A stretch of 64,000 nucleotides of DNA, from the NCBI GenBank assembly GCA_016208305.1, contig JACQYI010000056.1:124001-188000 (forward strand), read 5' to 3'. Shown here piece after piece: positions 1 through 64,000 of the stretch; position 1 is the first letter of the stretch; each line of letters begins with the position of its first letter. The position numbers and the translations under genes were made by a program. A model generated the notes under the pieces. That model was not told where the DNA came from, did not search any database, and was given only the letters and a program-made list of their open reading frames with translations. The stretch is from Oscillatoriophycideae cyanobacterium NC_groundwater_1537_Pr4_S-0.65um_50_18. GTDB taxonomy: Bacteria; Cyanobacteriota; Cyanobacteriia; Elainellales; Elainellaceae.

Positions 1-415
1 CGCAAGATTCGTAAAGTCGGATGGCTTGCTTGAGCACGCTAGCCGTTTCAATCCACACTTGCGTAAAGCCTTTGGCTGTGATGTCTCGCTCTAGTGCCGC
101 CAGCAGATAGCGCCCCAGTCCGTGGCCTCGTGCTGCGGGGAGCAGATACATCTTGCGAATTTCGACGGCATTTTCACCTCTGGCGATCGGGTAATAGCCG
201 CCTGTCCCCACTACTTGACCCAGCCGCTCGACAACCCAAAATTTGCCCCCTGTTGCCCAGTAATCGGCTTCGACCTGCAACACATCCCGATCGGCACCCT
301 CTGGCTCACCGCCTAGCCCATATTCCGCCAGCACAGACTGAATTAAGTCGGCGGCGATCTGGCGATCGCTTGGCTGCCAGTCTCGGATCAAAAAATCACG
401 GTAGATTTCGTTCAT
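1..415 (-). CDS. GNAT family N-acetyltransferase, C-terminus cut by window edge
   Basis: An open frame on the minus strand begins at the ATG complementary to 413-415 and runs off the left edge, so the C-terminus is missing. The 138 visible residues hold GNAT features: a beta strand reading FWVVERLGQVVGTGGYYPI, then the acetyl-CoA loop RKMYLLPAARGHGLGRYLL, in which the RGxGxG-type motif is RGHGLG. A following strand, QVWIETASVL, and KQAIRLYES match the end of the fold. The family transfers acetyl from acetyl-CoA to an amine. The substrate cannot be told from sequence, and an amino-acid or small-molecule acetylase is as likely as a protein one. Overlapping plus-strand frames here are shadows. 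Confidence 0.85.
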   Translation of the reverse strand, partial: MNEIYRDFLIRDWQPSDRQIAADLIQSVLAEYGLGGEPEGADRDVLQVEADYWATGGKFWVVERLGQVVGTGGYYPIARGENAVEIRKMYLLPAARGHGLGRYLLAALERDITAKGFTQVWIETASVLKQAIRLYESC

Positions 416-946
416 GTCCTGATTTTGCCATATCCCTGAAGCGGGGCGATCAGACACGATTGCATGGCTTCAATCAAAGCAGGCTAACCTGAATCATACG
501 ATCGCTTTTGTTAGGCAGAACTCTTGATACTGCAAGCGCAAATCACACTTAAAGATTCAGCTAAAAACTCGGCTCTTCAGGGGTGCATCCCGTCGTTAGG
601 GGAGCAGATATTTTGAGGGATGAGAGAGTGGGATGATGGGAGTAGTGAACAATGGCGATCGCATCATCCCATCCTCCCACTCTCGCAACATTGAGAGGCT
701 CCCCCAACTGCTAGATGCGCCCGCTCTTCAGTGATTCAGACATCGAGTGTCAATCACGCCTCAGATTCTGTAATTTTGCTCAAGCCTTAATTTTGCCGAA
801 ACATTAATAGCGCTACATCAAGCCTTTATGCTTACAGCGATAGATTAAGTCTGTGCCAGGGTGAAGGGGCGTCGGTTGAGTTGTGCGCTAGGTCTTGACC
901 CCGGTACAGTTCAATAATTTTTATAAAAAAGGTTTATCCCCTCATA
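416..946. other. Intergenic region with a dispersed element and the promoter side of the GMC gene
   Basis: This 531-base gap separates the divergent GNAT and GMC oxidoreductase genes. Its main content is the 143-bp element at 581-723. The rest is AT-richer and has no convincing reading frame. I see no clear sigma-70 promoter pair that I would defend. Confidence 0.6.
581..723 (+). repeat. 143-bp dispersed element, copy 1 (hairpin-forming)
   Basis: The same 143-base length recurs inverted at 63829-63971. About 30 bases at one end (CGGGCGCATCTAGCAGTTGG and the next ten, read on the minus strand) and about 55 at the other match closely. Inside copy 1 the two inner arms are near inverted repeats: GAGAGTGGGATGATGGGAG at about 625-643, and the complement of CATCATCCCATCCTCCCACT followed by CTC at about 662-684. 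They frame a loop with GTGAACAATGGCGATCGC. The structure suggests a non-autonomous, MITE-like or REP-like element. No open frame lies inside. Confidence 0.85.
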
Positions 947-2653
947 GTGATTGATGCCCGCCGTGTTCCGACCGGAGAAACGATCGAGACTGAAGTTTGT
1001 GTCATTGGCGGTGGCCCAGCAGGGATCACACTGGCAACCCAATTTGTTGGACAAGGCTTCCGCGTCAGCCTGCTAGAGACAGGAGGGCTGGAGCCAGATG
1101 CAGCGATCCAATCTATGGCGCAGGGCAACACCGAAGGGGACGCCTACCCTGGTGCCATTCATATGCGGACACGTCAGTTTGGCGGCACAGCACACCAGTG
1201 GAATATCTGGTTGCAGAATAACAATCCTCAGGGCGATCGCGGGGTGCGCTACGTCACCTTAGACCCGATCGATTTTGAAAAGCGTGACTGGGTGCCCAAC
1301 AGCGGCTGGCCTTTCGGTAAAGAAACGCTCGATCCCTACTATGAGCGTGCCCATGCCTTCTGCGAAACGGGGCCTTACAACTACGATGTCGCCTACTGGG
1401 AAACTGAGCAAGCCAAGGCGCTGAAGTTTAGCGATCGCCTCTCTAACCGCATGTTTCAGTTCGGACGGCGCGACATTTTTCTGCAAGACTACCGCCAAAA
1501 AATTGAGCAGTCCAGCAATATTTCTCTCTATCTGTATGCCACCGTTACAGAGCTAGAGTCGGATGATCTGGCTCAGACAGTGACACGGGTGCGCGTGGCT
1601 ACGCTGGCGGGCAACCAATTTTGGGTGGCGGCAAAGATTGTGATTTTGGCAATGGGAACGATCGAGAATGCCCGCCTGCTGCTGCTTTCTGACAAAGCCA
1701 ACAAGCAGGGGTTGGGCAACCAAAATGACGTCGTCGGACGCTACTACATGGATCACCCGCTGGTGCGATCGGGGATGATGGTGCCGCCCAATCGCCAGGT
1801 GATTAACAGCCTCTCGTTTTATGATGCTCACTGGGTTAAGGGCACTAAGGTGATCGCCAAGCCTGTTCTCAGTGAGTCCGTGATGCGCCGCGAAAAGCTG
1901 TTGAATATGAATGCGGCTCTGTTTCCGCGTCCCAGCATCTATCAGTACAATCCTTTGCGGATGCTGTTTCCCAAAGGCAAACGCTATCACTCGAAAACCA
2001 TTGCCGCCGGACAGGCTTTCAAGCAGGCGATTCGAGACAAAAAGCTGCCCAAAGATCTGCTCAGGCACACGGGCAATTTGATCACAGGAATGGACGACCT
2101 GATGTTCTTTCAGTGGCGCAGCAAGCAGCGCCTCACCCATCCCTATGGGCTAGATACAGGCGGTTGGTCAGAGCTAGCCGACAAAGAAAAGCGGTTTGGC
2201 TGCTATGAAGTCTTTCACATCACCGATCAAGCGCCTGACCCCACAAATCGCATTGTGCTAAACGACAATCGCGATCGCCTGGGCAACCGTCAGGTCAAGA
2301 TTCACTGGCGCTGGAATGAAATTGACATTCGCAGTACCCGCCGCGCTCAGGAGATTTTTGCCGAAGAATTTGCCCAAGCTGGCTTAGGCAAGCTGAATCT
2401 AGAACTCGATCACGGTGTGCCGCAGGTATTTCTGCCCAGCACTCACCACAATATTGGCTCCACACGGATGCATGACGATCCCAAGCAGGGCGTGGTGGAT
2501 GCCAACTGTCAGGTTCATGGCGTCTCGAATCTCTTTGTTGCCAGCAGTTCGGTGTTTCCGACCGGAGGCTATGCTAACCCCACGTTGACCATTGTGGCGA
2601 TCGCCATTCGGGTGGCCGATGAAGTCAAAGCCCGCATCACTGGACAGAAATAG
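947..2653 (+). CDS. GMC-family FAD-dependent oxidoreductase
   Basis: A 568-residue protein of the glucose-methanol-choline oxidoreductase superfamily. The N-terminus carries the FAD Rossmann motif GGGPAG at residues 21-26, with the following strand ending in SLLETGG. The C-terminus has the conserved block with HHNIGSTRMH from about residue 500, PTGGYANPT near 538-546 and the final helix of the GMC_C domain. The His and Asn in these blocks are the usual catalytic pair. Members oxidise alcohol or sugar groups or cyclise carotenoid-like substrates; the substrate here is unknown. The start chosen is GTG at 947, because the FAD motif follows closely and no better ATG exists; the Shine-Dalgarno sequence is poor. 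It is monocistronic or paired with proS, 84 bases downstream. Confidence 0.85.
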   Translation: MIDARRVPTGETIETEVCVIGGGPAGITLATQFVGQGFRVSLLETGGLEPDAAIQSMAQGNTEGDAYPGAIHMRTRQFGGTAHQWNIWLQNNNPQGDRGVRYVTLDPIDFEKRDWVPNSGWPFGKETLDPYYERAHAFCETGPYNYDVAYWETEQAKALKFSDRLSNRMFQFGRRDIFLQDYRQKIEQSSNISLYLYATVTELESDDLAQTVTRVRVATLAGNQFWVAAKIVILAMGTIENARLLLLSDKANKQGLGNQNDVVGRYYMDHPLVRSGMMVPPNRQVINSLSFYDAHWVKGTKVIAKPVLSESVMRREKLLNMNAALFPRPSIYQYNPLRMLFPKGKRYHSKTIAAGQAFKQAIRDKKLPKDLLRHTGNLITGMDDLMFFQWRSKQRLTHPYGLDTGGWSELADKEKRFGCYEVFHITDQAPDPTNRIVLNDNRDRLGNRQVKIHWRWNEIDIRSTRRAQEIFAEEFAQAGLGKLNLELDHGVPQVFLPSTHHNIGSTRMHDDPKQGVVDANCQVHGVSNLFVASSSVFPTGGYANPTLTIVAIAIRVADEVKARITGQK

Positions 2654-2737
2654 AGGGCTGTGTTCGAGGTTGATCTGGCTTCACTTGCCTTAGACTTAAA
2701 TATCGAACCTTCTGTCTAAGAAAAGGGAACCGGAACT

Positions 2738-4558
2738 ATGCGGCTGTCTCAAATGCTGTTTGTCACCCTGCGCGAAGATCCAGCAGAGGCAGAAATTCCC
2801 AGCCATAAGCTGCTGCTGCGAGCTGGATATATTCGTCGGGTGGGCAGCGGCTTATATGCGTACCTGCCGCTGATGTGGCGGGTACTGCAAAAGATTTCCC
2901 AAATTGTGCGGGAAGAGCTAAACGCTACGGGCGCACAGGAATGCCTGCTGACGCAGCTTCAGCCTTCGGAGCTGTGGAAAGAGTCCGGCCGCTGGGACAC
3001 CTACACTAAGGCAGAAGGGATTATGTTTGCCCTGACCGATCGCCAAAACCGCGAGGTGGGTCTAGGGCCAACCCATGAAGAGGTGATTACAGCGATCGCC
3101 CGTGACATGATTCGCTCTTACCGCCAGCTGCCGCTCAACCTTTACCAGATTCAAACCAAGTTTCGGGATGAAATTCGTCCTCGGTTTGGGCTAATGCGCG
3201 GACGCGAGTTCATCATGAAGGATGCCTATTCTTTCCATGTCGATGAAGCGAGCCTGAAGCAAACTTACCAGGATATGCATGAGGCTTACACCCGCATTTT
3301 GAAGCGCTGCGGACTGGCATTTCGAGCTGTGGATGCCGATTCTGGGGCGATCGGCGGTTCTGGCTCTCAGGAATTCATGGTGCTAGCGGCAGCAGGCGAA
3401 GATGAGGTGTTGTATACGGAAGATGGCAAATATGCCGCCAACGTCGAGAAAGCAACTTCGCTACCCACAGATGCTGAGCCTTCGACCTTCACAAAGTACG
3501 AGAAGCTAAGCACGCCGGGAACGGCAACGATCGCCACCCTCTGTGATTTCCTAAAGTGTTCTGCCACCCAAATCGTCAAGAATGTCCTCTACCAAGCCAC
3601 CTATGACAACGGCATGACGGTGCTGGTGCTAGTCAACATCCGGGGCGATCAGGATGTCAACGAGGTGAAACTGCAAAACGAGCTAGTCCGTCAAGCCGGA
3701 CAGTATGGCGGTAAGGCGCTGCTGGCACTGACAGTTCCCGATGCAGAAGCCCAGCAAAAATGGGCAACCAAGCCGCTGCCGCTCGGCTACATTTCGCCCG
3801 GTCTGAGCGATAGCTATATTCAATCGGATAGCCAGACTAGCAAGAGTTTTGCCCCCAAGTTTCTGCGGCTGGCTGATCCGACCGTTGTAGAGTTGCAAAA
3901 CTTTGTCACAGGCTCCGATGAATCGGGCTATCACGTTGTCGGAGCCAACTGGGGTAAGGAATTTGAGTTGCCCAAAATTGTGGTTGACCTGCGGAAGGCT
4001 ACGGTAGGCGATCGCGCCCTGCATGACCCTAGCCAAACGCTGCAAACGGCACGCGGTATTGAGATCGGGCATATCTTCCAGTTGGGTACCAAGTATTCCA
4101 AAGCCATGAATGCCACCTTTACCAATGAGCAAGGCGAAGAGCTGCCGCTGGTCATGGGCTGCTATGGCATCGGCGTGTCGCGGCTGGCGCAGTCGGCAGT
4201 CGAGCAATCCTACGACAAAGACGGCATCATTTTTCCGGTGGCGATCGCGCCCTATCAGGCGATCGTGGTCATTCCTGACATCAGCAAAGCTGATCAGGTC
4301 GCAGCCGCCGAAAAGCTCTATACCGAGCTAAATCAGGCTGGGGTAGAGACGCTACTAGACGATCGCAGTGAGCGAGCTGGCGTTAAGTTCAAAGATGCTG
4401 AGCTGGTGGGCATCCCCTTTCGGGTTGTCACCGGGCGATCGCTCCAGCAGGGCAAAGTCGAAGTAGTGAAACGGGCGAATCGGGAATCTCAAGAAATGGC
4501 GATCGAATCTGTGGTGCCCACCCTGAAGCAATGGATTGCCGAAGCGCTGTCTTCCTAA
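2738..4558 (+). CDS. proS: Prolyl-tRNA synthetase, bacterial type
   Basis: 606 residues, the full length for bacterial ProRS with the editing (INS) insertion. It attaches proline to tRNA-Pro in the cytoplasm. Class II motifs are visible: [12 protein letters not shown] (motif 1 region), the ATP-site block [10 protein letters not shown] with a following [16 protein letters not shown] (motif 2), and [11 protein letters not shown] (motif 3). The insertion spans about residues 225-405 and would hydrolyse misacylated Ala-tRNA-Pro. The C-terminal anticodon-binding domain follows, with [10 protein letters not shown] and GVETLLDDR. The ATG at 2738 has GGGAACCGG upstream, a weak ribosome-binding site. 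Nothing looks abnormal. Confidence 0.97.
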
Positions 4559-4638
4559 CCATCGGAGTAAAAAACGGCTGCTCTACAAAGTAACTCAGCG
4601 TAGCCGAGAATTAGATCGTCAATGTCGAAAGCGCCTAA

Positions 4639-4749
4639 ATTATCGCGTTTACCGTTGGAGGCAATGGCAGTCAACGCATTTATCCATCTCAGGTGTTGGC
4701 AGGACTGAATCTAGAAGTGACGCAAGAGACGATCGCTCTCAGCCGCTAA
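4639..4749 (+). pseudogene. Possible decayed coding remnant
   Basis: Between a TAA at 4636-4638 and a TAA at 4747-4749 this frame reads with protein-like composition (FTVGGNGSQRIYPSQVLAGL, then NLEVTQETIALSR) but has no ATG; the only start-like codons are an internal GTG and TTG. In the same frame upstream, the short stretch IVNVESA sits between two stops. This looks like the tail of a gene broken by nonsense changes, but the segment is short and may be chance. Confidence 0.25.
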
Positions 4750-4820
4750 ATGAACAATAGTTAGCTTGTGACTTGAATGATGACAGAATTTCAGCAGTCG
4801 CAAGTTCAGGAGTTGGTAGC

Positions 4821-5618
4821 ATGGAGTTTCTAGCAATCTTTTTGTCTAGCTTGATTGGCATTCTTTCGCCAGTAGGTCTAGTGGCCGATCGCTTGGCCGA
4901 AGATGCCATCCGCGATCAGGTCGATTCTGTAGAGCATCTGGCCGTGCGGATTGACAACACTCCTAGCTATCGTCTGGCACAGGGCAGAGCCGATCGCGTT
5001 CGCATTGCTGCTCAAGGCATTTATCCGATCGCCGGAGTGCGGATTGCAGCCCTAGAGATCGAGACAGACCCCATTGCCCTCAATCTTGCCAGCCTACGAA
5101 CCGAAACGCCTCGGCTAGATGCCCCCTTGCAGGCAGGCGTAAAGCTCGTGCTGACTCAGGAAGATATCAATCAGATCTTAAAATCAGAAGCGATCGTGGG
5201 GCAGTTTCGCGATCTCAACCTCAACTTTCTCAGCAGTTCGGGCGATCGCACAGAAAAATTTGATCTGGTGAATCCCAAAATCGAATTTCTTCCCAACAGC
5301 CGTTTTCAGCTTCAGGTCACACTTCAGGGACAGCAAACCCAGCATCGAGATCAAATTACTGTTGAATCAGGCATTCAGATTCTCTCAGGGCAACGGGTTC
5401 AGTTCGTCGATCCGGCTGTTCGGATCAATGAGCAAGCGCTGCCCTCCCAGGTGATTGCCTTCCTGACGGGAGGCATCAGCCAATCCTTCGATTTACAACG
5501 CTTACAAGCTTCTGGCATTGCGGCACGGGTGTTAAGCTTAAAGACAGAGGAAAATACGCTCACCTTAGCGGCCTTCATTCAGATTGATCCAAGTTTTTCT
5601 ATTTCTGGAATCCGGTGA
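4821..5618 (+). CDS. DUF2993 (LmeA-like) lipid-binding-type protein
   Basis: 265 residues. The N-terminus (MEFLAIFLSSLIGILSPVGL) is a hydrophobic segment, so the protein is probably exported or membrane-anchored. The body fits the DUF2993 family: helix DRLAEDAIRDQVDSVEHLAV, then VRIDNTPSYRLAQGRADRV, then alternating strands with an IRIAALEIETDPI-like pattern. The family has a tubular lipid-binding fold, and mycobacterial LmeA acts in the envelope; a specific role in cyanobacteria is unknown. I chose the ATG at 4821 because AGGAG lies at 4808-4812, eight bases upstream, and the hydrophobic segment then starts the protein. An upstream TTG at 4773 in frame would add 16 polar residues. Confidence 0.82.
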   Translation: MEFLAIFLSSLIGILSPVGLVADRLAEDAIRDQVDSVEHLAVRIDNTPSYRLAQGRADRVRIAAQGIYPIAGVRIAALEIETDPIALNLASLRTETPRLDAPLQAGVKLVLTQEDINQILKSEAIVGQFRDLNLNFLSSSGDRTEKFDLVNPKIEFLPNSRFQLQVTLQGQQTQHRDQITVESGIQILSGQRVQFVDPAVRINEQALPSQVIAFLTGGISQSFDLQRLQASGIAARVLSLKTEENTLTLAAFIQIDPSFSISGIR

Positions 5619-5711
5619 GTCAGGCGTGTAGTCACTCACATTCATGTGTCCATCACTGTCCCGGCCTCTCTTTGCGAGGGGTTGGGAAGTTTCTTTCAAA
5701 GGAGTCTTCTC

Positions 5712-6422
5712 ATGCGAGACCACCCATCTGCGTCTGACCCCAAATCCCCTCGATCGCCCAAATCAACTCGCTTCCTTCCTTTGGGTCTTTTGGTGGGTCT
5801 CTCTACAGTCGCGCTGACCGCAGGCGCTGGGGTGGCTTGGTGGACATGGCACAATAGTCCAGCACCGATCAGCTCAACTCCCACAACGGAGTCTTCGACA
5901 TTGGGTGGTTCTCCCGGCTCGCAAGTTATAACGCCTGAAGCGGCAAGCCCTCAAACATCTAGCCCAGAAACGGCAAGCCCCCAGGCGATCGATCAAAAAA
6001 CAGTTCAGGTTTACTGGCTCAAGAACATTAGCGACCAGATCGAAGTTGCCGCTGCACCCGTCAATCTCGATGCCCAACAGCAACCCAGCCAAATGCTAGA
6101 GGCAGCTTTTGAGCAAGTTCTGCAAAAGCCTACTGATCCAGACTTGATTTCTGCCATTCCTGCCCAGACGCGCCTCCGCAAGCTCGAAGTCAAGCCTGAT
6201 GGCGTGCATGTTGATCTGTCGCCTGAATTTGTGTCGGGCGGCGGCAGTACTTCTATGACAGGCCGATTGGGTCAGGTGATCTATACAGCCACAACCCTTG
6301 ATCCAGCAGCAGAGGTTTGGATTTCTGTTGAAGGTCAGCCTTTAGAAGTTTTGGGAGGTGAAGGCTTGATCATTGATCAGCCTATGACTCGCGAAAGCTT
6401 TGAGCAAAACTTTCAGCTTTAG
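5712..6422 (+). CDS. GerMN domain membrane-anchored protein
   Basis: 236 residues. A cytoplasmic Ser/Pro/Lys-rich N-tail is followed by one membrane segment at about residues 22-46 (LPLGLLVGLSTVALTAGAGV). A low-complexity linker rich in TSSPETASPQ follows, and then a GerMN domain from about residue 98: VQVYWLKN, the helix QMLEAAFEQVLQKP and the strand VHVDLSPEFVSGGG, ending with VWISVEGQPLEVLGGEGL. GerMN domains occur in extracytoplasmic spore and sporulation proteins and in many cyanobacterial envelope proteins; the precise role is unknown. The ATG at 5712 has AAAGGAG at 5698-5704 and beats the upstream GTG at 5646. It follows the DUF2993 gene in the same direction, 93 bases on, so the two probably form an envelope operon. 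Confidence 0.82.
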   Translation: MRDHPSASDPKSPRSPKSTRFLPLGLLVGLSTVALTAGAGVAWWTWHNSPAPISSTPTTESSTLGGSPGSQVITPEAASPQTSSPETASPQAIDQKTVQVYWLKNISDQIEVAAAPVNLDAQQQPSQMLEAAFEQVLQKPTDPDLISAIPAQTRLRKLEVKPDGVHVDLSPEFVSGGGSTSMTGRLGQVIYTATTLDPAAEVWISVEGQPLEVLGGEGLIIDQPMTRESFEQNFQL

Positions 6423-6499
6423 GATTGCTACCCAAGCGACGTTTTTAGGTGCAAACCAGAGCAGCAGCTATGTTTCGGTTTAATTGATCCAAAACCTGC

Positions 6500-6853
6500 T
6501 TAATCCTTTCCTGCAATGCTAAAAGCCCGAAAGTGCTTAGCCTGCTCTTCGATGCGGGTGGCAATGCGATCGCAAACCAAATTGCATAGCTCAAAGCTCA
6601 GTCCATCATCCACGCTGTAGTAAGCTGAAGTTCCTTCGCTACGGCGGCAGAGAATACCCGCTTGCAGCATGACCTTGAGGTGCTTAGACACATTGGCCTG
6701 ACTTGTTGCTGTGGCCTCAACCAGATCTTGGACGCATTTTTCGCCATCGCGCAGCAAGTTAAGGATGCGCAACCGCATGGGTTCGCCCAACACGCTGAAA
6801 TACTCTGCGACCTGTTGAACGACCTCCGGTGGGACAGATTCTGCTGATTTCAT
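6500..6853 (-). CDS. ArsR/SmtB-family winged-helix regulator
   Basis: 117 residues with the ArsR family core: AEYFSVLGEPMRLRILNLL, then the DNA-recognition helix region TATSQANVSKHLKVMLQAGI and the wing CRRSEGTSAYYSV. Cysteines sit at positions 40, 69, 90 and 94. The C90-x3-C94 pair in the C-terminal helix, with C40 in the spot where ArsR has its ELCVCDL cysteines, is compatible with thiol or metal sensing, but the classic motif is incomplete (KCVQDL). ArsR proteins repress operons until a metal or oxidant binds. It is not adjacent to an obvious efflux gene; the neighbours are a GerMN gene (convergent) and dapL (same strand), so the target is unknown. Confidence 0.88.
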   Translation of the reverse strand: MKSAESVPPEVVQQVAEYFSVLGEPMRLRILNLLRDGEKCVQDLVEATATSQANVSKHLKVMLQAGILCRRSEGTSAYYSVDDGLSFELCNLVCDRIATRIEEQAKHFRAFSIAGKD

Positions 6854-7166
6854 GCATTCTTACCCCAAAAGGATTGATCCCCGCATTGTAGCACTCAACT
6901 CTTGTATGCCAATAGAGCGATGAATACCGAGTCTGTAAAGATATCATGAAAGCACAGATAAGAGCTCCGTATCCCTCCGTATCTAACAGATTGGCATCTC
7001 TGCAATCATACTGAATTTACTGCTGAGGCTTTATGGCGATCGCTTCTAAGAATAGCGGCTTAAGTTGATTATGAACAAATTAACCTAAAAGATTTTTTTG
7101 AAAAAGTAGGCTGCTTTTTCAAAAAAATCTTTGGTTTCTAAATATGTGATTCTAAGCTCTGAACTT
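6854..7166. other. Intergenic region between arsR and dapL
   Basis: 313 bases between two minus-strand genes. The dapL-side terminator hairpin occupies 7088-7132. The remainder (6854-7087) should hold the arsR promoter. I see no clean operator palindrome. Confidence 0.5.
7088..7132 (-). terminator. Perfect hairpin terminator 3' of dapL
   Basis: A 19-bp perfect stem, AAAGATTTTTTTGAAAAAG at 7088-7106 paired with 7114-7132, has a 7-base loop TAGGCTG. The arms contain long A and T tracts on both strands, so it can act in either direction. It lies 35 bases past the dapL stop. Confidence 0.85.
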
Positions 7167-8402
7167 CTAAGCTTTGAATTTAGCTGTGATCCGCTTCATC
7201 GCCTCTTCGACATTGGCACGACTGTTGAATGCCGAAATGCGGAAATAGCCCTCTCCAGCTGCGCCAAAGCCTGAACCGGGAGTGCCGACAACATGGCAAC
7301 TGTGCAGCAGCTTGTCAAAAAAGTCCCAGCTTGTCAAACCTTGGGGCGTTTTTACCCAAGCGTAAGGTGCATCGACTCCACCATAGACTTGAAATCCGGC
7401 AGCGGTAAGCTGTTCACGGATAATCTTGGCATTCTCCATGTAAAAGCCGACGAGCGCCTTAATTTGTGCTTGTCCGGCAGGAGAGTAAACCGCTTCTGCA
7501 CCCCGTTGGACGATGTAGGATACACCGTTAAACTTGGTAGACTGGCGGCGATTCCAGAGCTTCCAGACTTCCACTTCAGAGCCGTTAGCCGCTTTACCCA
7601 TGAGCGTTTTGGGTACGACAGTCAAGGCGCAGCGGGTGCCTGTAAATCCGGCATTTTTGGAAAAAGAGCGAAACTCGATCGCACAGTCTCTTGCGCCTTC
7701 AATTTCATAGATCGAGTGGGGCAAATCAGGGTTGGTAATAAAAGCTTCATAGGCCGCATCAAAAAAGATGATAGAGCCGTGGGCTTTGGCGTAATTTACC
7801 CAAGCTTGTAGATGCTCGCGGCTAGCCGTAGCTCCGGTAGGGTTATTAGGAAAACAGAGATAGATGAGATCGACTTTCTGAGTCGGAATCTCTGCCGTAA
7901 AGCCGTTTTCAGCTGAGATGGGCAAATAGACTAAGCCGCCATACTCGCCGCGATCGTTGACTTCTCCGGTGTGCCCAGCCATGACATTAGTATCGACATA
8001 GACGGGATAGACCGGATCGGTAACAGCGATCGCGTTATTTGCCCCAAAAATATCGAGAATATTGCCGCAGTCGCACTTAGAGCCATCGGAAATAAAAATC
8101 TCTGAGGCGTCAATCTCACAGCCGCGAGCTTGAAAGTCGTACTGGGCGATCGCCTGACGCAGCCAAGCATAGCCTTGCTCTGGGCCATAGCCCTGGAAGG
8201 TAGCGCGATCGCCCATTTCCTCGACAGCTTTGATCATGGCGGTGCGGCAAGCTTCTGGCAAAGGCTCGGTGACATCCCCAATGCCAAGGCGAATGATTTT
8301 TGCTTCAGGATTGGCTTCAGCAAAGGCAGTAACCCGACGGGCAATTTCAGGAAACAGGTAGCCTGCTTTGAGCTTGAGATAATTATCGTTGATGGTTGCC
8401 AT
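7167..8402 (-). CDS. dapL: LL-diaminopimelate aminotransferase
   Basis: 411 residues, the normal length for DapL, a PLP enzyme that makes LL-diaminopimelate directly from tetrahydrodipicolinate. It is the lysine and peptidoglycan route used by cyanobacteria and plants. Visible features are the N-terminus [20 protein letters not shown], the substrate-side [14 protein letters not shown], the cofactor-binding [11 protein letters not shown], and the Schiff-base lysine in [16 protein letters not shown]. The C-terminus [17 protein letters not shown] holds the carboxylate-binding Arg. It starts with ATG at 8400-8402 on the minus strand. It is monocistronic, with a strong terminator downstream. Confidence 0.97.
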
Positions 8403-8850
8403 GAGGAATCTTGGAGAAACTTGGGTGAGTTAATGAGAGCGACGTAACACAGTTTATCTTGTGCAGCCTCGCAGAAATAAGACACAGTTAGGGCTATGGC
8501 GCACCAATCATCTGATTTTTTTCACGATCGCATTAAAATCCATCACAGATTGGTACACTGTTGCCAGTGTTAAAGGCCAGTGTCAAGTGTCAAATGCCCG
8601 TATCAAATCACAGGGGCTGATGTCTCCTGCCCATATCGGTGCAGAATGAGTATCAGTGCAGAATGAGTGAGGCCATAAAATTGAGTGCAGACACGTAAGT
8701 GCAAGCATGCAATTGAGTGCAGCTTAGTGCAGCCTGCTCACATCGGCTTCTGTTGACGCTTACCCGAACTCAGATCAATAATCTTCTTATCTTCCATACA
8801 CAGAAATCTATAGAGGAAGTCCTCTGAAGATTTTCAGACCCATTCCCTGG
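8403..8850. other. Intergenic region between divergent dapL and the radical SAM gene
   Basis: 448 bases with no supported gene. It holds a 17-bp tandem duplication at 8634-8667 and the 12-mer AATTGAGTGCAG twice (8679-8690 and 8711-8722). The 8630-8740 stretch is thus built from shuffled GTGCAG/GAGTG words. Promoters of both flanking genes must lie here. Confidence 0.6.
8634..8667. repeat. 17-bp tandem duplication
   Basis: Two adjacent copies of TATCRGTGCAGAATGAG (8634-8650 and 8651-8667) differ at one position (G/A). This is a typical slippage product in intergenic DNA. Confidence 0.85.
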
Positions 8851-9900
8851 ATGCCTATGCCCCCCCTTGTTGCTAACTACTACCTGACCTACCGCTGCAA
8901 TGCCCGGTGCCACTTTTGCGACATCTGGGCGCTAGAGCCGAAGCAAGAAGCAAGTTTTGAAACGATTCAGCACAACTTGCGCGATCTCAGGCGCTTAGGA
9001 GTGAAGTATGTAGACTTTACGGGCGGTGAGCCGCTGTTGCGATCGGACGTTAACCAAGTGTTTGCGGAGGCAAAGCGTCAGGGATTCATTACCAGCATGA
9101 CCACCAACACCATCCTTTACCCTAAGCGGGCAAAGGAAATGCAGGGTTTGGTGGATTTCCTCAACTTTTCGCTGGATGGGGGCGATGCAGATACGCATGA
9201 CCAGTCTCGCGGCGTGAAGATCTTTGACACCTTGGTGGAGTCTGTCGAAATTGCCCTGTCGCTGGGCGAATTTCCAGTTCTCAATCACACCGTTACGGCA
9301 CAAAATTTTCATCGCATTGGCGAAGTGGCAGAGCTAGGTGAAAAGTTGGGAGTACGTGTCTGGCTGAATCCGGCGTTTACAGCTTACGAGAACTACAACA
9401 ACAAGAAAAACCCTACGCCTGAACTGGTAAAAGCGATCGAGTCTTCTGCCAGACAGTACCGTAATGTTGGCTACAATAGGGCTGCCCTTGCCTTTATTGA
9501 AGCAGGCGGCAATGATACCCAAAATCCTCGCTGCAAAGCAGTGGATGCGGTGATTGCCATTTCGCCTAACGATGAGCTGCTGCTGCCTTGCTATCACTTT
9601 GCCCAAACCGGGCTTGCCATTGAAGGAAAGCTGTACGACATGTACCGCGAGTCAGAAGTGGTAGAGAGCTACCGTCAATCTCAGGGCAAGCTGTCGGTCT
9701 GCGAAGGCTGCACGGTGTGGTGCTACCTCATCCCCAGCTTCTTCAAGGGTTTAGACAAGTACTGGTTCCTTAATCAAATGACCTATGCCGGAGAATTCCT
9801 GGCGCGAAAGCGATTTATCCAACGATCTGCAAAGCAATCTACCCAACAGCCTGCCGAACAATCCGACAAAGCTTCCGACAAACACCTCACTCGGGTCTGA
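8851..9900 (+). CDS. Radical SAM protein
   Basis: 349 residues. The iron-sulfur motif CNARCHFC (CxxxCxxC) stands at residues 16-23, followed by the radical SAM barrel: FTGGEPLLR (the GGEP loop that binds SAM), SMTTNTILYPKR and LNFSLDGGD. The C-terminal part carries further cysteines (NPRCKAVDA, LLPCYHF, CEGCTVWCYL), compatible with a SPASM/twitch-type auxiliary cluster. The last ~30 residues are Gln/Ser/Lys-rich and overlap the next gene. The enzyme would cleave SAM to a 5'-deoxyadenosyl radical; the substrate is unknown. The 116-base overlap with the glycosyltransferase gene suggests translational coupling and possibly a joint role in lipid or glycan modification. Confidence 0.85.
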   Translation: MPMPPLVANYYLTYRCNARCHFCDIWALEPKQEASFETIQHNLRDLRRLGVKYVDFTGGEPLLRSDVNQVFAEAKRQGFITSMTTNTILYPKRAKEMQGLVDFLNFSLDGGDADTHDQSRGVKIFDTLVESVEIALSLGEFPVLNHTVTAQNFHRIGEVAELGEKLGVRVWLNPAFTAYENYNNKKNPTPELVKAIESSARQYRNVGYNRAALAFIEAGGNDTQNPRCKAVDAVIAISPNDELLLPCYHFAQTGLAIEGKLYDMYRESEVVESYRQSQGKLSVCEGCTVWCYLIPSFFKGLDKYWFLNQMTYAGEFLARKRFIQRSAKQSTQQPAEQSDKASDKHLTRV

Positions 9901-11284
9901 GCGGCCAGAGCTTTTCTCTGAACCCCCAAGTGAGTCAGGAAACAGCCTTCACGGGCAGGGGCGCAGACGCAAAGCCGCGATCGCCCTAACCGCTATCTGG
10001 AGCAGTACGATCGCTCTGCATCTGTTTGCCTGGGGCTATTGGCTGGTGCTGGGCTTAACAACCGTGATGGGAATTCACGCGCTCCGGCTGGTTTTTGCTC
10101 GCTCTGTGGCGCTGCCCGATCCGCTGTCGGGTGGCGACCCGGAAGACTATCCCTATGTCTCACTCATGGTGGCGGCCAAAAACGAAGAGGCAGTCGTGCG
10201 ATCGCTGGTGCAGGATCTATGCAATCTTGACTATCCCGCCAGCCGCTATGACCTGTGGATTATTGATGACGCCAGCACCGATCGCACACCGCTATTGCTC
10301 GATCGCTTGGCGCAGGAATACCAACAGCTCAACGTCGTTCATCGTTTGCCCAATTCGGGTGGCGGCAAGTCGGGGGCGCTCAATCAGGTCTTGCCTTTGA
10401 CACAGGGCGACATTATTGCTGTGTTTGATGCCGATGCCCATGTGCCCAGCAATCTGCTGCGGCAGGTTGTGCCGATGTTTCAGCGATCGCAGTTGGGGGC
10501 AGTACAGGTACGCAAGGCGATCGCCAATGCAACCACAAACCTTTGGACGCGCGGCCAAGAAGCTGAAATGGCGCTAGATAGCTTCATCCAGCAGCGTCGG
10601 ATTGCTTTGGGCGGTATTGGTGAGCTACGCGGCAATGGCCAGTTTGTCCGGCGATCGGCTCTAGAGCGCTGCGGCGGCTGGAACGAAGAAACCATCACCG
10701 ATGACTTAGATTTGACCGTTCGGCTACATCTTGACCAATGGGATATTGACCTGCTCATGCATCCGGCTGTGGGTGAAGAGGGCGTAACGCGTGCCGTAGG
10801 ACTCTGGCATCAGCGCAATCGCTGGGCGGAAGGCGGCTATCAACGCTATCTCGACTATTGGCGGCTAATCGCGCAGAATCGGTTGGGCACTCGCAAAACC
10901 GTGGATCTGTTTCTGTTTTGGATGACGCAATATGTGCTGCCAACGGCAGCCGTACCCGACTTTTTGATGGCGATCGTTCGGAGTTCTTCGCCCATGCTGC
11001 TGCCCGTCACCAGTTTAACGGTGACGCTCTCGATGCTAGGCATGTTTGTAGGGATGCGGCGGGCTCGCATGGTTGGAGAGGGTCGTCGCAAACGTATTCC
11101 ACTATCGGTTTTGATGACGCTGATCCACACGGCTTTTGGAGCGTTTTACATGCTGCATTGGATACCCGTTATGGCCAGCACAACGGCTCGAATGTCGATC
11201 CGTCCAAAGCGCCTCAAGTGGGTTAAAACAGTCCATCAAGGCAGCAATGAAGTCTGGCTAGATATGGTGCAGGATGAGGTGTAG
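9785..11284 (+). CDS. mgdA: Glycosyltransferase family 2, probable monoglucosyldiacylglycerol synthase
   Basis: 499 residues. A charged Asn/Pro-rich N-tail leads to two membrane segments at about residues 62-97 (LTAIWSSTIALHLF, YWLVLGLTTVMGI), then a processive-type GT2 domain: YVSLMVAAKNEE, WIIDDASTDRT, the metal-binding VFDADAH, the acceptor motif TDDLD and the HQRNRW (QxxRW) motif. C-terminal membrane helices follow. From memory the pattern (QVRKAIAN, LRGNGQFV, TITDDLDLT, HQRNRWAEGGYQRYLDYW) resembles cyanobacterial MgdA (Synechocystis Sll1377), which makes glucosyl-diacylglycerol, the first galactolipid precursor of the thylakoid. Other GT2 synthases such as PgaC share the motifs, so the symbol is likely rather than certain. 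A later start would remove the overlap with the radical SAM gene but not the core. Confidence 0.8.
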   Translation: MPENSWRESDLSNDLQSNLPNSLPNNPTKLPTNTSLGSERPELFSEPPSESGNSLHGQGRRRKAAIALTAIWSSTIALHLFAWGYWLVLGLTTVMGIHALRLVFARSVALPDPLSGGDPEDYPYVSLMVAAKNEEAVVRSLVQDLCNLDYPASRYDLWIIDDASTDRTPLLLDRLAQEYQQLNVVHRLPNSGGGKSGALNQVLPLTQGDIIAVFDADAHVPSNLLRQVVPMFQRSQLGAVQVRKAIANATTNLWTRGQEAEMALDSFIQQRRIALGGIGELRGNGQFVRRSALERCGGWNEETITDDLDLTVRLHLDQWDIDLLMHPAVGEEGVTRAVGLWHQRNRWAEGGYQRYLDYWRLIAQNRLGTRKTVDLFLFWMTQYVLPTAAVPDFLMAIVRSSSPMLLPVTSLTVTLSMLGMFVGMRRARMVGEGRRKRIPLSVLMTLIHTAFGAFYMLHWIPVMASTTARMSIRPKRLKWVKTVHQGSNEVWLDMVQDEV

Positions 11285-11336
11285 CGCCTTCGACTCTGGC
11301 AGCCCAATGAATCTTGAGCCGTAGAATTAAAGCGAT

Positions 11337-11358
11337 GACATAGCTGGGACATAGCTGG
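11337..11358. repeat. 11-bp tandem duplication 3' of the glycosyltransferase
   Basis: GACATAGCTGG occurs twice in direct contact (11337-11347 and 11348-11358) in the short gap between the convergent glycosyltransferase and cobA genes. Confidence 0.8.
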
Positions 11359-11385
11359 GCGAATTTTTTCACCTAGCCGATCGCC

Positions 11386-12147
11386 TCAAGCCATGACAGG
11401 ACGGCATCCAGACAGGGTTTCATGCAGATTCACTACAGAGCCAATCACCGCGATCGCCGGAGCTTCAAACCCTGAGGCTTCGATCTGGTCGAGAATGCTG
11501 CCCAGCGTGCCGACTAACTCCTGCTGATCGGTTCGGGTGCCCCAGCGCACAAGGGCGATCGGCGTGTCAGCAGACAATCCTGCCAGCAAAAGCTGAGCAG
11601 TAATGTAGGGCATATTGTGGATACCCATGTAGATGACGATCGTTTCGGAACCTTGGGCGATCGCCTTCCAGTTCACCGCAGGCCGATATTTGCCCGCTGA
11701 CTCATGCCCTGTCACAAACGTCACAGAGGAGCTGTGGGCACGATGGGTCAGCGGAATCCCCGCATAGGCAGGAGCGGCTATCCCAGAGGTGATACCCGGA
11801 ATCACCTCAACGGGGATATCAGCCTTGACCAAATCTTCCATTTCTTCGCCGCCGCGCCCAAAGACAAACGGATCGCCCCCCTTGAGCCGCACTACGATCG
11901 CATGGGTCTGGGCTTTTTCAATCAAGAGCTGCGTTGTTTCGTCTTGTACCAATGAGTGCCGTCCACGGCGTTTGCCCGCATGAATTTGCTCTGCGTGGGG
12001 ATTGATCATCGCCAAAATTTGTGGACTCACTAATGCGTCATAAATGACAACATCGGCGCACTCTAGCAGCGTCTTTCCTTTAATCGTCATCAAGCCCGGA
12101 TCGCCGGGGCCTGCTCCTAGCAAGTACACTTTTCCTAAAGGCTGCAT
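11386..12147 (-). CDS. cobA: Uroporphyrinogen-III C-methyltransferase
   Basis: 253 residues, a stand-alone SUMT. It methylates uroporphyrinogen III at C2 and C7 with SAM to give precorrin-2, the branch point to siroheme and cobalamin. Diagnostic motifs: VYLLGAGPGDPGLMT (SAM-site start), DVVIYDALVS, VRLKGGDPFVFGRGGEE and PGITSGIAAPAYAGIPLTHR. The gene lies 38 bases downstream of the sirohydrochlorin chelatase gene on the same strand, so precorrin-2 formation and metal insertion are probably co-expressed. Siroheme supplies nitrite and sulfite reductases. No fused CysG dehydrogenase domain is present. Confidence 0.95.
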   Translation of the reverse strand: MQPLGKVYLLGAGPGDPGLMTIKGKTLLECADVVIYDALVSPQILAMINPHAEQIHAGKRRGRHSLVQDETTQLLIEKAQTHAIVVRLKGGDPFVFGRGGEEMEDLVKADIPVEVIPGITSGIAAPAYAGIPLTHRAHSSSVTFVTGHESAGKYRPAVNWKAIAQGSETIVIYMGIHNMPYITAQLLLAGLSADTPIALVRWGTRTDQQELVGTLGSILDQIEASGFEAPAIAVIGSVVNLHETLSGCRPVMA

Positions 12148-12185
12148 GTAAAAATCTGAAAAAATCGAAGTCTTCTTAATATAGG

Positions 12186-12971
12186 CTACGGCTTGGCTGT
12201 TTCGCGAACCGTATTCAAAGCTGCATTTGCGTCAGCGATCGCAGCTACGACGAAACGAGCGAGGCTCTCTGTTGCGCCTTGGGGTGGAATCCAGTGCAGA
12301 CGCACATTCGGCAATTGTTGCTGTATGTCCTCAATAGCTTGGGCGATCGCGTCTGTGATACCGCCAGCAAACAAAAAGTAGGGCAGAATCTCAATCTGAG
12401 TAAAGCCTTGACTCACGAGATGATTGACCTGATCGATGAGGCTAGGAGACACCGACCAGTAGGCAGGTAAGGCATTTAACTGAAGCGCGATCGCCTCCAT
12501 CGGTTGGTTTCCCCCAGCGCGACGACTGCCATGCCCCAGCAAAATCCGCCTAATCTGAGGATCGCTGGCACCTGAGACTCGCTCAAGCCAAACCTCTGGC
12601 AGATGGGCATGGCTTCCCAGATAAGGGCAAATCTTTAGCGCGATCGCATCCCCTAGTCTCTGCTGGGCGATCGCCACTTCTGCCGGAATATCTTCCATCA
12701 CATGAACCCCAGGCAGCAGAAACAGAGGCACAATTTGCAGTTGCCGCCCGCCCAAAGCCAGCACCTGTTCAGCAAACTGCTGGATCTGCTGATGCAAAGG
12801 TTGAGCCAGTTCCAACACCGCAGCTTCGACAAGGGGGCGATCGCTATCGCCTACCGAGCTTTGCTGTAGCCACTGTGCTACAAGTTTAGCCAAATACTGC
12901 ATCTCAATCTGAGGACGCGGATCGCGACTGCCATGAGAAACCAGAAGATAGGCGGTGGAAGAATGGAGCAA
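12186..12971 (-). CDS. sirB: Sirohydrochlorin chelatase, CbiX/SirB family
   Basis: 261 residues with two tandem CbiX half-domains, as in long-form SirB/CbiX. The first begins with AYLLVSHGSRDPRPQIEM, where the active-site His follows VSHGS, and has the VPLFLLPGVHVMEDIP strand. The second starts with RRILLGHGSRRAGGNQPM and includes EILPYFLFAGGITDAI. It inserts Fe2+ (siroheme) or Co2+ (cobalamin) into sirohydrochlorin. Downstream cobA on the same strand supports siroheme synthesis. Metal preference cannot be read from the sequence. Confidence 0.92.
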   Translation of the reverse strand: MLHSSTAYLLVSHGSRDPRPQIEMQYLAKLVAQWLQQSSVGDSDRPLVEAAVLELAQPLHQQIQQFAEQVLALGGRQLQIVPLFLLPGVHVMEDIPAEVAIAQQRLGDAIALKICPYLGSHAHLPEVWLERVSGASDPQIRRILLGHGSRRAGGNQPMEAIALQLNALPAYWSVSPSLIDQVNHLVSQGFTQIEILPYFLFAGGITDAIAQAIEDIQQQLPNVRLHWIPPQGATESLARFVVAAIADANAALNTVRETAKP

Positions 12972-13588
12972 TGCAACCTCTTGTCAGCGCTAGATTTCGT
13001 TTTGTCAGCTAAATTAGCCCATATACTCTACAGGAAAATTTAGCCCTTACCCTTACACACTTTAAAGGATGCCTGCCCTGCTTTCGCTGGCCTATAGGGT
13101 GGAAAGGCTTTCAGCTTTGCTCTTGCTCTAGTGAATTGGCTGAAGTAGAGCGAATTGGTTGAAGTAGAAGCGCTGAAAGCTGAACAGCTGACATGCAGTT
13201 TAAGTAAAGTTACATAGAATAAAGGAAGATAAAAGAGGAGTCGGAGAAATTTCAGACTTATCTCGGATCGGTTTGGGTCGGTTGCATCTGTTTGTTGCAA
13301 GGCTGGCAACGGCTGATAGAGTCTCGGTCTGTTTTTCTGCACCACACACCACTACAGCACAGGCAGCACGACGCAAGCAACACCCCTAACAGATTCAAAA
13401 GAAACCGAGAGTTAATAAAACCCTGCAAAGCTCTCCATAGGCTGATATATAGCCTGTAGACTTCAACCTGTACACTCCAAAATTATCCAGAACATGACAT
13501 CTGGGGCATAGAGGGGCACCAAGATTGCTGAGTGTGCCGCTGCAAAGAACCTCGTAAAACCATCAGAAAAGGGAAAGGCTTGATCACG
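12972..13588. other. Intergenic region between sirB and the MPBQ methyltransferase gene
   Basis: 617 bases between divergent genes. It holds a 19-bp tandem duplication (13133-13170). A 101-codon minus-strand frame at 13040-13345 has composition unlike neighbouring proteins and no family resemblance, so I do not call it a gene. The promoters of both neighbours must lie here. Confidence 0.6.
13133..13170. repeat. 19-bp imperfect tandem duplication
   Basis: GAATTGGCTGAAGTAGAGC (13133-13151) is followed directly by GAATTGGTTGAAGTAGAAG (13152-13170); three mismatches. Confidence 0.8.
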
Positions 13589-14575
13589 ATGAGCTTGTTT
13601 TTTTTAGCACTTCAACTTCTCCTATGCCTTCTGGCACTGGGCATTGCACTCTACCTGATCACAGCTCGTCGATATCAATCGTCTGACTCAGTTGCCCATT
13701 CCTACGACCAATGGACGGAAGACGGCATTCTAGAGTTTTACTGGGGAGAGCATATCCACTTAGGGCATTATGGTTCGCCACCCCGACGCAAAGATTTTTT
13801 GACCGCCAAATCAGACTTCGTTCATGAAATGGTTCGCTGGGGCGGCTTAGACAAGCTGCCTCCTGGCACGACTGTTTTGGATGTTGGCTGTGGAATTGGG
13901 GGCAGCAGCCGCATTCTGGCTAGAGACTACGGGTTTGCCGTCACAGGCATTACGATTAGCCCCCAGCAGGTGGAGCGCGCTCGGCAATTAACGCCTCAGG
14001 GTCTGAGCGCTCAGTTTTTGGTAGATGATGCTATGGCGCTTTCGTTTCCAGATGCAAGTTTTGACGTCGTTTGGTCGATCGAGGCGGGGCCTCACATGCC
14101 CGACAAAGCCGTCTTTGCCCGTGAGTTGATGAGAGTCCTCAAGCCAGGGGGTGTCATGGTTATGGCGGATTGGAATCAGCGGGACGATCGCCAAAAGCCA
14201 CTCAATTTCTGGGAAAAACCTGTGATGCAGCAACTCCTTGATCAATGGTCTCACCCTGCTTTTTCCAGCATTGAAGGCTTTTCAGAACTTTTGGAGGCAA
14301 CCGGCTGGGTTGAGGGCAGCGTTGTGACGGCAGACTGGACAGAGCAAACCCTCCCTTCCTGGCTAGACTCCATCTGGCAGGGCATCATTCGTCCTGAGGG
14401 ATTGGTAAAATTCGGGCCATCGGGGCTGATGAAGTCTCTCCGAGAAGTTCCGACTTTGCTGCTCATGCGGCTCGCTTTTGGTACGGGTCTATGCCGCTTT
14501 GGTATGTTTCGAGCTGTACGGTCTAATGCGCTGCCACAGTTAGCAACTGCTGCTGTTGAATCTGCTCAAATTTAA
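13589..14575 (+). CDS. MPBQ/MSBQ methyltransferase (tocopherol/plastoquinone)
   Basis: 328 residues. An N-terminal hydrophobic anchor (about residues 2-24) is followed by SYDQWTEDGILEFYWGEHIH and a class I SAM-methyltransferase domain: VLDVGCGIGGSSRILA at about 96-111, DDAMALSFPDASFDVVWSIE and MRVLKPGGVMVMADWN. The sequence closely follows what I remember of Synechocystis Sll0418, 2-methyl-6-phytyl-1,4-benzoquinone methyltransferase, including REVPTLLLMRLAFG and LCRFGMFRAVR near the end. It methylates MPBQ and the solanesyl analogue at the membrane, for vitamin E and plastoquinone. The ATG at 13589 is chosen because the membrane anchor then starts the protein and GAAAGG lies upstream; a GTG at 13532 would add a polar leader. 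gamma-Tocopherol methyltransferase is the main alternative. Confidence 0.88.
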   Translation: MSLFFLALQLLLCLLALGIALYLITARRYQSSDSVAHSYDQWTEDGILEFYWGEHIHLGHYGSPPRRKDFLTAKSDFVHEMVRWGGLDKLPPGTTVLDVGCGIGGSSRILARDYGFAVTGITISPQQVERARQLTPQGLSAQFLVDDAMALSFPDASFDVVWSIEAGPHMPDKAVFARELMRVLKPGGVMVMADWNQRDDRQKPLNFWEKPVMQQLLDQWSHPAFSSIEGFSELLEATGWVEGSVVTADWTEQTLPSWLDSIWQGIIRPEGLVKFGPSGLMKSLREVPTLLLMRLAFGTGLCRFGMFRAVRSNALPQLATAAVESAQI

Positions 14576-15272
14576 GGCGTTACCAATTTCATAGTCGGAT
14601 TAAGCCAAGCGAGATGATTTTTTGAGATCTGCTCGTGAGTGAGTGTGAGTGGGTGAGTGGATGAGTGGATGAGAGCTTCCCATTCATCCCTCTCCCCATC
14701 CACCCATCCGTCTATTCACCCTCTCCCCCTCTCTCCATCCACCTCAGCACGTCAGCTAATCCTGACAAACTGCTAGCGTAGCAGACAGCTTTTTTCTTCT
14801 TGAGCTGTAAGTTGAGCTGCAAAAATTTGTCGTGCGGGCCTTTTTGACCAGACGCGATCGAAACCTTCGTGCAACACAGATTCTGTGCAAATCACAAAGC
14901 AAGCTAGAGAATTGCTAACTAAGAGGTGCACCATCCTCTGCTCATACACAATTTCAACTCAAACTTCTCTATCTTAATGAGTAGATTTTTGCGCTAATGA
15001 ATCTATTTTATTAGTGCAAAACTATTCGCAAAACTGTATGGAAAAAGAACAAAAGCTATTGCTTGACTCAGTGCTTAAAACTAAGTGCTTAAATTAAGCG
15101 CTGAGGCACTTTGTTTGCCTAATTACTTCAACCCGATAGATCCGCCAAAAGTATGATTCTCAATAGAGTGAGGATGCTACAACTTAATTAGGGGTTATCC
15201 ACACCACACTTTTTCAGAGGGATTTGAGATGATGAATTTGTGGTCAAAGTTAAGCAATTAAAGGGCAGGGCA
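14576..15272. other. Long intergenic region with GA/TC-rich hairpin
   Basis: About 700 bases with no supported gene. It holds the GA/TC-rich inverted repeat near 14637-14745 and AT-rich DNA from about 14930. A 10-codon frame with a good ribosome-binding site (ATG at 15229, TAA at 15259-15261) sits just before the YkvA-like gene; it may be a chance leader. Confidence 0.55.
14637..14745. repeat. Variable GA/TC-rich inverted repeat
   Basis: The + strand runs through GAGTGAGTGTGAGTGGGTGA and two copies of GAGTGGAT, then switches at GCTTCCCATTC to a pyrimidine-rich arm with CCATCCACCCATCC and CCTCTCC repeats. The arms are complementary as word families rather than base for base. The layout resembles the inner arms of the element at 581-723. 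Confidence 0.6.
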
Positions 15273-15560
15273 ATGAAATTTCTGATTCAACCGCTTTACA
15301 CCTGGTACCGTTCTATTTTGCGTCATCCTAAGTATCGCTGGTTGGTTGTTTTAGGCAGTCTGCTTTATCTCGTTAGCCCTGCCGATTTAATTACGGATGT
15401 AGTACCTCTGGTAGGTTGGCTCGACGATGGCGTAATTGTCACCCTGTTGGTTACTGAGGTTTCTCAAATGCTTGTGGAACAGCGCAACATCCGTAAAGCG
15501 AAAGACCTCAATGCTGATGCCGACGCTACCACTGTTTCAACTACAGCTTCAGCCAGTTAG
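15273..15560 (+). CDS. YkvA family (DUF1232) membrane protein
   Basis: 95 residues. After a short basic start, MKFLIQPLYTWYRSILRHPK, comes the DUF1232 core YRWLVVLGSLLYLVSPADLI followed by DVVPLVGWLDDGVIVTLLV, including the family's SPADLI and GWLDD signatures. It has two membrane-spanning or membrane-dipping stretches. Function is unknown across the family. The ATG at 15273 follows AAGGGCAGGGCA; an upstream GTG at 15240 would add 11 residues. It opens a run of four same-strand small genes that look like an envelope or stress set. Confidence 0.85.
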   Translation: MKFLIQPLYTWYRSILRHPKYRWLVVLGSLLYLVSPADLITDVVPLVGWLDDGVIVTLLVTEVSQMLVEQRNIRKAKDLNADADATTVSTTASAS

Positions 15561-15635
15561 GGCGATCGCCTCTGAAAATTCACTCTAGCTTGCCTGTTTT
15601 AACTTTTTTCTGCAAAATTCACAGAGGATCAATCC

Positions 15636-16139
15636 ATGTCTAATCCTATTCAAGATCGTTTTGCCACCAATTTCGAGAAGGCGAAATCGACTGGCAAACC
15701 CCGAATCGATCGCATTCGAGAAATCTTCAAAGACGCAGCCAATCAAGCAATGGCTGAGGTTAAAGAAGGTTCAGGTGAGGTCACAGAGATTGCCAAGGAT
15801 ACATTTTCCGGGTTTTCCGAGGACGTTAATGAGACTCGTGAGGGATTTCAAGATGGATCTCAACCGACATCCGACACCCGCTCTTCGGCTCATCTACAGA
15901 CTCTCCTCCTGAGTGTCTTCAGTATTGCTAAGCAGAGTTTCGACAAGGCAGTTGTCTGGTACAAAAATACCCAGGCGCAAGCTGAAGCTTCTGAACCTGT
16001 CAACTCGTATGCTTGGGAACAGAAGAAGGCCAAAGTTGAAGATAAGGTCGGTGAAGCTGGAGCCGTTTTGGCGCAAAAGGAGCAGCAAGTTCGGCAGCAG
16101 TTAAAAGACCTTTTGCAAACTGCCGCAACTAAGCTCTAG
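15636..16139 (+). CDS. Conserved-looking soluble helical protein of unknown function
   Basis: 167 residues, charged and predicted mostly helical. Lys/Glu-rich N-terminal helices (KPRIDRIREIFKDAANQAM) lead to a central hydrophobic helix, HLQTLLLSVFSIAKQSFDKA, and a C-terminal coiled-coil-like stretch, VLAQKEQQVRQQLKDLLQTA. It has no catalytic motif. I do not recognise the family. The gene starts at an ATG with CAGAGGATC upstream, and lies 75 bases after the YkvA gene and 162 before the Pmp3-type gene. By context it may belong to a membrane-stress operon. Confidence 0.75.
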   Translation: MSNPIQDRFATNFEKAKSTGKPRIDRIREIFKDAANQAMAEVKEGSGEVTEIAKDTFSGFSEDVNETREGFQDGSQPTSDTRSSAHLQTLLLSVFSIAKQSFDKAVVWYKNTQAQAEASEPVNSYAWEQKKAKVEDKVGEAGAVLAQKEQQVRQQLKDLLQTAATKL

Positions 16140-16301
16140 GTTCTAACACGAAGGCTAATTTTTTCATCTGAGAGAGTTAGCCGCTTGACATCAACTTGGC
16201 CTTGAAAGGTAGCTCTTAATCTAATTAACTGAAGATTTGTGAGCTTAGGTTTCAATTCCAGCCGTTTTCCCGTAAATTTGTTCAAAAAGTGAGGTTTTTC
16301 T

Positions 16302-16505
16302 ATGAAACTCGTTCGTTTTGCTCTTGGTATTCTGCTACCTCCGGTTGGCGTTTTTATGGCCTATGGAGTCAGCACGACATTGCTGATCAACATTCTGCTG
16401 ACCCTTCTAGGTTGGCTTCCAGGTGTGATTCACGCAGTTTGGGCGCTTGCCAAGCATGAAGAAAAAATTAATCAACAGATTAATCAGCAAGAAGGCTCAA
16501 TTTAG
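16302..16505 (+). CDS. YqaE/Pmp3 family small membrane protein
   Basis: 67 residues. The family pattern is clear: FALGILLPPVGVFMAYGV (first helix with the LPPxGV signature), then INILLTLLGWLPGVIHAVWA (second helix with LLxxLGWLPGxIHA). The tail is charged and Gln-rich. Pmp3/YqaE proteins are stress-induced inner-membrane proteins affecting ion leakage and membrane potential in yeast, plants and bacteria. The start ATG has AAAAAGTGAGG upstream. It sits within the small-membrane-protein cluster. Confidence 0.93.
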   Translation: MKLVRFALGILLPPVGVFMAYGVSTTLLINILLTLLGWLPGVIHAVWALAKHEEKINQQINQQEGSI

Positions 16506-16577
16506 ATTCATTGATTTATCCCTTTGAGAATCTACTTTGATTTTTCAAGGGAAACCATTAATTACGGAGGAAGAAAC

Positions 16578-16967
16578 ATGTTTGGATTCTTTTTAACAAC
16601 AGTCATTAGTGCTTTAGGACTGCTGATTGTTGATCTTGTCGTTCCAGGTGTAGATATTGCAACGTTCCCAGCTGCTTTACTAGCAGCAGTTGCGATCGGC
16701 TTTGTCAATGGTTCAGTCCGACCTGTACTATCGGTTTTGTCTTTGCCGATTAACTTGTTGACTTTGGGTTTGTTCTCTCTAGTAGTGAACGGTGTTTGCT
16801 TTTGGTTAGCGTCACTGTTCGTTCCCGGCTTCGCAGTGCATGGGCTGTTGGCTATTATCGTCGCACCCATCGTGCTATCGTTTGCTACTACCTTCTTGAA
16901 CCAGTACTTTGTCAGCAAGAAGGGAATTGTTCAGACTGGTGCTCAATCCGATAGCCCTACAGCTTAA
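16578..16967 (+). CDS. Phage holin family IV (PF04020-type) four-helix membrane protein
   Basis: 129 residues with four hydrophobic segments: FFLTTVISALGLLIVDLVVP, FPAALLAAVAIGFVNGSVRP, INLLTLGLFSLVVNGVCFWL and GLLAIIVAPIVLSFATTFLN. The GFVNGSVRPVL and LPINLLTLGLF motifs are typical of the PF04020 family, named for a holin but mostly chromosomal and of unknown role. The ATG at 16578 has GGAGG at 16566-16570; the in-frame ATG at 16524 lacks a ribosome-binding site. It ends the small cluster and is followed by a bidirectional hairpin at 17067-17112. Confidence 0.88.
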   Translation: MFGFFLTTVISALGLLIVDLVVPGVDIATFPAALLAAVAIGFVNGSVRPVLSVLSLPINLLTLGLFSLVVNGVCFWLASLFVPGFAVHGLLAIIVAPIVLSFATTFLNQYFVSKKGIVQTGAQSDSPTA

Positions 16968-17066
16968 GTAGAGTATCTGTGGAGGTTAGGCACACTCATC
17001 TCTTGTAGCATTCTGTGTGCCTTGAGCCTTCTAAACTCTAGGACGATCGGTTGTTAATAAACATTA

Positions 17067-17112
17067 AAAGGTTGATTTTTCTCCGTGAAGTGTCGGAAAA
17101 ATCAACCTTTTG
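17067..17112. terminator. Bidirectional hairpin terminator between convergent genes
   Basis: Perfect 16-bp stem, AAAAGGTTGATTTTTC at 17067-17082 pairing with 17097-17112, loop of 14 bases. A and T tracts lie on each side, so it can serve both the holin-like gene (+) and the small gene at 17205-17408 (-). Confidence 0.88.
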
Positions 17113-17204
17113 TGTTGTGTTCCCTTATATGGAGGGTAGAAATAGATTGTGAACGGCTTTAACTGCCTCAGATTTAACTGCCTTAGATTTAGTGACCTCA
17201 GCGC

Positions 17205-17408
17205 TTAGTTGAGATAGTCCAAGTTGAAAGTCTCGGTTCGTTGCAGCCGCTTGCGGATCATGGAAGGAAGAGCGATCGGCCATAAAATCGTTGCCACGGC
17301 CAAAACTACCCAAGAAGCGACGTGAGTTTTAGGTGTAGTGGTATCTTTCAGGAAAGCATGGAGTAAAGTGCCAAAGACTACCGCTGCGCCTGTAATGTAT
17401 AGTGTCAT
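17205..17408 (-). CDS. Small two-helix membrane protein of unknown function
   Basis: 67 residues with two hydrophobic helices: LYITGAAVVFGTLLHAFL near the N-terminus and HVASWVVLAVATILWPIALP in the middle. They are followed by a basic stretch, MIRKRLQRT, and an acidic end. Composition and layout are typical of cyanobacterial conserved small membrane proteins, but I do not recognise the family. Support comes from its position before a convincing terminator and the lack of a better frame. Start: ATG at 17406-17408 on the minus strand with a weak GAGAAAG upstream. Confidence 0.65.
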   Translation of the reverse strand: MTLYITGAAVVFGTLLHAFLKDTTTPKTHVASWVVLAVATILWPIALPSMIRKRLQRTETFNLDYLN

Positions 17409-17640
17409 CTCTGCTTTCTCGTATTTCAGTGAGTTACCTAATGTGTCTATAGAACCACCTGCGTGGAACGAAAGCTATTGCTGGAAATACCGAACTGCGC
17501 GGGGCTTTCTCGACCTGTAGGAGCAGTTCTCCGTAGTTTCTGGTATGAGCCTGCTATATCGCCGATTTATCCTGTTAGCGAAGGGCAGCGGGTGAAAGAA
17601 GGAAAAGCCTTTGTGGCGCTCAGGTCAATCGCTCCGGTCA

Positions 17641-19917
17641 ATGACGCAACCTTCCCTCGATCCGCAGACTCCATTGATTGAACAAATTAAAAAGCTGGTG
17701 CAGGACACCCTACTGAGTTGGGGATTGCCCGGAGCTGGATTGGGTTTGACTGTGCATTTTGGCATTCAGGGAAATTGGAGTGGCGCGATCGCTGCTCTCA
17801 TAGGCACCGCCATCCTCACGTTTCTGCTAAAGTTTTTCACCAAGCTCGATCCGCGCTTAGACGCCCTAGCGGAGTGGAGCGTCAGCCAGTTTGAACAGTC
17901 CATTCTGCGGCTATGGTGGAGCGCTACTGGACAATTTCAGGGCAAATATTACCAGACGCTAATCTATCGGCTGCGAGACTTTCGCGTGCAGGGGTTAAAG
18001 ACCAAAGGGCCGTTTTCCCTGGACTTGCAGAAGGTATTTGTGCCTTTAAAGGTAGCTCCTGAGAGTGCCGATCGCATTCCTTCGGCTTTGATCCAAACGC
18101 TGGCACAGCCTAGAGAAGAGGGCAAGCTTAGCATCTGGAATATTCTGGCCGTTTTGCCGCAACAGCCCAGCTTTCGGCGCATGGTGATTTTGGGGCCTCC
18201 GGGTTCGGGCAAAAGTACCCTGCTAGAACACCTGACGCTCAGCTATGCCCAGAATTCCCGTATCCCTCGGCTAATTCCAGTGCTGCTGTACCTGCGAGAT
18301 GTGCAGGAGGCGATCGCTGCCGATCCATCCCCGACCCTAGCGGCCTTGATTGAGCAACAGGAGAGCCTAAAAGACCTGAAGCGATCGCCTGACTGGTTTG
18401 AAGTGCGGCTAAAGCAGGGCAAATGTCTGGTGTTGCTGGATGGGCTAGATGAAGTTGCCGATCTGCATCGTCGGCAGCAGGTGAGTCGATGGTGCGATCA
18501 CCAGATGCAGCGCTATCCGACCACAGCCTTTATTCTTACCTCGCGTCCTTTTGGCTACCGATCGGCTCCTTTGATGCAAGTGGGCATGGTGCTAGAGATC
18601 CAGCCGTTTGACCTGAAGCAGATGCAGCAGTTTATTCAAAACTGGTATTTGCAAAACGAGATCATGCGGCGATTGGGCAAAGAGGATGCGGGGGTGCGCC
18701 ACCAGGCAGAGCGCCAATCTCGTGACCTGATTCAGCGCATTCAGGACAGTCCGGCGATCGCCGCTATGGCGCTAAATCCGCTGCTGCTCACCATGATTGC
18801 CACCATTCACTGCTATCGAGGCGCGCTACCCGGACGCAGAGTAGAGCTATATGCCGAAATTTGTGATGTGCTGCTGGGGCGCAGACAGGAAGCTAAGGGG
18901 CTACCCGACCCGCTAACCGCCACCCAAAAGCGATCGGTGCTGCAAGTGCTGGCGCTAAACCGTATGAGAAAAGCGTCGGGTGACTTTACGCTGTTGCAGG
19001 GGAGTTTGCTGATTCAAAAGAAGCTAGTAGCGGTGGCGGGAGATAGCGTTTCGCCAGAAGCATTTCTCAAACAGGTCGAGAATGTCAGCGGTCTGCTGCT
19101 GGAAAAAGAATCGGGCAAGTATGCCTTTGCCCACAAGAGTTTTCAGGAATATCTAGCATCGGCACAGGTGAAAGAGAGCCATCAGGAAATCTTGCTGGCT
19201 CGGCATATTGACGACCCTTGGTGGGAGGAAACAATCCGCCTCTATGCCGCCCAGAGCGATGCCAGTTATTTAATCTCTACAGCTTTGCAAAAGGGCACAG
19301 TAGCCGCCCTCAGCTTGGCCTATGACTGCCTAGAAGAAGGCTTAAGCGTTGAGGATGGCAGAGTCCGTAAGGAGCTAGAAGATGCGCTCGAAAAAGGTTT
19401 AGCGGCGATCGATCCAGCCATCTTTAAACTCGCCGCAGAGGTGAAGCTCCAGCGGCGCTTGGGCAAGCTGCTCCGAATTGACGATCGCACCGAAATTGAT
19501 CAGGGCTACATTAGCTGCGCCGAATATCAGCTTTTTGTAGATGAGAAACGGCTCTCTGGCGAACATTATCAACCGCCGCATTGGATCGGCGATCGCTTCA
19601 CGCCCGGAACGGCAAATCAGGCGATCGTTGGAGTCCGAGCCAGCGATGCAGAAGCCTTTTGTGACTGGCTCACCCAACATAGCAGCGACTTGGGCGAAAC
19701 CTATTTAGAAGGTGAAACGGCTGTTTTTACAGGTGACTTTCGCTTTCGATTGCCTACCCTCAGCGAAGTTCAGAACCATCCTGTTGCCTTACCGATCGGC
19801 TGCTGGTGTTGGGATGGCGATCGAATTGTGGGTGGCGCAGGGGTAGGTGACCGAGGGCGTGATGCGCATCGTACCCTCGCATGGGAAGGCATTCGGATTG
19901 TTCGCTGCCTCCGCTGA
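17641..19917 (+). CDS. NACHT NTPase with N-terminal membrane segments and C-terminal FGE/CLec-like domain
   Basis: 758 residues. The N-terminus has hydrophobic segments at about 27-65 (LLSWGLPGAGLGLTVHFGI, AIAALIGTAILTFLLKF). A NACHT NTPase follows: the P-loop GPPGSGKST at about 185-193 and Walker B CLVLLDGLDEVAD at about 262-274. ILTSRPFGYR is the sensor region, and YAFAHKSFQEYLAS marks the end of the winged-helix part. The final ~120 residues resemble a formylglycine-generating-enzyme/C-lectin fold: EIDQGYISCAEYQLFVDEKR, RLPTLSEVQNHP, WCWDGDRIVGGAG and IRIVRCLR. NACHT proteins are NLR-like switches and several act in phage defence; this one could be a membrane-linked sensor. The ATG at 17641 is used; an earlier GTG or ATG adds ten residues at most. 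Confidence 0.85.
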   Translation: MTQPSLDPQTPLIEQIKKLVQDTLLSWGLPGAGLGLTVHFGIQGNWSGAIAALIGTAILTFLLKFFTKLDPRLDALAEWSVSQFEQSILRLWWSATGQFQGKYYQTLIYRLRDFRVQGLKTKGPFSLDLQKVFVPLKVAPESADRIPSALIQTLAQPREEGKLSIWNILAVLPQQPSFRRMVILGPPGSGKSTLLEHLTLSYAQNSRIPRLIPVLLYLRDVQEAIAADPSPTLAALIEQQESLKDLKRSPDWFEVRLKQGKCLVLLDGLDEVADLHRRQQVSRWCDHQMQRYPTTAFILTSRPFGYRSAPLMQVGMVLEIQPFDLKQMQQFIQNWYLQNEIMRRLGKEDAGVRHQAERQSRDLIQRIQDSPAIAAMALNPLLLTMIATIHCYRGALPGRRVELYAEICDVLLGRRQEAKGLPDPLTATQKRSVLQVLALNRMRKASGDFTLLQGSLLIQKKLVAVAGDSVSPEAFLKQVENVSGLLLEKESGKYAFAHKSFQEYLASAQVKESHQEILLARHIDDPWWEETIRLYAAQSDASYLISTALQKGTVAALSLAYDCLEEGLSVEDGRVRKELEDALEKGLAAIDPAIFKLAAEVKLQRRLGKLLRIDDRTEIDQGYISCAEYQLFVDEKRLSGEHYQPPHWIGDRFTPGTANQAIVGVRASDAEAFCDWLTQHSSDLGETYLEGETAVFTGDFRFRLPTLSEVQNHPVALPIGCWCWDGDRIVGGAGVGDRGRDAHRTLAWEGIRIVRCLR

Positions 19918-20308
19918 GGAACTTTAGCCAAAACGAGAGCAGGCACATAAGGTCGTTATAGCCATAGCTAGGAGTTTTTTGGAGGTGCGCGCAGCGTCCA
20001 CAAAACTGTCCCCGGCCTAACCCTTGTGACTCTGGCTATGGCTCAAGCTATGGCTCAAGATAGGCGATCGCAGCAGCTATTAGCTTTACTTATATTTCTT
20101 GAAAAAACTGTGATAGCAGATGGATTCCCTAGGGGCGATCACTGATGTACGATAAAGAGTAATTTCAATAGACAAGCTTAGTTTCATAGAGAATACTCTA
20201 TTTCCTCCAAAGGCTGAGGCAATCCCTCGAAACGCAGTTTTCTCTGAGTTTCCTGAGTTGCCCCTGAGGTGACTTCATGCCTTATTAGACAATTTTACAA
20301 ATATAAGG
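19918..20308. other. Intergenic region upstream of the ndhF-ndhD-cup operon
   Basis: 391 bases. It contains the 12-bp tandem duplication at 20036-20059, whose CTATGGCT word is complementary to AGCCATAG near 19961-19968, so a hairpin of about 90 bases can form. The region should hold the operon promoter. I could not find a convincing CcmR or NtcA site. Confidence 0.5.
20036..20059. repeat. 12-bp tandem duplication
   Basis: CTATGGCTCAAG occurs twice in direct contact (20036-20047, 20048-20059). Confidence 0.85.
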
Positions 20309-22201
20309 ATGCTGTCGATGCTCCAATTTTTAGTTCAAACCGCATGGTTTATCCCCTGTTACCCCCTCGTGGGCATGGTGCTATCGATCGCCTGGTTTCC
20401 GGCCATCACCCGCCGCACAGGCCCCCGACCTGCGGGATATATCAACGCTATCACTACTTTTTTGGCCTTACTGCATGGGGTATTAGCCCTGTTCTTAACG
20501 TTGCATCAGCCCCCACAATACCTCTCGGTTTCCTGGCTCCAGGTAGCAGGGCTAGATTTGAGTATTCCGGTAGAACTTTCAGCACTGACGATCGGGGCAA
20601 CGGTTCTAATTAACGGTCTGAATTTTCTGGCGCAAATTTATGCGATCGGCTATCTAGAAATGGATTGGGCTTGGGCACGCTTTTTTGCCATGCTGGCGCT
20701 GTTTGAAGCGGGGATGTGTGCCTTGGTGCTATCAAACTCGCTGTTTATCAGCTACATGATCTTAGAGATTTTGACGCTGGGAACCTACATGCTGATTGGG
20801 ATGTGGTTCAATCAATCGCTGGTGGTGACGGGCGCGCGCGATGCGTTTCTCACCAAGCGGGTGGGCGACTTGTTTCTGCTGATGGGGGTGTTGGCTATCT
20901 ATCCCTTAACCGGCACTTGGGACTACAGCGAGTTGGCAACTTGGGCTGAAACTGCCCATATTGATCCGACTCTGGCAACTTGGGTAGGCTTGGGTCTACT
21001 GGCAGGGCCAATGGGCAAATGCGCGCAGTTTCCCCTGCATCTGTGGCTCGACGAAGCGATGGAAGGGCCTTTACCCAGCACCATCCTGCGAAATTCAGTG
21101 GTGGTGGCAACCGGAGCCTGGGTGTTGGTGAAGCTAGAGCCTGTGCTGTCGCTGTCGCCTGTGGTCATGAGTGTGACGATCGCCATTGGGGCAGTTACCG
21201 CCATCGGCGGCACGCTGATCGCCATTGCCCAGATTGACGTAAAGCGATCGCTTTCTTATCTGGTGAGTGCTTACATGGGCGTGGTGTTCATTGCGGTGGG
21301 CAGCCACCAAACCGAGGCGGCTCTCTTGCTGGTGCTCACCCACGGCATTGCGATGGCGGCACTGGTTGCCAGTACGGGATCGATCGTGCTGAATACGGTC
21401 ACGCAAGATTTGACGCAGATGGGCGGTCTGTGGTCACGCCGACCGATCACGGCTCTGTCGTTTATTGCAGGTGCGATCGGGCTAATCGCACTGCCGCCCT
21501 TTGGCACCTTTTGGACGATGCTGAAACTGGCAGATGGGCTGTGGGCAACGCAGCCTTGGCTGGTGGGCTTGCTGCTGTTGATTAATAGCTTGGCAGCCTT
21601 TAGCCTGACCCGTACTTTTGGCCGGATGTTTGCAGGAGCTTCTCACGCCATGACCGTGCGATCGCCCGAAAATATCTGGTCAGTAACGCTGCCGATGGCT
21701 GTTTTAGCCGGGTTCTCGCTCCATGTGCCCCTGATTTTGCAAAGCCTCAATCTGCTGCCCGCATGGGAAAACCTCAATATCAATCTGGCCTTGCTGCTGG
21801 CCTGGTCAAGTCTTTTTGGCATGAGCTTGGGTGGAATCATCTACATCGGTAACTTTGTGGCCAAGCCGATTCGTCTTCCTTGGGCACCGCTGCAAAATCT
21901 TCTGGCCTATGACTTTTACACCCCTACGCTCTATCGCTCTAGCGTAGTTGGCAGTGTCGATATTGTGTCTCGGCTGACGGACTGGCTCGATCGCTTTGTT
22001 GTGGATGGATTCGTTAACTTTGTCGGTATCTCTTCGCTGTTTAGTGGCGAAGCGCTGAAATACGGCAACTCTGGTCAGAGTCAATCCTACGTACTGACGA
22101 TCGTGTTTGGCTTAGTGATTACGGCTTTTCTGGTGAGCTGGTCGTTTTTGTCTCAGCTACAAATCACAACTCAGATCGTTTCTTTGGTTATTGGCAGTTA
22201 A
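20309..22201 (+). CDS. ndhF: NDH-1 CO2-uptake subunit NdhF (NdhF3/NdhF4 type)
   Basis: 630 residues, highly hydrophobic, about 16 membrane helices of the antiporter-like NuoL/NdhF family. Key blocks: FLTKRVGDLFLLMGV, GPMGKCAQFPLHLWLDEAME, GPLPSTILRNSVVVATGAWV and IAQIDVKRSLSYLVSAYMG, holding the conserved Lys/His of the proton channel. The nearby CO2-hydration gene shows it belongs to an NDH-1MS-type complex that hydrates CO2 in the thylakoid, not the respiratory NdhF1 type. The start, with WFPAITRRTGPRPAGY, resembles NdhF4 as I remember it, but NdhF3 cannot be excluded without alignment. ndhD starts 22 bases after its stop. Confidence 0.9.
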   Translation: MLSMLQFLVQTAWFIPCYPLVGMVLSIAWFPAITRRTGPRPAGYINAITTFLALLHGVLALFLTLHQPPQYLSVSWLQVAGLDLSIPVELSALTIGATVLINGLNFLAQIYAIGYLEMDWAWARFFAMLALFEAGMCALVLSNSLFISYMILEILTLGTYMLIGMWFNQSLVVTGARDAFLTKRVGDLFLLMGVLAIYPLTGTWDYSELATWAETAHIDPTLATWVGLGLLAGPMGKCAQFPLHLWLDEAMEGPLPSTILRNSVVVATGAWVLVKLEPVLSLSPVVMSVTIAIGAVTAIGGTLIAIAQIDVKRSLSYLVSAYMGVVFIAVGSHQTEAALLLVLTHGIAMAALVASTGSIVLNTVTQDLTQMGGLWSRRPITALSFIAGAIGLIALPPFGTFWTMLKLADGLWATQPWLVGLLLLINSLAAFSLTRTFGRMFAGASHAMTVRSPENIWSVTLPMAVLAGFSLHVPLILQSLNLLPAWENLNINLALLLAWSSLFGMSLGGIIYIGNFVAKPIRLPWAPLQNLLAYDFYTPTLYRSSVVGSVDIVSRLTDWLDRFVVDGFVNFVGISSLFSGEALKYGNSGQSQSYVLTIVFGLVITAFLVSWSFLSQLQITTQIVSLVIGS

Positions 22202-22223
22202 CTTAACCTATCCTCTTTATCCT

Positions 22224-23732
22224 ATGCTGAGCGCTCTCATTTGGCTTCCCGTTCTAGGTGCAGCAGTAGTCTCCTGCTTACCCGCCTCTCAGTCCCATCA
22301 GCAGATTCGTGCAGGTGCCGTCTGGCTGACGGGTGGAGTCCTGCTCTGGACAATCTGGCTATTAACTCAGTTTGATATTGGCAATTCAGGGCTGCAATTT
22401 CGAGAATATTTGCCCTGGATCGAAACCCTAGGGCTGAACTACGAGCTAGGGGCAGATGGCTTAGCGATCGTCATGCTGGCTCTCAATAGTTTTCTCACCT
22501 GGATTGCGCTGTTGAGCAGCAGCCAAACCACCGAGCGCCCTCGCCTGTTTTACTCTCTGATTCTGCTGATCAGCGGCGGTGTTGCTGGCGCGTTTTTAGC
22601 CCAAAATCTGCTGCTCTTCTTCTTCTTTTATGAGCTGGTGCTGGTGCCTTTTTATCTGCTCATTTCCATCTGGGGCAGCGATAAGAAAAGCTATGCAGCT
22701 ACCAAATTTTTGATCTACACGGCAACATCTGGCATTTTAATTCTGGCCGGATTCCTCGGATTGGTTTGGTTGACCAAGGCGGCTGACTTCTCCTATCAGT
22801 CGGTGCTGGGGCAGACATTGCCGCTGGGTTTACAGTTCATTCTGCTGGCTCTGCTGATCGTTGGGTTTGGCATCAAGATTCCCCTAGTGCCTTTTCACAC
22901 TTGGCTACCTGACACCTATGTGGCCGCTTCCACACCCGTGGTGATTTTGCTGGGTGGCGTGCTGGCAAAGCTGGGCACCTACGGCATCTTTCGGTTTGGG
23001 CTGGGGCTATTTCCGCAAGCTTGGGCGATCGCCTCTCCCTATCTGGCTACTTGGGCTGCTATCAGCATTCTGTATGGCGCTATGGCGGCGATCGCGCAAA
23101 AAGACATCAAGCGCATGGTGGCCTATAGTTCGATTGGGCATATGGGCTACATCTTGCTAGGGGCAGCCGCTTTAACGCCGCTAGCCTTAGTTGGTGCCGT
23201 CTCGCAAATGGTGGCGCATGGATTGATTTTGGCGCTGCTGTTTCACTTAGTGGGCGTGATTGAAACTAAGGTAGGCAGCCGAGAGCTAGATGTGCTCAAT
23301 GGCTTGCTCAACCCGATTCGGGGTTTGCCCTCCGTGGCTTCTCTGCTGATTTTGGGAGCGATGGCCAGCGCCGGAATTCCGGGATTGGCAGGTTTCATTG
23401 CTGAATTTCTGGTGTTTCAGGGCAGCTATGCCGTGTTTCCTTGGCAAACGCTGCTAGCGGTCATCGGGACAGGACTCACAGCCGTCTACTTTGTGATCTT
23501 GCTGAATCGCACCTGCTTTGGCAAATTGGACAACAAGATTGCCTATTTTCCTAGAGTGGACTGGTCTGACAAAACTCCCGCCTTGATTTTGGCAGTTCTG
23601 ATTTTGTTTTTAGGCATCCAGCCTGTGTGGCTGGTGCGCTGGACAGAGACAACCACTACAGCTTTGGTGGCGACAATGCCCGACCGGGCGATCGTGGTTA
23701 GGGTAAATGCGCCGAGTGCGTCAGTGCTTTAA
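22224..23732 (+). CDS. ndhD: NDH-1 CO2-uptake subunit NdhD (NdhD3/NdhD4 type)
   Basis: 502 residues, membrane subunit of the NuoM/NdhD family with about 14 helices. Motifs: LLLFFFFYELVLVPFYLLIS with the conserved Glu, FGIKIPLVPFHTWLPDTYVA, STPVVILLGGVLAKLGTYGI and IAQKDIKRMVAYSSIGHMGY. It pairs with NdhF in the distal proton-pumping arm of the CO2-uptake NDH-1 complex. I prefer the ATG at 22224, which gives a typical MLSALIWLPVLGAA start; a TTG at 22191 in frame would overlap ndhF by 11 bases. Confidence 0.93.
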   Translation: MLSALIWLPVLGAAVVSCLPASQSHQQIRAGAVWLTGGVLLWTIWLLTQFDIGNSGLQFREYLPWIETLGLNYELGADGLAIVMLALNSFLTWIALLSSSQTTERPRLFYSLILLISGGVAGAFLAQNLLLFFFFYELVLVPFYLLISIWGSDKKSYAATKFLIYTATSGILILAGFLGLVWLTKAADFSYQSVLGQTLPLGLQFILLALLIVGFGIKIPLVPFHTWLPDTYVAASTPVVILLGGVLAKLGTYGIFRFGLGLFPQAWAIASPYLATWAAISILYGAMAAIAQKDIKRMVAYSSIGHMGYILLGAAALTPLALVGAVSQMVAHGLILALLFHLVGVIETKVGSRELDVLNGLLNPIRGLPSVASLLILGAMASAGIPGLAGFIAEFLVFQGSYAVFPWQTLLAVIGTGLTAVYFVILLNRTCFGKLDNKIAYFPRVDWSDKTPALILAVLILFLGIQPVWLVRWTETTTTALVATMPDRAIVVRVNAPSASVL

Positions 23733-23734
23733 CC

Positions 23735-23764
23735 TTTAAGGCTATTTGATTTAAGGCTATTTGA
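23735..23764. repeat. 15-bp tandem duplication
   Basis: TTTAAGGCTATTTGA occurs twice in direct contact (23735-23749, 23750-23764), immediately after the ndhD stop codon. Confidence 0.9.
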
Positions 23765-23815
23765 AGCTTTGGTGAGCCGCCGAACAGAACCTTTGAACGG
23801 ACATTGAATCGGAAG

Positions 23816-23843
23816 TCCCCCAGAGTTGGGGGATTTAGGGGGC
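23816..23843. repeat. Short CCCCC/GGGGG hairpin repeat
   Basis: Stem TCCCCCA (23816-23822), loop GAGT, stem TGGGGGA (23827-23833), followed by TTTAGGGGGC. This sequence type is, from memory, a widely scattered small repeat in filamentous cyanobacteria. It lies between ndhD and the CO2-hydration gene and could attenuate read-through. Confidence 0.65.
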
Positions 23844-23891
23844 AATTAAAATTCGCAATCCATTCCTTTATCACAATCTCTGACTCAAGCT

Positions 23892-25199
23892 ATGACAACC
23901 ACCCTTGCAGCTTCAACGATCGCTCAGTTACCGCCTTCCACGCACGAATTTGCCGACATTATCCACCGCTTAGAGTCCGGTGGGGCGATGCTGCCGGATA
24001 CACCTGAGAACCTGATGCAGATCATTGGGCTATACAAAGCCTATGCGGTGCCAATGGATTTTTACTGGCGCGATCTGCTGTACATTGCCGAGCATGTGTT
24101 TCTTAATCCGCTGCCGTTTTTCAAATACTTCATCTCACAGGACTATCTCGATCGCCCCAATCATTATGCCGGGGAAACCGCCGACCTGCGGGTCTGGCGC
24201 GGCAGAGCCTCGGCTCACCCTGAGCTGTTGGAATTCATGGCTAAAGGCGAAACCCGATCAAAACTGCCCCGGTTATTTCACCACCTTTGGCACGATCGCA
24301 TCAATATGGAGTTTGCCGAAGAATGTATGCGATCGATGCTCTGGCATGGACGCGACATGGGCATGGGACAGTTTGATGCTTACCTCGACAGCGAAGAATA
24401 TCGCCAAAACGCCGATCGCGCCATTAAAGCCTACTTCAAAGGCAATCCTGCGATGCTGGGGCTATATAAACTCTTCCCCGAAATGTTTTTAGAGCAGGTG
24501 CGGCAACTGTCCTACTATTCCAACCTGGGGCTATTTTGGGAAGTCATGGCTCCCGTGTTTTTTGAAATGTCGGATCTGTACGACGAAGGTAAGATCGCCA
24601 GCGTCCCCGATGCGATGAATTTCTTGGTGAACGGTATCTTTGCGATTGCCGGACGACCGATCTATCACCATCTCTATGTCGGTGATGAATGCTATGAGAT
24701 CGTCCCCAAGTCCAAAGGCTTTATGTGGTTGTATGAGGCCGCTTTACCTTATGTAGAAGCTGTGTTTTACCGCACTTCTCCCTTCCGAGGCACCAAATCT
24801 TACAACGCCCAAGCTGGACAGGTGCCTGCCCAACAAAAAGATTTTCACTATGGCGTGCTGTATGCCGACAAGTTTCCGGTTGGCTCTGCTGGGATTCCGC
24901 CCACGTTACTCGCGCAGGATATGCTGCACTTTTTGCCGCCTTACCTCGTGGAATACTATCAGCAGCACTGCCGGGGTGAGGATGACATGCTAGTGCAGTT
25001 GGCGGTTAGCTTTCAGCGATCGATGTATTGCGTAACCTCGGCTGTGATTCAAGCACTCCGGACGGCTTTGCTGTATCCCCTGGATGATCCCAACCCAGAA
25101 CATCTGCTGGCAAACCGCAAGTTTTTTGAATCTCAGCTCGATCGATTCAAGCGATCGGAGTCGCGCATTCGAGAAATTCAGTCTCAGGAGTACCGCTAA
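23892..25199 (+). CDS. CO2 hydration protein, CupA/CupB (ChpY/ChpX) family
   Basis: 435 residues. It is the hydrophilic partner of the NDH-1MS or MS' complex that converts CO2 to bicarbonate at the thylakoid, driven by plastoquinone reduction. Family blocks seen: GGAMLPDTPENLMQIIGLYK, YAVPMDFYWRDLLYIAEHVF, HDRINMEFAEECMRSMLWHG and SPFRGTKSYNAQAGQVP. There is also LPPYLVEYYQQHCRGEDDML and the ending TALLYPLDDPNPEHL. The many conserved His/Cys/Asp residues fit a carbonic-anhydrase-like zinc site (established idea for the family). Gene order ndhF-ndhD-cup supports an operon. No cupS-like gene follows, which leans to the constitutive CupB type, whereas the length leans to CupA. Confidence 0.92.
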   Translation: MTTTLAASTIAQLPPSTHEFADIIHRLESGGAMLPDTPENLMQIIGLYKAYAVPMDFYWRDLLYIAEHVFLNPLPFFKYFISQDYLDRPNHYAGETADLRVWRGRASAHPELLEFMAKGETRSKLPRLFHHLWHDRINMEFAEECMRSMLWHGRDMGMGQFDAYLDSEEYRQNADRAIKAYFKGNPAMLGLYKLFPEMFLEQVRQLSYYSNLGLFWEVMAPVFFEMSDLYDEGKIASVPDAMNFLVNGIFAIAGRPIYHHLYVGDECYEIVPKSKGFMWLYEAALPYVEAVFYRTSPFRGTKSYNAQAGQVPAQQKDFHYGVLYADKFPVGSAGIPPTLLAQDMLHFLPPYLVEYYQQHCRGEDDMLVQLAVSFQRSMYCVTSAVIQALRTALLYPLDDPNPEHLLANRKFFESQLDRFKRSESRIREIQSQEYR

Positions 25200-25560
25200 A
25201 TTGAGGCTCCCAGTCTTGCAGTCTCAGGGCCTACTCTAACAATCTCCACAGAAATAACTTAAAGAACTTTTTGAGAGTGTGTGACGGAGCCGCACGTTCT
25301 CAAAAAGTTCTTTGTTTTAATTTTCTAAGGAGCCTCAGCCCGTGGAAACATGGAATACTGAGAATCTCACCGAGGAACGGGTTGCCGAGTATTGAGAACC
25401 TCATCGGAATCCATCAAATCAGGACAGCAATAACTTTGTTAGAGTGAAACTTTAAGTCTTTGCTCAACCTCTGCACTTTCAGTAAAGGGAGCTTGAGTTA
25501 AGGATTGACTTCTACTGAACTTTTACTGAAATGACGTCTATTCGTTCGTAACCTTGAGCA
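25200..25560. other. Intergenic region between cup and the gvpF/L-like gene
   Basis: 361 bases. The hairpin at 25261-25313 ends the NDH operon. The rest contains no frame I can support and should carry the promoter of the next gene; TACTGAACTTTTACTGAAAT at 25513-25532 is a short repeated word. Confidence 0.5.
25261..25313 (+). terminator. Hairpin terminator after the NDH-1 CO2-uptake operon
   Basis: Perfect 16-bp stem, AAAGAACTTTTTGAGA at 25261-25276 with 25298-25313, extended by an inner GTGTG/CGCAC pairing and followed by GTTTTAATTTT. Confidence 0.85.
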
Positions 25561-26241
25561 ATGTATACCTATGCGTTTCTTCCTAATCTGGATGCTTCTC
25601 TAAAGCTACCCACAGGAATTGCAAAACCTGTTGAGCTGCTTCGAGTGCATGAGTTGGCTGCTCTCATTGAACCTGATCTAGAAGTGGCAAACTTACAGGA
25701 GAGTGACGATCGCTTGATGCGTGCCATCGTGTCGCACGATCGGGTGATTCGGCAGATGTTTCAACAGACAGCGCTGCTGCCGCTGCGTTTTGGCACCCAG
25801 TTCGTTTCGCAACAGGGATTGATCGAGCACTTACAGGCTCACCAAAGCGAGTATGTTGCCAAGCTAGCGATGCTAAAAGGTCGAGCAGAGTATTTACTCA
25901 AGCTGGTTCCTGTTCCCTTGGCAGAAATTCCGATCGCTGCAGAGGTGAAGGGCAAAGCCTATTTCTTAGCCAAAAAACAGGCTTACGAAGCGCAGACGGC
26001 TTGGCAACAGCAGCAGCAGGCAGAGTTGCAACAAATTGCCGAAGCGATCGCTCTCCAATATCCCAACTGGGTACGTGGAGAGTCGAATAGCGACGCTAAG
26101 GGCACCATTGAGCGATTTTACATTCTGGGCGATCGAATTCAGGAACGCTTGCTCTACGAACATTTCAAAACATGGCAAATGCAGTATTCCGCCTGGGAAA
26201 TCAGTTTAGAGGAGCCTTTGCCACCCTACCATTTCGTCTAA
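25561..26241 (+). CDS. GvpL/GvpF family gas-vesicle-type protein (orphan)
   Basis: 226 residues with the GvpF/L pattern: an N-terminal YTYAFLP strand, VHELAALIEPDLEVANLQES, then RAIVSHDRVIRQMFQQTALL and PLRFGTQFVS. A long charged helical second half ends with an IRFYILGD-like strand and WEISLEEPLPPYHFV. GvpF/L proteins are minor parts of gas vesicles and chaperone GvpA. No gvpA, gvpN or gvpJ is present within the window, and the neighbours are a membrane protein (EcsC) and the NDH operon. Either this is a lone homologue with another role, or the gas vesicle genes lie elsewhere. The gene starts at ATG 25561, and convergent ecsC begins 28 bases after its stop. Confidence 0.82.
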   Translation: MYTYAFLPNLDASLKLPTGIAKPVELLRVHELAALIEPDLEVANLQESDDRLMRAIVSHDRVIRQMFQQTALLPLRFGTQFVSQQGLIEHLQAHQSEYVAKLAMLKGRAEYLLKLVPVPLAEIPIAAEVKGKAYFLAKKQAYEAQTAWQQQQQAELQQIAEAIALQYPNWVRGESNSDAKGTIERFYILGDRIQERLLYEHFKTWQMQYSAWEISLEEPLPPYHFV

Positions 26242-26269
26242 TGTCAGGCTTGGGGCATAGCCACAGCCT

Positions 26270-26953
26270 CTAGCGATCCGAAGAAGATCCAGATTTCTGC
26301 TTAGTTTCATAAAATCGCAGAGCCACCCAGCCCAAGCCATACAGCAAGGCGGCGTCGCTGGTGATACCAACGGCCATGCCCAAGCCAGGTATCAGTTCCA
26401 CAAAGCTCAGCCCGGTTTTTAACACGCCTGAACCCCCCGCAGACACCCCCCAGAGCGCCAGCACTTCTCCGCGTCGGGCAGGATCATGGACAGAAAATCC
26501 GTAGATAGCAGCAATCCGATAAATCATATCGGCTTGGAGTGCAGCTACAGCTCCCACGTCAACAGCGGCCAAAAATAGAGCCAGCGGTGGCGCAAAGTTA
26601 GTCACCAAACCCACACCTGCCGCTTTCCAGGCCGTTTCAGCAATGATGCGCTCCGCTAACTGCTCAGCAGTGTCTAAAGGGTACTTCTGCCGCAGTTCAT
26701 CAACCTGAAGCTGCACCTTTTCTACATTCACCTGTCCCAAGGCGGCCATGAGCCAGCTCAACCCCGGTACACGGGTCGCTTGCCGAACCAGCGGATTTTC
26801 TGCGATCGGGGTGACGACAGCGCCAAGGGTTTCTGTGCCTTGCTCAACAATTTGATGGAGGGTATCTGCAACAGCCTGAGCCGCTTTTAGCGCAGAGGCC
26901 ATCGCCTCGCTCATCGAGTTATTTTGGGAGTCGTCTGGGTCTTGAGTGGGCAT
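26270..26953 (-). CDS. EcsC family protein
   Basis: 227 residues. The EcsC signature is visible in the central glycine-rich and alanine-rich region: ERIIAETAWKAAGVGLVTNF, PPLALFLAAVDVGAVAALQA and DMIYRIAAIYGF. It ends with LVELIPGLGMAVGITSDAAL-like helices and a Ser/Lys tail. The family is widespread but of unclear function; in Bacillus EcsC is linked to the Ecs ABC transporter. The start ATG lies at 26951-26953 on the minus strand. It converges with the GvpF/L gene. Confidence 0.85.
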   Translation of the reverse strand: MPTQDPDDSQNNSMSEAMASALKAAQAVADTLHQIVEQGTETLGAVVTPIAENPLVRQATRVPGLSWLMAALGQVNVEKVQLQVDELRQKYPLDTAEQLAERIIAETAWKAAGVGLVTNFAPPLALFLAAVDVGAVAALQADMIYRIAAIYGFSVHDPARRGEVLALWGVSAGGSGVLKTGLSFVELIPGLGMAVGITSDAALLYGLGWVALRFYETKQKSGSSSDR

Positions 26954-27202
26954 GGGTCTGGGTCGCTCCGCGAGAATTTCACCACAATTACTTCTTAATA
27001 CTTTATAAAAGATAAGGTTCTGTGTTCTCTATCTTGGGGTAGCAAAAGCCGATCGTCTGCTGCCCAGAATACCCGCACGTCTCTCAACCTAGGTCACTTA
27101 ATTCCAAGGCTAGAATCGAACCAGTGGGCATCTATCGCATTCATTAATCCTGCACATTGAAGCATCCCAATTCTGTAAGCTAGGACGCGGTAGACCTTAA
27201 CC
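26954..27202. other. Promoter region between EcsC and GH8 genes
   Basis: 249 bases between divergent genes, with AT-rich DNA around 26995-27020. I see no further coding sequence. Confidence 0.4.
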
Positions 27203-28429
27203 ATGAATTATTTTTTTCCTAAGCTCATTCAGGGGTTTTCTCAGTGGGGCGGATTCATTGCGATCGCCTTGCTCCTGACAAACTGCAATGCAGTTCTCAA
27301 AAACCCTTCTACCCAGATTGCGGCCAACGCCACACCCAACCCTAATATCACTAATCCCGATCTGATCCAGCAAAGCTGGCAAGCCTATCGGCAGCGATTT
27401 ATTCAGGGCGACGGACGGGTCATTGATCGAGAAGCAGAAGATCGCTCTACGTCTGAAGGTCAGGCTTATGCCATGCTGCGATCGGTACTGATGGACGATC
27501 GCGACATGTTTGAGCGGGTCTTAAATTGGGGCGAGAATAATTTGCAGCGCCAACAGCCCAACGGACAGCGCCGCGATCGCCTCTGGGCATGGAAATGGGG
27601 CAAAAATGACCAAGGGGGTTGGGGCGCGATCGATGCCAACTTTGCGAGCGATGGCGATTTAGATGCCATTACGGCTCTGATTCTGGCATCGCGCCGTTGG
27701 AACAAACCGGAATACCTGGATCTGGCGCGCAGCAAGCTGCAAGATTTATGGGCTTTAGCCACCGTTGAGGCTGGCAATGGGAAGCGCTATTTTTTGCCAG
27801 GAGAAAAGAGATTATTTCAACCGCAGCCCGATCGCGTTTACTTAAATCCTTCCTACCTAGCACCCTATGCATTTCGGCTGTTTGCCCAGGTTGATCCGGC
27901 GCATGATTGGATGGCTTTAGTAGACAGCAGCTATACCGTACTGAACCAGTCAGCAGAGGTCTCTCAGGTCGGGCTGCCGAGCGATTGGATCGTTTTAGAA
28001 ACAGCTTCGGGCAAGTTTCAGGCCAGTCAAGATGACAAACTCAAAAGCATTTATGGATTTGATGCCTACCGGGTCTGGTGGCGCGTGTCTTTAGATGCCA
28101 TCTGGTTCAAAGAGCCGCGTGCCCAACAGTATCTGCAACAGTATCTGCAACCCTTGCAAGAGAAATGGCGATCGCAAAAGTCGATTCCGGCACAGCTTGA
28201 CCTCAAGGGAGAGGCGATCGTCAGCTACGAATCTACGGCACAATATGCCATGCTCTATGCGGCCTTTAGCCAGATTGATCAAGAAACGGCAGCAGAAATT
28301 CGGCAACAGAAGCTGCTACCCACCTATCAGGCAGGCTTTTGGGATGGAGATTCGGCTTACTATAGCCAAAATCTGGTTTGGTTTGGCTTGTTTTCGCCCG
28401 AAACGGTCAACGCCTGGTTTCAGTTCTAA
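27203..28429 (+). CDS. Glycoside hydrolase family 8 lipoprotein
   Basis: 408 residues. The N-terminus is a lipoprotein signal: MNYFFPKLIQ, a hydrophobic stretch and LLLTNC, with the lipid-attached Cys at residue 28. The mature part is a GH8 (alpha/alpha6 barrel) enzyme: EDRSTSEGQAYAMLRSVL with the likely acid Glu85, WAWKWGKNDQGGWGAIDANF with the conserved ASDGDLDA, and a second part including the YGFDAYRVWWR loop. GH8 enzymes cut cellulose, chitosan or lichenan by inversion; BcsZ in cellulose operons is a relative. No bcs genes are adjacent, so a role in exopolysaccharide trimming at the envelope is a guess. A hairpin at 28482-28513 ends it. Confidence 0.88.
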   Translation: MNYFFPKLIQGFSQWGGFIAIALLLTNCNAVLKNPSTQIAANATPNPNITNPDLIQQSWQAYRQRFIQGDGRVIDREAEDRSTSEGQAYAMLRSVLMDDRDMFERVLNWGENNLQRQQPNGQRRDRLWAWKWGKNDQGGWGAIDANFASDGDLDAITALILASRRWNKPEYLDLARSKLQDLWALATVEAGNGKRYFLPGEKRLFQPQPDRVYLNPSYLAPYAFRLFAQVDPAHDWMALVDSSYTVLNQSAEVSQVGLPSDWIVLETASGKFQASQDDKLKSIYGFDAYRVWWRVSLDAIWFKEPRAQQYLQQYLQPLQEKWRSQKSIPAQLDLKGEAIVSYESTAQYAMLYAAFSQIDQETAAEIRQQKLLPTYQAGFWDGDSAYYSQNLVWFGLFSPETVNAWFQF

Positions 28430-28481
28430 GCAGCGTTAGTCGATCGCAAAGGCTTGCTCATTCTCTAAAAAGCTGATTTTT

Positions 28482-28513
28482 AGGGTTTTAGGCTGCGCGT
28501 AGCCTAAAACCCT
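28482..28513 (+). terminator. Hairpin terminator after the GH8 gene
   Basis: Perfect 13-bp stem, AGGGTTTTAGGCT at 28482-28494 with 28501-28513, loop GCGCGT, flanked by GATTTTT upstream. Confidence 0.8.
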
Positions 28514-28630
28514 GTTTGCTATCTAGTGAGCGTAGATCAATTACGAGGACGTTCCTGTATTCCATAAAAGTCTTCAACAGGATATCGACTGCTATAAGAT
28601 TAAATGCGCCAACCTTAACACCGTGAAGCA

Positions 28631-30016
28631 ATGCATACCGAAGTGAAAAATACTGCCGTGAGCAACGCCCATGTGATTGGCATGGGGCGATCGGGAATTG
28701 CCGCTGCCCATCTGCTGCACCGAGAAGGTTGGCAGGTCACCCTCAGCGATTCTGGAACTTCGGATGCACTTCGGCAGACTCAACAGCAGCTGCAAGCCGA
28801 CGGTATTGCCGTTGAGCTAGGGCATCGTTTGCATCCTCAGCCAGAGCTGATGCAGCGAATCGTCGTGAGTCCAGGCGTACCCTGGGATTTGCCTGCACTT
28901 GAGAAGGCACGATCGCTCGGTATTGAAACAATGGGTGAAATGGAATTGGCTTGGCGATCGCTCCAGTCTTACCCCTGGGTGGGCATTACGGGCACTAACG
29001 GCAAAACCACGACGACCGCTTTGATTGCGGCTATTTTTCAGGCTGCCGGACTTCATGCCCCGGCCTGTGGCAACATTGGCTATGCGGCCTGTGACCTAGC
29101 ACTTGACACGCTGGCTGCATCCACTCAGCTGGATTGGGTAATTGCTGAACTCAGCAGCTACCAGATTGAGGCTTCTGCCACTATTGCGCCTCAGATTGGC
29201 ATCTGGACAACGTTTACGCCTGACCATCTGAGCCGACACAAAACCCTAGAAAATTACTACAGCATCAAAGCCCGGTTGCTCAAACAGTCCCAGCATCAGA
29301 TTTTTAATGGGGATGATCCCTATTTGCGGCAAACAGCAGAGCAGTGGCCGCAAGCCTACTGGACGAGCGTCACGGGCAAAGCTGGGCTGTTGGGCGCTGT
29401 CGATCGCGGTGCCTACCTAGAAGCGGGATGGGCGATCGCGCTAGGAGAACCCATCGTTGAGGCTAAGGCTTTGCGGATGGTGGGTGCCCATAACCAGCAA
29501 AATCTGCTAATGGCGGTACTGGCCGCAAGGCTGGCCGGAATTGAGCGAGAGGCGATCGCCCAAGCGGTAGCGGCTTTTCCGGGGGTAGCGCATCGCCTAG
29601 AACATATTTGCACCTGGCAGGGAATTGATTTCATCAACGACAGCAAAGCCACGAACTACGATGCTGCCGAGGTCGGACTGTCAGCAGTAGCGGCTCCAGT
29701 CGTGCTAATCGCAGGTGGAGAAGCCAAAGCTGGAGAAGATGCCGCTTGGCTGCAAGCCATCCAAGACAAAGCAGCTGCGGTTTTGCTGATTGGCAACGCG
29801 GCCACTGCTTTTGCGGAACGGCTGGCGCAAGTGGGCTACACCTCAGCAGAAGTTGTGGAAACAATGGATGCAGCCGTGGCTAGAGGGGGAGAATTAGCGC
29901 AGCAGCTAGGGGCAAAAGTTGTGCTGCTTTCGCCTGCCTGTGCCAGCTTTGACCAATATGCCAACTTTGAGCAGCGGGGCGATCACTTTCGGCAGCTGTG
30001 CCAAGAGCGGTTCTAG
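28631..30016 (+). CDS. murD: UDP-N-acetylmuramoylalanine--D-glutamate ligase
   Basis: 461 residues. It adds D-glutamate to UDP-MurNAc-L-Ala in the cytoplasm (peptidoglycan synthesis). The N-terminal Rossmann domain begins [20 protein letters not shown]. The central Mur-ligase domain has the ATP loop [14 protein letters not shown], then [11 protein letters not shown], and [16 protein letters not shown]. The C-terminal domain starts at about residue 320 with [20 protein letters not shown] and the conserved [11 protein letters not shown] region. It closes with [20 protein letters not shown]. It is monocistronic; the stop lies 22 bases from the convergent aspartokinase gene. Confidence 0.96.
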
Positions 30017-30038
30017 CGGCTTAAAAATCACTTGAATC

Positions 30039-31853
30039 TTAGGCAGGAACCACGATCGCCTCATTTCCTGACAGGTCAAACGCCGCATGGATCACCTGGA
30101 GCGCCCGCACGCCCTCTGCCTCAGGCACAACGCAGCTAATTTTAATTTCAGAGGTGGCGATCATCTGAATATTGATCTGCTGTTGCGCGATCGCCTCAAA
30201 CATTCGTGCCGCAATGCCCGGTCGTCCTACCATGCCCGTCCCCACAATGCTGACCTTGGCGATCGCCGGATCGACCGTCACTTCTCCGTGTCCCCACTCG
30301 TCAGCCGCTTTTTGCAGCAGCGTCCTGGCTTCCTCAGCATCTTGCTGAGCGACGGTAAACGCAATGTCGCGGGTGGCAACGCCATCCACTAGGCGACAGC
30401 GCTGAGACTGGATAATCATATCAACGCTGATGTTGCAGTCGGCTAAGAGCGTAAAAATCTTGGCCGCCATGCCAGGGCGATCGGGCACATGGCGAATCGC
30501 GAGTTGGGCTTGCCTGAGATCAAGCGCTGCGCCACGGACGGGGGGCAAATCTGAGGTAGCCGCTTCAGCGTGATGTCCACTGGCCGGAGAGCTGTTTACC
30601 TGAAAGACATCACAGAGTGCAGCAATGGCGCGATCACAGTCTTCTGCCGCTACCGCACAGCTAATTTTTACCTCCGAGGTCGAGATCATTTGAATATTGA
30701 TGCCCGCTGCCGCTAGCGTTGAAAACATCTGAGCTGCCACACCCGGTCGGCCAATCATTCCGGCTCCGGCAATGCTGACCTTGGCGATATGCCGCTCCAC
30801 CATCACCTCGGCTTCTCCAGAGGTAGGATCAGCATCGTTGCGCAGCGCCGGGGCGATCGCTGCCGCTACAGCTTCTGCCCGGTTCAAAGAGTTTTTTCTG
30901 ACCGTAAAAGCAATGTCGTTGGTGTTGCCTTCATGAATGGATTGAATGATCAAATCAACATCTAAAGACTGACGGGCTATTTCACCAAACAGTCGGGCAG
31001 CAATGCCAGGGCGATCGGGCACACGCAGCATCGCCACCTTAGCCTGATCGGTGTCAAACTCGATCGCATCGACTGGATGCGCGATTTCCAACCCTTGCAG
31101 GGGGCGCGGCTGCGGGATGGGAGAAACCACTTTGGTTCCCGGATCGTCTGACCAGCTCGATCGCACCACCAGCGTCACACCATAGTTACGAGCAATCTCT
31201 ACGGCACGCGGATGCAGTACCTTGGCTCCAAGACTCGCCAGCTCTAGCATCTCGTCTGACGTAATTTCTGCCATGAGCTGAGCGTCGGGCACCAAGCGCG
31301 GATCGGTCGTCAAGATCCCCGGTACGTCGGTATAGATTTCACAGGCAGAGGCTTTTAGAGCTGCTGCCAAGGCCACGGCAGAAGTATCGGAGCCACCCCG
31401 CCCCAGAGTGGTAATTTCCAGGTCTGCATGACTTGCAACACCCTGAAATCCCGCAACTACAACAACACGCCCTTCACGCAAATGCCGCTGCATCCGCTCA
31501 GTTTCAATGCTGAGAATGCGGGCGCGAGTATGCTCGGCTTCTGTGACGATGCCTACCTGTGCTCCTGTCATAGAAATGGCGGGCTGCCCCATTTCTTGAA
31601 GCGCCATGCTCAGAAGGGCGATCGACACCTGTTCTCCCGTCGAGAGCAGCATATCCATTTCGCGACGATTGGGCGTGGCCGAAATCTCATGGGCCAGCTT
31701 CACTAAGCCATCGGTCGTCTTGCCCATAGCCGAAACCACGACGACCAGAGAGTTTCCCGCCCTGACTGTTTTAATCACTCGCTGAGCAACGGCCTGAATT
31801 CTCTCAACCGACCCGACCGATGTACCGCCATACTTCTGGACTATCAATGCCAT
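30039..31853 (-). CDS. lysC: Aspartate kinase with four ACT domains
   Basis: 604 residues, longer than the usual ~400. The amino-acid kinase domain occupies about 1-240, with [19 protein letters not shown] at the start, [13 protein letters not shown] and [14 protein letters not shown], plus the [17 protein letters not shown] loop. Two pairs of ACT domains follow; [20 protein letters not shown] and [20 protein letters not shown] are near repeats. The four-ACT form is the known cyanobacterial type. It phosphorylates aspartate, and the ACT pairs give lysine and threonine feedback inhibition. I choose the ATG at 31853 rather than the ATG at 31946, because the domain begins there. Convergent with murD. 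Confidence 0.95.
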
Positions 31854-32211
31854 AATGCCGCCAACCTGAACCTTTGCAACCTGAGCCGTCGTGCTAAACC
31901 ATTGTAAAGCTAGAGTTTTGGCGATCGCAGCTTTTGTCCGCTCCACAATAATTTATTTACGGTAGCAGAGAGGTTGGGCGATCGCAGCGTTTTCTGCAAT
32001 TCTTTGCAACTTTAATTCTCGAGGGCGCTTTAGCAAGCTGTAGCGCAGCACTGTACGGTTTTCGCTTAACCATACTTAATCTCATAGCGCTTGTTCAATA
32101 TCACCAAGTATGAACATAATTTGGAGGAGGCTTTGCCTACCCTTCGGGAGCGTCGGGTGAGGCAAGGTCTCTAGTTTTTGAGCCAACACTCACCCCTCTA
32201 CGCCGCAAATC
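31854..32211. other. Intergenic region between lysC and the racemase gene
   Basis: 358 bases upstream of two divergent genes. A bulged inverted repeat lies at 32131-32167. No gene is seen. Confidence 0.5.
32131..32167. repeat. Hairpin repeat with TTCGGGAGCGTCGGG core
   Basis: CTTTGCCTACCC pairs with GGGTGAGGCAAGG across TTCGGGAGCGTC, with one bulged base. The type resembles small palindromic repeats common in cyanobacterial intergenic DNA. Confidence 0.5.
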
Positions 32212-32910
32212 ATGAAAACGATGGGGCTGATTGGGGGCATGAGTTGGGAGTCCTCAATTGAGTATTATCGAATTATTAATGAGGCAACCCAGCGTAAGCT
32301 CGGCGGACTGCATTCTGCCAAGCTCATCTTGTACTCGGTTGACTTCGCAGAAGTCGAAGTCTTGCAACGTCAAGGGCGCTGGATAGAAGCCGCAGATCTG
32401 ATGCGTGAAGCAGCAAAAAGCGTAGAACGGGCAGGCGCAGATTTTGTTGTTCTCTGCACCAACACTATGCACAAGCTAGCGGCCGAGATTCAATCTAGCG
32501 TTCGCATTCCGCTGTTACACATTGCAGATGCGACAGCTCAAAAGATTCATGCGAGAGGACTGCACAAAGTTGGCTTACTAGGAACTCGCTTTACGATGGA
32601 GCAAGATTTCTATAAGGGGCGGCTAATGCAACATCACGGCTTAGATGCGATCGTCCCCTCTGAAGATGAGCGAGAAATCGTGCATCAGATCATCTACGAA
32701 GAGCTATGTCGCGGAATCGTCAGCCCAGCATCACGAGAGCAATACATCAGCATCATGACTCATTTAATTCAGGCTGGAGCAGAAGGCATCATTTTGGGCT
32801 GCACCGAAATTGAATTGCTCGTTAAACAGGGCGATGTATCGGTACCGCTCTTTCCAACCACTAGAATTCATGCAGAAGCAGCCGTAGAGATGGCGATTGC
32901 AGTCTTCTAA
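32212..32910 (+). CDS. Aspartate/glutamate racemase family protein
   Basis: 232 residues. Two catalytic cysteines are visible: Cys82 in VLCTNTMHKLA and Cys197 in IILGCTEIELL, the hallmark of the PLP-independent Asp/Glu racemase superfamily. The N-terminus MGLIGGMSWESSIEYY fits the YgeA/aspartate racemase branch rather than MurI. It probably interconverts L- and D-amino acids (aspartate, or broad range as in YgeA). Substrate uncertain. Monocistronic; no link to lysC except proximity. Confidence 0.9.
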   Translation: MKTMGLIGGMSWESSIEYYRIINEATQRKLGGLHSAKLILYSVDFAEVEVLQRQGRWIEAADLMREAAKSVERAGADFVVLCTNTMHKLAAEIQSSVRIPLLHIADATAQKIHARGLHKVGLLGTRFTMEQDFYKGRLMQHHGLDAIVPSEDEREIVHQIIYEELCRGIVSPASREQYISIMTHLIQAGAEGIILGCTEIELLVKQGDVSVPLFPTTRIHAEAAVEMAIAVF

Positions 32911-32967
32911 CGCTTTTCATCCTTCCAGCCCAAGCCTCTATCACAAGGATGCAAATGCCTCAAGGCT

Positions 32968-33123
32968 TCAAGGCTGAAGATTCAAAGTGCTCAAAGAATG
33001 CTGAAAGTTTTCTGCAATCTGCACCTGAACCGCTGATGAGGAAGCGAGTGGAGGTTTACTCATGCCCATGATGAGATAGAGGGCAGAAGTAATTGCAGTT
33101 GCCTGAACGAGTTTTTTCCACAT
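32968..33123 (-). CDS. Small putative secreted peptide (51 aa)
   Basis: 51 codons from the ATG complementary to 33121-33123 to a TGA at 32968-32970. The N-terminus MWKKLVQATAITSALYLIMG is a textbook Sec signal (basic n-region, hydrophobic core) and PPLASSSA would be a good cleavage site; the mature rest is about 22 residues. A ribosome-binding site AGGGG lies about seven bases before the ATG. It lies in a gap of more than 500 bases between the racemase and rhodanese genes. No known family. I rate it plausible, not proven. Confidence 0.5.
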   Translation of the reverse strand: MWKKLVQATAITSALYLIMGMSKPPLASSSAVQVQIAENFQHSLSTLNLQP

Positions 33124-33506
33124 GGTGGTGCCCCTGCTTGGTAATGCTCTAACCCGCAGCTAACCGTCTTTGAGAACCGATAGGCGGCAAACTTTGAACC
33201 ATGCTCTCTATATTCCAGGGTGAGCGCTGAACTAACATCAGCACTCTAACCATAAAGATATGAACAAACCGCCAAAACTGCGTATTTTTTACAAGTTGAT
33301 GCGGTTGACAAAAGGAGCAAAATATCCATATCAGCTTAAATCCTCCATCAGCACCTTGCCATCCTGAGGCCAATCCAGGTAACTTGAAAGAGATATGAAG
33401 AAATGCTTTAAATCTGAGAAGGGTTTCAGCCGCTCAGATGTTGCCTCATCTACCGCCAAGGACTTTTCTAAAAGCCAGTTCCTAGAAGCCAGTATTGGAA
33501 ATAGCA

Positions 33507-33854
33507 ATGTCTACTCTTCCGCCTCTAGATCCCCAAATTAGCGTTGAAGAGCTGGCCCGCCGCATCACGGAGCCAAGCCTGCAACTCATAGATGTGCGAG
33601 AGCCAGAAGAGGTGGCGATCGCCCAGCTTCAGGGTTTTGTCAATCTGCCCCTCAGCCAATTTTCTGATTGGGCAGAGAATATCCACAGCCGTTTTGAAGC
33701 CGATGCTGAAACATTGGTGCTGTGTCATCACGGTATGCGATCGGCGCAAATGTGCAGTTGGTTACACCAACAAGGCTTCACTCGTGTCAGAAATATATCA
33801 GGAGGCATCGAAGCCTACGCAGCGATCGTCGATCCCACCATTCCTCGCTATTAA
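33507..33854 (+). CDS. Rhodanese-like domain protein
   Basis: 115 residues, a single rhodanese domain: ISVEELARRI, LQLIDVREPEEVAIAQLQGF, VNLPLSQFSDW and the active-site loop CHHGMRSAQM with Cys73. The end is GFTRVRNISGGIEAYAAIVD. Such proteins move sulfane sulfur, for example from thiosulfate or persulfide donors; the CHHGxRS loop is common in cyanobacterial rhodaneses. The ATG at 33507 (MSTLPPLDP) is preferred over a TTG four codons upstream. It may be transcribed with hrcA, 145 bases downstream; that is not established. Confidence 0.9.
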   Translation: MSTLPPLDPQISVEELARRITEPSLQLIDVREPEEVAIAQLQGFVNLPLSQFSDWAENIHSRFEADAETLVLCHHGMRSAQMCSWLHQQGFTRVRNISGGIEAYAAIVDPTIPRY

Positions 33855-33999
33855 TTCTCGCAACTGCGCATTTACCTAGACATACACTACTCGGATGCCT
33901 TCCTTAGACAGCTAGCGCTTCAGCTTCCTCCCATACATGTCCATCTCAGTATGGGCTTTCCCAACTTTGAATCTCCCCTTTCAAACCCCTAAATCGTCC

Positions 34000-35100
34000 A
34001 TGCAAGTGAAGCTTAGTCCTCGCCAGCAGCAAGTGCTTGGGGCAACGGTGCGTCAATACATTGCAACGGCTCGACCCGTTGGCTCTGAAGCGCTTGTAGA
34101 GGGATTTAACCCCAGAGTGAGTCCAGCAACCATCCGCAATGCTATGGGCTACCTAGAGAAGGCGGGCTTACTTTATCAACCGCATACCTCAGCCGGACGT
34201 ATTCCTTCAGATTCGGGCTATCGCATCTATGTCGATCGCCTGGTGACTCCTTCAGATGCGATCGCGCGTCAGGCCGATCATCTCCTTTCAGAACAGCTCA
34301 ACTGGGAAGAAAATGGCTTAGAGGTGCTGCTGCGCGAAGCGGCTCAAATTTTGTCCACATTGAGCGGCTACATTGCCCTCGTGACAATGCCGCAAACCAG
34401 CGCGGCTCAGTTGCGGCACTTGCAACTTGTCCAGATTGATCCGAGGCGGGTGATGCTGGTGGTGGTGCTAGATTCCTACGCGACCCAGTCGATTTTGGTG
34501 AGCTTGCCTCAAATCCAAGAAGGCAGCTATCCTGAGCCAGAACAGCTCGATCGAGAGCTGCAAATTCTCTCTAACTTTCTCAATAGCCAGTTGCGCGGGC
34601 AGTCTATTAACGACCTGTCCACCCTTGACTGGAGCGAGTTAGGCCGAGAATTCGATCGCTACGCTGAGCTAATCCGCACTTCTCTGATTGAGCTAAAGCG
34701 GCGCAGTGACTTAACGCTTTCGACTCAGATTTTGATTAGTGGGGTGTCAGAAGTTTTGCGGCGTCAGCCAGAATTCTCTGAGTTGCAGCAGGTGCAGACG
34801 ATCATGCAGCTTCTAGAATCTGAGCAGGATCAGCTCTGGTCGTTGATTTGCGAACCCATGCTAGGAGAATCGACTGAGCTTAGTCCGTCGGGCAAGCGCG
34901 TTAGCATTCGCATCGGAGCCGAAAATCCTCTGGAGCCGATGCGCTCCTGCGCCTTGGTTTCTGCAACCTACCAGCGTGGAACAGTGCCCGTTGGCAGCGT
35001 TGGTATGCTGGGGCCAACCCGGATGATGTATGAAAATGCGATCGCTCTGGTAGAAGCTGCCGCTGATTATTTGTCTGAGGCGCTCAGCCAACCTGCTTAG
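34000..35100 (+). CDS. hrcA: Heat-inducible transcription repressor HrcA
   Basis: 366 residues. It represses groE/dnaK-type operons by binding the CIRCE element and is controlled through GroEL. Features: [30 protein letters not shown], the winged helix [20 protein letters not shown], and [20 protein letters not shown]. The dimerisation and GAF-like part follows, ending in [11 protein letters not shown]-like [20 protein letters not shown] and [12 protein letters not shown]. The ATG at 34000 gives the usual [10 protein letters not shown] start; an ATG at 33937 in frame adds 21 residues and neither has a clear ribosome-binding site. I do not see a CIRCE sequence within the window. Confidence 0.95.
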
Positions 35101-35189
35101 GCTTGGTTAAATTCACAGGTTCTAGAGGCAAAGGGTAAGTTTGAGGCTGGCGCGCTACCTTAGAACTAAGACCTCAGATTAGACTTCAA

Positions 35190-36122
35190 ATGGACATTAC
35201 CGCAGCCTTACCTACCTTTGTCATTACTCTACGAGAAGGTGTAGAAGCCGCTTTAGTTGTTGGCATTGTGTTGGCCTATCTCAAGAAGGCAGGACAAGAC
35301 CGCCTGAATACTTGGGTGTATGCGGGCATTGCCTCAGGGGTTGCAGCAAGCGTGCTAATAGGCATCTTATTTAATGGCGTTATGCTGGCCTTAGCGCAGT
35401 CCGATCGGCCTTATGCCCCTGTAATTAAGCCGCTACTAGAAGGAATATTTGGCGTGGGCGCGATCGTTCTACTCACCTGGATGCTGATCTGGATGACACA
35501 GCAAGCGCGATCGCTCAAAGGAGAAATCGAGGGGGCAGTTTCTACAGCGCTGCAAAAAACCGATGCCGGCTGGGGAATCTTTAGCCTCATCCTGATTGCT
35601 GTGCTGCGGGAAGGATTTGAAACCGTTGTCTTTATCTCTGCGCAATTTCAGCAGGGGTGGCTGCCTGTAGCAGGGGCGATCGCTGGCCTGCTGGGGGCTA
35701 CGGGCATCGGTTTTCTGCTGTTTCGCTTGGGTGTCAAGATCAACCTGCGGCAGTTCTTTCAATTTATGGGGGTGCTACTGTTGCTGATTGTCTCAGGACT
35801 GGTGGTGGGCGCTCTGCGTCATTTTAACGGTGCTGTTGAAGCCCTAGCGCAAGTCGATCCGCAGTTTGCCACGCTATGCCCAGCAACACGAGCCTCCTGT
35901 ATTTTGGGAGGGCAGGTCTGGGATCTGAGCCAAGTCTTGCCCGATCGCCAGTTTCCCGGCATTTTGCTGAAGTCTTTTTTGGGCTATACCCAGCGGCTCT
36001 ATTGGGTACAGGCCATTGCCTACCTGACTTTTCTCTTAACCGTGGGTAGCCTCTATCTTCAAAGCATCGGCAGTCAGGTTTTACCACCCTCAGCGACAGA
36101 GCGATCGCCCCTCAAAAACTAG
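35190..36122 (+). CDS. FTR1-family iron permease
   Basis: 310 residues, about seven membrane helices. The two iron-binding REGxE motifs are present: REGVE at residues 15-19 and REGFE at residues 140-144, each in a hydrophobic helix. A Cys pair (LCPATRASC) lies in an external loop. FTR1-type permeases move ferrous or ferric iron across the inner membrane, usually with an oxidase or EfeO/EfeB partner; no efeO or efeB lies nearby, as is common in cyanobacteria. A Fur site could not be identified by eye. Confidence 0.92.
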   Translation: MDITAALPTFVITLREGVEAALVVGIVLAYLKKAGQDRLNTWVYAGIASGVAASVLIGILFNGVMLALAQSDRPYAPVIKPLLEGIFGVGAIVLLTWMLIWMTQQARSLKGEIEGAVSTALQKTDAGWGIFSLILIAVLREGFETVVFISAQFQQGWLPVAGAIAGLLGATGIGFLLFRLGVKINLRQFFQFMGVLLLLIVSGLVVGALRHFNGAVEALAQVDPQFATLCPATRASCILGGQVWDLSQVLPDRQFPGILLKSFLGYTQRLYWVQAIAYLTFLLTVGSLYLQSIGSQVLPPSATERSPLKN

Positions 36123-36231
36123 ATTTTCTTTTATAGGCTCTTAGAGGCGCTAAATCTATGGCTTCTACAAGAAACTTAGCGGCACCTAGCTTTCAGATTG
36201 AGTCGATCGCAAATGCTCCCTCATTATTCTA

Positions 36232-36290
36232 AAAATTCTAAAAAGATGTTCAGAGGCGCAAAATTCCTTTGAACATCTTTTTGGAATTTT
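36232..36290. terminator. Extended bidirectional hairpin between FTR1 and cysC
   Basis: Inner perfect 13-bp stem, AAAAAGATGTTCA at 36240-36252 with 36270-36282. An outer stem AAAATTC at 36232-36238 pairs with 36284-36290, separated by a two-base mismatch. It lies between convergent genes and serves both. Confidence 0.88.
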
Positions 36291-36302
36291 GATCGGCTGA
36301 GC

Positions 36303-36863
36303 CTAGCTATTCAAAACAGGATCGTCTTGGGCAACATAGCCAAGCTTCTGGAGAGTCGTCATCACCTTCAAAGCGCTCTCTGAGAGGCTTTCTCCATCGG
36401 TTCTACATTCGACCTCTGCATTGAGCGGTGGCTCATAGGGGTCGTCAATGCCCGTAAACTGCTTGATTTCTCCGGCGCGTGCCTTCTTATATAGCCCTTT
36501 TACATCTCGCTGTTCACACACAGCCAGCGGCGCGTTGACATAGACTTCAACAAAGTCGCCAATCTTATCGCGCACTTCGTTCCGAATTTGTCGATAGGGC
36601 GAGATGGCAGAGACTAGGACAATGACGCCATTGCGGCTGAGCAAGTGAGCCACAAACCCAATCCGGCGGATATTTTCATCTCGGTCTTCTTTACTAAAGC
36701 CCAAGCCTTTGGTGAGGTTCTGGCGCACGATGTCGCCGTCGAGTACCTCGACCTTGCGGCCTTGCGCCCGGAGTCGCTGTTCGACTTCCATCCGAATAGT
36801 TGTCTTACCTGCGCCGCTGAGTCCAGTAAACCAAACCGTTACACCACGTTGTTCTTGAATCAT
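36303..36863 (-). CDS. cysC: Adenylylsulfate kinase
   Basis: 186 residues. It phosphorylates APS to PAPS for assimilatory sulfate reduction. P-loop GLSGAGKTT at 14-22 and EVLDGDIVRQNLTKGLGFSK follow. RDENIRRIGFVAHLLSRNG and VSAISPYRQIRNEVR lead to the lid-like RDVKGLYKKARAGEIKQFTG and the IDDPYEPPLNAEVEC end. Length is normal for a stand-alone CysC without a fused ATP sulfurylase. Transcribed alone on the minus strand, towards the shared terminator. Confidence 0.96.
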   Translation of the reverse strand: MIQEQRGVTVWFTGLSGAGKTTIRMEVEQRLRAQGRKVEVLDGDIVRQNLTKGLGFSKEDRDENIRRIGFVAHLLSRNGVIVLVSAISPYRQIRNEVRDKIGDFVEVYVNAPLAVCEQRDVKGLYKKARAGEIKQFTGIDDPYEPPLNAEVECRTDGESLSESALKVMTTLQKLGYVAQDDPVLNS

Positions 36864-37276
36864 GCCCTTCAGAATTTGTTTAGAAAATCATAGCTTACGA
36901 TCGCCCTTCTGCTAGAACAGGTCAGGTGAGAACCCGCCTGAAAATCTCAGAACCCGCTCAGAGCGATCGAGGCTCTTGTCAGCTCTTTCAAATAAAGGCG
37001 AACCTTTGGAATCGTTTCATGAGAGACTTTCAGAAGAACCGTTAATCTTTTTAATCAAATTAATCAAATTATTTAAACTTCTCTTCACAAGCAAATTATT
37101 GCAGCCCGCCTTGCAATTGGGTTTAATCGGGTAATTGGCAGTTCAGAACTCATTGGGTAGACACGCAGCCCCTTCGGATGGCCGAATTTTTAGCATTGTT
37201 CTAAACTTCAAAGTTTTTAACCTCCAACCATCGAACCCCCTCAACAGTGGAACAACTCTACGCTCAGCCCGCCCCC
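36864..37276. other. Intergenic region between divergent cysC and glycogen debranching gene
   Basis: About 413 bases. A TAATCAAAT word is duplicated in tandem at 37052-37069. No gene is supported. The frame near 37135-37422 is a shadow of the next gene's region. Confidence 0.5.
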
Positions 37277-39388
37277 ATGAGTCTTCGCCACTCTTACATC
37301 TATGGCGGCTTTCAGCTCCGTCGCGGCATGCCATTTCCATTTGGTGCCACGATCGTTCTGGGAGGCGTCAACTTTTCTATTTTTTCCAACCATGCCACCA
37401 CGGCAACCTTAGTCTTATTTAAAAAGGGAGCGCTGGAACCCTTTGCTGAGATTCCTTTCCTCCAAGAGTTTCGCTTGGGGAACGTCGTTAGCATGATTGT
37501 TCAAGATCTTGATCCCGAAGACTTGGAATATGGCTATCGGGTCGATGGGCCTCGCGATATCAAAGCCGGACACCGATTTGATCCCAGCAACATTCTGCTC
37601 GATCCCTATGCTAAGAGCATCGGCGGACGCAAAGTTTGGGGCACACCTTTACCAGATAGCGAGATTTATCCTTATCGGGCGCAGATTCGAGATAGCGACT
37701 TTGTTTGGGATGGCGATCGCCCCCTAGAAATTCCCGAAGAAGACCTAATCATTTATGAAATGCATGTGCGCGGCTTTACCCGACACCCTTCGTCAGGCGT
37801 CAAGCCAGAACACCAAGGCACGTTTGCGGGCTTGCAGGAAAAGATTCCTTACCTCAAGTCTTTAGGCATCAACTGTGTTGAACTCATGCCCATCTTTGAA
37901 TTTGATGAGATGGACAATCCTCGCAGCAATCCCATAACGGGAGAGCGGCTGTTTAACTACTGGGGTTATAACACGATCGGGTTTTATGCGCCCAAGGCAG
38001 GCTACGCGGCTTCCGGCAAAGATGGCAAACAGCAAAACGAGTTGAAAACGCTGGTCAAGGAACTCCACAGAAACGGGATCGAGGTCATTCTCGATGTGGT
38101 GTTTAACCATACGGCTGAAGGCAATGAGTTTGGGCCAACTATTTCTTTCCGAGGGTTAGACAACAAAACCTACTACATGCTCACCCCAGAAGGCCATTAC
38201 TATAACTTCAGCGGATGCGGCAACACGCTCAACTGCAATCATCCGGTGGTGCGGGTGTTTGTGCTGGACTGCTTGCGCTACTGGGCTTCGGAATATCACA
38301 TTGATGGGTTCCGGTTCGATCTCGCGTCGATCCTCGGACGCGATCCTAAGGGTGTCCCGATGGCCAATCCACCCCTGATAGAAACGCTGGCGTTTGATCC
38401 CATCTTGGCGAAGTGTAAGCTGATTGCCGAAGCCTGGGATGCGGGCGGTTTATATCAGGTAGGTTCTTTCCCTGATTACGATCGCTGGGGCGAATGGAAC
38501 GGCAAATACCGAGACACCATCCGCAAATTTCTCAAAGGTGAAGGGTTAGTCACAGATTTAGCCCAGCGGCTGCAAGGCTCTCCCGATCTCTATGCCAAAG
38601 GCAACCGCACGGTCGATAGCTCAGTCAACTTCATCACCGCGCATGACGGCTTCACGCTGATGGATTTGGTGTCCTACAACGAGAAGCACAATGAAGATAA
38701 CGGCGAAGACAATCAGGACGGCGGCAACGACAACGAGAGCTGGAACTGCGGTGTAGAGGGAGAAACAGACGACCCAGAAGTGATGGCGCTGCGCTGGCGG
38801 CAAATGCGCAATGCGATCGGCATTCTGATGGTTAGCCAAGGGATTCCCATGTTGCTGATGGGCGATGAGATGGCGCGGAGCCAGCGGGGTAACAACAATA
38901 CCTATTGCCACGACTCAGAAATCAACTGGCTCGATTGGACGTTGCTCGATACCCACGCCGATTTCTTCCGCTTTGTGCAGCTTTGCATTGCCTTCCGCAA
39001 TGCCCACCCTATCCTGCGCAACCGGGAATACTTCCGCAATCAAGACTATATGGGCAGCGGCTACGCCGATATTAGCTGGCATGGTACCCAAGCCTGGAAT
39101 GCAGATTGGTCTGACTATTGCAGCACCCTAGCCTTTATGTTGTCTGGCAAGCATGCTAAGGGCGGAACTGCTGAAGATGACTTTATCTACGTAGCGATGA
39201 ATACCCATTGGCAAGCCTATGATTTTGCTTTGCCCGATCTGCCCTTAGGTCAGAAGTGGTATCTCTTTGCCGATACGCACAGGCAACCCCCCGAAGATAT
39301 CTGGGAACCCGGCAGTGAACCTGTCTTGCCCAATCAATCTAGTATTTGGGTGGGCGATCGCACCATGGTGATTTTGGTGGGTCGGTAA
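37277..39388 (+). CDS. glgX: Glycogen debranching enzyme (isoamylase-type, GH13)
   Basis: 703 residues from the ATG at 37277 (an upstream GTG at 37247 adds ten). The N-terminal carbohydrate-binding-like domain (LRRGMPFPFGATIVLGGVNF) is followed by the GH13 (beta/alpha)8 barrel: VILDVVFNHTAEG, then HIDGFRFDLASILGRDP with the catalytic Asp and LIAEAWDAGG with the catalytic Glu. FITAHDGFTLMDLVSYNEKH carries the transition-state Asp, and the GMPMLLMGDE-like block is IPMLLMGDEMARSQRGNNNT. It cuts alpha-1,6 branches of glycogen for breakdown in the dark. It is a lone gene here. Confidence 0.93.
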   Translation: MSLRHSYIYGGFQLRRGMPFPFGATIVLGGVNFSIFSNHATTATLVLFKKGALEPFAEIPFLQEFRLGNVVSMIVQDLDPEDLEYGYRVDGPRDIKAGHRFDPSNILLDPYAKSIGGRKVWGTPLPDSEIYPYRAQIRDSDFVWDGDRPLEIPEEDLIIYEMHVRGFTRHPSSGVKPEHQGTFAGLQEKIPYLKSLGINCVELMPIFEFDEMDNPRSNPITGERLFNYWGYNTIGFYAPKAGYAASGKDGKQQNELKTLVKELHRNGIEVILDVVFNHTAEGNEFGPTISFRGLDNKTYYMLTPEGHYYNFSGCGNTLNCNHPVVRVFVLDCLRYWASEYHIDGFRFDLASILGRDPKGVPMANPPLIETLAFDPILAKCKLIAEAWDAGGLYQVGSFPDYDRWGEWNGKYRDTIRKFLKGEGLVTDLAQRLQGSPDLYAKGNRTVDSSVNFITAHDGFTLMDLVSYNEKHNEDNGEDNQDGGNDNESWNCGVEGETDDPEVMALRWRQMRNAIGILMVSQGIPMLLMGDEMARSQRGNNNTYCHDSEINWLDWTLLDTHADFFRFVQLCIAFRNAHPILRNREYFRNQDYMGSGYADISWHGTQAWNADWSDYCSTLAFMLSGKHAKGGTAEDDFIYVAMNTHWQAYDFALPDLPLGQKWYLFADTHRQPPEDIWEPGSEPVLPNQSSIWVGDRTMVILVGR

Positions 39389-39614
39389 CAGCCCCCCTGA
39401 GAAACTATGAAGCGCGCTATAAAGAAGCCTTGCACCCCTTGCACCAGTTGAAACTTGTTGCATTACACTGGTGGATGTTAAAGTAGTAGACGAGTTTCAT
39501 TTCGGTTGATTCAGTGTTGTCTCTGCGGGATTTTTGCCCTCTGCGAGATTTTTGCATTGGCTGGGCGTTTCTCCGAATCTCGCTCTCTACATTCCATGAT
39601 CTGGAGGATCATCC

Positions 39615-39965
39615 ATGTCAATTTATGTGGGCAACTTGTCCTACCAGGTTGCCGAAGAAGATATCACAGCTATCTTCGCTGAATACGGTACGGTTAAGCG
39701 CGTTCAACTTCCTGTCGATCGTGAAACAGGTCGGATGCGTGGATTTGGTTTCGTTGAAATGTCGTCTGACGCTGAAGAAACAGCTGCCATTGAAGCGCTA
39801 GATGGCGCTGAGTGGATGGGTCGTGATCTGCGCGTTAACAAAGCTAAGCCTCGCGAAGAGCGTCCTCGTTCTTCTGGCGGTGGCTGGGGTGGCGGCGGCG
39901 GCGGCGGCGGCAACAGCTATGGCGGCGGTGGCGGCGGTGGTCGCGGTCGCAACGATCGCTACTAA
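39615..39965 (+). CDS. RRM RNA-binding protein with glycine-rich tail
   Basis: 116 residues: one RRM domain (about 1-80) with RNP2-like IYVGNL, and RNP1 GRMRGFGFVEM at about 40-50, plus a Gly-rich tail holding runs of 5-8 glycines, ending RGRNDRY. Cyanobacterial Rbp proteins bind U-rich RNA and are often cold-induced. The SD GGAGG just upstream (about 39602) is strong. A long untranslated leader precedes the gene (39389-39614), as expected for cold-regulated expression. A terminator follows. Confidence 0.95.
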   Translation: MSIYVGNLSYQVAEEDITAIFAEYGTVKRVQLPVDRETGRMRGFGFVEMSSDAEETAAIEALDGAEWMGRDLRVNKAKPREERPRSSGGGWGGGGGGGGNSYGGGGGGGRGRNDRY

Positions 39966-40116
39966 GCTCCACTATTCTCAATTCTGGCTTTAACGGCTAC
40001 TAGACTCAAGTGACAAAGCTTAACTACGCTTCGTTGGTTTCATACAACTAGCTAATTCTTGCAGGCGTTGGAGTTTTTGACTCTACGTCTTTTTGAGCTG
40101 GAAATTTAATTTCTTA

Positions 40117-40146
40117 AAGAGGGTGCATGAGTATGCATCCTTTTTT
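40117..40146 (+). terminator. Rho-independent terminator after the RRM gene
   Basis: AAAGA, then GGGTGCAT (40121-40128), loop GAGT, ATGCATCC (40133-40140), then TTTTTT. One G-T wobble in an 8-bp stem. Confidence 0.85.
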
Positions 40147-40231
40147 GCTTTTGTGGCTGTTGCAATGGGGTCTAAGACTTTTTATTGAAAGACATTTTTG
40201 TAATGTAGTATACCCACAAAAATGTTTCGCC

Positions 40232-41077
40232 TTACCCGTCTTGGCTACGGCTATATTCAGAGTCCTCCTCTGGCTTGGCTGATATTTCTGGCTTGGCTGC
40301 CCTTCGCAAGGCCCATTCCATTTGCCTCAAGATTCCTCGCATCATTGCGACCTCTGCCTCCGATGGATAGGCTCGATTAAACAACCGCCGAAATTTTTCC
40401 ATCCGGCTAGACGAAGTGTGGGAATATAAATAGCCGATCTTCAACAATAAAGCTTCGAGCTGTTGATAGTAGCCTTCTAAAACTTCTAGAGGGGCTAGCT
40501 CAGAGAAAGGCTGAGCCGGAAATTCGGGGAGTGCTGCTGGAGCAGTGGACAACCTTGGAGATGAAGAAATAGCCTCCATGTGAAGCTCATAGCAGCAAAC
40601 AGCGACGGCCTGCGCCAAATTAAGCGAAGGATAGAGATCCGTTGAGGGGATGCGAATGAATCGCTGAGCGTAGTTCAACTCTTCTTTAGTAAGACCTCGG
40701 TCTTCGCGGCCAAAGATCAGGGCAGACTGCCAGGTGGGGCGATCGGGGGGCAGGTCTAAAAGCCAGGGTAGTGCCCCTCTAGGCGACTCTAGGGGAATGG
40801 TAAGCGCCGTGCGATCGCGTCCGGTGGTGGCGATCGCTTTTTGGCAGCCCTGTAAGGCCGCGGGCAGACTGGGAGCTTCTTGAGCAGCTTCTAAGATATC
40901 GGCAGCATGAACGGCCATCTGGCGAGCCTCTGGGCTAGCGCGATCGCACTGCGGATTGACGAGCACGAGCTGACTCAGCCCCATATTTTTCATCACGCGC
41001 GCCACTGAGCCAACGTTGAGCGCCCCTGCTGGCTCAACCAAGATAATTTTGACCTGGGCTAACGGGGTTTCAGGCAT
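40232..41077 (-). CDS. TrmJ-type tRNA 2'-O-methyltransferase (SPOUT family)
   Basis: 281 residues of the TrmH/SpoU superfamily, TrmJ branch. Motif 1: PAGALNVGSVARVMKNMG; motif 2: ALIFGREDRGLTKEE; motif 3: IPSTDLYPSLNLAQAVAVCC. The deep trefoil knot region lies in the C-terminal half of the domain. TrmJ methylates the 2'-OH of nucleotide 32 of several tRNAs. A C-terminal helical extension (residues ~190-281) is common to the type. It begins at ATG 41075-41077 on the minus strand. Confidence 0.9.
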   Translation of the reverse strand: MPETPLAQVKIILVEPAGALNVGSVARVMKNMGLSQLVLVNPQCDRASPEARQMAVHAADILEAAQEAPSLPAALQGCQKAIATTGRDRTALTIPLESPRGALPWLLDLPPDRPTWQSALIFGREDRGLTKEELNYAQRFIRIPSTDLYPSLNLAQAVAVCCYELHMEAISSSPRLSTAPAALPEFPAQPFSELAPLEVLEGYYQQLEALLLKIGYLYSHTSSSRMEKFRRLFNRAYPSEAEVAMMRGILRQMEWALRRAAKPEISAKPEEDSEYSRSQDG

Positions 41078-41211
41078 GGTAATAGAAAAAGAGAGCAGCA
41101 GGAACTCAGAATATTAGACTATAAAACACTATATAAATAATTGTTAAGATTGAAGCTCTCCATCTTGATGGATTCACCTCTTCCCCTCTTTCCACCCTAC
41201 CTCTAAATGCT

Positions 41212-41430
41212 ATGGGACGTTCACGCGACAAGCAGGAGTCTTTAGGACGCGTTCGTTCTAAAGCTGACTTGCCTACCAAAATCTGTGTAGTATGCCAGCG
41301 CCCTTTTACCTGGCGAAAAAAATGGGAAGATTGCTGGGACGAAGTGAAATACTGCTCAGAGCGATGTCGGCGGCATCGATCGCAAGCAGCAGGACATTCG
41401 GAAACTGAAAGACCAAAGACTCAAGATTAG
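41212..41430 (+). CDS. DUF2256 zinc-ribbon-like small protein
   Basis: 72 residues. A clear four-Cys module, CVVC followed by RPFTWRKKWEDCWDEVKYCSERCRR, with CxxC and CSERC, matches the DUF2256 family, found mostly in cyanobacteria and proteobacteria and of unknown function. N-terminal and C-terminal parts are charged and short. The start ATG at 41212 has a weak ribosome-binding site. It may be co-transcribed with the isoaspartyl peptidase gene 27 bases downstream. Confidence 0.92.
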   Translation: MGRSRDKQESLGRVRSKADLPTKICVVCQRPFTWRKKWEDCWDEVKYCSERCRRHRSQAAGHSETERPKTQD

Positions 41431-41457
41431 CGGCTTAAAGGTGAGGGGTATCAAGAC

Positions 41458-42375
41458 ATGCAGCCTAAGTTAATTATTCACGGGGGAGCAGGTCTCCACG
41501 GCAAGGGCAATTTAGAAGAAGTCAGGCGATCGCTGTATGCCGTAATTGACGAGGTTTACCCCATGTTGGTGTTGGGTGCTGAAGCCGAAGCAGCTGTGGT
41601 AAGAGGCTGTCAGCTTCTAGAGGACAATCCTCGCTTCAATTCGGGTACAGGTTCTGTGCTGCAATCAGATGGACAAATCCGCATGAGTGCTTCGCTCATG
41701 AGCGGTACAGCGCAGCGGTTTAGTGGTGTAATCAATGTTTCGCGGGTTAAAAATCCGATCGAGCTAGCCAAATATCTCCAAACCTCAGACGATCGCGTTC
41801 TCTCAGACTTTGGCGCAACCGAGCTGGCGAGAGAGCTAAATATTCCCTCTTTTGATCCGCTGATCAAGTCTCGAATTAAAGAATGGATGGAAGAGCGCGA
41901 ACACAACTTTAGCCGAGCAATGGCGGATGTGATGGCCGATCCGGAAGCCGGACGGGGCACAATTGGCGTTGTCGCTTTAGATAGCCAAGGGCGATTGGCG
42001 GTAGGCACCTCTACAGGCGGCAAAGGCTTTGAGCGGGTCGGTCGGGTCAGCGACTCTGCTACGCCTGCGGGCAACTATGCTGCTCTAGATGCTGCCGTGA
42101 GCTGCACAGGCATCGGAGAGGACATTCTTGATGAATGTTTTGCGGCGCGGGTAGTCGTGCGGGTAACAGACGGCATGGCAATTCATGATGCTTTTGCTAA
42201 ATCTTTTGAGGAAGCCGCCCGCAATAAGCGAGATTTTGGAGCGATCGGCATTGAGGCAAATGGGACGATCGCCTGGGGCAAAACCAGCGAAGTGTTGATT
42301 TCAGCCTGCCACAATGGGGAAGAGGTCAACGACACTTTAGAATCCGGCATTGGGGTAGAGACTGGCATCTTTTAG
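41458..42375 (+). CDS. Isoaspartyl peptidase / L-asparaginase (Ntn hydrolase)
   Basis: 305 residues of the plant-type asparaginase family. The autocatalytic cleavage site is GRGTIGVVALD with the nucleophile Thr168. Upstream alpha subunit features: LIIHGGAGLHGKG and NPRFNSGTGSVLQ. Beta subunit: AVGTSTGGKGFERVGRVSDS. The enzyme splits itself into two chains and degrades isoaspartyl dipeptides, and often asparagine; cyanobacteria use it in the turnover of cyanophycin-derived beta-Asp-Arg. No cyanophycin genes are in the window. Starts at ATG 41458. Confidence 0.93.
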   Translation: MQPKLIIHGGAGLHGKGNLEEVRRSLYAVIDEVYPMLVLGAEAEAAVVRGCQLLEDNPRFNSGTGSVLQSDGQIRMSASLMSGTAQRFSGVINVSRVKNPIELAKYLQTSDDRVLSDFGATELARELNIPSFDPLIKSRIKEWMEEREHNFSRAMADVMADPEAGRGTIGVVALDSQGRLAVGTSTGGKGFERVGRVSDSATPAGNYAALDAAVSCTGIGEDILDECFAARVVVRVTDGMAIHDAFAKSFEEAARNKRDFGAIGIEANGTIAWGKTSEVLISACHNGEEVNDTLESGIGVETGIF

Positions 42376-42407
42376 GAGGCAGGCAAAGACTGAGGGGCAA
42401 AGCCTCA

Positions 42408-42461
42408 GGGCTTCAGCCAGAAGGGTTTCCCGATCGCCCCTTTTAGCCAGCGCTGAAGCCC
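42408..42461. repeat. Inverted repeat 3' of the isoaspartyl peptidase gene
   Basis: GGGCTTCAGC at 42408-42417 pairs with 42452-42461, framing 34 bases. There is no clear T tract, so terminator function is uncertain. Confidence 0.5.
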
Positions 42462-42581
42462 CATAGCGCCCTTTAAAAGCTTCGAGCGTGGCCTGGAAAT
42501 TTCGCTTAACCCTGCCACGCTCAGGCAACGCATATTCTCAGGGTGGACTATCCTTAGAAAAGCGATTTTGAGAAAGTCACA

Positions 42582-42908
42582 ATGCAAGTTTTGCTGGTTT
42601 GCCTGGTGCTGTTTTTTGTTGCCTCTGAGCTATATCAGTGGATGCAGGGGATGACCTTACCTCTGCCCATGCTGATTGCCGCAGGAATAGTGCTGGCGAT
42701 CGCTTCAAATCTTCGCAATCTATCGGTACCATCTTGGAACGCCCATCTCTTTCAAGCCAGTGCGACCTTGCCTACCCTGCCTGAGCCAGTCGTGCTTCAA
42801 TCCGTGGTACCTGAGCCAGTTACACCTGAGCTAGTCGCACCTGAGCTAATCGCACCTGAGCCGAGCGCGCTCAAGGCATCAGTGCAGTTGCCCAATTTTA
42901 TTTCTTAA
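42582..42908 (+). CDS. Small membrane protein with Pro-Glu repeat tail
   Basis: 108 residues: two N-terminal membrane helices (VLLVCLVLFFVASELYQWM and LPMLIAAGIVLAIASNL), then a tail with short repeats of the type PEPV/TPELVAPELIAPEPS. I do not recognise a family. The tail resembles spacer regions of envelope-anchored proteins. Support comes from a clear frame with membrane pattern and no competing gene. It could still be non-functional. Confidence 0.6.
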   Translation: MQVLLVCLVLFFVASELYQWMQGMTLPLPMLIAAGIVLAIASNLRNLSVPSWNAHLFQASATLPTLPEPVVLQSVVPEPVTPELVAPELIAPEPSALKASVQLPNFIS

Positions 42909-42971
42909 ATGCAGCCTGTCTGGAGGGCGATCGCTAAACCAGCAGCGAATCAATTGGGCTAGGGTCAATTG

Positions 42972-43024
42972 GGCGATCGTCCTGCAAAGCATGAAGTCTT
43001 TGCTTTCGGGTGAGGACGATCGCC
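42972..43024. repeat. HIP1-like inverted repeat downstream of the SDR gene
   Basis: GGCGATCGTCC (42972-42982) pairs perfectly with GGACGATCGCC (43014-43024). It may be chance given HIP1 density. Confidence 0.45.
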
Positions 43025-43031
43025 TTTCACG

Positions 43032-43072
43032 CAAAGATCCTGGGAACAGCACGCATTTAGGATCTTGTTTGC
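43032..43072 (-). terminator. Probable hairpin terminator of the SDR gene
   Basis: AAGATCCT at 43034-43041 pairs with AGGATCTT at 43059-43066. Outer GCAAA/TTTGC gives a bulged extension. It lies 16-56 bases past the minus-strand stop. Confidence 0.6.
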
Positions 43073-43087
43073 ACCTTCTCGCATCTC

Positions 43088-43918
43088 CTATCTGTAATCA
43101 GTAGACTCAGCCAGAGCTTGCCATTTGGCCGTTTCTTGCTCAACGTAGGCGTTTTTCTCCGCGATCGCTCTCAGAGTATCTGTGCCTAAAGGCAAGCGCA
43201 GAGGCGGTTCATTTGCATTGACAATTTCAAGGATGGCTTGGGCGAGTTTCGTCGGATCTCCAGGCTGCTGATAATTTCGTTCAGTCGCCATATCACCCGT
43301 TTTTCCGACCGTTTGAGCATAATCCGGTAGCTGTACGGCACTACGACGTAACGAACTGCTATCGAGAAAATTGGTACGGAAGAACCCTGGCTCAATCACT
43401 GTCGCGTGAATTCCTAACGGCGCTAACTCGTGATACAAGGCTTCGGTAATCCCTTCAACCGCAAACTTAGTCGAGCCGTAAATTCCCCATCCTGGGTAAG
43501 AACGATAGCCCCCAATCGATGAAATATTAATAATGTGTCCGGAGTGATGCTGACGCATGCTGGGTAGCACTGCACGAGTGACATTCAGTAGTCCAAAAAC
43601 ATTGGTGCGATAGACGCTCTCAACTTCTTCAGCACTGCACTCTTCGATCGCTCCTAACAAGCCAAATCCAGCGTTATTAATCACAACATCAATCTGTCCA
43701 AATTTTTCTAGAGCTATAGCAACAGCCTCTTTTACCTGAGACTCGTTTGTGACATCCATACCAAGGGTCAAGGCATCTTTATGGGCTGCAAATTGCTGCA
43801 AATCGGTTTGATTGCGGGCGGTTGCAATTAATTTGTCCCCAACTGCCAAAACTGCTTTAGCAATTTCGGCTCCAAAGCCGCGTGAAGCACCCGTAATTAG
43901 CCATGTTTTTTGAGGCAT
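43088..43918 (-). CDS. Short-chain dehydrogenase/reductase
   Basis: 276 residues. The NAD(P)-binding TGASRGFG motif at residues 8-15 and the DVVINNAGFGLLG block lead to ISSIGGYRSYPGWGIYGSTK with the Tyr-x3-Lys pair. The C-terminal part is VIEPGFFRTNFLDSS. This is the classical SDR branch with broad-range reductase members. Substrate unknown. The ATG at 43916-43918 (MPQKTWL) has GGAG upstream and is better than the one 12 codons earlier. The gene is divergent from an AraC-type regulator that probably controls it. Confidence 0.92.
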   Translation of the reverse strand: MPQKTWLITGASRGFGAEIAKAVLAVGDKLIATARNQTDLQQFAAHKDALTLGMDVTNESQVKEAVAIALEKFGQIDVVINNAGFGLLGAIEECSAEEVESVYRTNVFGLLNVTRAVLPSMRQHHSGHIINISSIGGYRSYPGWGIYGSTKFAVEGITEALYHELAPLGIHATVIEPGFFRTNFLDSSSLRRSAVQLPDYAQTVGKTGDMATERNYQQPGDPTKLAQAILEIVNANEPPLRLPLGTDTLRAIAEKNAYVEQETAKWQALAESTDYR

Positions 43919-44193
43919 CCGTTTTCTCCATTTGTAATCAGTTATTGTCAGCATTTGTTCATCGAACGAGTATCGATCTCGTTGCCCAATCGTTGGCTCA
44001 ATCCAGGCATCACTGCAATTTGCCGTATCTTGCTATTGCCTTATCCTTTCATGTCCTTCTTGGCATGAGTTCATCCTATGCTTGAAAAAGCTGACACTAA
44101 ATACATAAACCTCGCACGTTATTGCCTAATCCTCTCAAGCAGCAGAGTGGCAAGAGAAAAGATCCTCTATGATGAGTGCAAGAGAACGATGAG

Positions 44194-45129
44194 ATGGCTC
44201 AGGAATCCAGTATGGCGATTGAAGTACTGAAGCAGAGGATCGCGATCGATTCCTGTCAAGAACTAGCCACATTAGTGACTCAGCACACCAATGGCAAGGG
44301 AAATGGTATCCATTCAACCGCGATCGCTCAGTTAGAGTTTATGCAGGAATCTGCTGCGCCTACAGCACTCTGCGCAGTGTATGAACCAACACTTTGCATC
44401 ATTCTCCAAGGCAAAAAAGAAACTTTATTGGGCAAGGAAACCTATCGGTACGGTGCAGCTCAATACATCGTTGTTACAGTAGATTTGCCGCTAAATGGCT
44501 TGATTGTAGAAGCGACACCAGACAAGCCATATTTAGGGTTCAAACTGAGTTTAGACGCGACTCAACTTTGGAGTATTATCGACCAAATTCAGCCCAGCAC
44601 AGGCAATCAAGAAACCTCAGTTCGAGGCTTGTTCGTCAGCGATGCTGATAAACCGTTAATAGATTGTGCCATCAGACTAACGCAGCTTTTAGATACGCCA
44701 CAAGATATTCCTTTCCTGGCAACGATGATTATTCGCGAAATTTATTACCGCCTTTTAATGGGCGAACAAAACGAAGCAGTTCGCCAGATTGCCACATTCG
44801 GAAGTCATATGCAGCGCGTTGCGGCAGTGATCAATCTGATCAAAGCTGATTTTACACAATTATTACGGGTTAATGATCTGGCTCAGCAAGCGAACATGTC
44901 TCCTGCCTCATTCCATCGTCATTTCAAGGCAGTCACCTCAATGAGTCCATTGCAGTATCAAAAACAGTTGAGGTTGTTGGAAGCCCGACGTCTAATGCTG
45001 ACTGGAGCTGATGCGACCCTTGCAGCCTATCAAGTGGGTTATGAGAGTCCCTCACAATTTAGCCGTGAATATTCCCGTATGTTCGGTGCGCCGCCCATTA
45101 AAGATATTGAACGTTTACGGATGGCCTAA
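44194..45129 (+). CDS. AraC family transcriptional regulator (AraC_N type)
   Basis: About 311 residues. The N-terminal AraC_N domain (VYEPTLCIILQGKKETLLG, YIVVTVDLPLNGLIVEATPD) is followed by the double HTH: RVNDLAQQANMSPASFHRHF, then LLEARRLMLTGADATLAAYQ and VGYESPSQFSREYSRMFG. AraC_N regulators of this type (YqhC-like) control neighbouring oxidoreductase genes. The divergent SDR gene is the likely target, with operators in the 275-base gap. Starts at 44194 (or the ATG at 44212, which has AGGA upstream, or GTG 44176); the domain is unaffected. Confidence 0.92.
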   Translation: MAQESSMAIEVLKQRIAIDSCQELATLVTQHTNGKGNGIHSTAIAQLEFMQESAAPTALCAVYEPTLCIILQGKKETLLGKETYRYGAAQYIVVTVDLPLNGLIVEATPDKPYLGFKLSLDATQLWSIIDQIQPSTGNQETSVRGLFVSDADKPLIDCAIRLTQLLDTPQDIPFLATMIIREIYYRLLMGEQNEAVRQIATFGSHMQRVAAVINLIKADFTQLLRVNDLAQQANMSPASFHRHFKAVTSMSPLQYQKQLRLLEARRLMLTGADATLAAYQVGYESPSQFSREYSRMFGAPPIKDIERLRMA

Positions 45130-45177
45130 ATAGCTGCCTAAATAACTTTAGACGCCAGGAGGCAAGTTGCTGAAGGT

Positions 45178-45687
45178 ATGAAAGTCATCGAGACAGAACG
45201 GTTAGTCCTGCGAAGGCTATCAGTTGAAGACAGTCCGTTTATTCTTGAGCTATTGAATGACCCATCGTGGCTACGGTTCATCGGTGATAAGGGAGTAAGA
45301 ACCCTCAAGGATGCTCATGCTTATATCGTCAATGGGCCACTTGATATGTATGCACGCCTCGGCTTCGGGTTATACCTTGTTGAATTAAAAAGCAGTCAAA
45401 TCCCAATTGGGCTTTGTGGTTTACTCAAGCGAGATAGCTTAGAAAATGTAGACATTGGATTTGCCCTTCTGCCAGAGTTTAGGGGGCAAGGCTATGCCTA
45501 TGAAGCCGCGTCTGCCGTGATGGAGTACGGGAGAACCGTATTGGGGCTAGAGCAGATCGTGGCAATAGCATCGACGGACAACAAAAGTTCTGCAAAGCTG
45601 CTGACAAAGATAGGGTTTAAGTTTAAGCAAGTGGTCAGGCTGGTGGAGGATGGGGAGCCGATCAGGTTGTTTACGTCTGACACCTGA
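45178..45687 (+). CDS. GNAT acetyltransferase, RimJ/RimL type
   Basis: 169 residues. KVIETERLVLRRLSVEDSPF opens the typical Rim-type start; VDIGFALLPEFRGQGYAYEA has the RGxGxA acetyl-CoA loop; ASTDNKSSAKLLTKIGFKF closes the fold. Proteins of this type acetylate protein N-termini or small amines; target unknown. The ATG at 45178 has GAAGGT directly upstream. It follows the AraC gene by 48 bases and may share its transcript. Confidence 0.9.
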   Translation: MKVIETERLVLRRLSVEDSPFILELLNDPSWLRFIGDKGVRTLKDAHAYIVNGPLDMYARLGFGLYLVELKSSQIPIGLCGLLKRDSLENVDIGFALLPEFRGQGYAYEAASAVMEYGRTVLGLEQIVAIASTDNKSSAKLLTKIGFKFKQVVRLVEDGEPIRLFTSDT

Positions 45688-45921
45688 CAGCTACGCTCTA
45701 CCAGAACGCGGTCAGTGGATGGGGGGTCAGTAGCAAAAATTATCTGCGTCCGCTGAGCGCGATCGTCATCAGGAAACCCATACTATGCATTAATGTCCAC
45801 TTTGACCCATTTCTCACGGCTCTCAATAACCAACCATGATCAACCGGGCATGATTAACTATGATGGTAAAGAGAAGATTTAATTTTCAGCGTCCATTTAA
45901 TTAATATCGAGTTGCGGAGTC

Positions 45922-46482
45922 ATGACTGCTCAAATTCTGGTTGAGAAAAAAAAGTTAGCTAAGCCTCCTTTGGAGATGCACTATTTGGGCGATCGCGTTT
46001 TGCGTCAGCCTGCCAAGCGAATCACCAAAATAGATGATGAAATTCGTCTGTTGGCCAAGCAGATGCTGCAAACCATGTACAGCGAAGACGGCATCGGCTT
46101 GGCTGCGCCCCAAGTTGGAGTAAATAAGCAGATCCTAGTTGTGGACTGTGAACCCGATGACCCAACCCATCTGCCCCTGATTCTGATCAATCCTGTGATT
46201 ACGCGATCGAGCCAGCAGACTTGTGTGGCGCAAGAAGGATGCCTCAGCATTCCCAAAGTATATTTAGATGTGGCGCGTCCTGAAGAAATTGACGTGTCCT
46301 ATAAAGATGAGCATGGCAGACCTCAAAAGCTGACGGCAAAAGATCTGTTGGCACGCGTCATCCAGCATGAAATGGATCATCTCAACGGGGTCATGTTTGT
46401 CGATCGCGTAGATAACAGCCTGGCGCGTAACCAAGAGCTATCGAAGCATGGTTTTGCCGTAGATGCCGTCAAGCCTGTTTAG
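45922..46482 (+). CDS. def: Peptide deformylase
   Basis: 186 residues. The three deformylase motifs are complete: GIGLAAPQVG at 57-66, EGCLS at 105-109 with the metal ligand Cys107, and HEMDH at 149-153 with the two His ligands and catalytic Glu. It removes formyl groups from nascent proteins. The N-terminal 18 residues are variable. Start ATG with GAGTTGCGGAGTC upstream. Alone on its transcript. Confidence 0.97.
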   Translation: MTAQILVEKKKLAKPPLEMHYLGDRVLRQPAKRITKIDDEIRLLAKQMLQTMYSEDGIGLAAPQVGVNKQILVVDCEPDDPTHLPLILINPVITRSSQQTCVAQEGCLSIPKVYLDVARPEEIDVSYKDEHGRPQKLTAKDLLARVIQHEMDHLNGVMFVDRVDNSLARNQELSKHGFAVDAVKPV

Positions 46483-46584
46483 GTTTTTCTACCTTTGGGC
46501 AAGAGGCACGCGCTTAAAACTGAATTGTTTATGGCTTTCACTTGTAGACTTCATTCAGTCTGGCAATTAGCCCAGTCTGGCATT

Positions 46585-46618
46585 ATTTAATGTAAGTCTA
46601 GATTTAATGTAAGTCTGG
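46585..46618. repeat. 17-bp tandem duplication
   Basis: ATTTAATGTAAGTCTAG (46585-46601) and ATTTAATGTAAGTCTGG (46602-46618) differ at one base. Located just before the small membrane gene. Confidence 0.85.
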
Positions 46619-46652
46619 CAACCCATCTAGTAGGTAAAAGGTAGGATTACGA

Positions 46653-46847
46653 GTGACTCCCAAAAGTGGCGTGCTGTTGGCTGGTTCTTGTGTGGCAGCG
46701 ATCGCGGCAGTAGGTTCTATCTTTGAGCTGTCTTCTGGAACCCCCCAATGGGGAACCTTGGTGACAGGTGTTATATTGGCGCTGACTGTGCCGTTAACTG
46801 GAATCTTTTTCTATGCGGCGGTTCAAGACGCGAGAGCCAATCAGTAA
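46653..46847 (+). CDS. Small two-helix membrane protein
   Basis: 64 residues starting at a GTG, with AAAAGGTAGGAT as ribosome-binding region. Helix one: SGVLLAGSCVAAIAAVGSIF. Helix two: LVTGVILALTVPLTGIFFYA. A short charged end follows. No family recognised; layout suits a conserved cyanobacterial inner-membrane protein. It precedes the FHA-PrsW gene by 33 bases and may be co-transcribed with it. Confidence 0.7.
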   Translation: MTPKSGVLLAGSCVAAIAAVGSIFELSSGTPQWGTLVTGVILALTVPLTGIFFYAAVQDARANQ

Positions 46848-46880
46848 TTTCCTCTCTGTGCTTCTACGGCATCCTTTCTG

Positions 46881-48278
46881 ATGACCGGATCTCCCTTTAA
46901 AGCAGCATTTCTTCAGCAAATTTCTCTTAACGGGGCAGGAGTCTCAGCTTCCTATCCGCTGAATTCCGAAACGGCAGTCGTTATTGGGCGCGACCCACGC
47001 TGCCAAATTGTTCTGGATTCTCAAATTCACGGGGGCGTGTCGCGGCAACATGCCAAAATCTGCCTGTCTGCAGATGCTCATTGGCAAATTTGCGATTTAA
47101 CCAGTGCCAACGGCACATTTGTGAACGGTCAGCGCTTGCAGGGCTGTCGCCTACTTCAGCAGGGCGATCGGATTACGCTGGCACAAGATGCCCAATTCGT
47201 ATTTCAGCTTGAGGCAGCACTTGTGTCTCCGCCAGCTCTGTGGCTCGATATTGATTTAGACAGCGAATCGGATAGCGAACCGATCTATGGCTCATTTTCT
47301 GATACCCAGAGGTATGAAAAGCATAAGCCTGATCTCTACAAGCTGCCTTCATCTGACCCCTCCGAAGCCGTAACGTTCAGTCAGCTTTTCCCGATTGTTT
47401 CTACGGGACGCGACCTAACCCAAAAAGCCTATCTCATTCCAGGAATCCTCACCGTTGCCTTTGTGGTGATGATGTTTATCTCGGTGGGCGATCCCCTAAT
47501 TTTTAATCTGCTGCTAGCTATCTACATCGCAGGTGGAGCCTATTACTTTATCTATCTCCTGTGCGGCAAACACAAGCCTTGGTGGCTGTTGGTGGGTACG
47601 GCTCTGACGACAGTATTTCTGTTGACTAGCCCCATGCTCGATCTGTTTGTCTTTATCTTCCGCGAAGTGCTACCCGGCGGCATTGCAACAGACAGCGCCT
47701 CTGAGAATTTTTTGATCTTGCTGATGCGGATGTTTCTGGGCGCTGGCTTAATGGAGGAGCTGCTGAAGGCTCTGCCTGTGTTTATGGTCTATTTTTGGGG
47801 CACAATGCTGCGATCGCCCCGACGAGAGCGCATCGGCGTTTGGGAGCCGCTAGATGGCATATTGCTGGGTACAGCTTCTGCGGTCGGGTTTACGCTTCTG
47901 GAAACCCTGGGACAATATGTGCCTGAAATTGTGAATTCTGTCTCGCTACAGTCAGGTCAAGGGGCAGCGCTGGGTGTGCAGCTTTTGATTCCCCGCGTTC
48001 TCGGCTCGATTTTTGGTCACATGGCCTACAGCGGCTATTTCGGCTACTTCATTGGTCTGAGCGTGCTAAAACCGCGCAGGCGCTGGCAGATTTTGGCAGT
48101 AGGATACCTCACGGCAGCAGCACTGCACGCCCTCTGGAATGCCACCGGGCTAATTAATTTCTTTGTGCTTGCCGTAATTGGAATTACGTCCTACGCTTTT
48201 CTAGCCGCTGCCATCTTGAAAGCTAGAGCGCTCTCTCCCACCCGTTCAGAAAACTTTGCCACTCGGTTTTCTAAGTAG
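46881..48278 (+). CDS. FHA domain fused to PrsW-type intramembrane protease
   Basis: 465 residues. An N-terminal FHA domain (about 20-110) has VVIGRDPRCQIVLDS, GGVSRQHAKICL and NGTFVNGQRLQ, the loops that bind phosphothreonine. After a linker there are about eight membrane helices of a PrsW-like protease with its motifs in order: EE at 292-293 and Lys296 in LMEELLKALP, Glu341 in GFTLLETLGQ, His380 in GHMAYSGYFGYF and His416 in LHALWN. PrsW enzymes cut anti-sigma factors or similar membrane substrates by site-1-type cleavage. The fusion implies protease recruitment by a phosphoprotein. Neighbours include PP2C and CHAT-FHA genes on the opposite strand. Confidence 0.88.
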   Translation: MTGSPFKAAFLQQISLNGAGVSASYPLNSETAVVIGRDPRCQIVLDSQIHGGVSRQHAKICLSADAHWQICDLTSANGTFVNGQRLQGCRLLQQGDRITLAQDAQFVFQLEAALVSPPALWLDIDLDSESDSEPIYGSFSDTQRYEKHKPDLYKLPSSDPSEAVTFSQLFPIVSTGRDLTQKAYLIPGILTVAFVVMMFISVGDPLIFNLLLAIYIAGGAYYFIYLLCGKHKPWWLLVGTALTTVFLLTSPMLDLFVFIFREVLPGGIATDSASENFLILLMRMFLGAGLMEELLKALPVFMVYFWGTMLRSPRRERIGVWEPLDGILLGTASAVGFTLLETLGQYVPEIVNSVSLQSGQGAALGVQLLIPRVLGSIFGHMAYSGYFGYFIGLSVLKPRRRWQILAVGYLTAAALHALWNATGLINFFVLAVIGITSYAFLAAAILKARALSPTRSENFATRFSK

Positions 48279-48360
48279 GATTGCAGGTTAATTGGCATAG
48301 CTCTCGTTGCTGGAGTAGCTTGTTGAGGGTTATCTCAATGCCTCTAATTTTGCAGTGCCT

Positions 48361-48975
48361 CTAGTTTTGATCGGTCGCAGTTTGATCGATCGCGTAACGG
48401 GCGATCGCCAGACTCAAGCGAGCTTGCTCAATGCTAGATAAATCTTTCCACTCGGCACAGCGTACTGATCGCAGCACAACTTCTAAAGCCTCGGTTTCAG
48501 AGCCACGCATGGCATAGGCAAAGGGACGCGCCAAGACCTGCAAATCTTCTTCACCCCAGCTAGGCAAACAGTCTTGAACCGCATGAACGAGCTGATCGGC
48601 CAGCGATAGATTAGAGGTGATGACCTGCTGAGCGCGTTGGACAATGTTGCTCAGCACCTGATGCGGCACCTGGGTGGTAAAACGCTGAAGAAATTCTGTG
48701 TTCAAAATTTGGCTAGCCGTATCGGCAACAGGTGCGATCGCCCAAAGCTGATCGAATTGAGTCGCAAGGCGTTGAGCCGGGGCAGCAAAATCTTCTTCAG
48801 TCCAGCCAGCCCTAAAAACTTCCTGCTCCAAAGCCGCAAAGTACGCCTCTGCTTCTGGCTCAGCCGGGTTACAGGGATAACAAGAGTTAGAGCTTTGCAA
48901 AATCATGTGCAGTAGCTCTAGTTCGGCTTGAGACTGAAAAGCGGAAATCAGCGGACGGATGGGTTCATTGGGCAT
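48361..48975 (-). CDS. Conserved-looking hypothetical protein
   Basis: 204 residues, acidic, alpha-helical in appearance (LISAFQSQAELELLHMILQS, AEPEAEAYFAALEQEVFRAG). Four cysteines occur, two as CYPC near residue 32-35. No catalytic motif and no signal or membrane segment. I do not recognise it. It lies on the minus strand 416 bases beyond the CHAT-FHA gene and may be a late member of that transcription unit. Confidence 0.7.
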   Translation of the reverse strand: MPNEPIRPLISAFQSQAELELLHMILQSSNSCYPCNPAEPEAEAYFAALEQEVFRAGWTEEDFAAPAQRLATQFDQLWAIAPVADTASQILNTEFLQRFTTQVPHQVLSNIVQRAQQVITSNLSLADQLVHAVQDCLPSWGEEDLQVLARPFAYAMRGSETEALEVVLRSVRCAEWKDLSSIEQARLSLAIARYAIDQTATDQN

Positions 48976-49391
48976 GACGGACTCCTCTAGCTTTTGTAAA
49001 TAGACCCTGCTGGGATGCTTACTGGAAATTACTACACATATTCTCTACGCCGTTCCGCAATCGATCGGAGCTTTATCAGGCTTTTGTAGATTTTTTATGC
49101 ATAGATTTCCCAAGCAAAGCTTTTTATGCATAGATTAGGCATTCTACCGCCAATCTTCTAGGTTTCTACAGCTAATCTTCTGAGGCAGGGTTTCAAGGAA
49201 AGCGTTGATAAAGAAGATGCAGCCTCAATAGAGCGAAAGTTAGGAGAGCAAAAGTTAGAGTTTGTTGACATACCAAGTAGGTCAACAGCCCTCAAAAAGC
49301 TGGCGTTCAAAAAATCTTTGGTTTGATTAAACTGAGATTTGATTAAACCCATAACCCTCATCAGCGCCTAGCTCTCAATCCTCATCAGCGC
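48976..49391. other. Intergenic region between the hypothetical and CHAT-FHA genes
   Basis: 416 bases. It contains TTTTTATGCATAGATT twice (49092-49107, 49121-49136), TTTGATTAAA twice near 49322-49343, and the start of the 24-bp tandem duplication at 49356. No coding sequence is supported. Confidence 0.6.
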
Positions 49392-49403
49392 CTAGCTCTC
49401 AAT
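49356..49403. repeat. Exact 24-bp tandem duplication spanning the CHAT-FHA stop codon
   Basis: CCTCATCAGCGCCTAGCTCT plus CAAT occurs at 49356-49379 and again at 49380-49403 without mismatch. The second copy includes the stop codon of the minus-strand CHAT-FHA gene (49392-49394), so the first copy duplicates the gene's last bases outside the frame. Confidence 0.92.
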
Positions 49404-51035
49404 GATGAACTCCAAGGCTTGGCTCCGAGGATTGCCAAACTTAAGCTGGGTCTTAGAGGGCAAGGGCACCTCTTGGTGATGCACTTTGTGCCAGCCTTCT
49501 GTACCCAAAACCCAAGTGCCCCAGCGCGATCGATCGCGTAATAGATAAGTTGGCTCTACATCTTCCTTCCAAGAAGAGTCGCGATAGAAAATCTCGGCAT
49601 GTTCACGAGATACCTCTGGCTGCTGCAACACCACATCATTGCCTTCACCGCGTCCCACCCGCATAATGCCCCCCCGCACCGACCACAGTTGATTGGGCGA
49701 AGCCACCGATCGCAAATAAGCCATTGGCGTTTGCCGCCCCAACCAGCTGGGCGAAGCATCTGGAATTTCTGTCACGCCCTCCGTAAAGGGGCGTATCAGT
49801 TCACCATTAAATTCGGGATGCATGTATAGGACAGGCAATGTCCAAGCGGGCTGATTGAACTTGTAAAGGGTTAGGAGCTGCTGACGGGCAATCGCCACGG
49901 CTTCATCAATGGGCGATCGTTCTGCCAAAGCGCGGGCAAAGACCTGGATGAAGGTTAAAGCTTCCTGATCGGCTACAGAATCGCGCATGCCCAGAACTGC
50001 AGGAACCCCATGATGGATTAAGACCTCGGCCAGACTGCTACGAGGGATAGTTTGCTGTCCCTGCTGGTCAGGCTGCGCGCCCCAGCAGGCATTAAAAACG
50101 GCCAACCTTACCTGACAGCGCACCAAAACCTGCGCCAGCTCTGTGCCGCTAATAGAGGCTTCAGGATGCAGCAGCAGCATTCCCCCATCAGGAGCCGGAG
50201 TGCCATGTCCTGCATAAAAAAGCACGTTGTAATTACCCGATTCCAGGCAATCAATGAGCTCTGCTGGGCTGGGCTGTACCAGCGTCTTCACCTGGCAGAG
50301 CGCAGGAGTCGTCATGCGATTATTTCGCAGATCGGTCGTAGCCGCGGTTTCTAAGACTTTAGCAAGCGAGGCAGCCTCTTGCTCTAGGTCAAGCTGAGCA
50401 CGGTTTGCCGAATCGGCACCCTCAGGAGCTGCATCGACGCCCAAAACAAGCAGAATTCTGAGAAATTGCTCCGATCGCAGAACTGGAAGCGGATCGACAT
50501 CACTGGTGGTGCGGCTAAACAAAATTTGCTGGCTCAGAGAAGCCGCCTGCTTGCCCGCCTGAGGCTGCATGATTTCCCAAGGCAGGGGAATTAAGTCGGG
50601 GTCGCGAATTTCTAGCCGCAACCGCAAGGGGCGCATCTGTCCCATTGCGATCCCCTGGCTTTGGTTAAAGCTGCTCTGAATAGAGCCGTCAAACAACCAT
50701 TGCCAAAGGCTGACCCCCAAGTTTTGCATCAGCCGCCCTGTGTAGCTAGTCGGCTGGTTGAGCTGGGGTGAACCCGTTGTATCCGGCGGGTTAAGGTCTA
50801 AGAGCAATGGGGGGGGTGCCATGCCCACATGCGGCACCATAGGCAAGCCTCGCAGAGAGAAAATGCTCTGCCAATGCTGCCATAACTCAGACAGGGGCTG
50901 AGTCCACATGCGATCGTGGTGGACATAGCCTCCAGGGTAGGGAGCCTGAAACACCCAAATTGCATAGTGTTGCGGCTCGGCAGCCGTTAAACGGGCGATC
51001 GCTAAACTGAGGCAAGGGTTATCAGACGCAGTCAT
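49392..51035 (-). CDS. CHAT protease domain fused to FHA domain
   Basis: 547 residues. Residues 130-410 form a CHAT domain (caspase-like, peptidase clan CD): LFYAGHGTPAPDGG with His277 and AVFNACWGAQPD with Cys317 form the dyad. HGVPAVLGMRDSVAD and the helix FIQVFARALAERSPIDEAVA follow. Residues about 455-540 are an FHA domain: MRVGRGEGNDVVLQQ and PEVSREHAEIFYR. The N-terminal 130 residues are of unknown type, perhaps substrate or partner binding. CHAT proteases act in regulated proteolysis and in some defence systems, and the FHA part would bind a phosphothreonine partner. The stop lies within a 24-bp duplication. The PP2C gene is upstream on the same strand. Confidence 0.88.
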   Translation of the reverse strand: MTASDNPCLSLAIARLTAAEPQHYAIWVFQAPYPGGYVHHDRMWTQPLSELWQHWQSIFSLRGLPMVPHVGMAPPPLLLDLNPPDTTGSPQLNQPTSYTGRLMQNLGVSLWQWLFDGSIQSSFNQSQGIAMGQMRPLRLRLEIRDPDLIPLPWEIMQPQAGKQAASLSQQILFSRTTSDVDPLPVLRSEQFLRILLVLGVDAAPEGADSANRAQLDLEQEAASLAKVLETAATTDLRNNRMTTPALCQVKTLVQPSPAELIDCLESGNYNVLFYAGHGTPAPDGGMLLLHPEASISGTELAQVLVRCQVRLAVFNACWGAQPDQQGQQTIPRSSLAEVLIHHGVPAVLGMRDSVADQEALTFIQVFARALAERSPIDEAVAIARQQLLTLYKFNQPAWTLPVLYMHPEFNGELIRPFTEGVTEIPDASPSWLGRQTPMAYLRSVASPNQLWSVRGGIMRVGRGEGNDVVLQQPEVSREHAEIFYRDSSWKEDVEPTYLLRDRSRWGTWVLGTEGWHKVHHQEVPLPSKTQLKFGNPRSQALEFIIES

Positions 51036-51347
51036 GTAAACCAGTAGACTTCAAGACCAAAACACACCAATTCCAGCTTCGCCCTACAGCTTAACCCGTG
51101 AGATTAATCTGTAAGGTTTAACCTACCCTACAAGTCTATCTGGTCTGAAGAGACAGATAAATGTCAACTTGTTCCTTTTTAGACTTCTTTTGACAAAGAA
51201 AGTGTGGGGATCATTCAATAATATTGGGGATCGCCAAATGTAGGGCAAACTAACCGAGTTTTGATACATTTGCTCACCTCAAAAGAAATTTAGCTGATCA
51301 TTAAAAAAATCAAGATTTGAAACCCGTTAGGGTGTTTTACCGATCGC
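51036..51347. other. Intergenic region between PP2C and CHAT-FHA genes
   Basis: 312 bases, AT-rich towards 51140-51320. I see no gene and no clear terminator, so the two genes may have separate promoters. Confidence 0.45.
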
Positions 51348-53810
51348 TCAAGGATTTTGTGGGTTGAATGTTACTGAATTCGTGCAAATGCCCTTTTGTT
51401 CCGGAGAACTTTGACTGAGACCAACCCAAGGCAAAATCTCTGCCTCGCGAATCCAGCCCGTTTGCCCAGGCTGAAGAAAGGCCGCAGGCGAACTTTCTGC
51501 CGGAGAAGGCAGCAGGTTTTCGGCGGAGGGTTCAACCCGGGGCAGTGCTTCAGGAGAAGCTGCCTCAGCTGAAGGCAATTCTGAAGGAGAAACTGAGGGC
51601 ACCTCTGAAGGTGTCTCCGGACTTGCACCCTCAGGGGTCGAACAAACTCGGAGTTGCACCCATCGATCTTGCGGTGTTGTTTCTCCGGTACTCAAGACTT
51701 CGAGGGTACTGCCCACTGGAATGGTTCCTAGCAATCGAGGGGCAGCCAGGTCAGATGAAGAAGACAGCGTTTGAGGATCGGAGAGGAGTGTTGGCGGTTT
51801 GCCCGCAGAGCTAAATCGCTGCAATTGAATGCGCAGTCCTACCGTCAAGGTAGGCAACGTGGTAATGGGGCTAGGCGCTACCATGGGTGAAGGCGAAGCT
51901 GTTGGACCCGCAATTGGCGACCTTGCCCGTTGTTTCCAAGTGGGCAGTAGCGCTGCAATTAACCCTAGACCTAAGCTAGCTAGAATCACAATACCTAACA
52001 GTAAAGGTAATGGATTAATCCCAGAAGATTTCTGCCGCAAAAGCTGAGTGCCGATCGCTGAGGAGGCCTCTGGTTCAGATGGAGGGGTTGCTAAAGAGGG
52101 AGCTACGATTGCCGTTGCAGCGGAGTCTTGCACAGCCGCTGGGGGCAAAGCTGACAGCGTTGGCACTGGCGATGCATCAGCCACCTGGCAATAGAGTAAG
52201 CCTACGGTGGTGTTGTCATAGCCATTCAGTCGATTCGCGATCTCGACCAACCGTTGCGCCATGACCGCCAGATCACCCTTGCCCAACAGCAGCGGCAAAA
52301 TTTCGGTATCCCAGCAAGAGTCCACACGTTCGTTGTCGCTCAAGCCATCAGAACAGAATAGGAAGATGCTGTCTTCATCCAAAATAAATCGTTGTACTGA
52401 GGGGTAGAGCAAGCTCGAAGCACCCATGCCCAGTGCCTGTACTAGCGACCCTGAACTAGGCTGCTGCAAAGCCTGCCGATAGGAACTGTAGCCTAGACGG
52501 ACCTCCCGTGAGGCCACATCGTCATCTAGTGTTATCTGATGGCAGCCCCAGCGGGTGATCCAGTAAGCGCGGCTATCGCCAATATGGGTGACATAAAGTT
52601 CGTACTCGCGCAGCAGCCCCATAACCAACGTAGTGCCCATTCGCTGGCGATCGAATCTTTGTTCGCTATCGTTGCGCTGGCTAATCTGATCATTCGCTAG
52701 GCAGATCGCTTTTTCTAGCTCTACAGTCAGGGTCACAGCATCTAAGGCTTCTGGCTTTAAAACTTGCAGGCGCTGCTCGACAGCAGCGATCGCTAAATGA
52801 GAAGCGACATCTCCCCCTTGATGCCCCCCAATCCCATCGCAGACGATAACGGTAGGGGTGACCGAAAGGGCTTGAGATCCAGAGCCGTTTGAGAGAGTCC
52901 CGTTCTGCACCGTTCCACCCTGCACCGTTCCGCTAGGGGGAAAGCAGGCATCTTCATTGCGCTGCCGGGTTGGCCCTTGGTCGCTTAGGGTAGCAATTTG
53001 AATGTGGCGACTTTGAACCTGAGCCACTTGACTAATTGCCTGGTCAAGCTGCTGCACCAAAAGTTCTGCATTGTGAAGCTGCCCTTGAATCAGCTGCTGA
53101 CTGATTTGCTGAAGGCGATCGGTGATCTCAGGTCTTGCCGTAGCTGACCACTGTAACCACAGCTCTCCCAAAGCCGACAAAGAAATTTCTTTTATATCCG
53201 ATTCCAGTTCCAATAAGCGTAAGATGCCTCCCTCGACCCGCAGCAAGTCTGGGTCTAAGAGGCTAGAGCCAACCTGTTCGCTACATAGCGGTTGCCACAA
53301 ATTGGCCATCTGCCACAGCCAGTTGAGCTGACGCAGAGCGCTAGCTTCCGCCCAAACCGTCAACAGGGGCGGAAAAAGCTGGATTTGGGTATTGACTATC
53401 GATTCGGATGCAGCAGGGTCAGATGCCGTTTCAGGCAAAACCCAGAGCGGGGCATAGTCAAGCAGCAAGGTGACATCATCGCGCACAGGAGTCGAAAACC
53501 ACTCATACACCTGTGGCACATGCAGCCGTAAAGGGGAAAGATGTAGGTAAGGTAAGTATTGTTCGGGAACCTCCGAAGCATTGGCTGATGGCAACCCCGG
53601 CTTTGTATCTAAAAAGACTCGATCGCCTTTACTGACATAGCGATCGCCCAGCAGTTCCCCCTTCTGCATAGACGCAACATTAGCGCCTAGCGCCCACAGA
53701 TATTGCCGAACTAATGGAGTCCGGCATTTTTGACAAAATTTATTCTCTTCAGGATTGAGAGCCTGACAGGTGGGGTTAGAGCAATAAAGCATTGCTGCGG
53801 CGTTTTGCAT
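51348..53810 (-). CDS. Zinc ribbon / pseudokinase-like / PP2C phosphatase / TM / SH3-like protein
   Basis: 820 residues. Residues 10-29 form a zinc ribbon (Cys at 10, 15, 26, 29). Residues about 50-260 look like a degenerate protein-kinase fold (see findings). PP2C motifs follow: SDQGPTRQRNEDACF at about 276, VIVCDGIGGHQGGDVASHLA, VTHIGDSRAYW, FCSDGLSDNE and GYDNTTVGLLY, all metal-binding Asp present. A membrane helix lies at about 600-624. A periplasmic SH3-like domain (GTIPVGSTLEVLSTG, DRWVQLRVC, GQTGWIREAEILP) is split by a Pro/Ser/Glu-rich repeat. It should dephosphorylate Ser/Thr on cytoplasmic partners. ATG at 53810 starts it; no kinase gene is adjacent. Confidence 0.86.
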   Translation of the reverse strand: MQNAAAMLYCSNPTCQALNPEENKFCQKCRTPLVRQYLWALGANVASMQKGELLGDRYVSKGDRVFLDTKPGLPSANASEVPEQYLPYLHLSPLRLHVPQVYEWFSTPVRDDVTLLLDYAPLWVLPETASDPAASESIVNTQIQLFPPLLTVWAEASALRQLNWLWQMANLWQPLCSEQVGSSLLDPDLLRVEGGILRLLELESDIKEISLSALGELWLQWSATARPEITDRLQQISQQLIQGQLHNAELLVQQLDQAISQVAQVQSRHIQIATLSDQGPTRQRNEDACFPPSGTVQGGTVQNGTLSNGSGSQALSVTPTVIVCDGIGGHQGGDVASHLAIAAVEQRLQVLKPEALDAVTLTVELEKAICLANDQISQRNDSEQRFDRQRMGTTLVMGLLREYELYVTHIGDSRAYWITRWGCHQITLDDDVASREVRLGYSSYRQALQQPSSGSLVQALGMGASSLLYPSVQRFILDEDSIFLFCSDGLSDNERVDSCWDTEILPLLLGKGDLAVMAQRLVEIANRLNGYDNTTVGLLYCQVADASPVPTLSALPPAAVQDSAATAIVAPSLATPPSEPEASSAIGTQLLRQKSSGINPLPLLLGIVILASLGLGLIAALLPTWKQRARSPIAGPTASPSPMVAPSPITTLPTLTVGLRIQLQRFSSAGKPPTLLSDPQTLSSSSDLAAPRLLGTIPVGSTLEVLSTGETTPQDRWVQLRVCSTPEGASPETPSEVPSVSPSELPSAEAASPEALPRVEPSAENLLPSPAESSPAAFLQPGQTGWIREAEILPWVGLSQSSPEQKGICTNSVTFNPQNP

Positions 53811-53966
53811 CAAGCCAGAAATACAGCAGTCCTATCAGGATATCTTAGACCTCTGCAGGCAGATCAAGTCTCTCTCTAGGGTGGGTTTTACTAAATTCTG
53901 TAATCAACACAAGCAGTTTCGGGAGGGTACTGCCCTAAGACCGCTTCTAAATCGATTACTTAATCA

Positions 53967-54335
53967 CTAGGATTGTTTAATCACCAGATGGTTGTCTGCC
54001 CCTTCATCTGAAATGCGAGGTAACCCCATGCTGTAATTGCGAACGCGGCTTTCGAGATTATAGGCAATCGCCCCAGACTGAAGCAGCGATCGGACAAAAT
54101 GCTCTAAGTCAGATCCGATTCGGCGCAAGTTATAGTCCGTCAGCTCGGCTCCGGCAGAAGCGGCTACCAGAGCGTCAAATTTTTGGTGAACCTGCTGTAG
54201 TGCTCCCTCATTCCAGAGAAATTCGTTGTCTGGATCAATGTCTAAGGTAAGAGTGCTATCGCTAGGAACGAGTTCATCATCGCTGATTTCGGCCGCGAAG
54301 ACGCGGATATGGCGAGTTGTAGACTTGAGCAGCAT
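53967..54335 (-). CDS. ndhM: NAD(P)H-quinone oxidoreductase subunit M
   Basis: 122 residues. The sequence follows the cyanobacterial NdhM subunit as remembered: [55 protein letters not shown] and [11 protein letters not shown]. NdhM is a small OPS (oxygenic-photosynthesis-specific) subunit on the peripheral arm of the NDH-1 complex at the thylakoid, needed for stability and for cyclic electron flow. It is far from the ndhF-ndhD-cup operon at 20-25 kb. It precedes the PP2C gene on the same strand by 156 bases; a shared transcript is possible. Confidence 0.94.
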
Positions 54336-54687
54336 AGGGTTTGAAGAATGCGTATGAGAAACGCGCTAAATCTATAAAGCTATCTTACAGGCTTTTTATA
54401 AGGTTGATTTTCCGGGCACTTTAAGCGTGAAAGGTAAATTCTACTCTCAAACAGGTCTTGGCCTCTAGCTTGTCATTTGAAACGGCTGCTGTAGCGACTT
54501 TTTCAAAGGACAAACAGCAGATTAGAAACCTAACGCTGTGTCTTAGACTAAACAAAGTGTTTCAGCTAGATTGCAAATTTAACCTCTTGCTTATCTGTCT
54601 CTAAACGAAGTTGTTGGGCTAACCTTGAACCAGAGATCACCCAGATACGAGAGATGACCCAGTTTTCCAGCGAGAGCAAGCGATCGC
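54336..54687. other. Intergenic region between ndhM and DUF4230 genes
   Basis: 352 bases between divergent genes; AT-rich near 54360-54450. No reading frame or RNA structure that I would defend. Confidence 0.4.
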
Positions 54688-55602
54688 ATGAATAGATTCA
54701 CATCTCATCAGCGCCCTCAAGGTCAGGGTCGCGTGCAGCAACGCGGTAGCAAGCCAGATTCCCCTTGGGGTATTCACAGCTTCATCAGAAATTTATCTCT
54801 GGTGGCTACGGGCAGCTTTGCTTTAATTGCGATCTTTCTATTAGCAGGGGTCTGGCGATCGGGAACCAGTTTTTTCAGCGACCTCTATACGCTGTTTGAC
54901 AAACCTCAGCCAGAACCCAAAATTGATTTGCGAGCGATTGTCGTTCAGCAAGTGCGTAATGCAAGCGAACTGACAACTGCTGTATATGCAATGGAAACCG
55001 TTGTGCCTACGAGCCGCGATCGTACCGTGGGCGGCTACGTTGTGGGCACAACGACGCTACTCTACATCGCCTATGGCGAAGTTAGAGCCGGAATTGATCT
55101 TTCGGCGGTGCAACCCACTGATGTTCAGGTCAATGGCGATGCCATCACGCTGCGGCTGCCCTCCCCCAAGATCTTAGACAGCAAAATTGATGTCAATCGC
55201 TCTAAGGTGTACGACTACGATCGCGGCTTTATGGGCTTAGGCCCAGACGTAGCTCCAGAGCTTCAAGAGCTAGCTCAGCGCCAGACTCTAGAAAGAATGG
55301 TGGAATCAGCCTGCACCAGCGGCATCCTTCAGCAGGCAAACGATCGCGCCAAGATTGCCATTACCCAACTGCTTGGCACGACCTATAAAAGTTTATCTGT
55401 TGAGGAACAGCCGCTGCCGCCTGCCTGCGGAGCTAATACTCTGACTCCTTCCCTGCTGCCTCCATCCTCTCCTGAGCAGCCTACCCTTGAGCCGTTGATT
55501 CTTCCTTCTAGCTCCCCCCCTTCGCTTTCTTCCCCTTCGCTTTCTCCTCCTGCTAATGAGAACAGTTTGAGAGAGAACAGCTTGCCTCAGCCACCGTTCT
55601 AG
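54688..55602 (+). CDS. DUF4230 domain membrane protein
   Basis: 304 residues. A Gln/Arg-rich N-tail is followed by a membrane helix (LVATGSFALIAIFLLAGVWR, about 35-55), then a DUF4230 domain outside: VVQQVRNASELTTAVYAMET, RDRTVGGYVVGTTTLLYIAY, VRAGIDLSAVQPTDVQVNGD and KIDVNRSKVYDYDRGFMGLG. The C-terminal ~60 residues are Pro/Ser/Leu-rich low complexity (PSSSPPSLSSPSLSPP). Function unknown across the family. Starts at ATG 54688; likely monocistronic. Confidence 0.86.
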   Translation: MNRFTSHQRPQGQGRVQQRGSKPDSPWGIHSFIRNLSLVATGSFALIAIFLLAGVWRSGTSFFSDLYTLFDKPQPEPKIDLRAIVVQQVRNASELTTAVYAMETVVPTSRDRTVGGYVVGTTTLLYIAYGEVRAGIDLSAVQPTDVQVNGDAITLRLPSPKILDSKIDVNRSKVYDYDRGFMGLGPDVAPELQELAQRQTLERMVESACTSGILQQANDRAKIAITQLLGTTYKSLSVEEQPLPPACGANTLTPSLLPPSSPEQPTLEPLILPSSSPPSLSSPSLSPPANENSLRENSLPQPPF

Positions 55603-56109
55603 CCAGCGTTAAAGGCTTATGAAAGAAAAGTTGCGCAGACTCCTGTCAAACAGTTTGATCAGCCGCTCGATCGCCCACAGATTCAGCGCTTCAGGCTTAC
55701 CTGTTTAGCAATTATTGCGAGTTTCTACGAATCATCTGGTAAATTAAGTACGGATTTTACGAAGATGCCGCAAAAATCAGTAATGTCTCGCAACGATAAC
55801 TTTCGTTGAACAGATTAGGATGGCGACGAGGTTCTCTCAAGGCTGCTTCATCTGACTTGAATATTCTGCTAAATGACAAGCTTAAAAAGTCAAGATCAAT
55901 CAAAAATTACTAAAACTTTTGAAATTTATATTGTCTTTGAATTTAGCCTTCGAGATTTAGCCTTCGAGATCGAGCTTTCGCAATTTCATCGGACGCTAGG
56001 GCGATCGCCTTCAGCCTCATGAACTCAGGGTGCCATGCAAGATAGCTGAAGGTTTTCGACATTGCTTGGGGAAAACTAAACCTACGACGGACAAGAGAGA
56101 TATACAGAC
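55603..56109. other. Intergenic region before the PPC/ELW protein gene
   Basis: 507 bases of AT-rich DNA. It contains the 14-bp exact tandem duplication at 55941-55968. I see no gene; the promoter of the large gene should lie between about 55900 and 56100. Confidence 0.5.
55941..55968. repeat. 14-bp exact tandem duplication
   Basis: ATTTAGCCTTCGAG occurs twice in contact (55941-55954, 55955-55968). Confidence 0.92.
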
Positions 56110-58764
56110 ATGGCAGACAAAGATAATCGCCTGAACCGTGCCGCGCGCCTGACTCTACCTGCTACAAACCGCAAAGATAGGTTGGGCGGAGCTGACCTAG
56201 AAGACTTGTTCCGATTTAATCTCAATGTCAGTAGCGCTAAGAGTAGCTTCAGTCTGGGTGTCGCTGGAATCAAGAGAGGAGCCAATTTTGACGTAGAGGT
56301 CTACAAGTTCAAGCGTACTGACCAACAGGTTCTCAAAAGCATTGGCAAGACTGAGTTTCGCACCATCCGAAGCGGCGTTCGCAGTGCTAACCTGCAACTC
56401 GTTGGCGCTTCTCGAAAGAGTGGCAACAAGAACGAAGCCCTCTCCATTGGGGAGCTAGCCAATGGGAGTTACGTCATTCGTGTCCTCCGTAAACAGGGCG
56501 ACAGTGCCTATAGGCTGTCGGCTAGTGCGACAGCGATTCCGATTCCGCCAGATCCTAATAATCCGGATCCTAATAATCCGGATCCTAATAATCCGGATCC
56601 TAATAATCCGGGTTCTACTGATCCGCTCAACTCAATTACGACTGCTCCTATCAAAAGCATTTCCGATGGAGCGATCATAGGTAAGGTGAGTGACACCGAC
56701 ACCCAGGATTTTTATAAAGTCACGCCAACCACATCGGGCGACTATCTATTTGACCTGAGTGGAGCCGCAGATGTCAATTTTGAGGTGATTGCAGCCGACC
56801 AAGCCACAACGCTCAAGCGGAGTGCCAATGCCGGAAACGACAAAGCGATCGTTCCCCTTACGGCTGGTACCACCTACTATTTTCGAGTTTTTCAGGCGGC
56901 ATCCGGAAACAACACCGATTACGCCTTGAGCGCGACACCGCTCACTGACAACTTCAGCGGCAAATATGACAACGGCAGCGGGCTAAACTCTGCTACGGCT
57001 CTGACGCTCACGAGTACATCCCAAACGCTCTCTAACTACGTTGTTGACAAGGGTGTTAATTCCCCCGAAGACCTCTTCACGTTCAATGTCGCGACGGATC
57101 AAGGGTTTGTCACGCTTGAGCTGACCAATATGCCGATCGGGAATCTGGGTTTGCAACTCTTTAGGGCTGGAGAAACGCCGGGTCAGGGCTTGACGCTCGA
57201 TCGCGCTAGAAATTTAGATGGTTCTTACCCTTCAGAAGTAATTGCAGGTCGAGTAGAGCAAGGTACCTACTATGTTCGAGTGATTCCGAGCAGCTCTGGT
57301 GAAGGCTCCACGTATGACCTGTCGCTGAAAATTGCCGATAAGACAGGACTTCCCGCTATCTCTAGAGATATTAAGTTTGGGGCTGATAGCTCTCAGCCTC
57401 AAAACATCACGGCTGTGGGCGAGCTAGCCTACTTCTCTGCTAGTGACGAAGATGGCACAGCGCTCTGGCGAACCGATGGGACTCTAGATGGAACGAAGAA
57501 AATTCGCGACTTCTCTTCGCTAGAGCAATTTGCGGTCGTAGGCTCCGGTACAAGCGCACGCCTCTACTTTGTAGCCAATGATGGCGCTACGGGTGCAGAA
57601 TTGTGGACAACAGATGGCAATTCTGCAACACAGGTTATTGACCTCCTAGCCGGATCGGCCAGTGGCTTACCTGAACAACTTGCAGCAGCAGGCAACACCC
57701 TCTACTTTGTGGGTAGCCCTGGCGCAACCAGTAAGGCACTCTACCGGGTCAATGGCACTACTGTAACCATGATTGCTCGGGGTAATGACACCATTACTAA
57801 CCCCGATGGCAGTATCAGCACGGCTCCTGTGATCAACGCTTTTGCTAACCTGACTGGCATTGGTCAAACCCTTTACTTCTCTGGAAGTACGAGTGTACCT
57901 GAGGGAGGTTCAACTCGCAGTACAGGCGGAGAACTGTTTAGCATTATTAATGGCCAGACGACTTTAACCCTTACAGAGTTAAGAGCAGGCACTAGCAGCT
58001 CTAACCCCAGCAACTTTATTTTGGTAGGAAATAAGCTGTTTGCCACGGCATTAACAGACAATGGCTCTGGCGCTAGAGAACTCGTTCGAATTGATGCTTT
58101 GGGTGCTACGCCTAGCTATGCGGTCGTCCGTTCTTCAGACAGCAACTCTCTCACGTTTACCAATAACCAGAAGCTGCAATATACCGTCACTGACAACGGC
58201 GCGCTTTACTTTACGGCAAACGCCGACGTCGAAGGGGCAGAGCTATTCAAGCTTGATAATCCAAATGCAGTAGCAGTGAACGGTTTCTTGGATACGGGCG
58301 CAGTCATCAAAGATATTAAAGCTGGATTTGAAGGTTCTACTCCCTCTAACCTGGTTCACATTGGCAATACTGTATATTTCTTTGCCGATGATAATCGCTT
58401 GGTTGACGATGGTACAGGTTCAGGCAATACGATTCTACAGGGTTCAGGCAAGGAACTCTGGAGTACAAACGGCACCTCTGGAGGCACTACCATTGTCAAA
58501 GACATTCAGGGAGGGACAGGCAGCGGTATCGGCGACGATGCAGAAATGGTTGTGTTTGGCGGCAAGCTGTACTTCACGGCCAATGACGGCAGTTCTGGAA
58601 CAGAGATTTGGGAGAGCAATGGGTTATCAGCAGGTACGCTCTTGCAACAGATCAACTCTGTCCCAGCCCAAGGCTCTGACCCTTCTCAGTTGACAATTGT
58701 GGGCAGCAACCTGTTCTTTGCGGCAACAGATGGACTTAACGGCGAAGAACTCTGGTCCATCTAA
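56110..58764 (+). CDS. PPC-domain and ELWxxDGT repeat protein
   Basis: 884 residues. The N-terminal half has three pre-peptidase C-terminal (PPC)-like beta domains: DLEDLFRFNLNV with SFSLGVAGI, SDTDTQDFYKVTPTTSGDYL, and SPEDLFTFNVATDQGFVTLE. A Pro-Asn-Asp linker built from a 5-residue unit (PDPNN, four copies) lies between the first two. The second half is a beta-propeller-like array of ELWxxDGT-type repeats: ALWRTDGTLDGTKKI, ELWTTDGN, ELWSTNGTSGGTTIV, EIWESNGLSAGT, ending GEELWSI. Such proteins are usually secreted or surface-attached. No Sec signal is visible at the ATG start used, which is odd. Function unknown; calcium-dependent adhesion is a guess. Confidence 0.85.
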   Translation: MADKDNRLNRAARLTLPATNRKDRLGGADLEDLFRFNLNVSSAKSSFSLGVAGIKRGANFDVEVYKFKRTDQQVLKSIGKTEFRTIRSGVRSANLQLVGASRKSGNKNEALSIGELANGSYVIRVLRKQGDSAYRLSASATAIPIPPDPNNPDPNNPDPNNPDPNNPGSTDPLNSITTAPIKSISDGAIIGKVSDTDTQDFYKVTPTTSGDYLFDLSGAADVNFEVIAADQATTLKRSANAGNDKAIVPLTAGTTYYFRVFQAASGNNTDYALSATPLTDNFSGKYDNGSGLNSATALTLTSTSQTLSNYVVDKGVNSPEDLFTFNVATDQGFVTLELTNMPIGNLGLQLFRAGETPGQGLTLDRARNLDGSYPSEVIAGRVEQGTYYVRVIPSSSGEGSTYDLSLKIADKTGLPAISRDIKFGADSSQPQNITAVGELAYFSASDEDGTALWRTDGTLDGTKKIRDFSSLEQFAVVGSGTSARLYFVANDGATGAELWTTDGNSATQVIDLLAGSASGLPEQLAAAGNTLYFVGSPGATSKALYRVNGTTVTMIARGNDTITNPDGSISTAPVINAFANLTGIGQTLYFSGSTSVPEGGSTRSTGGELFSIINGQTTLTLTELRAGTSSSNPSNFILVGNKLFATALTDNGSGARELVRIDALGATPSYAVVRSSDSNSLTFTNNQKLQYTVTDNGALYFTANADVEGAELFKLDNPNAVAVNGFLDTGAVIKDIKAGFEGSTPSNLVHIGNTVYFFADDNRLVDDGTGSGNTILQGSGKELWSTNGTSGGTTIVKDIQGGTGSGIGDDAEMVVFGGKLYFTANDGSSGTEIWESNGLSAGTLLQQINSVPAQGSDPSQLTIVGSNLFFAATDGLNGEELWSI
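56551..56610 (+). repeat. Coding 15-bp exact tandem repeat, four copies
   Basis: GATCCTAATAATCCG occurs four times at 56551, 56566, 56581 and 56596, all exact, encoding the PDPNN linker unit. As the unit is a multiple of three bases, gain or loss keeps frame. Confidence 0.95.
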
Positions 58765-58821
58765 TTTTCTCTGTTGATTTTCAGTTGTGGACTGCTCCAC
58801 AACTGGGTGATGTTCTAGACA

Positions 58822-58878
58822 TGTTGTTAATTTTTTTGAAAGGCGCGCGGAGCGCGCCTTTCAAAAAAATTAACAACA
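58822..58878 (+). terminator. Perfect 27-bp hairpin terminator
   Basis: The left arm at 58822-58848 runs TGTTGTTAATTTTTTTGAAA then GGCGCGC; it pairs perfectly with 58852-58878, loop GGA. GC-rich top, A/T-rich base. It can act in both directions between convergent genes. Confidence 0.92.
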
Positions 58879-59028
58879 CAATTGAAACACTACCAACCCT
58901 GTTTTATGGCCGTAGCGCTCCATGCGCCCCCAAAAATGTTTCAGTCGTGAAACTTAGGACTCTAGCCATAACATTTAAGAATCTGGTATTCGGAAGGTGC
59001 TTTGTGCCTTTGAACCCCAGATTCTTTC

Positions 59029-59058
59029 ATTTTTGTGCGCCATATTTTTGTGCGCCAC
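59029..59058. repeat. 15-bp tandem duplication
   Basis: ATTTTTGTGCGCCAT (59029-59043) is followed by ATTTTTGTGCGCCAC (59044-59058). Confidence 0.85.
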
Positions 59059-59109
59059 AGTATGCTGGCGATCGCTATAGGTGATACAGGCTGATTGTTC
59101 CAGGACTTA

Positions 59110-59739
59110 TTAATCAAGCTCCCAAGCCATCTGGAAAAAGTCGAGTTCGCATTGCATGGCATAGCGATAGGTCGATCGCGTCAACGGGGTCAGTGTGGCA
59201 TAGCGATCGCTTAACTGTTCCAACTGCTCTGTCAGAGGTGTAAACTCAGCGCTGCTATAAGTCTGAATCCAACTTGAGTAGGCATGGTTAGGAATGCCGC
59301 CATCAGCTAGCTTCTGCCCCAAAAAAGCATAGAGTTTCATACAAGGCAGCATGGCGATCGCAGTGGTGCCTACATCCTGGCTCCAAGCAGTCGCCAATAG
59401 AAAATCGGTATAGCGACGCGTGGCCGTTCCTGGCTCCACTTGTTGAAGATCAATGCCCCAGTTGCTGGCATAGCCTTGATGAAGCTTTAGCTCTTGTAAA
59501 ACGCCACCTGCTAAATCATGAAATATATTAAAGCCCTGCCAGTCTGCCACTTTAGCCGCAGCGATGCTGTAGGCTCGAGCAAATGCTTCTAGAAAAAAAG
59601 CATCCTGTCCCACATAGTATGCAAATTTTGATGGAGGAAGAGAGCCGTCACCGATGCCTTGAACGAATGAATTGTGAAGGCATGCGATCGCCAAATCCTG
59701 ATTTTCCAACCACAACTCTGCCGCTAAATTCCCACTCAT
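59110..59739 (-). CDS. tenA: TenA family protein (aminopyrimidine aminohydrolase/thiaminase II type)
   Basis: 209 residues. TenA/THI-4 helical fold: FVQGIGDGSLPPSKFAYYVG, QDAFFLEAFARAYSIAAAKV and AIAMLPCMKLYAFLGQKLAD with the likely catalytic Cys133. YSSWIQTYSSAEF ends the core. It fits the TenA_C branch, which recycles thiamine degradation products by hydrolysing aminopyrimidines. No thiamine gene or TPP riboswitch is adjacent. Starts at ATG 59737-59739 on the minus strand. Confidence 0.9.
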   Translation of the reverse strand: MSGNLAAELWLENQDLAIACLHNSFVQGIGDGSLPPSKFAYYVGQDAFFLEAFARAYSIAAAKVADWQGFNIFHDLAGGVLQELKLHQGYASNWGIDLQQVEPGTATRRYTDFLLATAWSQDVGTTAIAMLPCMKLYAFLGQKLADGGIPNHAYSSWIQTYSSAEFTPLTEQLEQLSDRYATLTPLTRSTYRYAMQCELDFFQMAWELD

Positions 59740-59836
59740 ATTTCGCCCTCATGCTTTTGGATATGGCTTTATTTTGGCTCTCAAAGTAATCTGAGGCTCC
59801 AAAAAATGGGGTCGCTGATTTTAGCTATGCCCAAAA

Positions 59837-59868
59837 AATTTCCTAGATGAATGCTCATCTAGGAAATT
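59837..59868 (-). terminator. Hairpin terminator of prk
   Basis: Perfect 14-bp stem, AATTTCCTAGATGA at 59837-59850 with 59855-59868, loop ATGC. On the minus strand it is followed by TTTTTTGG. It lies 47-78 bases beyond the prk stop. Confidence 0.9.
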
Positions 59869-59914
59869 CTCTACACTCAAAAATTTACCAAAAATCTACT
59901 GTACTAGCAGAGTT

Positions 59915-60928
59915 CTAATTGTTAACTGCTTTAGCAGCCAACTTAGCCCCTGCACCCACTAGCCGCTCGTAGGCTGCCCGCATTTTTAGCCCTACTAGCA
60001 CCTGGAATAGACCTGTGCCATTTGTAGAACCTGGATATTCTTTATGCTGAAGCAGCAATTCTGTCATCTCGCCATAGAACTGGGTGGATGTGTTGCTGAG
60101 GTGGCTTTCGAGGTAAATCATTTCCTCTAGGCGATCGAACTGACCATCCACTTCTAGAATCGAGACGCTGTGACCAAAGTACTCATCAGGCCCATAATGC
60201 ATCCTGATGCCGGGGTAAGAGCAGGTGAGCTTGCGACCACAGGGAATCCAATCGATTGTCGAGCCTTCGTCAAACAGATAGACTGGTTCCATGCCTTCCA
60301 CGCCGTCCTTCTGAATCATGCGAACCCGCAGCACTTCGCGCTTGGTGTCGTTGGGGATCAGCAGCGTTGGCAATACCTGGATCACCATGTCGGCGTATTG
60401 CTTCTGGGGATCAATATAGGCGCTGAAATCTGGGCGGCGAGCGTTGATTGCAGCTAGCACATCCTCATAGGTGTGGCCTCGCTCGGCCATATCGCGCTGA
60501 ATCTTCCAGGCAATTTTCACCTCATCATCAATGTCGAGGTAAACCCCAAAATCAATCAGCGATCGCACGCGCTCATCATACATGGGGTGCAACCCTTCAA
60601 TCACCACGATTGGGGTGGGTACAATCTTCTCTGGCGGATCGATTAACCCAGTCTCATGGTTATAGATCGGTTTCATGATCTCTTGACCCTCTTTGAGCGC
60701 TTTGACCTGCTCATACATCAGATCAAAGTTATTGGCTTGGGGGTTGAGTGCAGTCACCCCGGCCTCTTTGCGCCCTTTGCGATCCAGACTGTGGTAGTCG
60801 TCAAGGCAGATCACAGTCATCAACTCTTCGCCAAACAAGTCTGCCAAGCGACGAAGAAAGGTCGATTTGCCGCATCCGGAATCTCCGGCAACACCGATCA
60901 AAACCACACGGTCTGGCTTAATGGTCAT
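59915..60928 (-). CDS. prk: Phosphoribulokinase
   Basis: 337 residues, class II PRK as in cyanobacteria and plants. It makes ribulose-1,5-bisphosphate from Ru5P and ATP (Calvin cycle, cytosol). P-loop GDSGCGKST at 15-23. The redox pair Cys19 and Cys41 (CLDDYHSLDR) allows thioredoxin control and the GAPDH/CP12 complex. IEGLHPMYDERVRSLIDFGV follows, and the substrate-site block RRPDFSAYIDPQKQYADMVI lies later. Monocistronic with its own terminator; 717 bases separate it from divergent petH. Confidence 0.97.
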   Translation of the reverse strand: MTIKPDRVVLIGVAGDSGCGKSTFLRRLADLFGEELMTVICLDDYHSLDRKGRKEAGVTALNPQANNFDLMYEQVKALKEGQEIMKPIYNHETGLIDPPEKIVPTPIVVIEGLHPMYDERVRSLIDFGVYLDIDDEVKIAWKIQRDMAERGHTYEDVLAAINARRPDFSAYIDPQKQYADMVIQVLPTLLIPNDTKREVLRVRMIQKDGVEGMEPVYLFDEGSTIDWIPCGRKLTCSYPGIRMHYGPDEYFGHSVSILEVDGQFDRLEEMIYLESHLSNTSTQFYGEMTELLLQHKEYPGSTNGTGLFQVLVGLKMRAAYERLVGAGAKLAAKAVNN

Positions 60929-62866
<1,938 letters not shown>

Positions 62867-62942
62867 ATGCTTCTATTCCTAGTTTTTGTTTTGCGATAGC
62901 GGGTGCAGTTCACCTCGTAAAAACTAGGCCGTTTGCCATAGA

Positions 62943-62970
62943 GGGGAGAGTCTTGGCTCTCCCTTTTTTT
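62943..62970 (+). terminator. Rho-independent terminator of petH
   Basis: GGGAGAG (62944-62950), loop TCTTGG, CTCTCCC (62957-62963), then TTTTTTT (62964-62970). Confidence 0.9.
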
Positions 62971-62991
62971 GTAGGTGCGCACCTACAAAAA
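62966..62991. terminator. Second palindrome between petH and the TrkA gene
   Basis: TTTTTGTAGGTGC pairs with GCACCTACAAAAA (62966-62978 with 62979-62991), a perfect 26-base palindrome that overlaps the T tract of the petH terminator. It may serve the convergent minus-strand gene. Confidence 0.75.
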
Positions 62992-63071
62992 TGCCCTAAC
63001 TTGTGAGAAACCTGTGCGCCTCTGCAAATGTCTCAAATCTGAATGGAGAGGGTTCTAAATCAAAAGGGTGG

Positions 63072-63749
63072 CTATGAACATTCCTGAATAAAGTCAATCA
63101 TTCCATGTAGCATCCCTGGCTTAGTCACCATCAGCACAGTTGAATCTGCTTCTATAACTGTGTTGCCGTTGGGGATAATTAAATCTTCATGGGGATGAGC
63201 CTGGTAGCCAATGATTAGCGATCCCTGAGGAAAGCAAGCATCTTGAGCAATGTCGGCAAGGCTACGACCGATGATCTGAGAATTTGCAGGAATCGGCAGC
63301 TTTAGCACCTCGATTTGATCTTGCTCAAAGTGCATCATCGACTCGACTTGGGGATATTCGATCGCATTGGCCATTGTGGAAACGACCAGATCGGTTGTGC
63401 AAATGATTGAGGTCGCTCCAGCAATACGATAGGGCTGCTCAAAGTCACGGTGGCTCATCCGTACTAAAATACGCGGCACCCCGTAATGCTTGGCCAAAGC
63501 CACCATCGCTAGATTGAGGGCATCATCATGCAGAACCGCTACCACAGCATCGGCTTTGCGAACACCCGCTTCGATCAAGACTTCGGTGCTCACAGCGCTG
63601 CCCTCAAAGGCCATGACGCCCATTTGCTCACGGGCATAGCGACAGGCGGTTGCATCAATATCAATAAGGGCTATGACATGTCCTAAATTCAGTAGATTTT
63701 GCGCCAAATTGAGTCCAATTAAACCTGCGCCCCCGATCAAAACGTACAT
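63072..63749 (-). CDS. TrkA-type NAD-binding/RCK protein
   Basis: 225 residues. The N-terminal TrkA_N (RCK) Rossmann domain begins MYVLIGGAGLIGLNLAQNLL, with IALIDIDATACRYAREQMGV and ADAVVAVLHDDALNLAMVAL following. A TrkA_C domain follows at about 140-215 (IEVLKLPIPANSQIIGRSLA, GNTVIEADSTVLMVTKP). It gates K+ transporters or channels via NAD(H) binding. No potassium transporter gene is within the window; a partner may lie elsewhere. The ATG at 63747-63749 is used. Confidence 0.92.
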   Translation of the reverse strand: MYVLIGGAGLIGLNLAQNLLNLGHVIALIDIDATACRYAREQMGVMAFEGSAVSTEVLIEAGVRKADAVVAVLHDDALNLAMVALAKHYGVPRILVRMSHRDFEQPYRIAGATSIICTTDLVVSTMANAIEYPQVESMMHFEQDQIEVLKLPIPANSQIIGRSLADIAQDACFPQGSLIIGYQAHPHEDLIIPNGNTVIEADSTVLMVTKPGMLHGMIDFIQECS

Positions 63750-63828
63750 AAGTTCCTCTTTTTCCGCATTTGGCTTTACTGTATCCGGTATGGCTGCTAT
63801 CTAGGCAGTTGGGACAAGGGCATTGTTA

Positions 63829-63971
63829 CGGGCGCATCTAGCAGTTGGGGGAGCCTCTAAAGGTTACGAGAGCTGGAAGGCGGAATGATGCGAGAGCGAA
63901 CAACGGCGATCGCATCATCCCACTCTCTCATCACTCAAAATATCTGCTCTCCTAACGACGAGATGCACTCC
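63829..63971 (-). repeat. 143-bp dispersed element, copy 2 (inverted relative to copy 1)
   Basis: Same length and flanks as 581-723 on the opposite strand: CGGGCGCATCTAGCAGTTGG opens it, and CTCAAAATATCTGCTC and CCTAACGACG occur near the end. The inner arms have diverged (GAGAGCTGGAAGGCGG). The centre GCGAACAACGGCGATCGC lies in the same + orientation as that of copy 1, although the flanks are inverted. It lies upstream of the TrkA gene. Confidence 0.85.
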
Positions 63972-64000
63972 ATTGTTATCGGCATGTGCCCTAAAGATGC

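Follow-up and report, generated by a model that had tools for sequence, protein, structure and literature searches.

The window analyzed here is a 64,000-nucleotide stretch of a cyanobacterial contig, and the block under study lies in it between two housekeeping genes. The first-pass annotation described three proteins in this block: an FHA-PrsW protease, a CHAT-FHA protease, and a large PP2C phosphatase. All three are present, all of their Pfam domains score above the gathering scores, and the catalytic residues examined are intact. The start given for the region, 46653, belongs to a separate 64-residue frame (46653–46847), and FHA-PrsW begins at 46881, past an in-frame stop. ORF204, encoded between the two proteases, was absent from that account. 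The features are as follows.

45922–46482, plus strand: def, peptide deformylase (Pfam 177.9 bits), a housekeeping gene flanking the block
46653–46847, plus strand: s64, a conserved small protein of 64 residues upstream of FHA-PrsW
46881–48278, plus strand: FHA-PrsW, 465 residues, Pfam FHA and PrsW
46977–47180: FHA domain of FHA-PrsW (residues 33–100)
47574–48203: PrsW domain of FHA-PrsW (residues 232–441)
48361–48975, minus strand: ORF204, 204 residues, downstream of CHAT-FHA, between it and FHA-PrsW
49392–51035, minus strand: CHAT-FHA protease, 547 residues, Pfam CHAT and FHA
49434–49661: FHA domain of CHAT-FHA (residues 459–534)
49857–50717: CHAT domain of CHAT-FHA (residues 107–393)
51348–53810, minus strand: PP2C phosphatase read from the ATG at 53810, with a TTG opening the same frame at 53813; carries a 4-Cys prefix, a segment with kinase-like topology (~37–264), PP2C domain (~270–545), helix (602–629), C-terminal tail
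53967–54335, minus strand: ndhM (Pfam 173.2 bits), a housekeeping gene flanking the block

The intergenic gaps between PP2C, CHAT-FHA, and ORF204 are ~310 and ~420 bp, and thus do not suggest one tight operon. Scans gave 3 promoter-like sites compared to 6.4 in shuffled sequence, and 8 terminator-like sites compared to 8.9 in shuffled sequence. The gaps, and scans that do not exceed the shuffles, weaken the idea of a single tight operon.

The CHAT domain of CHAT-FHA scores 73.9 bits (Pfam gathering score 24) and its FHA domain 46.3 bits (gathering score 20.7). Both domains are matched in all 22 aligned members, and the His277/Cys317 dyad is invariant in these sequences. The domain score and the dyad place CHAT-FHA among the CHAT proteases, with a putative proteolytic activity. 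The phosphothreonine-binding residues of FHA domains are Gly-Arg, Ser-x-x-His, and SxNGT. Ser476, Gly506, and Thr507 of the CHAT-FHA FHA domain are invariant in the 22 sequences, and Arg462 and His479 are each kept in 21. The Asn position of SxNGT (residue 505) is Asn in only 2/22 and Tyr, Phe, or Trp in 20/22, so phosphothreonine binding is not assured. Other FHA domains with the same Asn change still bind phosphopeptides.

FHA-PrsW combines a PrsW domain of 123.2 bits (gathering score 23.5) with an FHA domain of 70.8 bits (gathering score 20.7). Glu292, Glu293, His380, and His416, which we take to be the catalytic residues of the PrsW part, are invariant in 22 aligned sequences (the window's own included, of 32 extracted), and together with the Pfam score they place the protein among the PrsW proteases. 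Its FHA domain retains Arg37, Ser54, His57, and Asn77 in 22/22. A match to FHA-PrsW was found in 36/36 genomes of the same family. Such fusions are already mentioned in PMC3482391. The s64 protein is hydrophobic by eye, is 58–98% identical to its matches upstream of PrsW in relatives, and has no Pfam match at E ≤ 0.1; neighborhood clustering places its family in 21/81 loci.

Residue numbers of the PP2C protein count from the TTG at 53813. The protein matches Pfam PP2C_2 at 37.7 bits (gathering score 24) and the 4-Cys prefix at 24.7 bits (cut-off 24). Asp288, Asp326, Asp413, Asp489, and Asp533, presumably metal-binding, are invariant in an alignment of 35 sequences (the window's own included, of 51 extracted). 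The structural model has a mean pLDDT of 78.2, and its PP2C fold aligns with 2pk0_A (Z 26.3, rmsd 2.1, 236 aligned). Domain score, Asp residues, and fold place the protein among the PP2C phosphatases. The model also contains helix 602–629, read as a putative membrane span, and the tail beyond it carries conserved Cys724 and Cys810. The first-pass annotation had assigned a kinase-like segment and an SH3-like sensor tail to this protein. Predicted strands and helices in residues ~37–264 do follow a kinase-like order, but an hhalign comparison with a profile of 8 kinases from the same genome gave a probability of 0.4%, and a profile search of PDB sequences returned no kinase at E ≤ 1. The alignment of this segment used 33 of the 35 sequences, L104 and L106 being dropped for an insertion. 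Kinase homology by profile is not significant. The fold-search lists were filled by the PP2C domain, so the absence of kinases among the matches listed shows nothing. Beta strands are predicted in the tail, but an SH3 family was matched in Pfam in 0/35 members at E ≤ 0.01.

ORF204 is an acidic protein (computed pI 4.4) whose AlphaFold2 model contains helices only (mean pLDDT 81.3, pTM 0.59). The window copy matched no Pfam family at E ≤ 0.1, 50 members searched against Pfam gave no consistent family, and a fold search of the PDB gave no match at E ≤ 0.001. The best PDB profile matches were a designed helical bundle (E = 5.1e-05, no stretch passing alone), m4D2 (E = 0.0057), and ZorA (E = 0.039). 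These were discarded as relatives because they likely reflect helix composition, and the three types of search together gave no convincing known fold or family. In the alignment of 50 sequences, drawn from 69 extracted plus the window's own, Thr is absent from the invariant or nearly invariant columns. Arg157 is invariant in all 50 and sits between two predicted helices; that it marks a cleavage site is speculation.

The first-pass annotation grouped FHA-PrsW, CHAT-FHA, and PP2C into one module and chose conserved neighborhood or co-occurrence as its test. The neighborhood is conserved, but the triad does not hold as a unit. From 426 relatives the best 80 serve as the named loci, so near relatives are over-represented, and the counts cover those with enough DNA. 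ORF204 lies on the same strand ≤1.5 kb downstream of CHAT-FHA in 65/72 named cyanobacterial loci. PP2C is upstream of CHAT-FHA in 43/61, FHA-PrsW faces it in 26/63, def is on the opposite strand within 5.5 kb in 22/61, and ndhM is upstream in 26/53. When gene families were counted over 81 loci, only the seven of the block exceeded 12 loci, and five others reached 8–12. Among genomes of the same family, CHAT-FHA was found in 35/36 searched. In 31 of these 35, PrsW neighbors it on one contig, and PP2C does so in at least 27, which shows that the clustering is more than chance.

A draw of 292 genomes across the phylum separates the pair from the rest of the block. CHAT-FHA is present in 68 genomes, ORF204 in 70, and both in 67. 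The exceptions are three genomes with ORF204 only (G040, G157, and G241, rechecked by profile search) and one with CHAT-FHA only (G271). CHAT-FHA and ORF204 are jointly present or absent in nearly every genome and therefore probably work as a pair. Within 5 kb of CHAT-FHA, ORF204 is found in 50 of the 68 genomes, PP2C in 39 (best PP2C place per genome only), and FHA-PrsW in 35. Hypergeometric values from this draw were set aside because they take no account of relatedness. In 17/67 genomes the two genes of the pair lack linkage by the 5-kb, same-contig measure: in 4 they sit at distant places of a single contig, and in 13 on separate contigs, where contig breaks in drafts can hide linkage. In the 11 of these 17 examined around ORF204, and in the 9 of those 11 examined around CHAT-FHA as well, the flanking DNA contains no partner, and no other family recurs in more than 3 of the 9 CHAT-FHA or 11 ORF204 places. 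The near one-to-one co-occurrence of the two proteins holds also when their genes are unlinked.

At the cut-off, 16/68 CHAT-FHA genomes lack FHA-PrsW, and 12 genomes have it but no CHAT-FHA. The Jaccard index with CHAT-FHA is 0.65 for FHA-PrsW and 0.68 for PP2C compared to 0.81 for the HetF paralogue control; these sets depend on the E-value cut-offs chosen, and at E ≤ 1e-65 a paralogue contributes to the PP2C counts among the matches listed. Co-occurrence of CHAT-FHA with ORF204 exceeds the HetF control, whereas FHA-PrsW and PP2C fall below it, and the triad was rejected as a unit on this basis. In genomes where CHAT-FHA and PrsW are discordant, ORF204 sides with CHAT-FHA in 25/28. These data identify CHAT-FHA and ORF204 as the tight pair.

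Our leading reading, tentative and a little short of an even call, is that the core of the locus is the two-protein CHAT-FHA/ORF204 unit, a phospho-gated protease with PP2C as the likely eraser and FHA-PrsW as a possible second output. One of the Ser/Thr kinases of the cell would phosphorylate a target or a scaffold at a threonine, to which the FHA domain would then bring the CHAT protease. PP2C would remove the mark, possibly in response to inputs through its tail and its kinase-like N-terminal part. ORF204 would be the dedicated partner, most likely the substrate, by analogy with CHAT substrates encoded beside their protease; failing that, it would regulate CHAT-FHA by holding or presenting it. 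PMC9729208 states that genes for CHAT substrates commonly lie close to that of the protease. A second, intramembrane output reading the same mark might come from FHA-PrsW, the support for which is linkage in part of the lineages. The first-pass annotation remarked that a kinase is missing from the window. This is not informative because there are 30 kinase matches over the cut-off in the genome, none of them on the window's contig.

The gene order has another possible explanation, which we hold with somewhat less confidence: ndhM-PP2C-CHAT-FHA-ORF204 and PrsW-s64-def may be an old chromosomal segment whose genes adjoin without a common pathway, CHAT-FHA and ORF204 being the one functional pair. 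PP2C lies within 1.5 kb of ndhM in 4/4 examined places away from CHAT-FHA. PrsW retains s64, def, or both in 6/16 examined places that are apart from CHAT-FHA or in genomes lacking it (of the 12 genomes with PrsW but no CHAT-FHA, 10 were covered). Inherited synteny may therefore account for part of the block. The housekeeping genes ndhM and def are kept about as often as PrsW (31 and 25 compared to 30 of 81 loci), and the Jaccard indices of PrsW and PP2C below that of HetF point the same way. However, synteny alone does not account for two observations: in 9 of the 18 families with CHAT-FHA, PP2C is linked to it, and families outside the block stay at or below 12/81 loci. Two FHA proteases with a PP2C in one block would also make a functionally matched set.

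The remaining two accounts assign the pair to a known kind of CHAT biology, and we consider both improbable. Under the first, CHAT-FHA would be the caspase-like executioner of a unit for regulated cell death or phage defense, and infection or stress would lead it to cleave ORF204, the death effector. Defense islands are patchy in distribution. This block adjoins housekeeping genes, CHAT-FHA is nearly universal in its family as counted above, and the acidic, all-helical ORF204, with its lack of a consistent Pfam match, also argues against a death effector. PADLOC found no strong match among the 6 proteins scanned. Its weak matches were BovA (E = 1.6e-06) and SAVED_CHAT (E = 0.001) for the CHAT region, which favor a defense role, and a zinc-ribbon match to PD-T4-6 (E = 0.0025). 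CHAT proteases do work in Craspase, and PMC9729208 credits them with cleaving gasdermin. Little credence is likewise given to the idea that CHAT-FHA is another protease of the HetF type, acting in cell division or filament development. ORF204 would then regulate it or be its substrate, in the way PatU3 relates to HetF. PatU3 can be cleaved by HetF according to the review PMC12288457. The CHAT region of CHAT-FHA (residues 105–415) matches the HetF family (NCBIfam CellDiv_HetF), and 58/72 genomes with either CHAT-FHA or HetF carry both. The match of 179.8 bits is far under the HetF cut-off of 1200, a cut-off that a separate HetF-like gene (G000:C4) at 810 bits likewise does not reach. Moreover, CHAT-FHA has an FHA domain where HetF has membrane and repeat parts, and in 12 of the 14 genomes discordant for CHAT-FHA and HetF, ORF204 goes with CHAT-FHA.

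Within the preferred reading of a phospho-gated CHAT-FHA/ORF204 unit, the placement of two proteases under one phospho-switch is unproven, because HetF tracks CHAT-FHA more closely than FHA-PrsW and PP2C do and PP2C stays with ndhM. We therefore distinguish this core from a wider scheme that we consider unlikely: a core-genome, phosphothreonine-gated caspase-like pathway with a membrane PP2C that receives extracytoplasmic input and controls the state of phosphorylation, CHAT-FHA directed to that state by its FHA domain, ORF204 as the single dedicated substrate or regulator of CHAT-FHA, and FHA-PrsW as a second output in some lineages. If the pair is real, it would tie a cyanobacterial caspase-like protease to Ser/Thr phosphorylation and to one uncharacterized partner, and it would place CHAT-FHA in a conserved chromosomal block and not in a defense island. 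It would also provide a defined protease-partner pair for probing the roles of bacterial CHAT proteases outside immunity, and name an orphan family, ORF204, whose function is approachable through its protease.

A search of titles and abstract openings in the open-licence literature, outside which most subscription papers lie, returned no description of this gene set among the matches listed. Its components have known counterparts. The PP2C protein shares the PP2C fold, Asp residues, and 4-Cys prefix with cyanobacterial PP2C phosphatases (tPphA, PRK14559, and Stp1/IreP type), and its fold aligns with tPphA at Z 25.9 (rmsd 2.6, 232 aligned, 31–32% identity). It differs in adding an N-terminal segment, a predicted membrane helix, and a C-terminal tail, and it scores under the NCBIfam cut-offs for PRK14559 (256.9 bits, cut-off 374) and Stp1/IreP (140.1 bits, cut-off 230). 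FHA-PrsW keeps the PrsW domain with its Glu-Glu and His residues and differs from PrsW in its N-terminal FHA domain; in Bacillus subtilis, PrsW cleaves the anti-sigma factor RsiW according to PMC3482391. HetF, a divisome CHAT protease, is cyanobacterial with a distribution that overlaps that of CHAT-FHA, and the CHAT region of CHAT-FHA is 35–42% identical to HetF-like genes over up to ~340 residues. CHAT-FHA is shorter, has its own partner in ORF204, and carries an FHA domain in place of the membrane and TPR parts that PMC8406250 describes for HetF. The Craspase TPR-CHAT/Csx30 system, as presented in PMC9729208, resembles the pair in joining a His-Cys dyad CHAT protease to a partner encoded by a neighboring gene. 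It differs in that CHAT-FHA has an FHA domain instead of TPR, and the gate proposed for it would be phosphothreonine instead of RNA.

The first-pass annotation claimed three genes here, for FHA-PrsW, CHAT-FHA, and a PP2C protein, and its main points are borne out by Pfam domains scoring above the gathering score in each. It overlooked a fourth gene, ORF204, and the start at 46653 that it gave belongs to a separate conserved frame, s64. The genes of the block are as follows:

46653-46847, + strand, s64, conserved 64-aa frame upstream of FHA-PrsW
46881-48278, + strand, FHA-PrsW, Pfam FHA and PrsW each above the gathering score
48361-48975, - strand, ORF204, acidic, all-helical protein
49392-51035, - strand, CHAT-FHA, Pfam CHAT and FHA each above the gathering score
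51348-53813, - strand, PP2C protein, Pfam PP2C above the gathering score
53967-54335, - strand, ndhM, adjoining the PP2C side of the block

The s64 protein appears hydrophobic by eye, has no Pfam match, and is 58-98% identical to copies upstream of FHA-PrsW in relatives. A DUF4230 protein (54688-55602, +) adjoins ndhM and is kept in 12/81 loci. Inspection by eye of the translation of an 884-aa protein (56110-58764, +) shows repeats around ELW; it is possibly a surface or secreted protein. The 6.9 Mb genome holds 13 FHA matches. Kinase matches that pass the cut-off number 30, with none of them on the window's contig.

Gene order was surveyed by clustering the ORFs of 81 loci, the window plus 80 named loci (the best 80 of 426 relatives) that include the close relatives Drouetiella hepatica and other Leptolyngbyaceae. 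CHAT-FHA is present in 81 loci, ORF204 in 70, PP2C in 52, ndhM in 31, FHA-PrsW in 30, def in 25, and s64 in 21; the next commonest are five families in 8-12 loci each. The genes ndhM, PP2C, CHAT-FHA, and ORF204 follow one another on one strand, and PrsW, s64, and def face them on the opposite strand. Among loci whose contig extends far enough to score the position, CHAT-FHA is followed by ORF204 in 65/72, preceded by PP2C in 43/61, and faced by FHA-PrsW in 26/63, with ndhM upstream in 26/53 and def downstream in 22/61.

Co-occurrence was determined in a single draw from the phylum, comprising 292 genomes; because these are related, the counts do not represent independent events. CHAT-FHA was found in 68 genomes (E<=1e-60), ORF204 in 70 (E<=1e-5), FHA-PrsW in 64 (E<=1e-40), PP2C in 97 (E<=1e-65; including a paralogue), and HetF, a paralogue similar in spread that serves as the control, in 62 (E<=1e-100). 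ORF204 accompanies CHAT-FHA in 67/68 genomes. The Jaccard index with CHAT-FHA is 0.94 for ORF204 compared to 0.81 for the HetF control, 0.68 for PP2C, and 0.65 for PrsW. Where CHAT-FHA and HetF are discordant, ORF204 matches the CHAT-FHA pattern in 12/14 genomes. The pair lies within 5 kb in 50 of the 67 genomes, on the same strand every time. The other 17 pairs are far apart on one contig (4) or on different contigs (13); the DNA around ORF204 in 11 of these, two stretches being shortened by contig ends, contained no CHAT-FHA, and for 9 of the 11 the DNA flanking CHAT-FHA likewise contained no ORF204. In family f5, ORF204 is present in 6/7 CHAT-FHA genomes. The single CHAT-FHA genome of family f13 has ORF204, and the two members listed without CHAT-FHA also lack ORF204.

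The 68th CHAT-FHA genome (G271) is a draft of about 300 contigs in which an ORF204 search at E<=1 was empty. ORF204 occurs without CHAT-FHA in three genomes; a profile search (E<=1e-20) detected no CHAT-FHA in G040 or G157 and only a HetF-like gene in G241. Between PP2C and ORF204 in G040, L144:6178-6342 matches the final 55 residues of CHAT-FHA, at its FHA end (44% identity, E=5e-09), and looks like the remnant of a lost gene. Part of the block may be inherited synteny, because co-occurrence of FHA-PrsW with CHAT-FHA is not above the HetF control and two neighborhoods are kept away from CHAT-FHA or without it. FHA-PrsW occurs in 12 genomes lacking CHAT-FHA and remains beside s64 and/or def at 6/16 places examined away from or without it. 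PP2C lies <=1.5 kb from ndhM at 4/4 places where CHAT-FHA is unlinked, a neighborhood of its own.

The residues that we take to be required for activity are conserved: His277 and Cys317 of CHAT and Glu292, Glu293, His380, and His416 of PrsW in 22/22 aligned sequences each, and five Asp of PP2C in 35/35. The presumed phosphothreonine-binding residues are all kept in the FHA domain of FHA-PrsW. In that of CHAT-FHA, Arg is kept in 21/22, Ser in 22/22, and His in 21/22 sequences, but the Asn position preceding Gly-Thr is aromatic in 20/22.

The predicted structure of the PP2C domain clearly has that fold (Z 26.3, rmsd 2.1, 236 residues aligned to 2pk0_A). A long predicted helix (602-629) and two tail cysteines (Cys724 in 35/35 sequences, Cys810 in 34/35) are consistent with a membrane protein whose tail would lie outside the cytoplasm. 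Its proposed kinase-like segment resembles a kinase in predicted topology, and profile comparison and a PDB profile search gave no significant match to kinases; the tail described as SH3-like matched no SH3 family. ORF204 is predicted to be all-helical (mean pLDDT 81.3), with no consistent Pfam family and no fold match at E<=0.001.

Judged from sequence, the system is most likely a CHAT protease directed by its own FHA domain. The FHA domain would steer the protease, ORF204 would act as its dedicated partner, PP2C would act as the eraser, and FHA-PrsW would be a possible second output. Our first guess is that ORF204 is a substrate of CHAT-FHA, and our second that it is a regulator, because PMC9729208 describes CHAT substrates as commonly encoded near their protease and PMC12288457 states that PatU3 can be cleaved by HetF.

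Among the papers listed by searches of an open-licence library, none dealt with this gene set or with the partnership of ORF204. The component parts, CHAT proteases, HetF, PrsW, and PP2C, are already known, and FHA-PrsW fusions are mentioned in PMC3482391. CHAT-FHA scores 179.8 bits against a curated HetF cut-off of 1200 and is not HetF by that cut-off. We rate the system as a CHAT protease with a neighbor-encoded partner, an arrangement of a known kind, in which the new element is the fusion of the protease to a phospho-reader.
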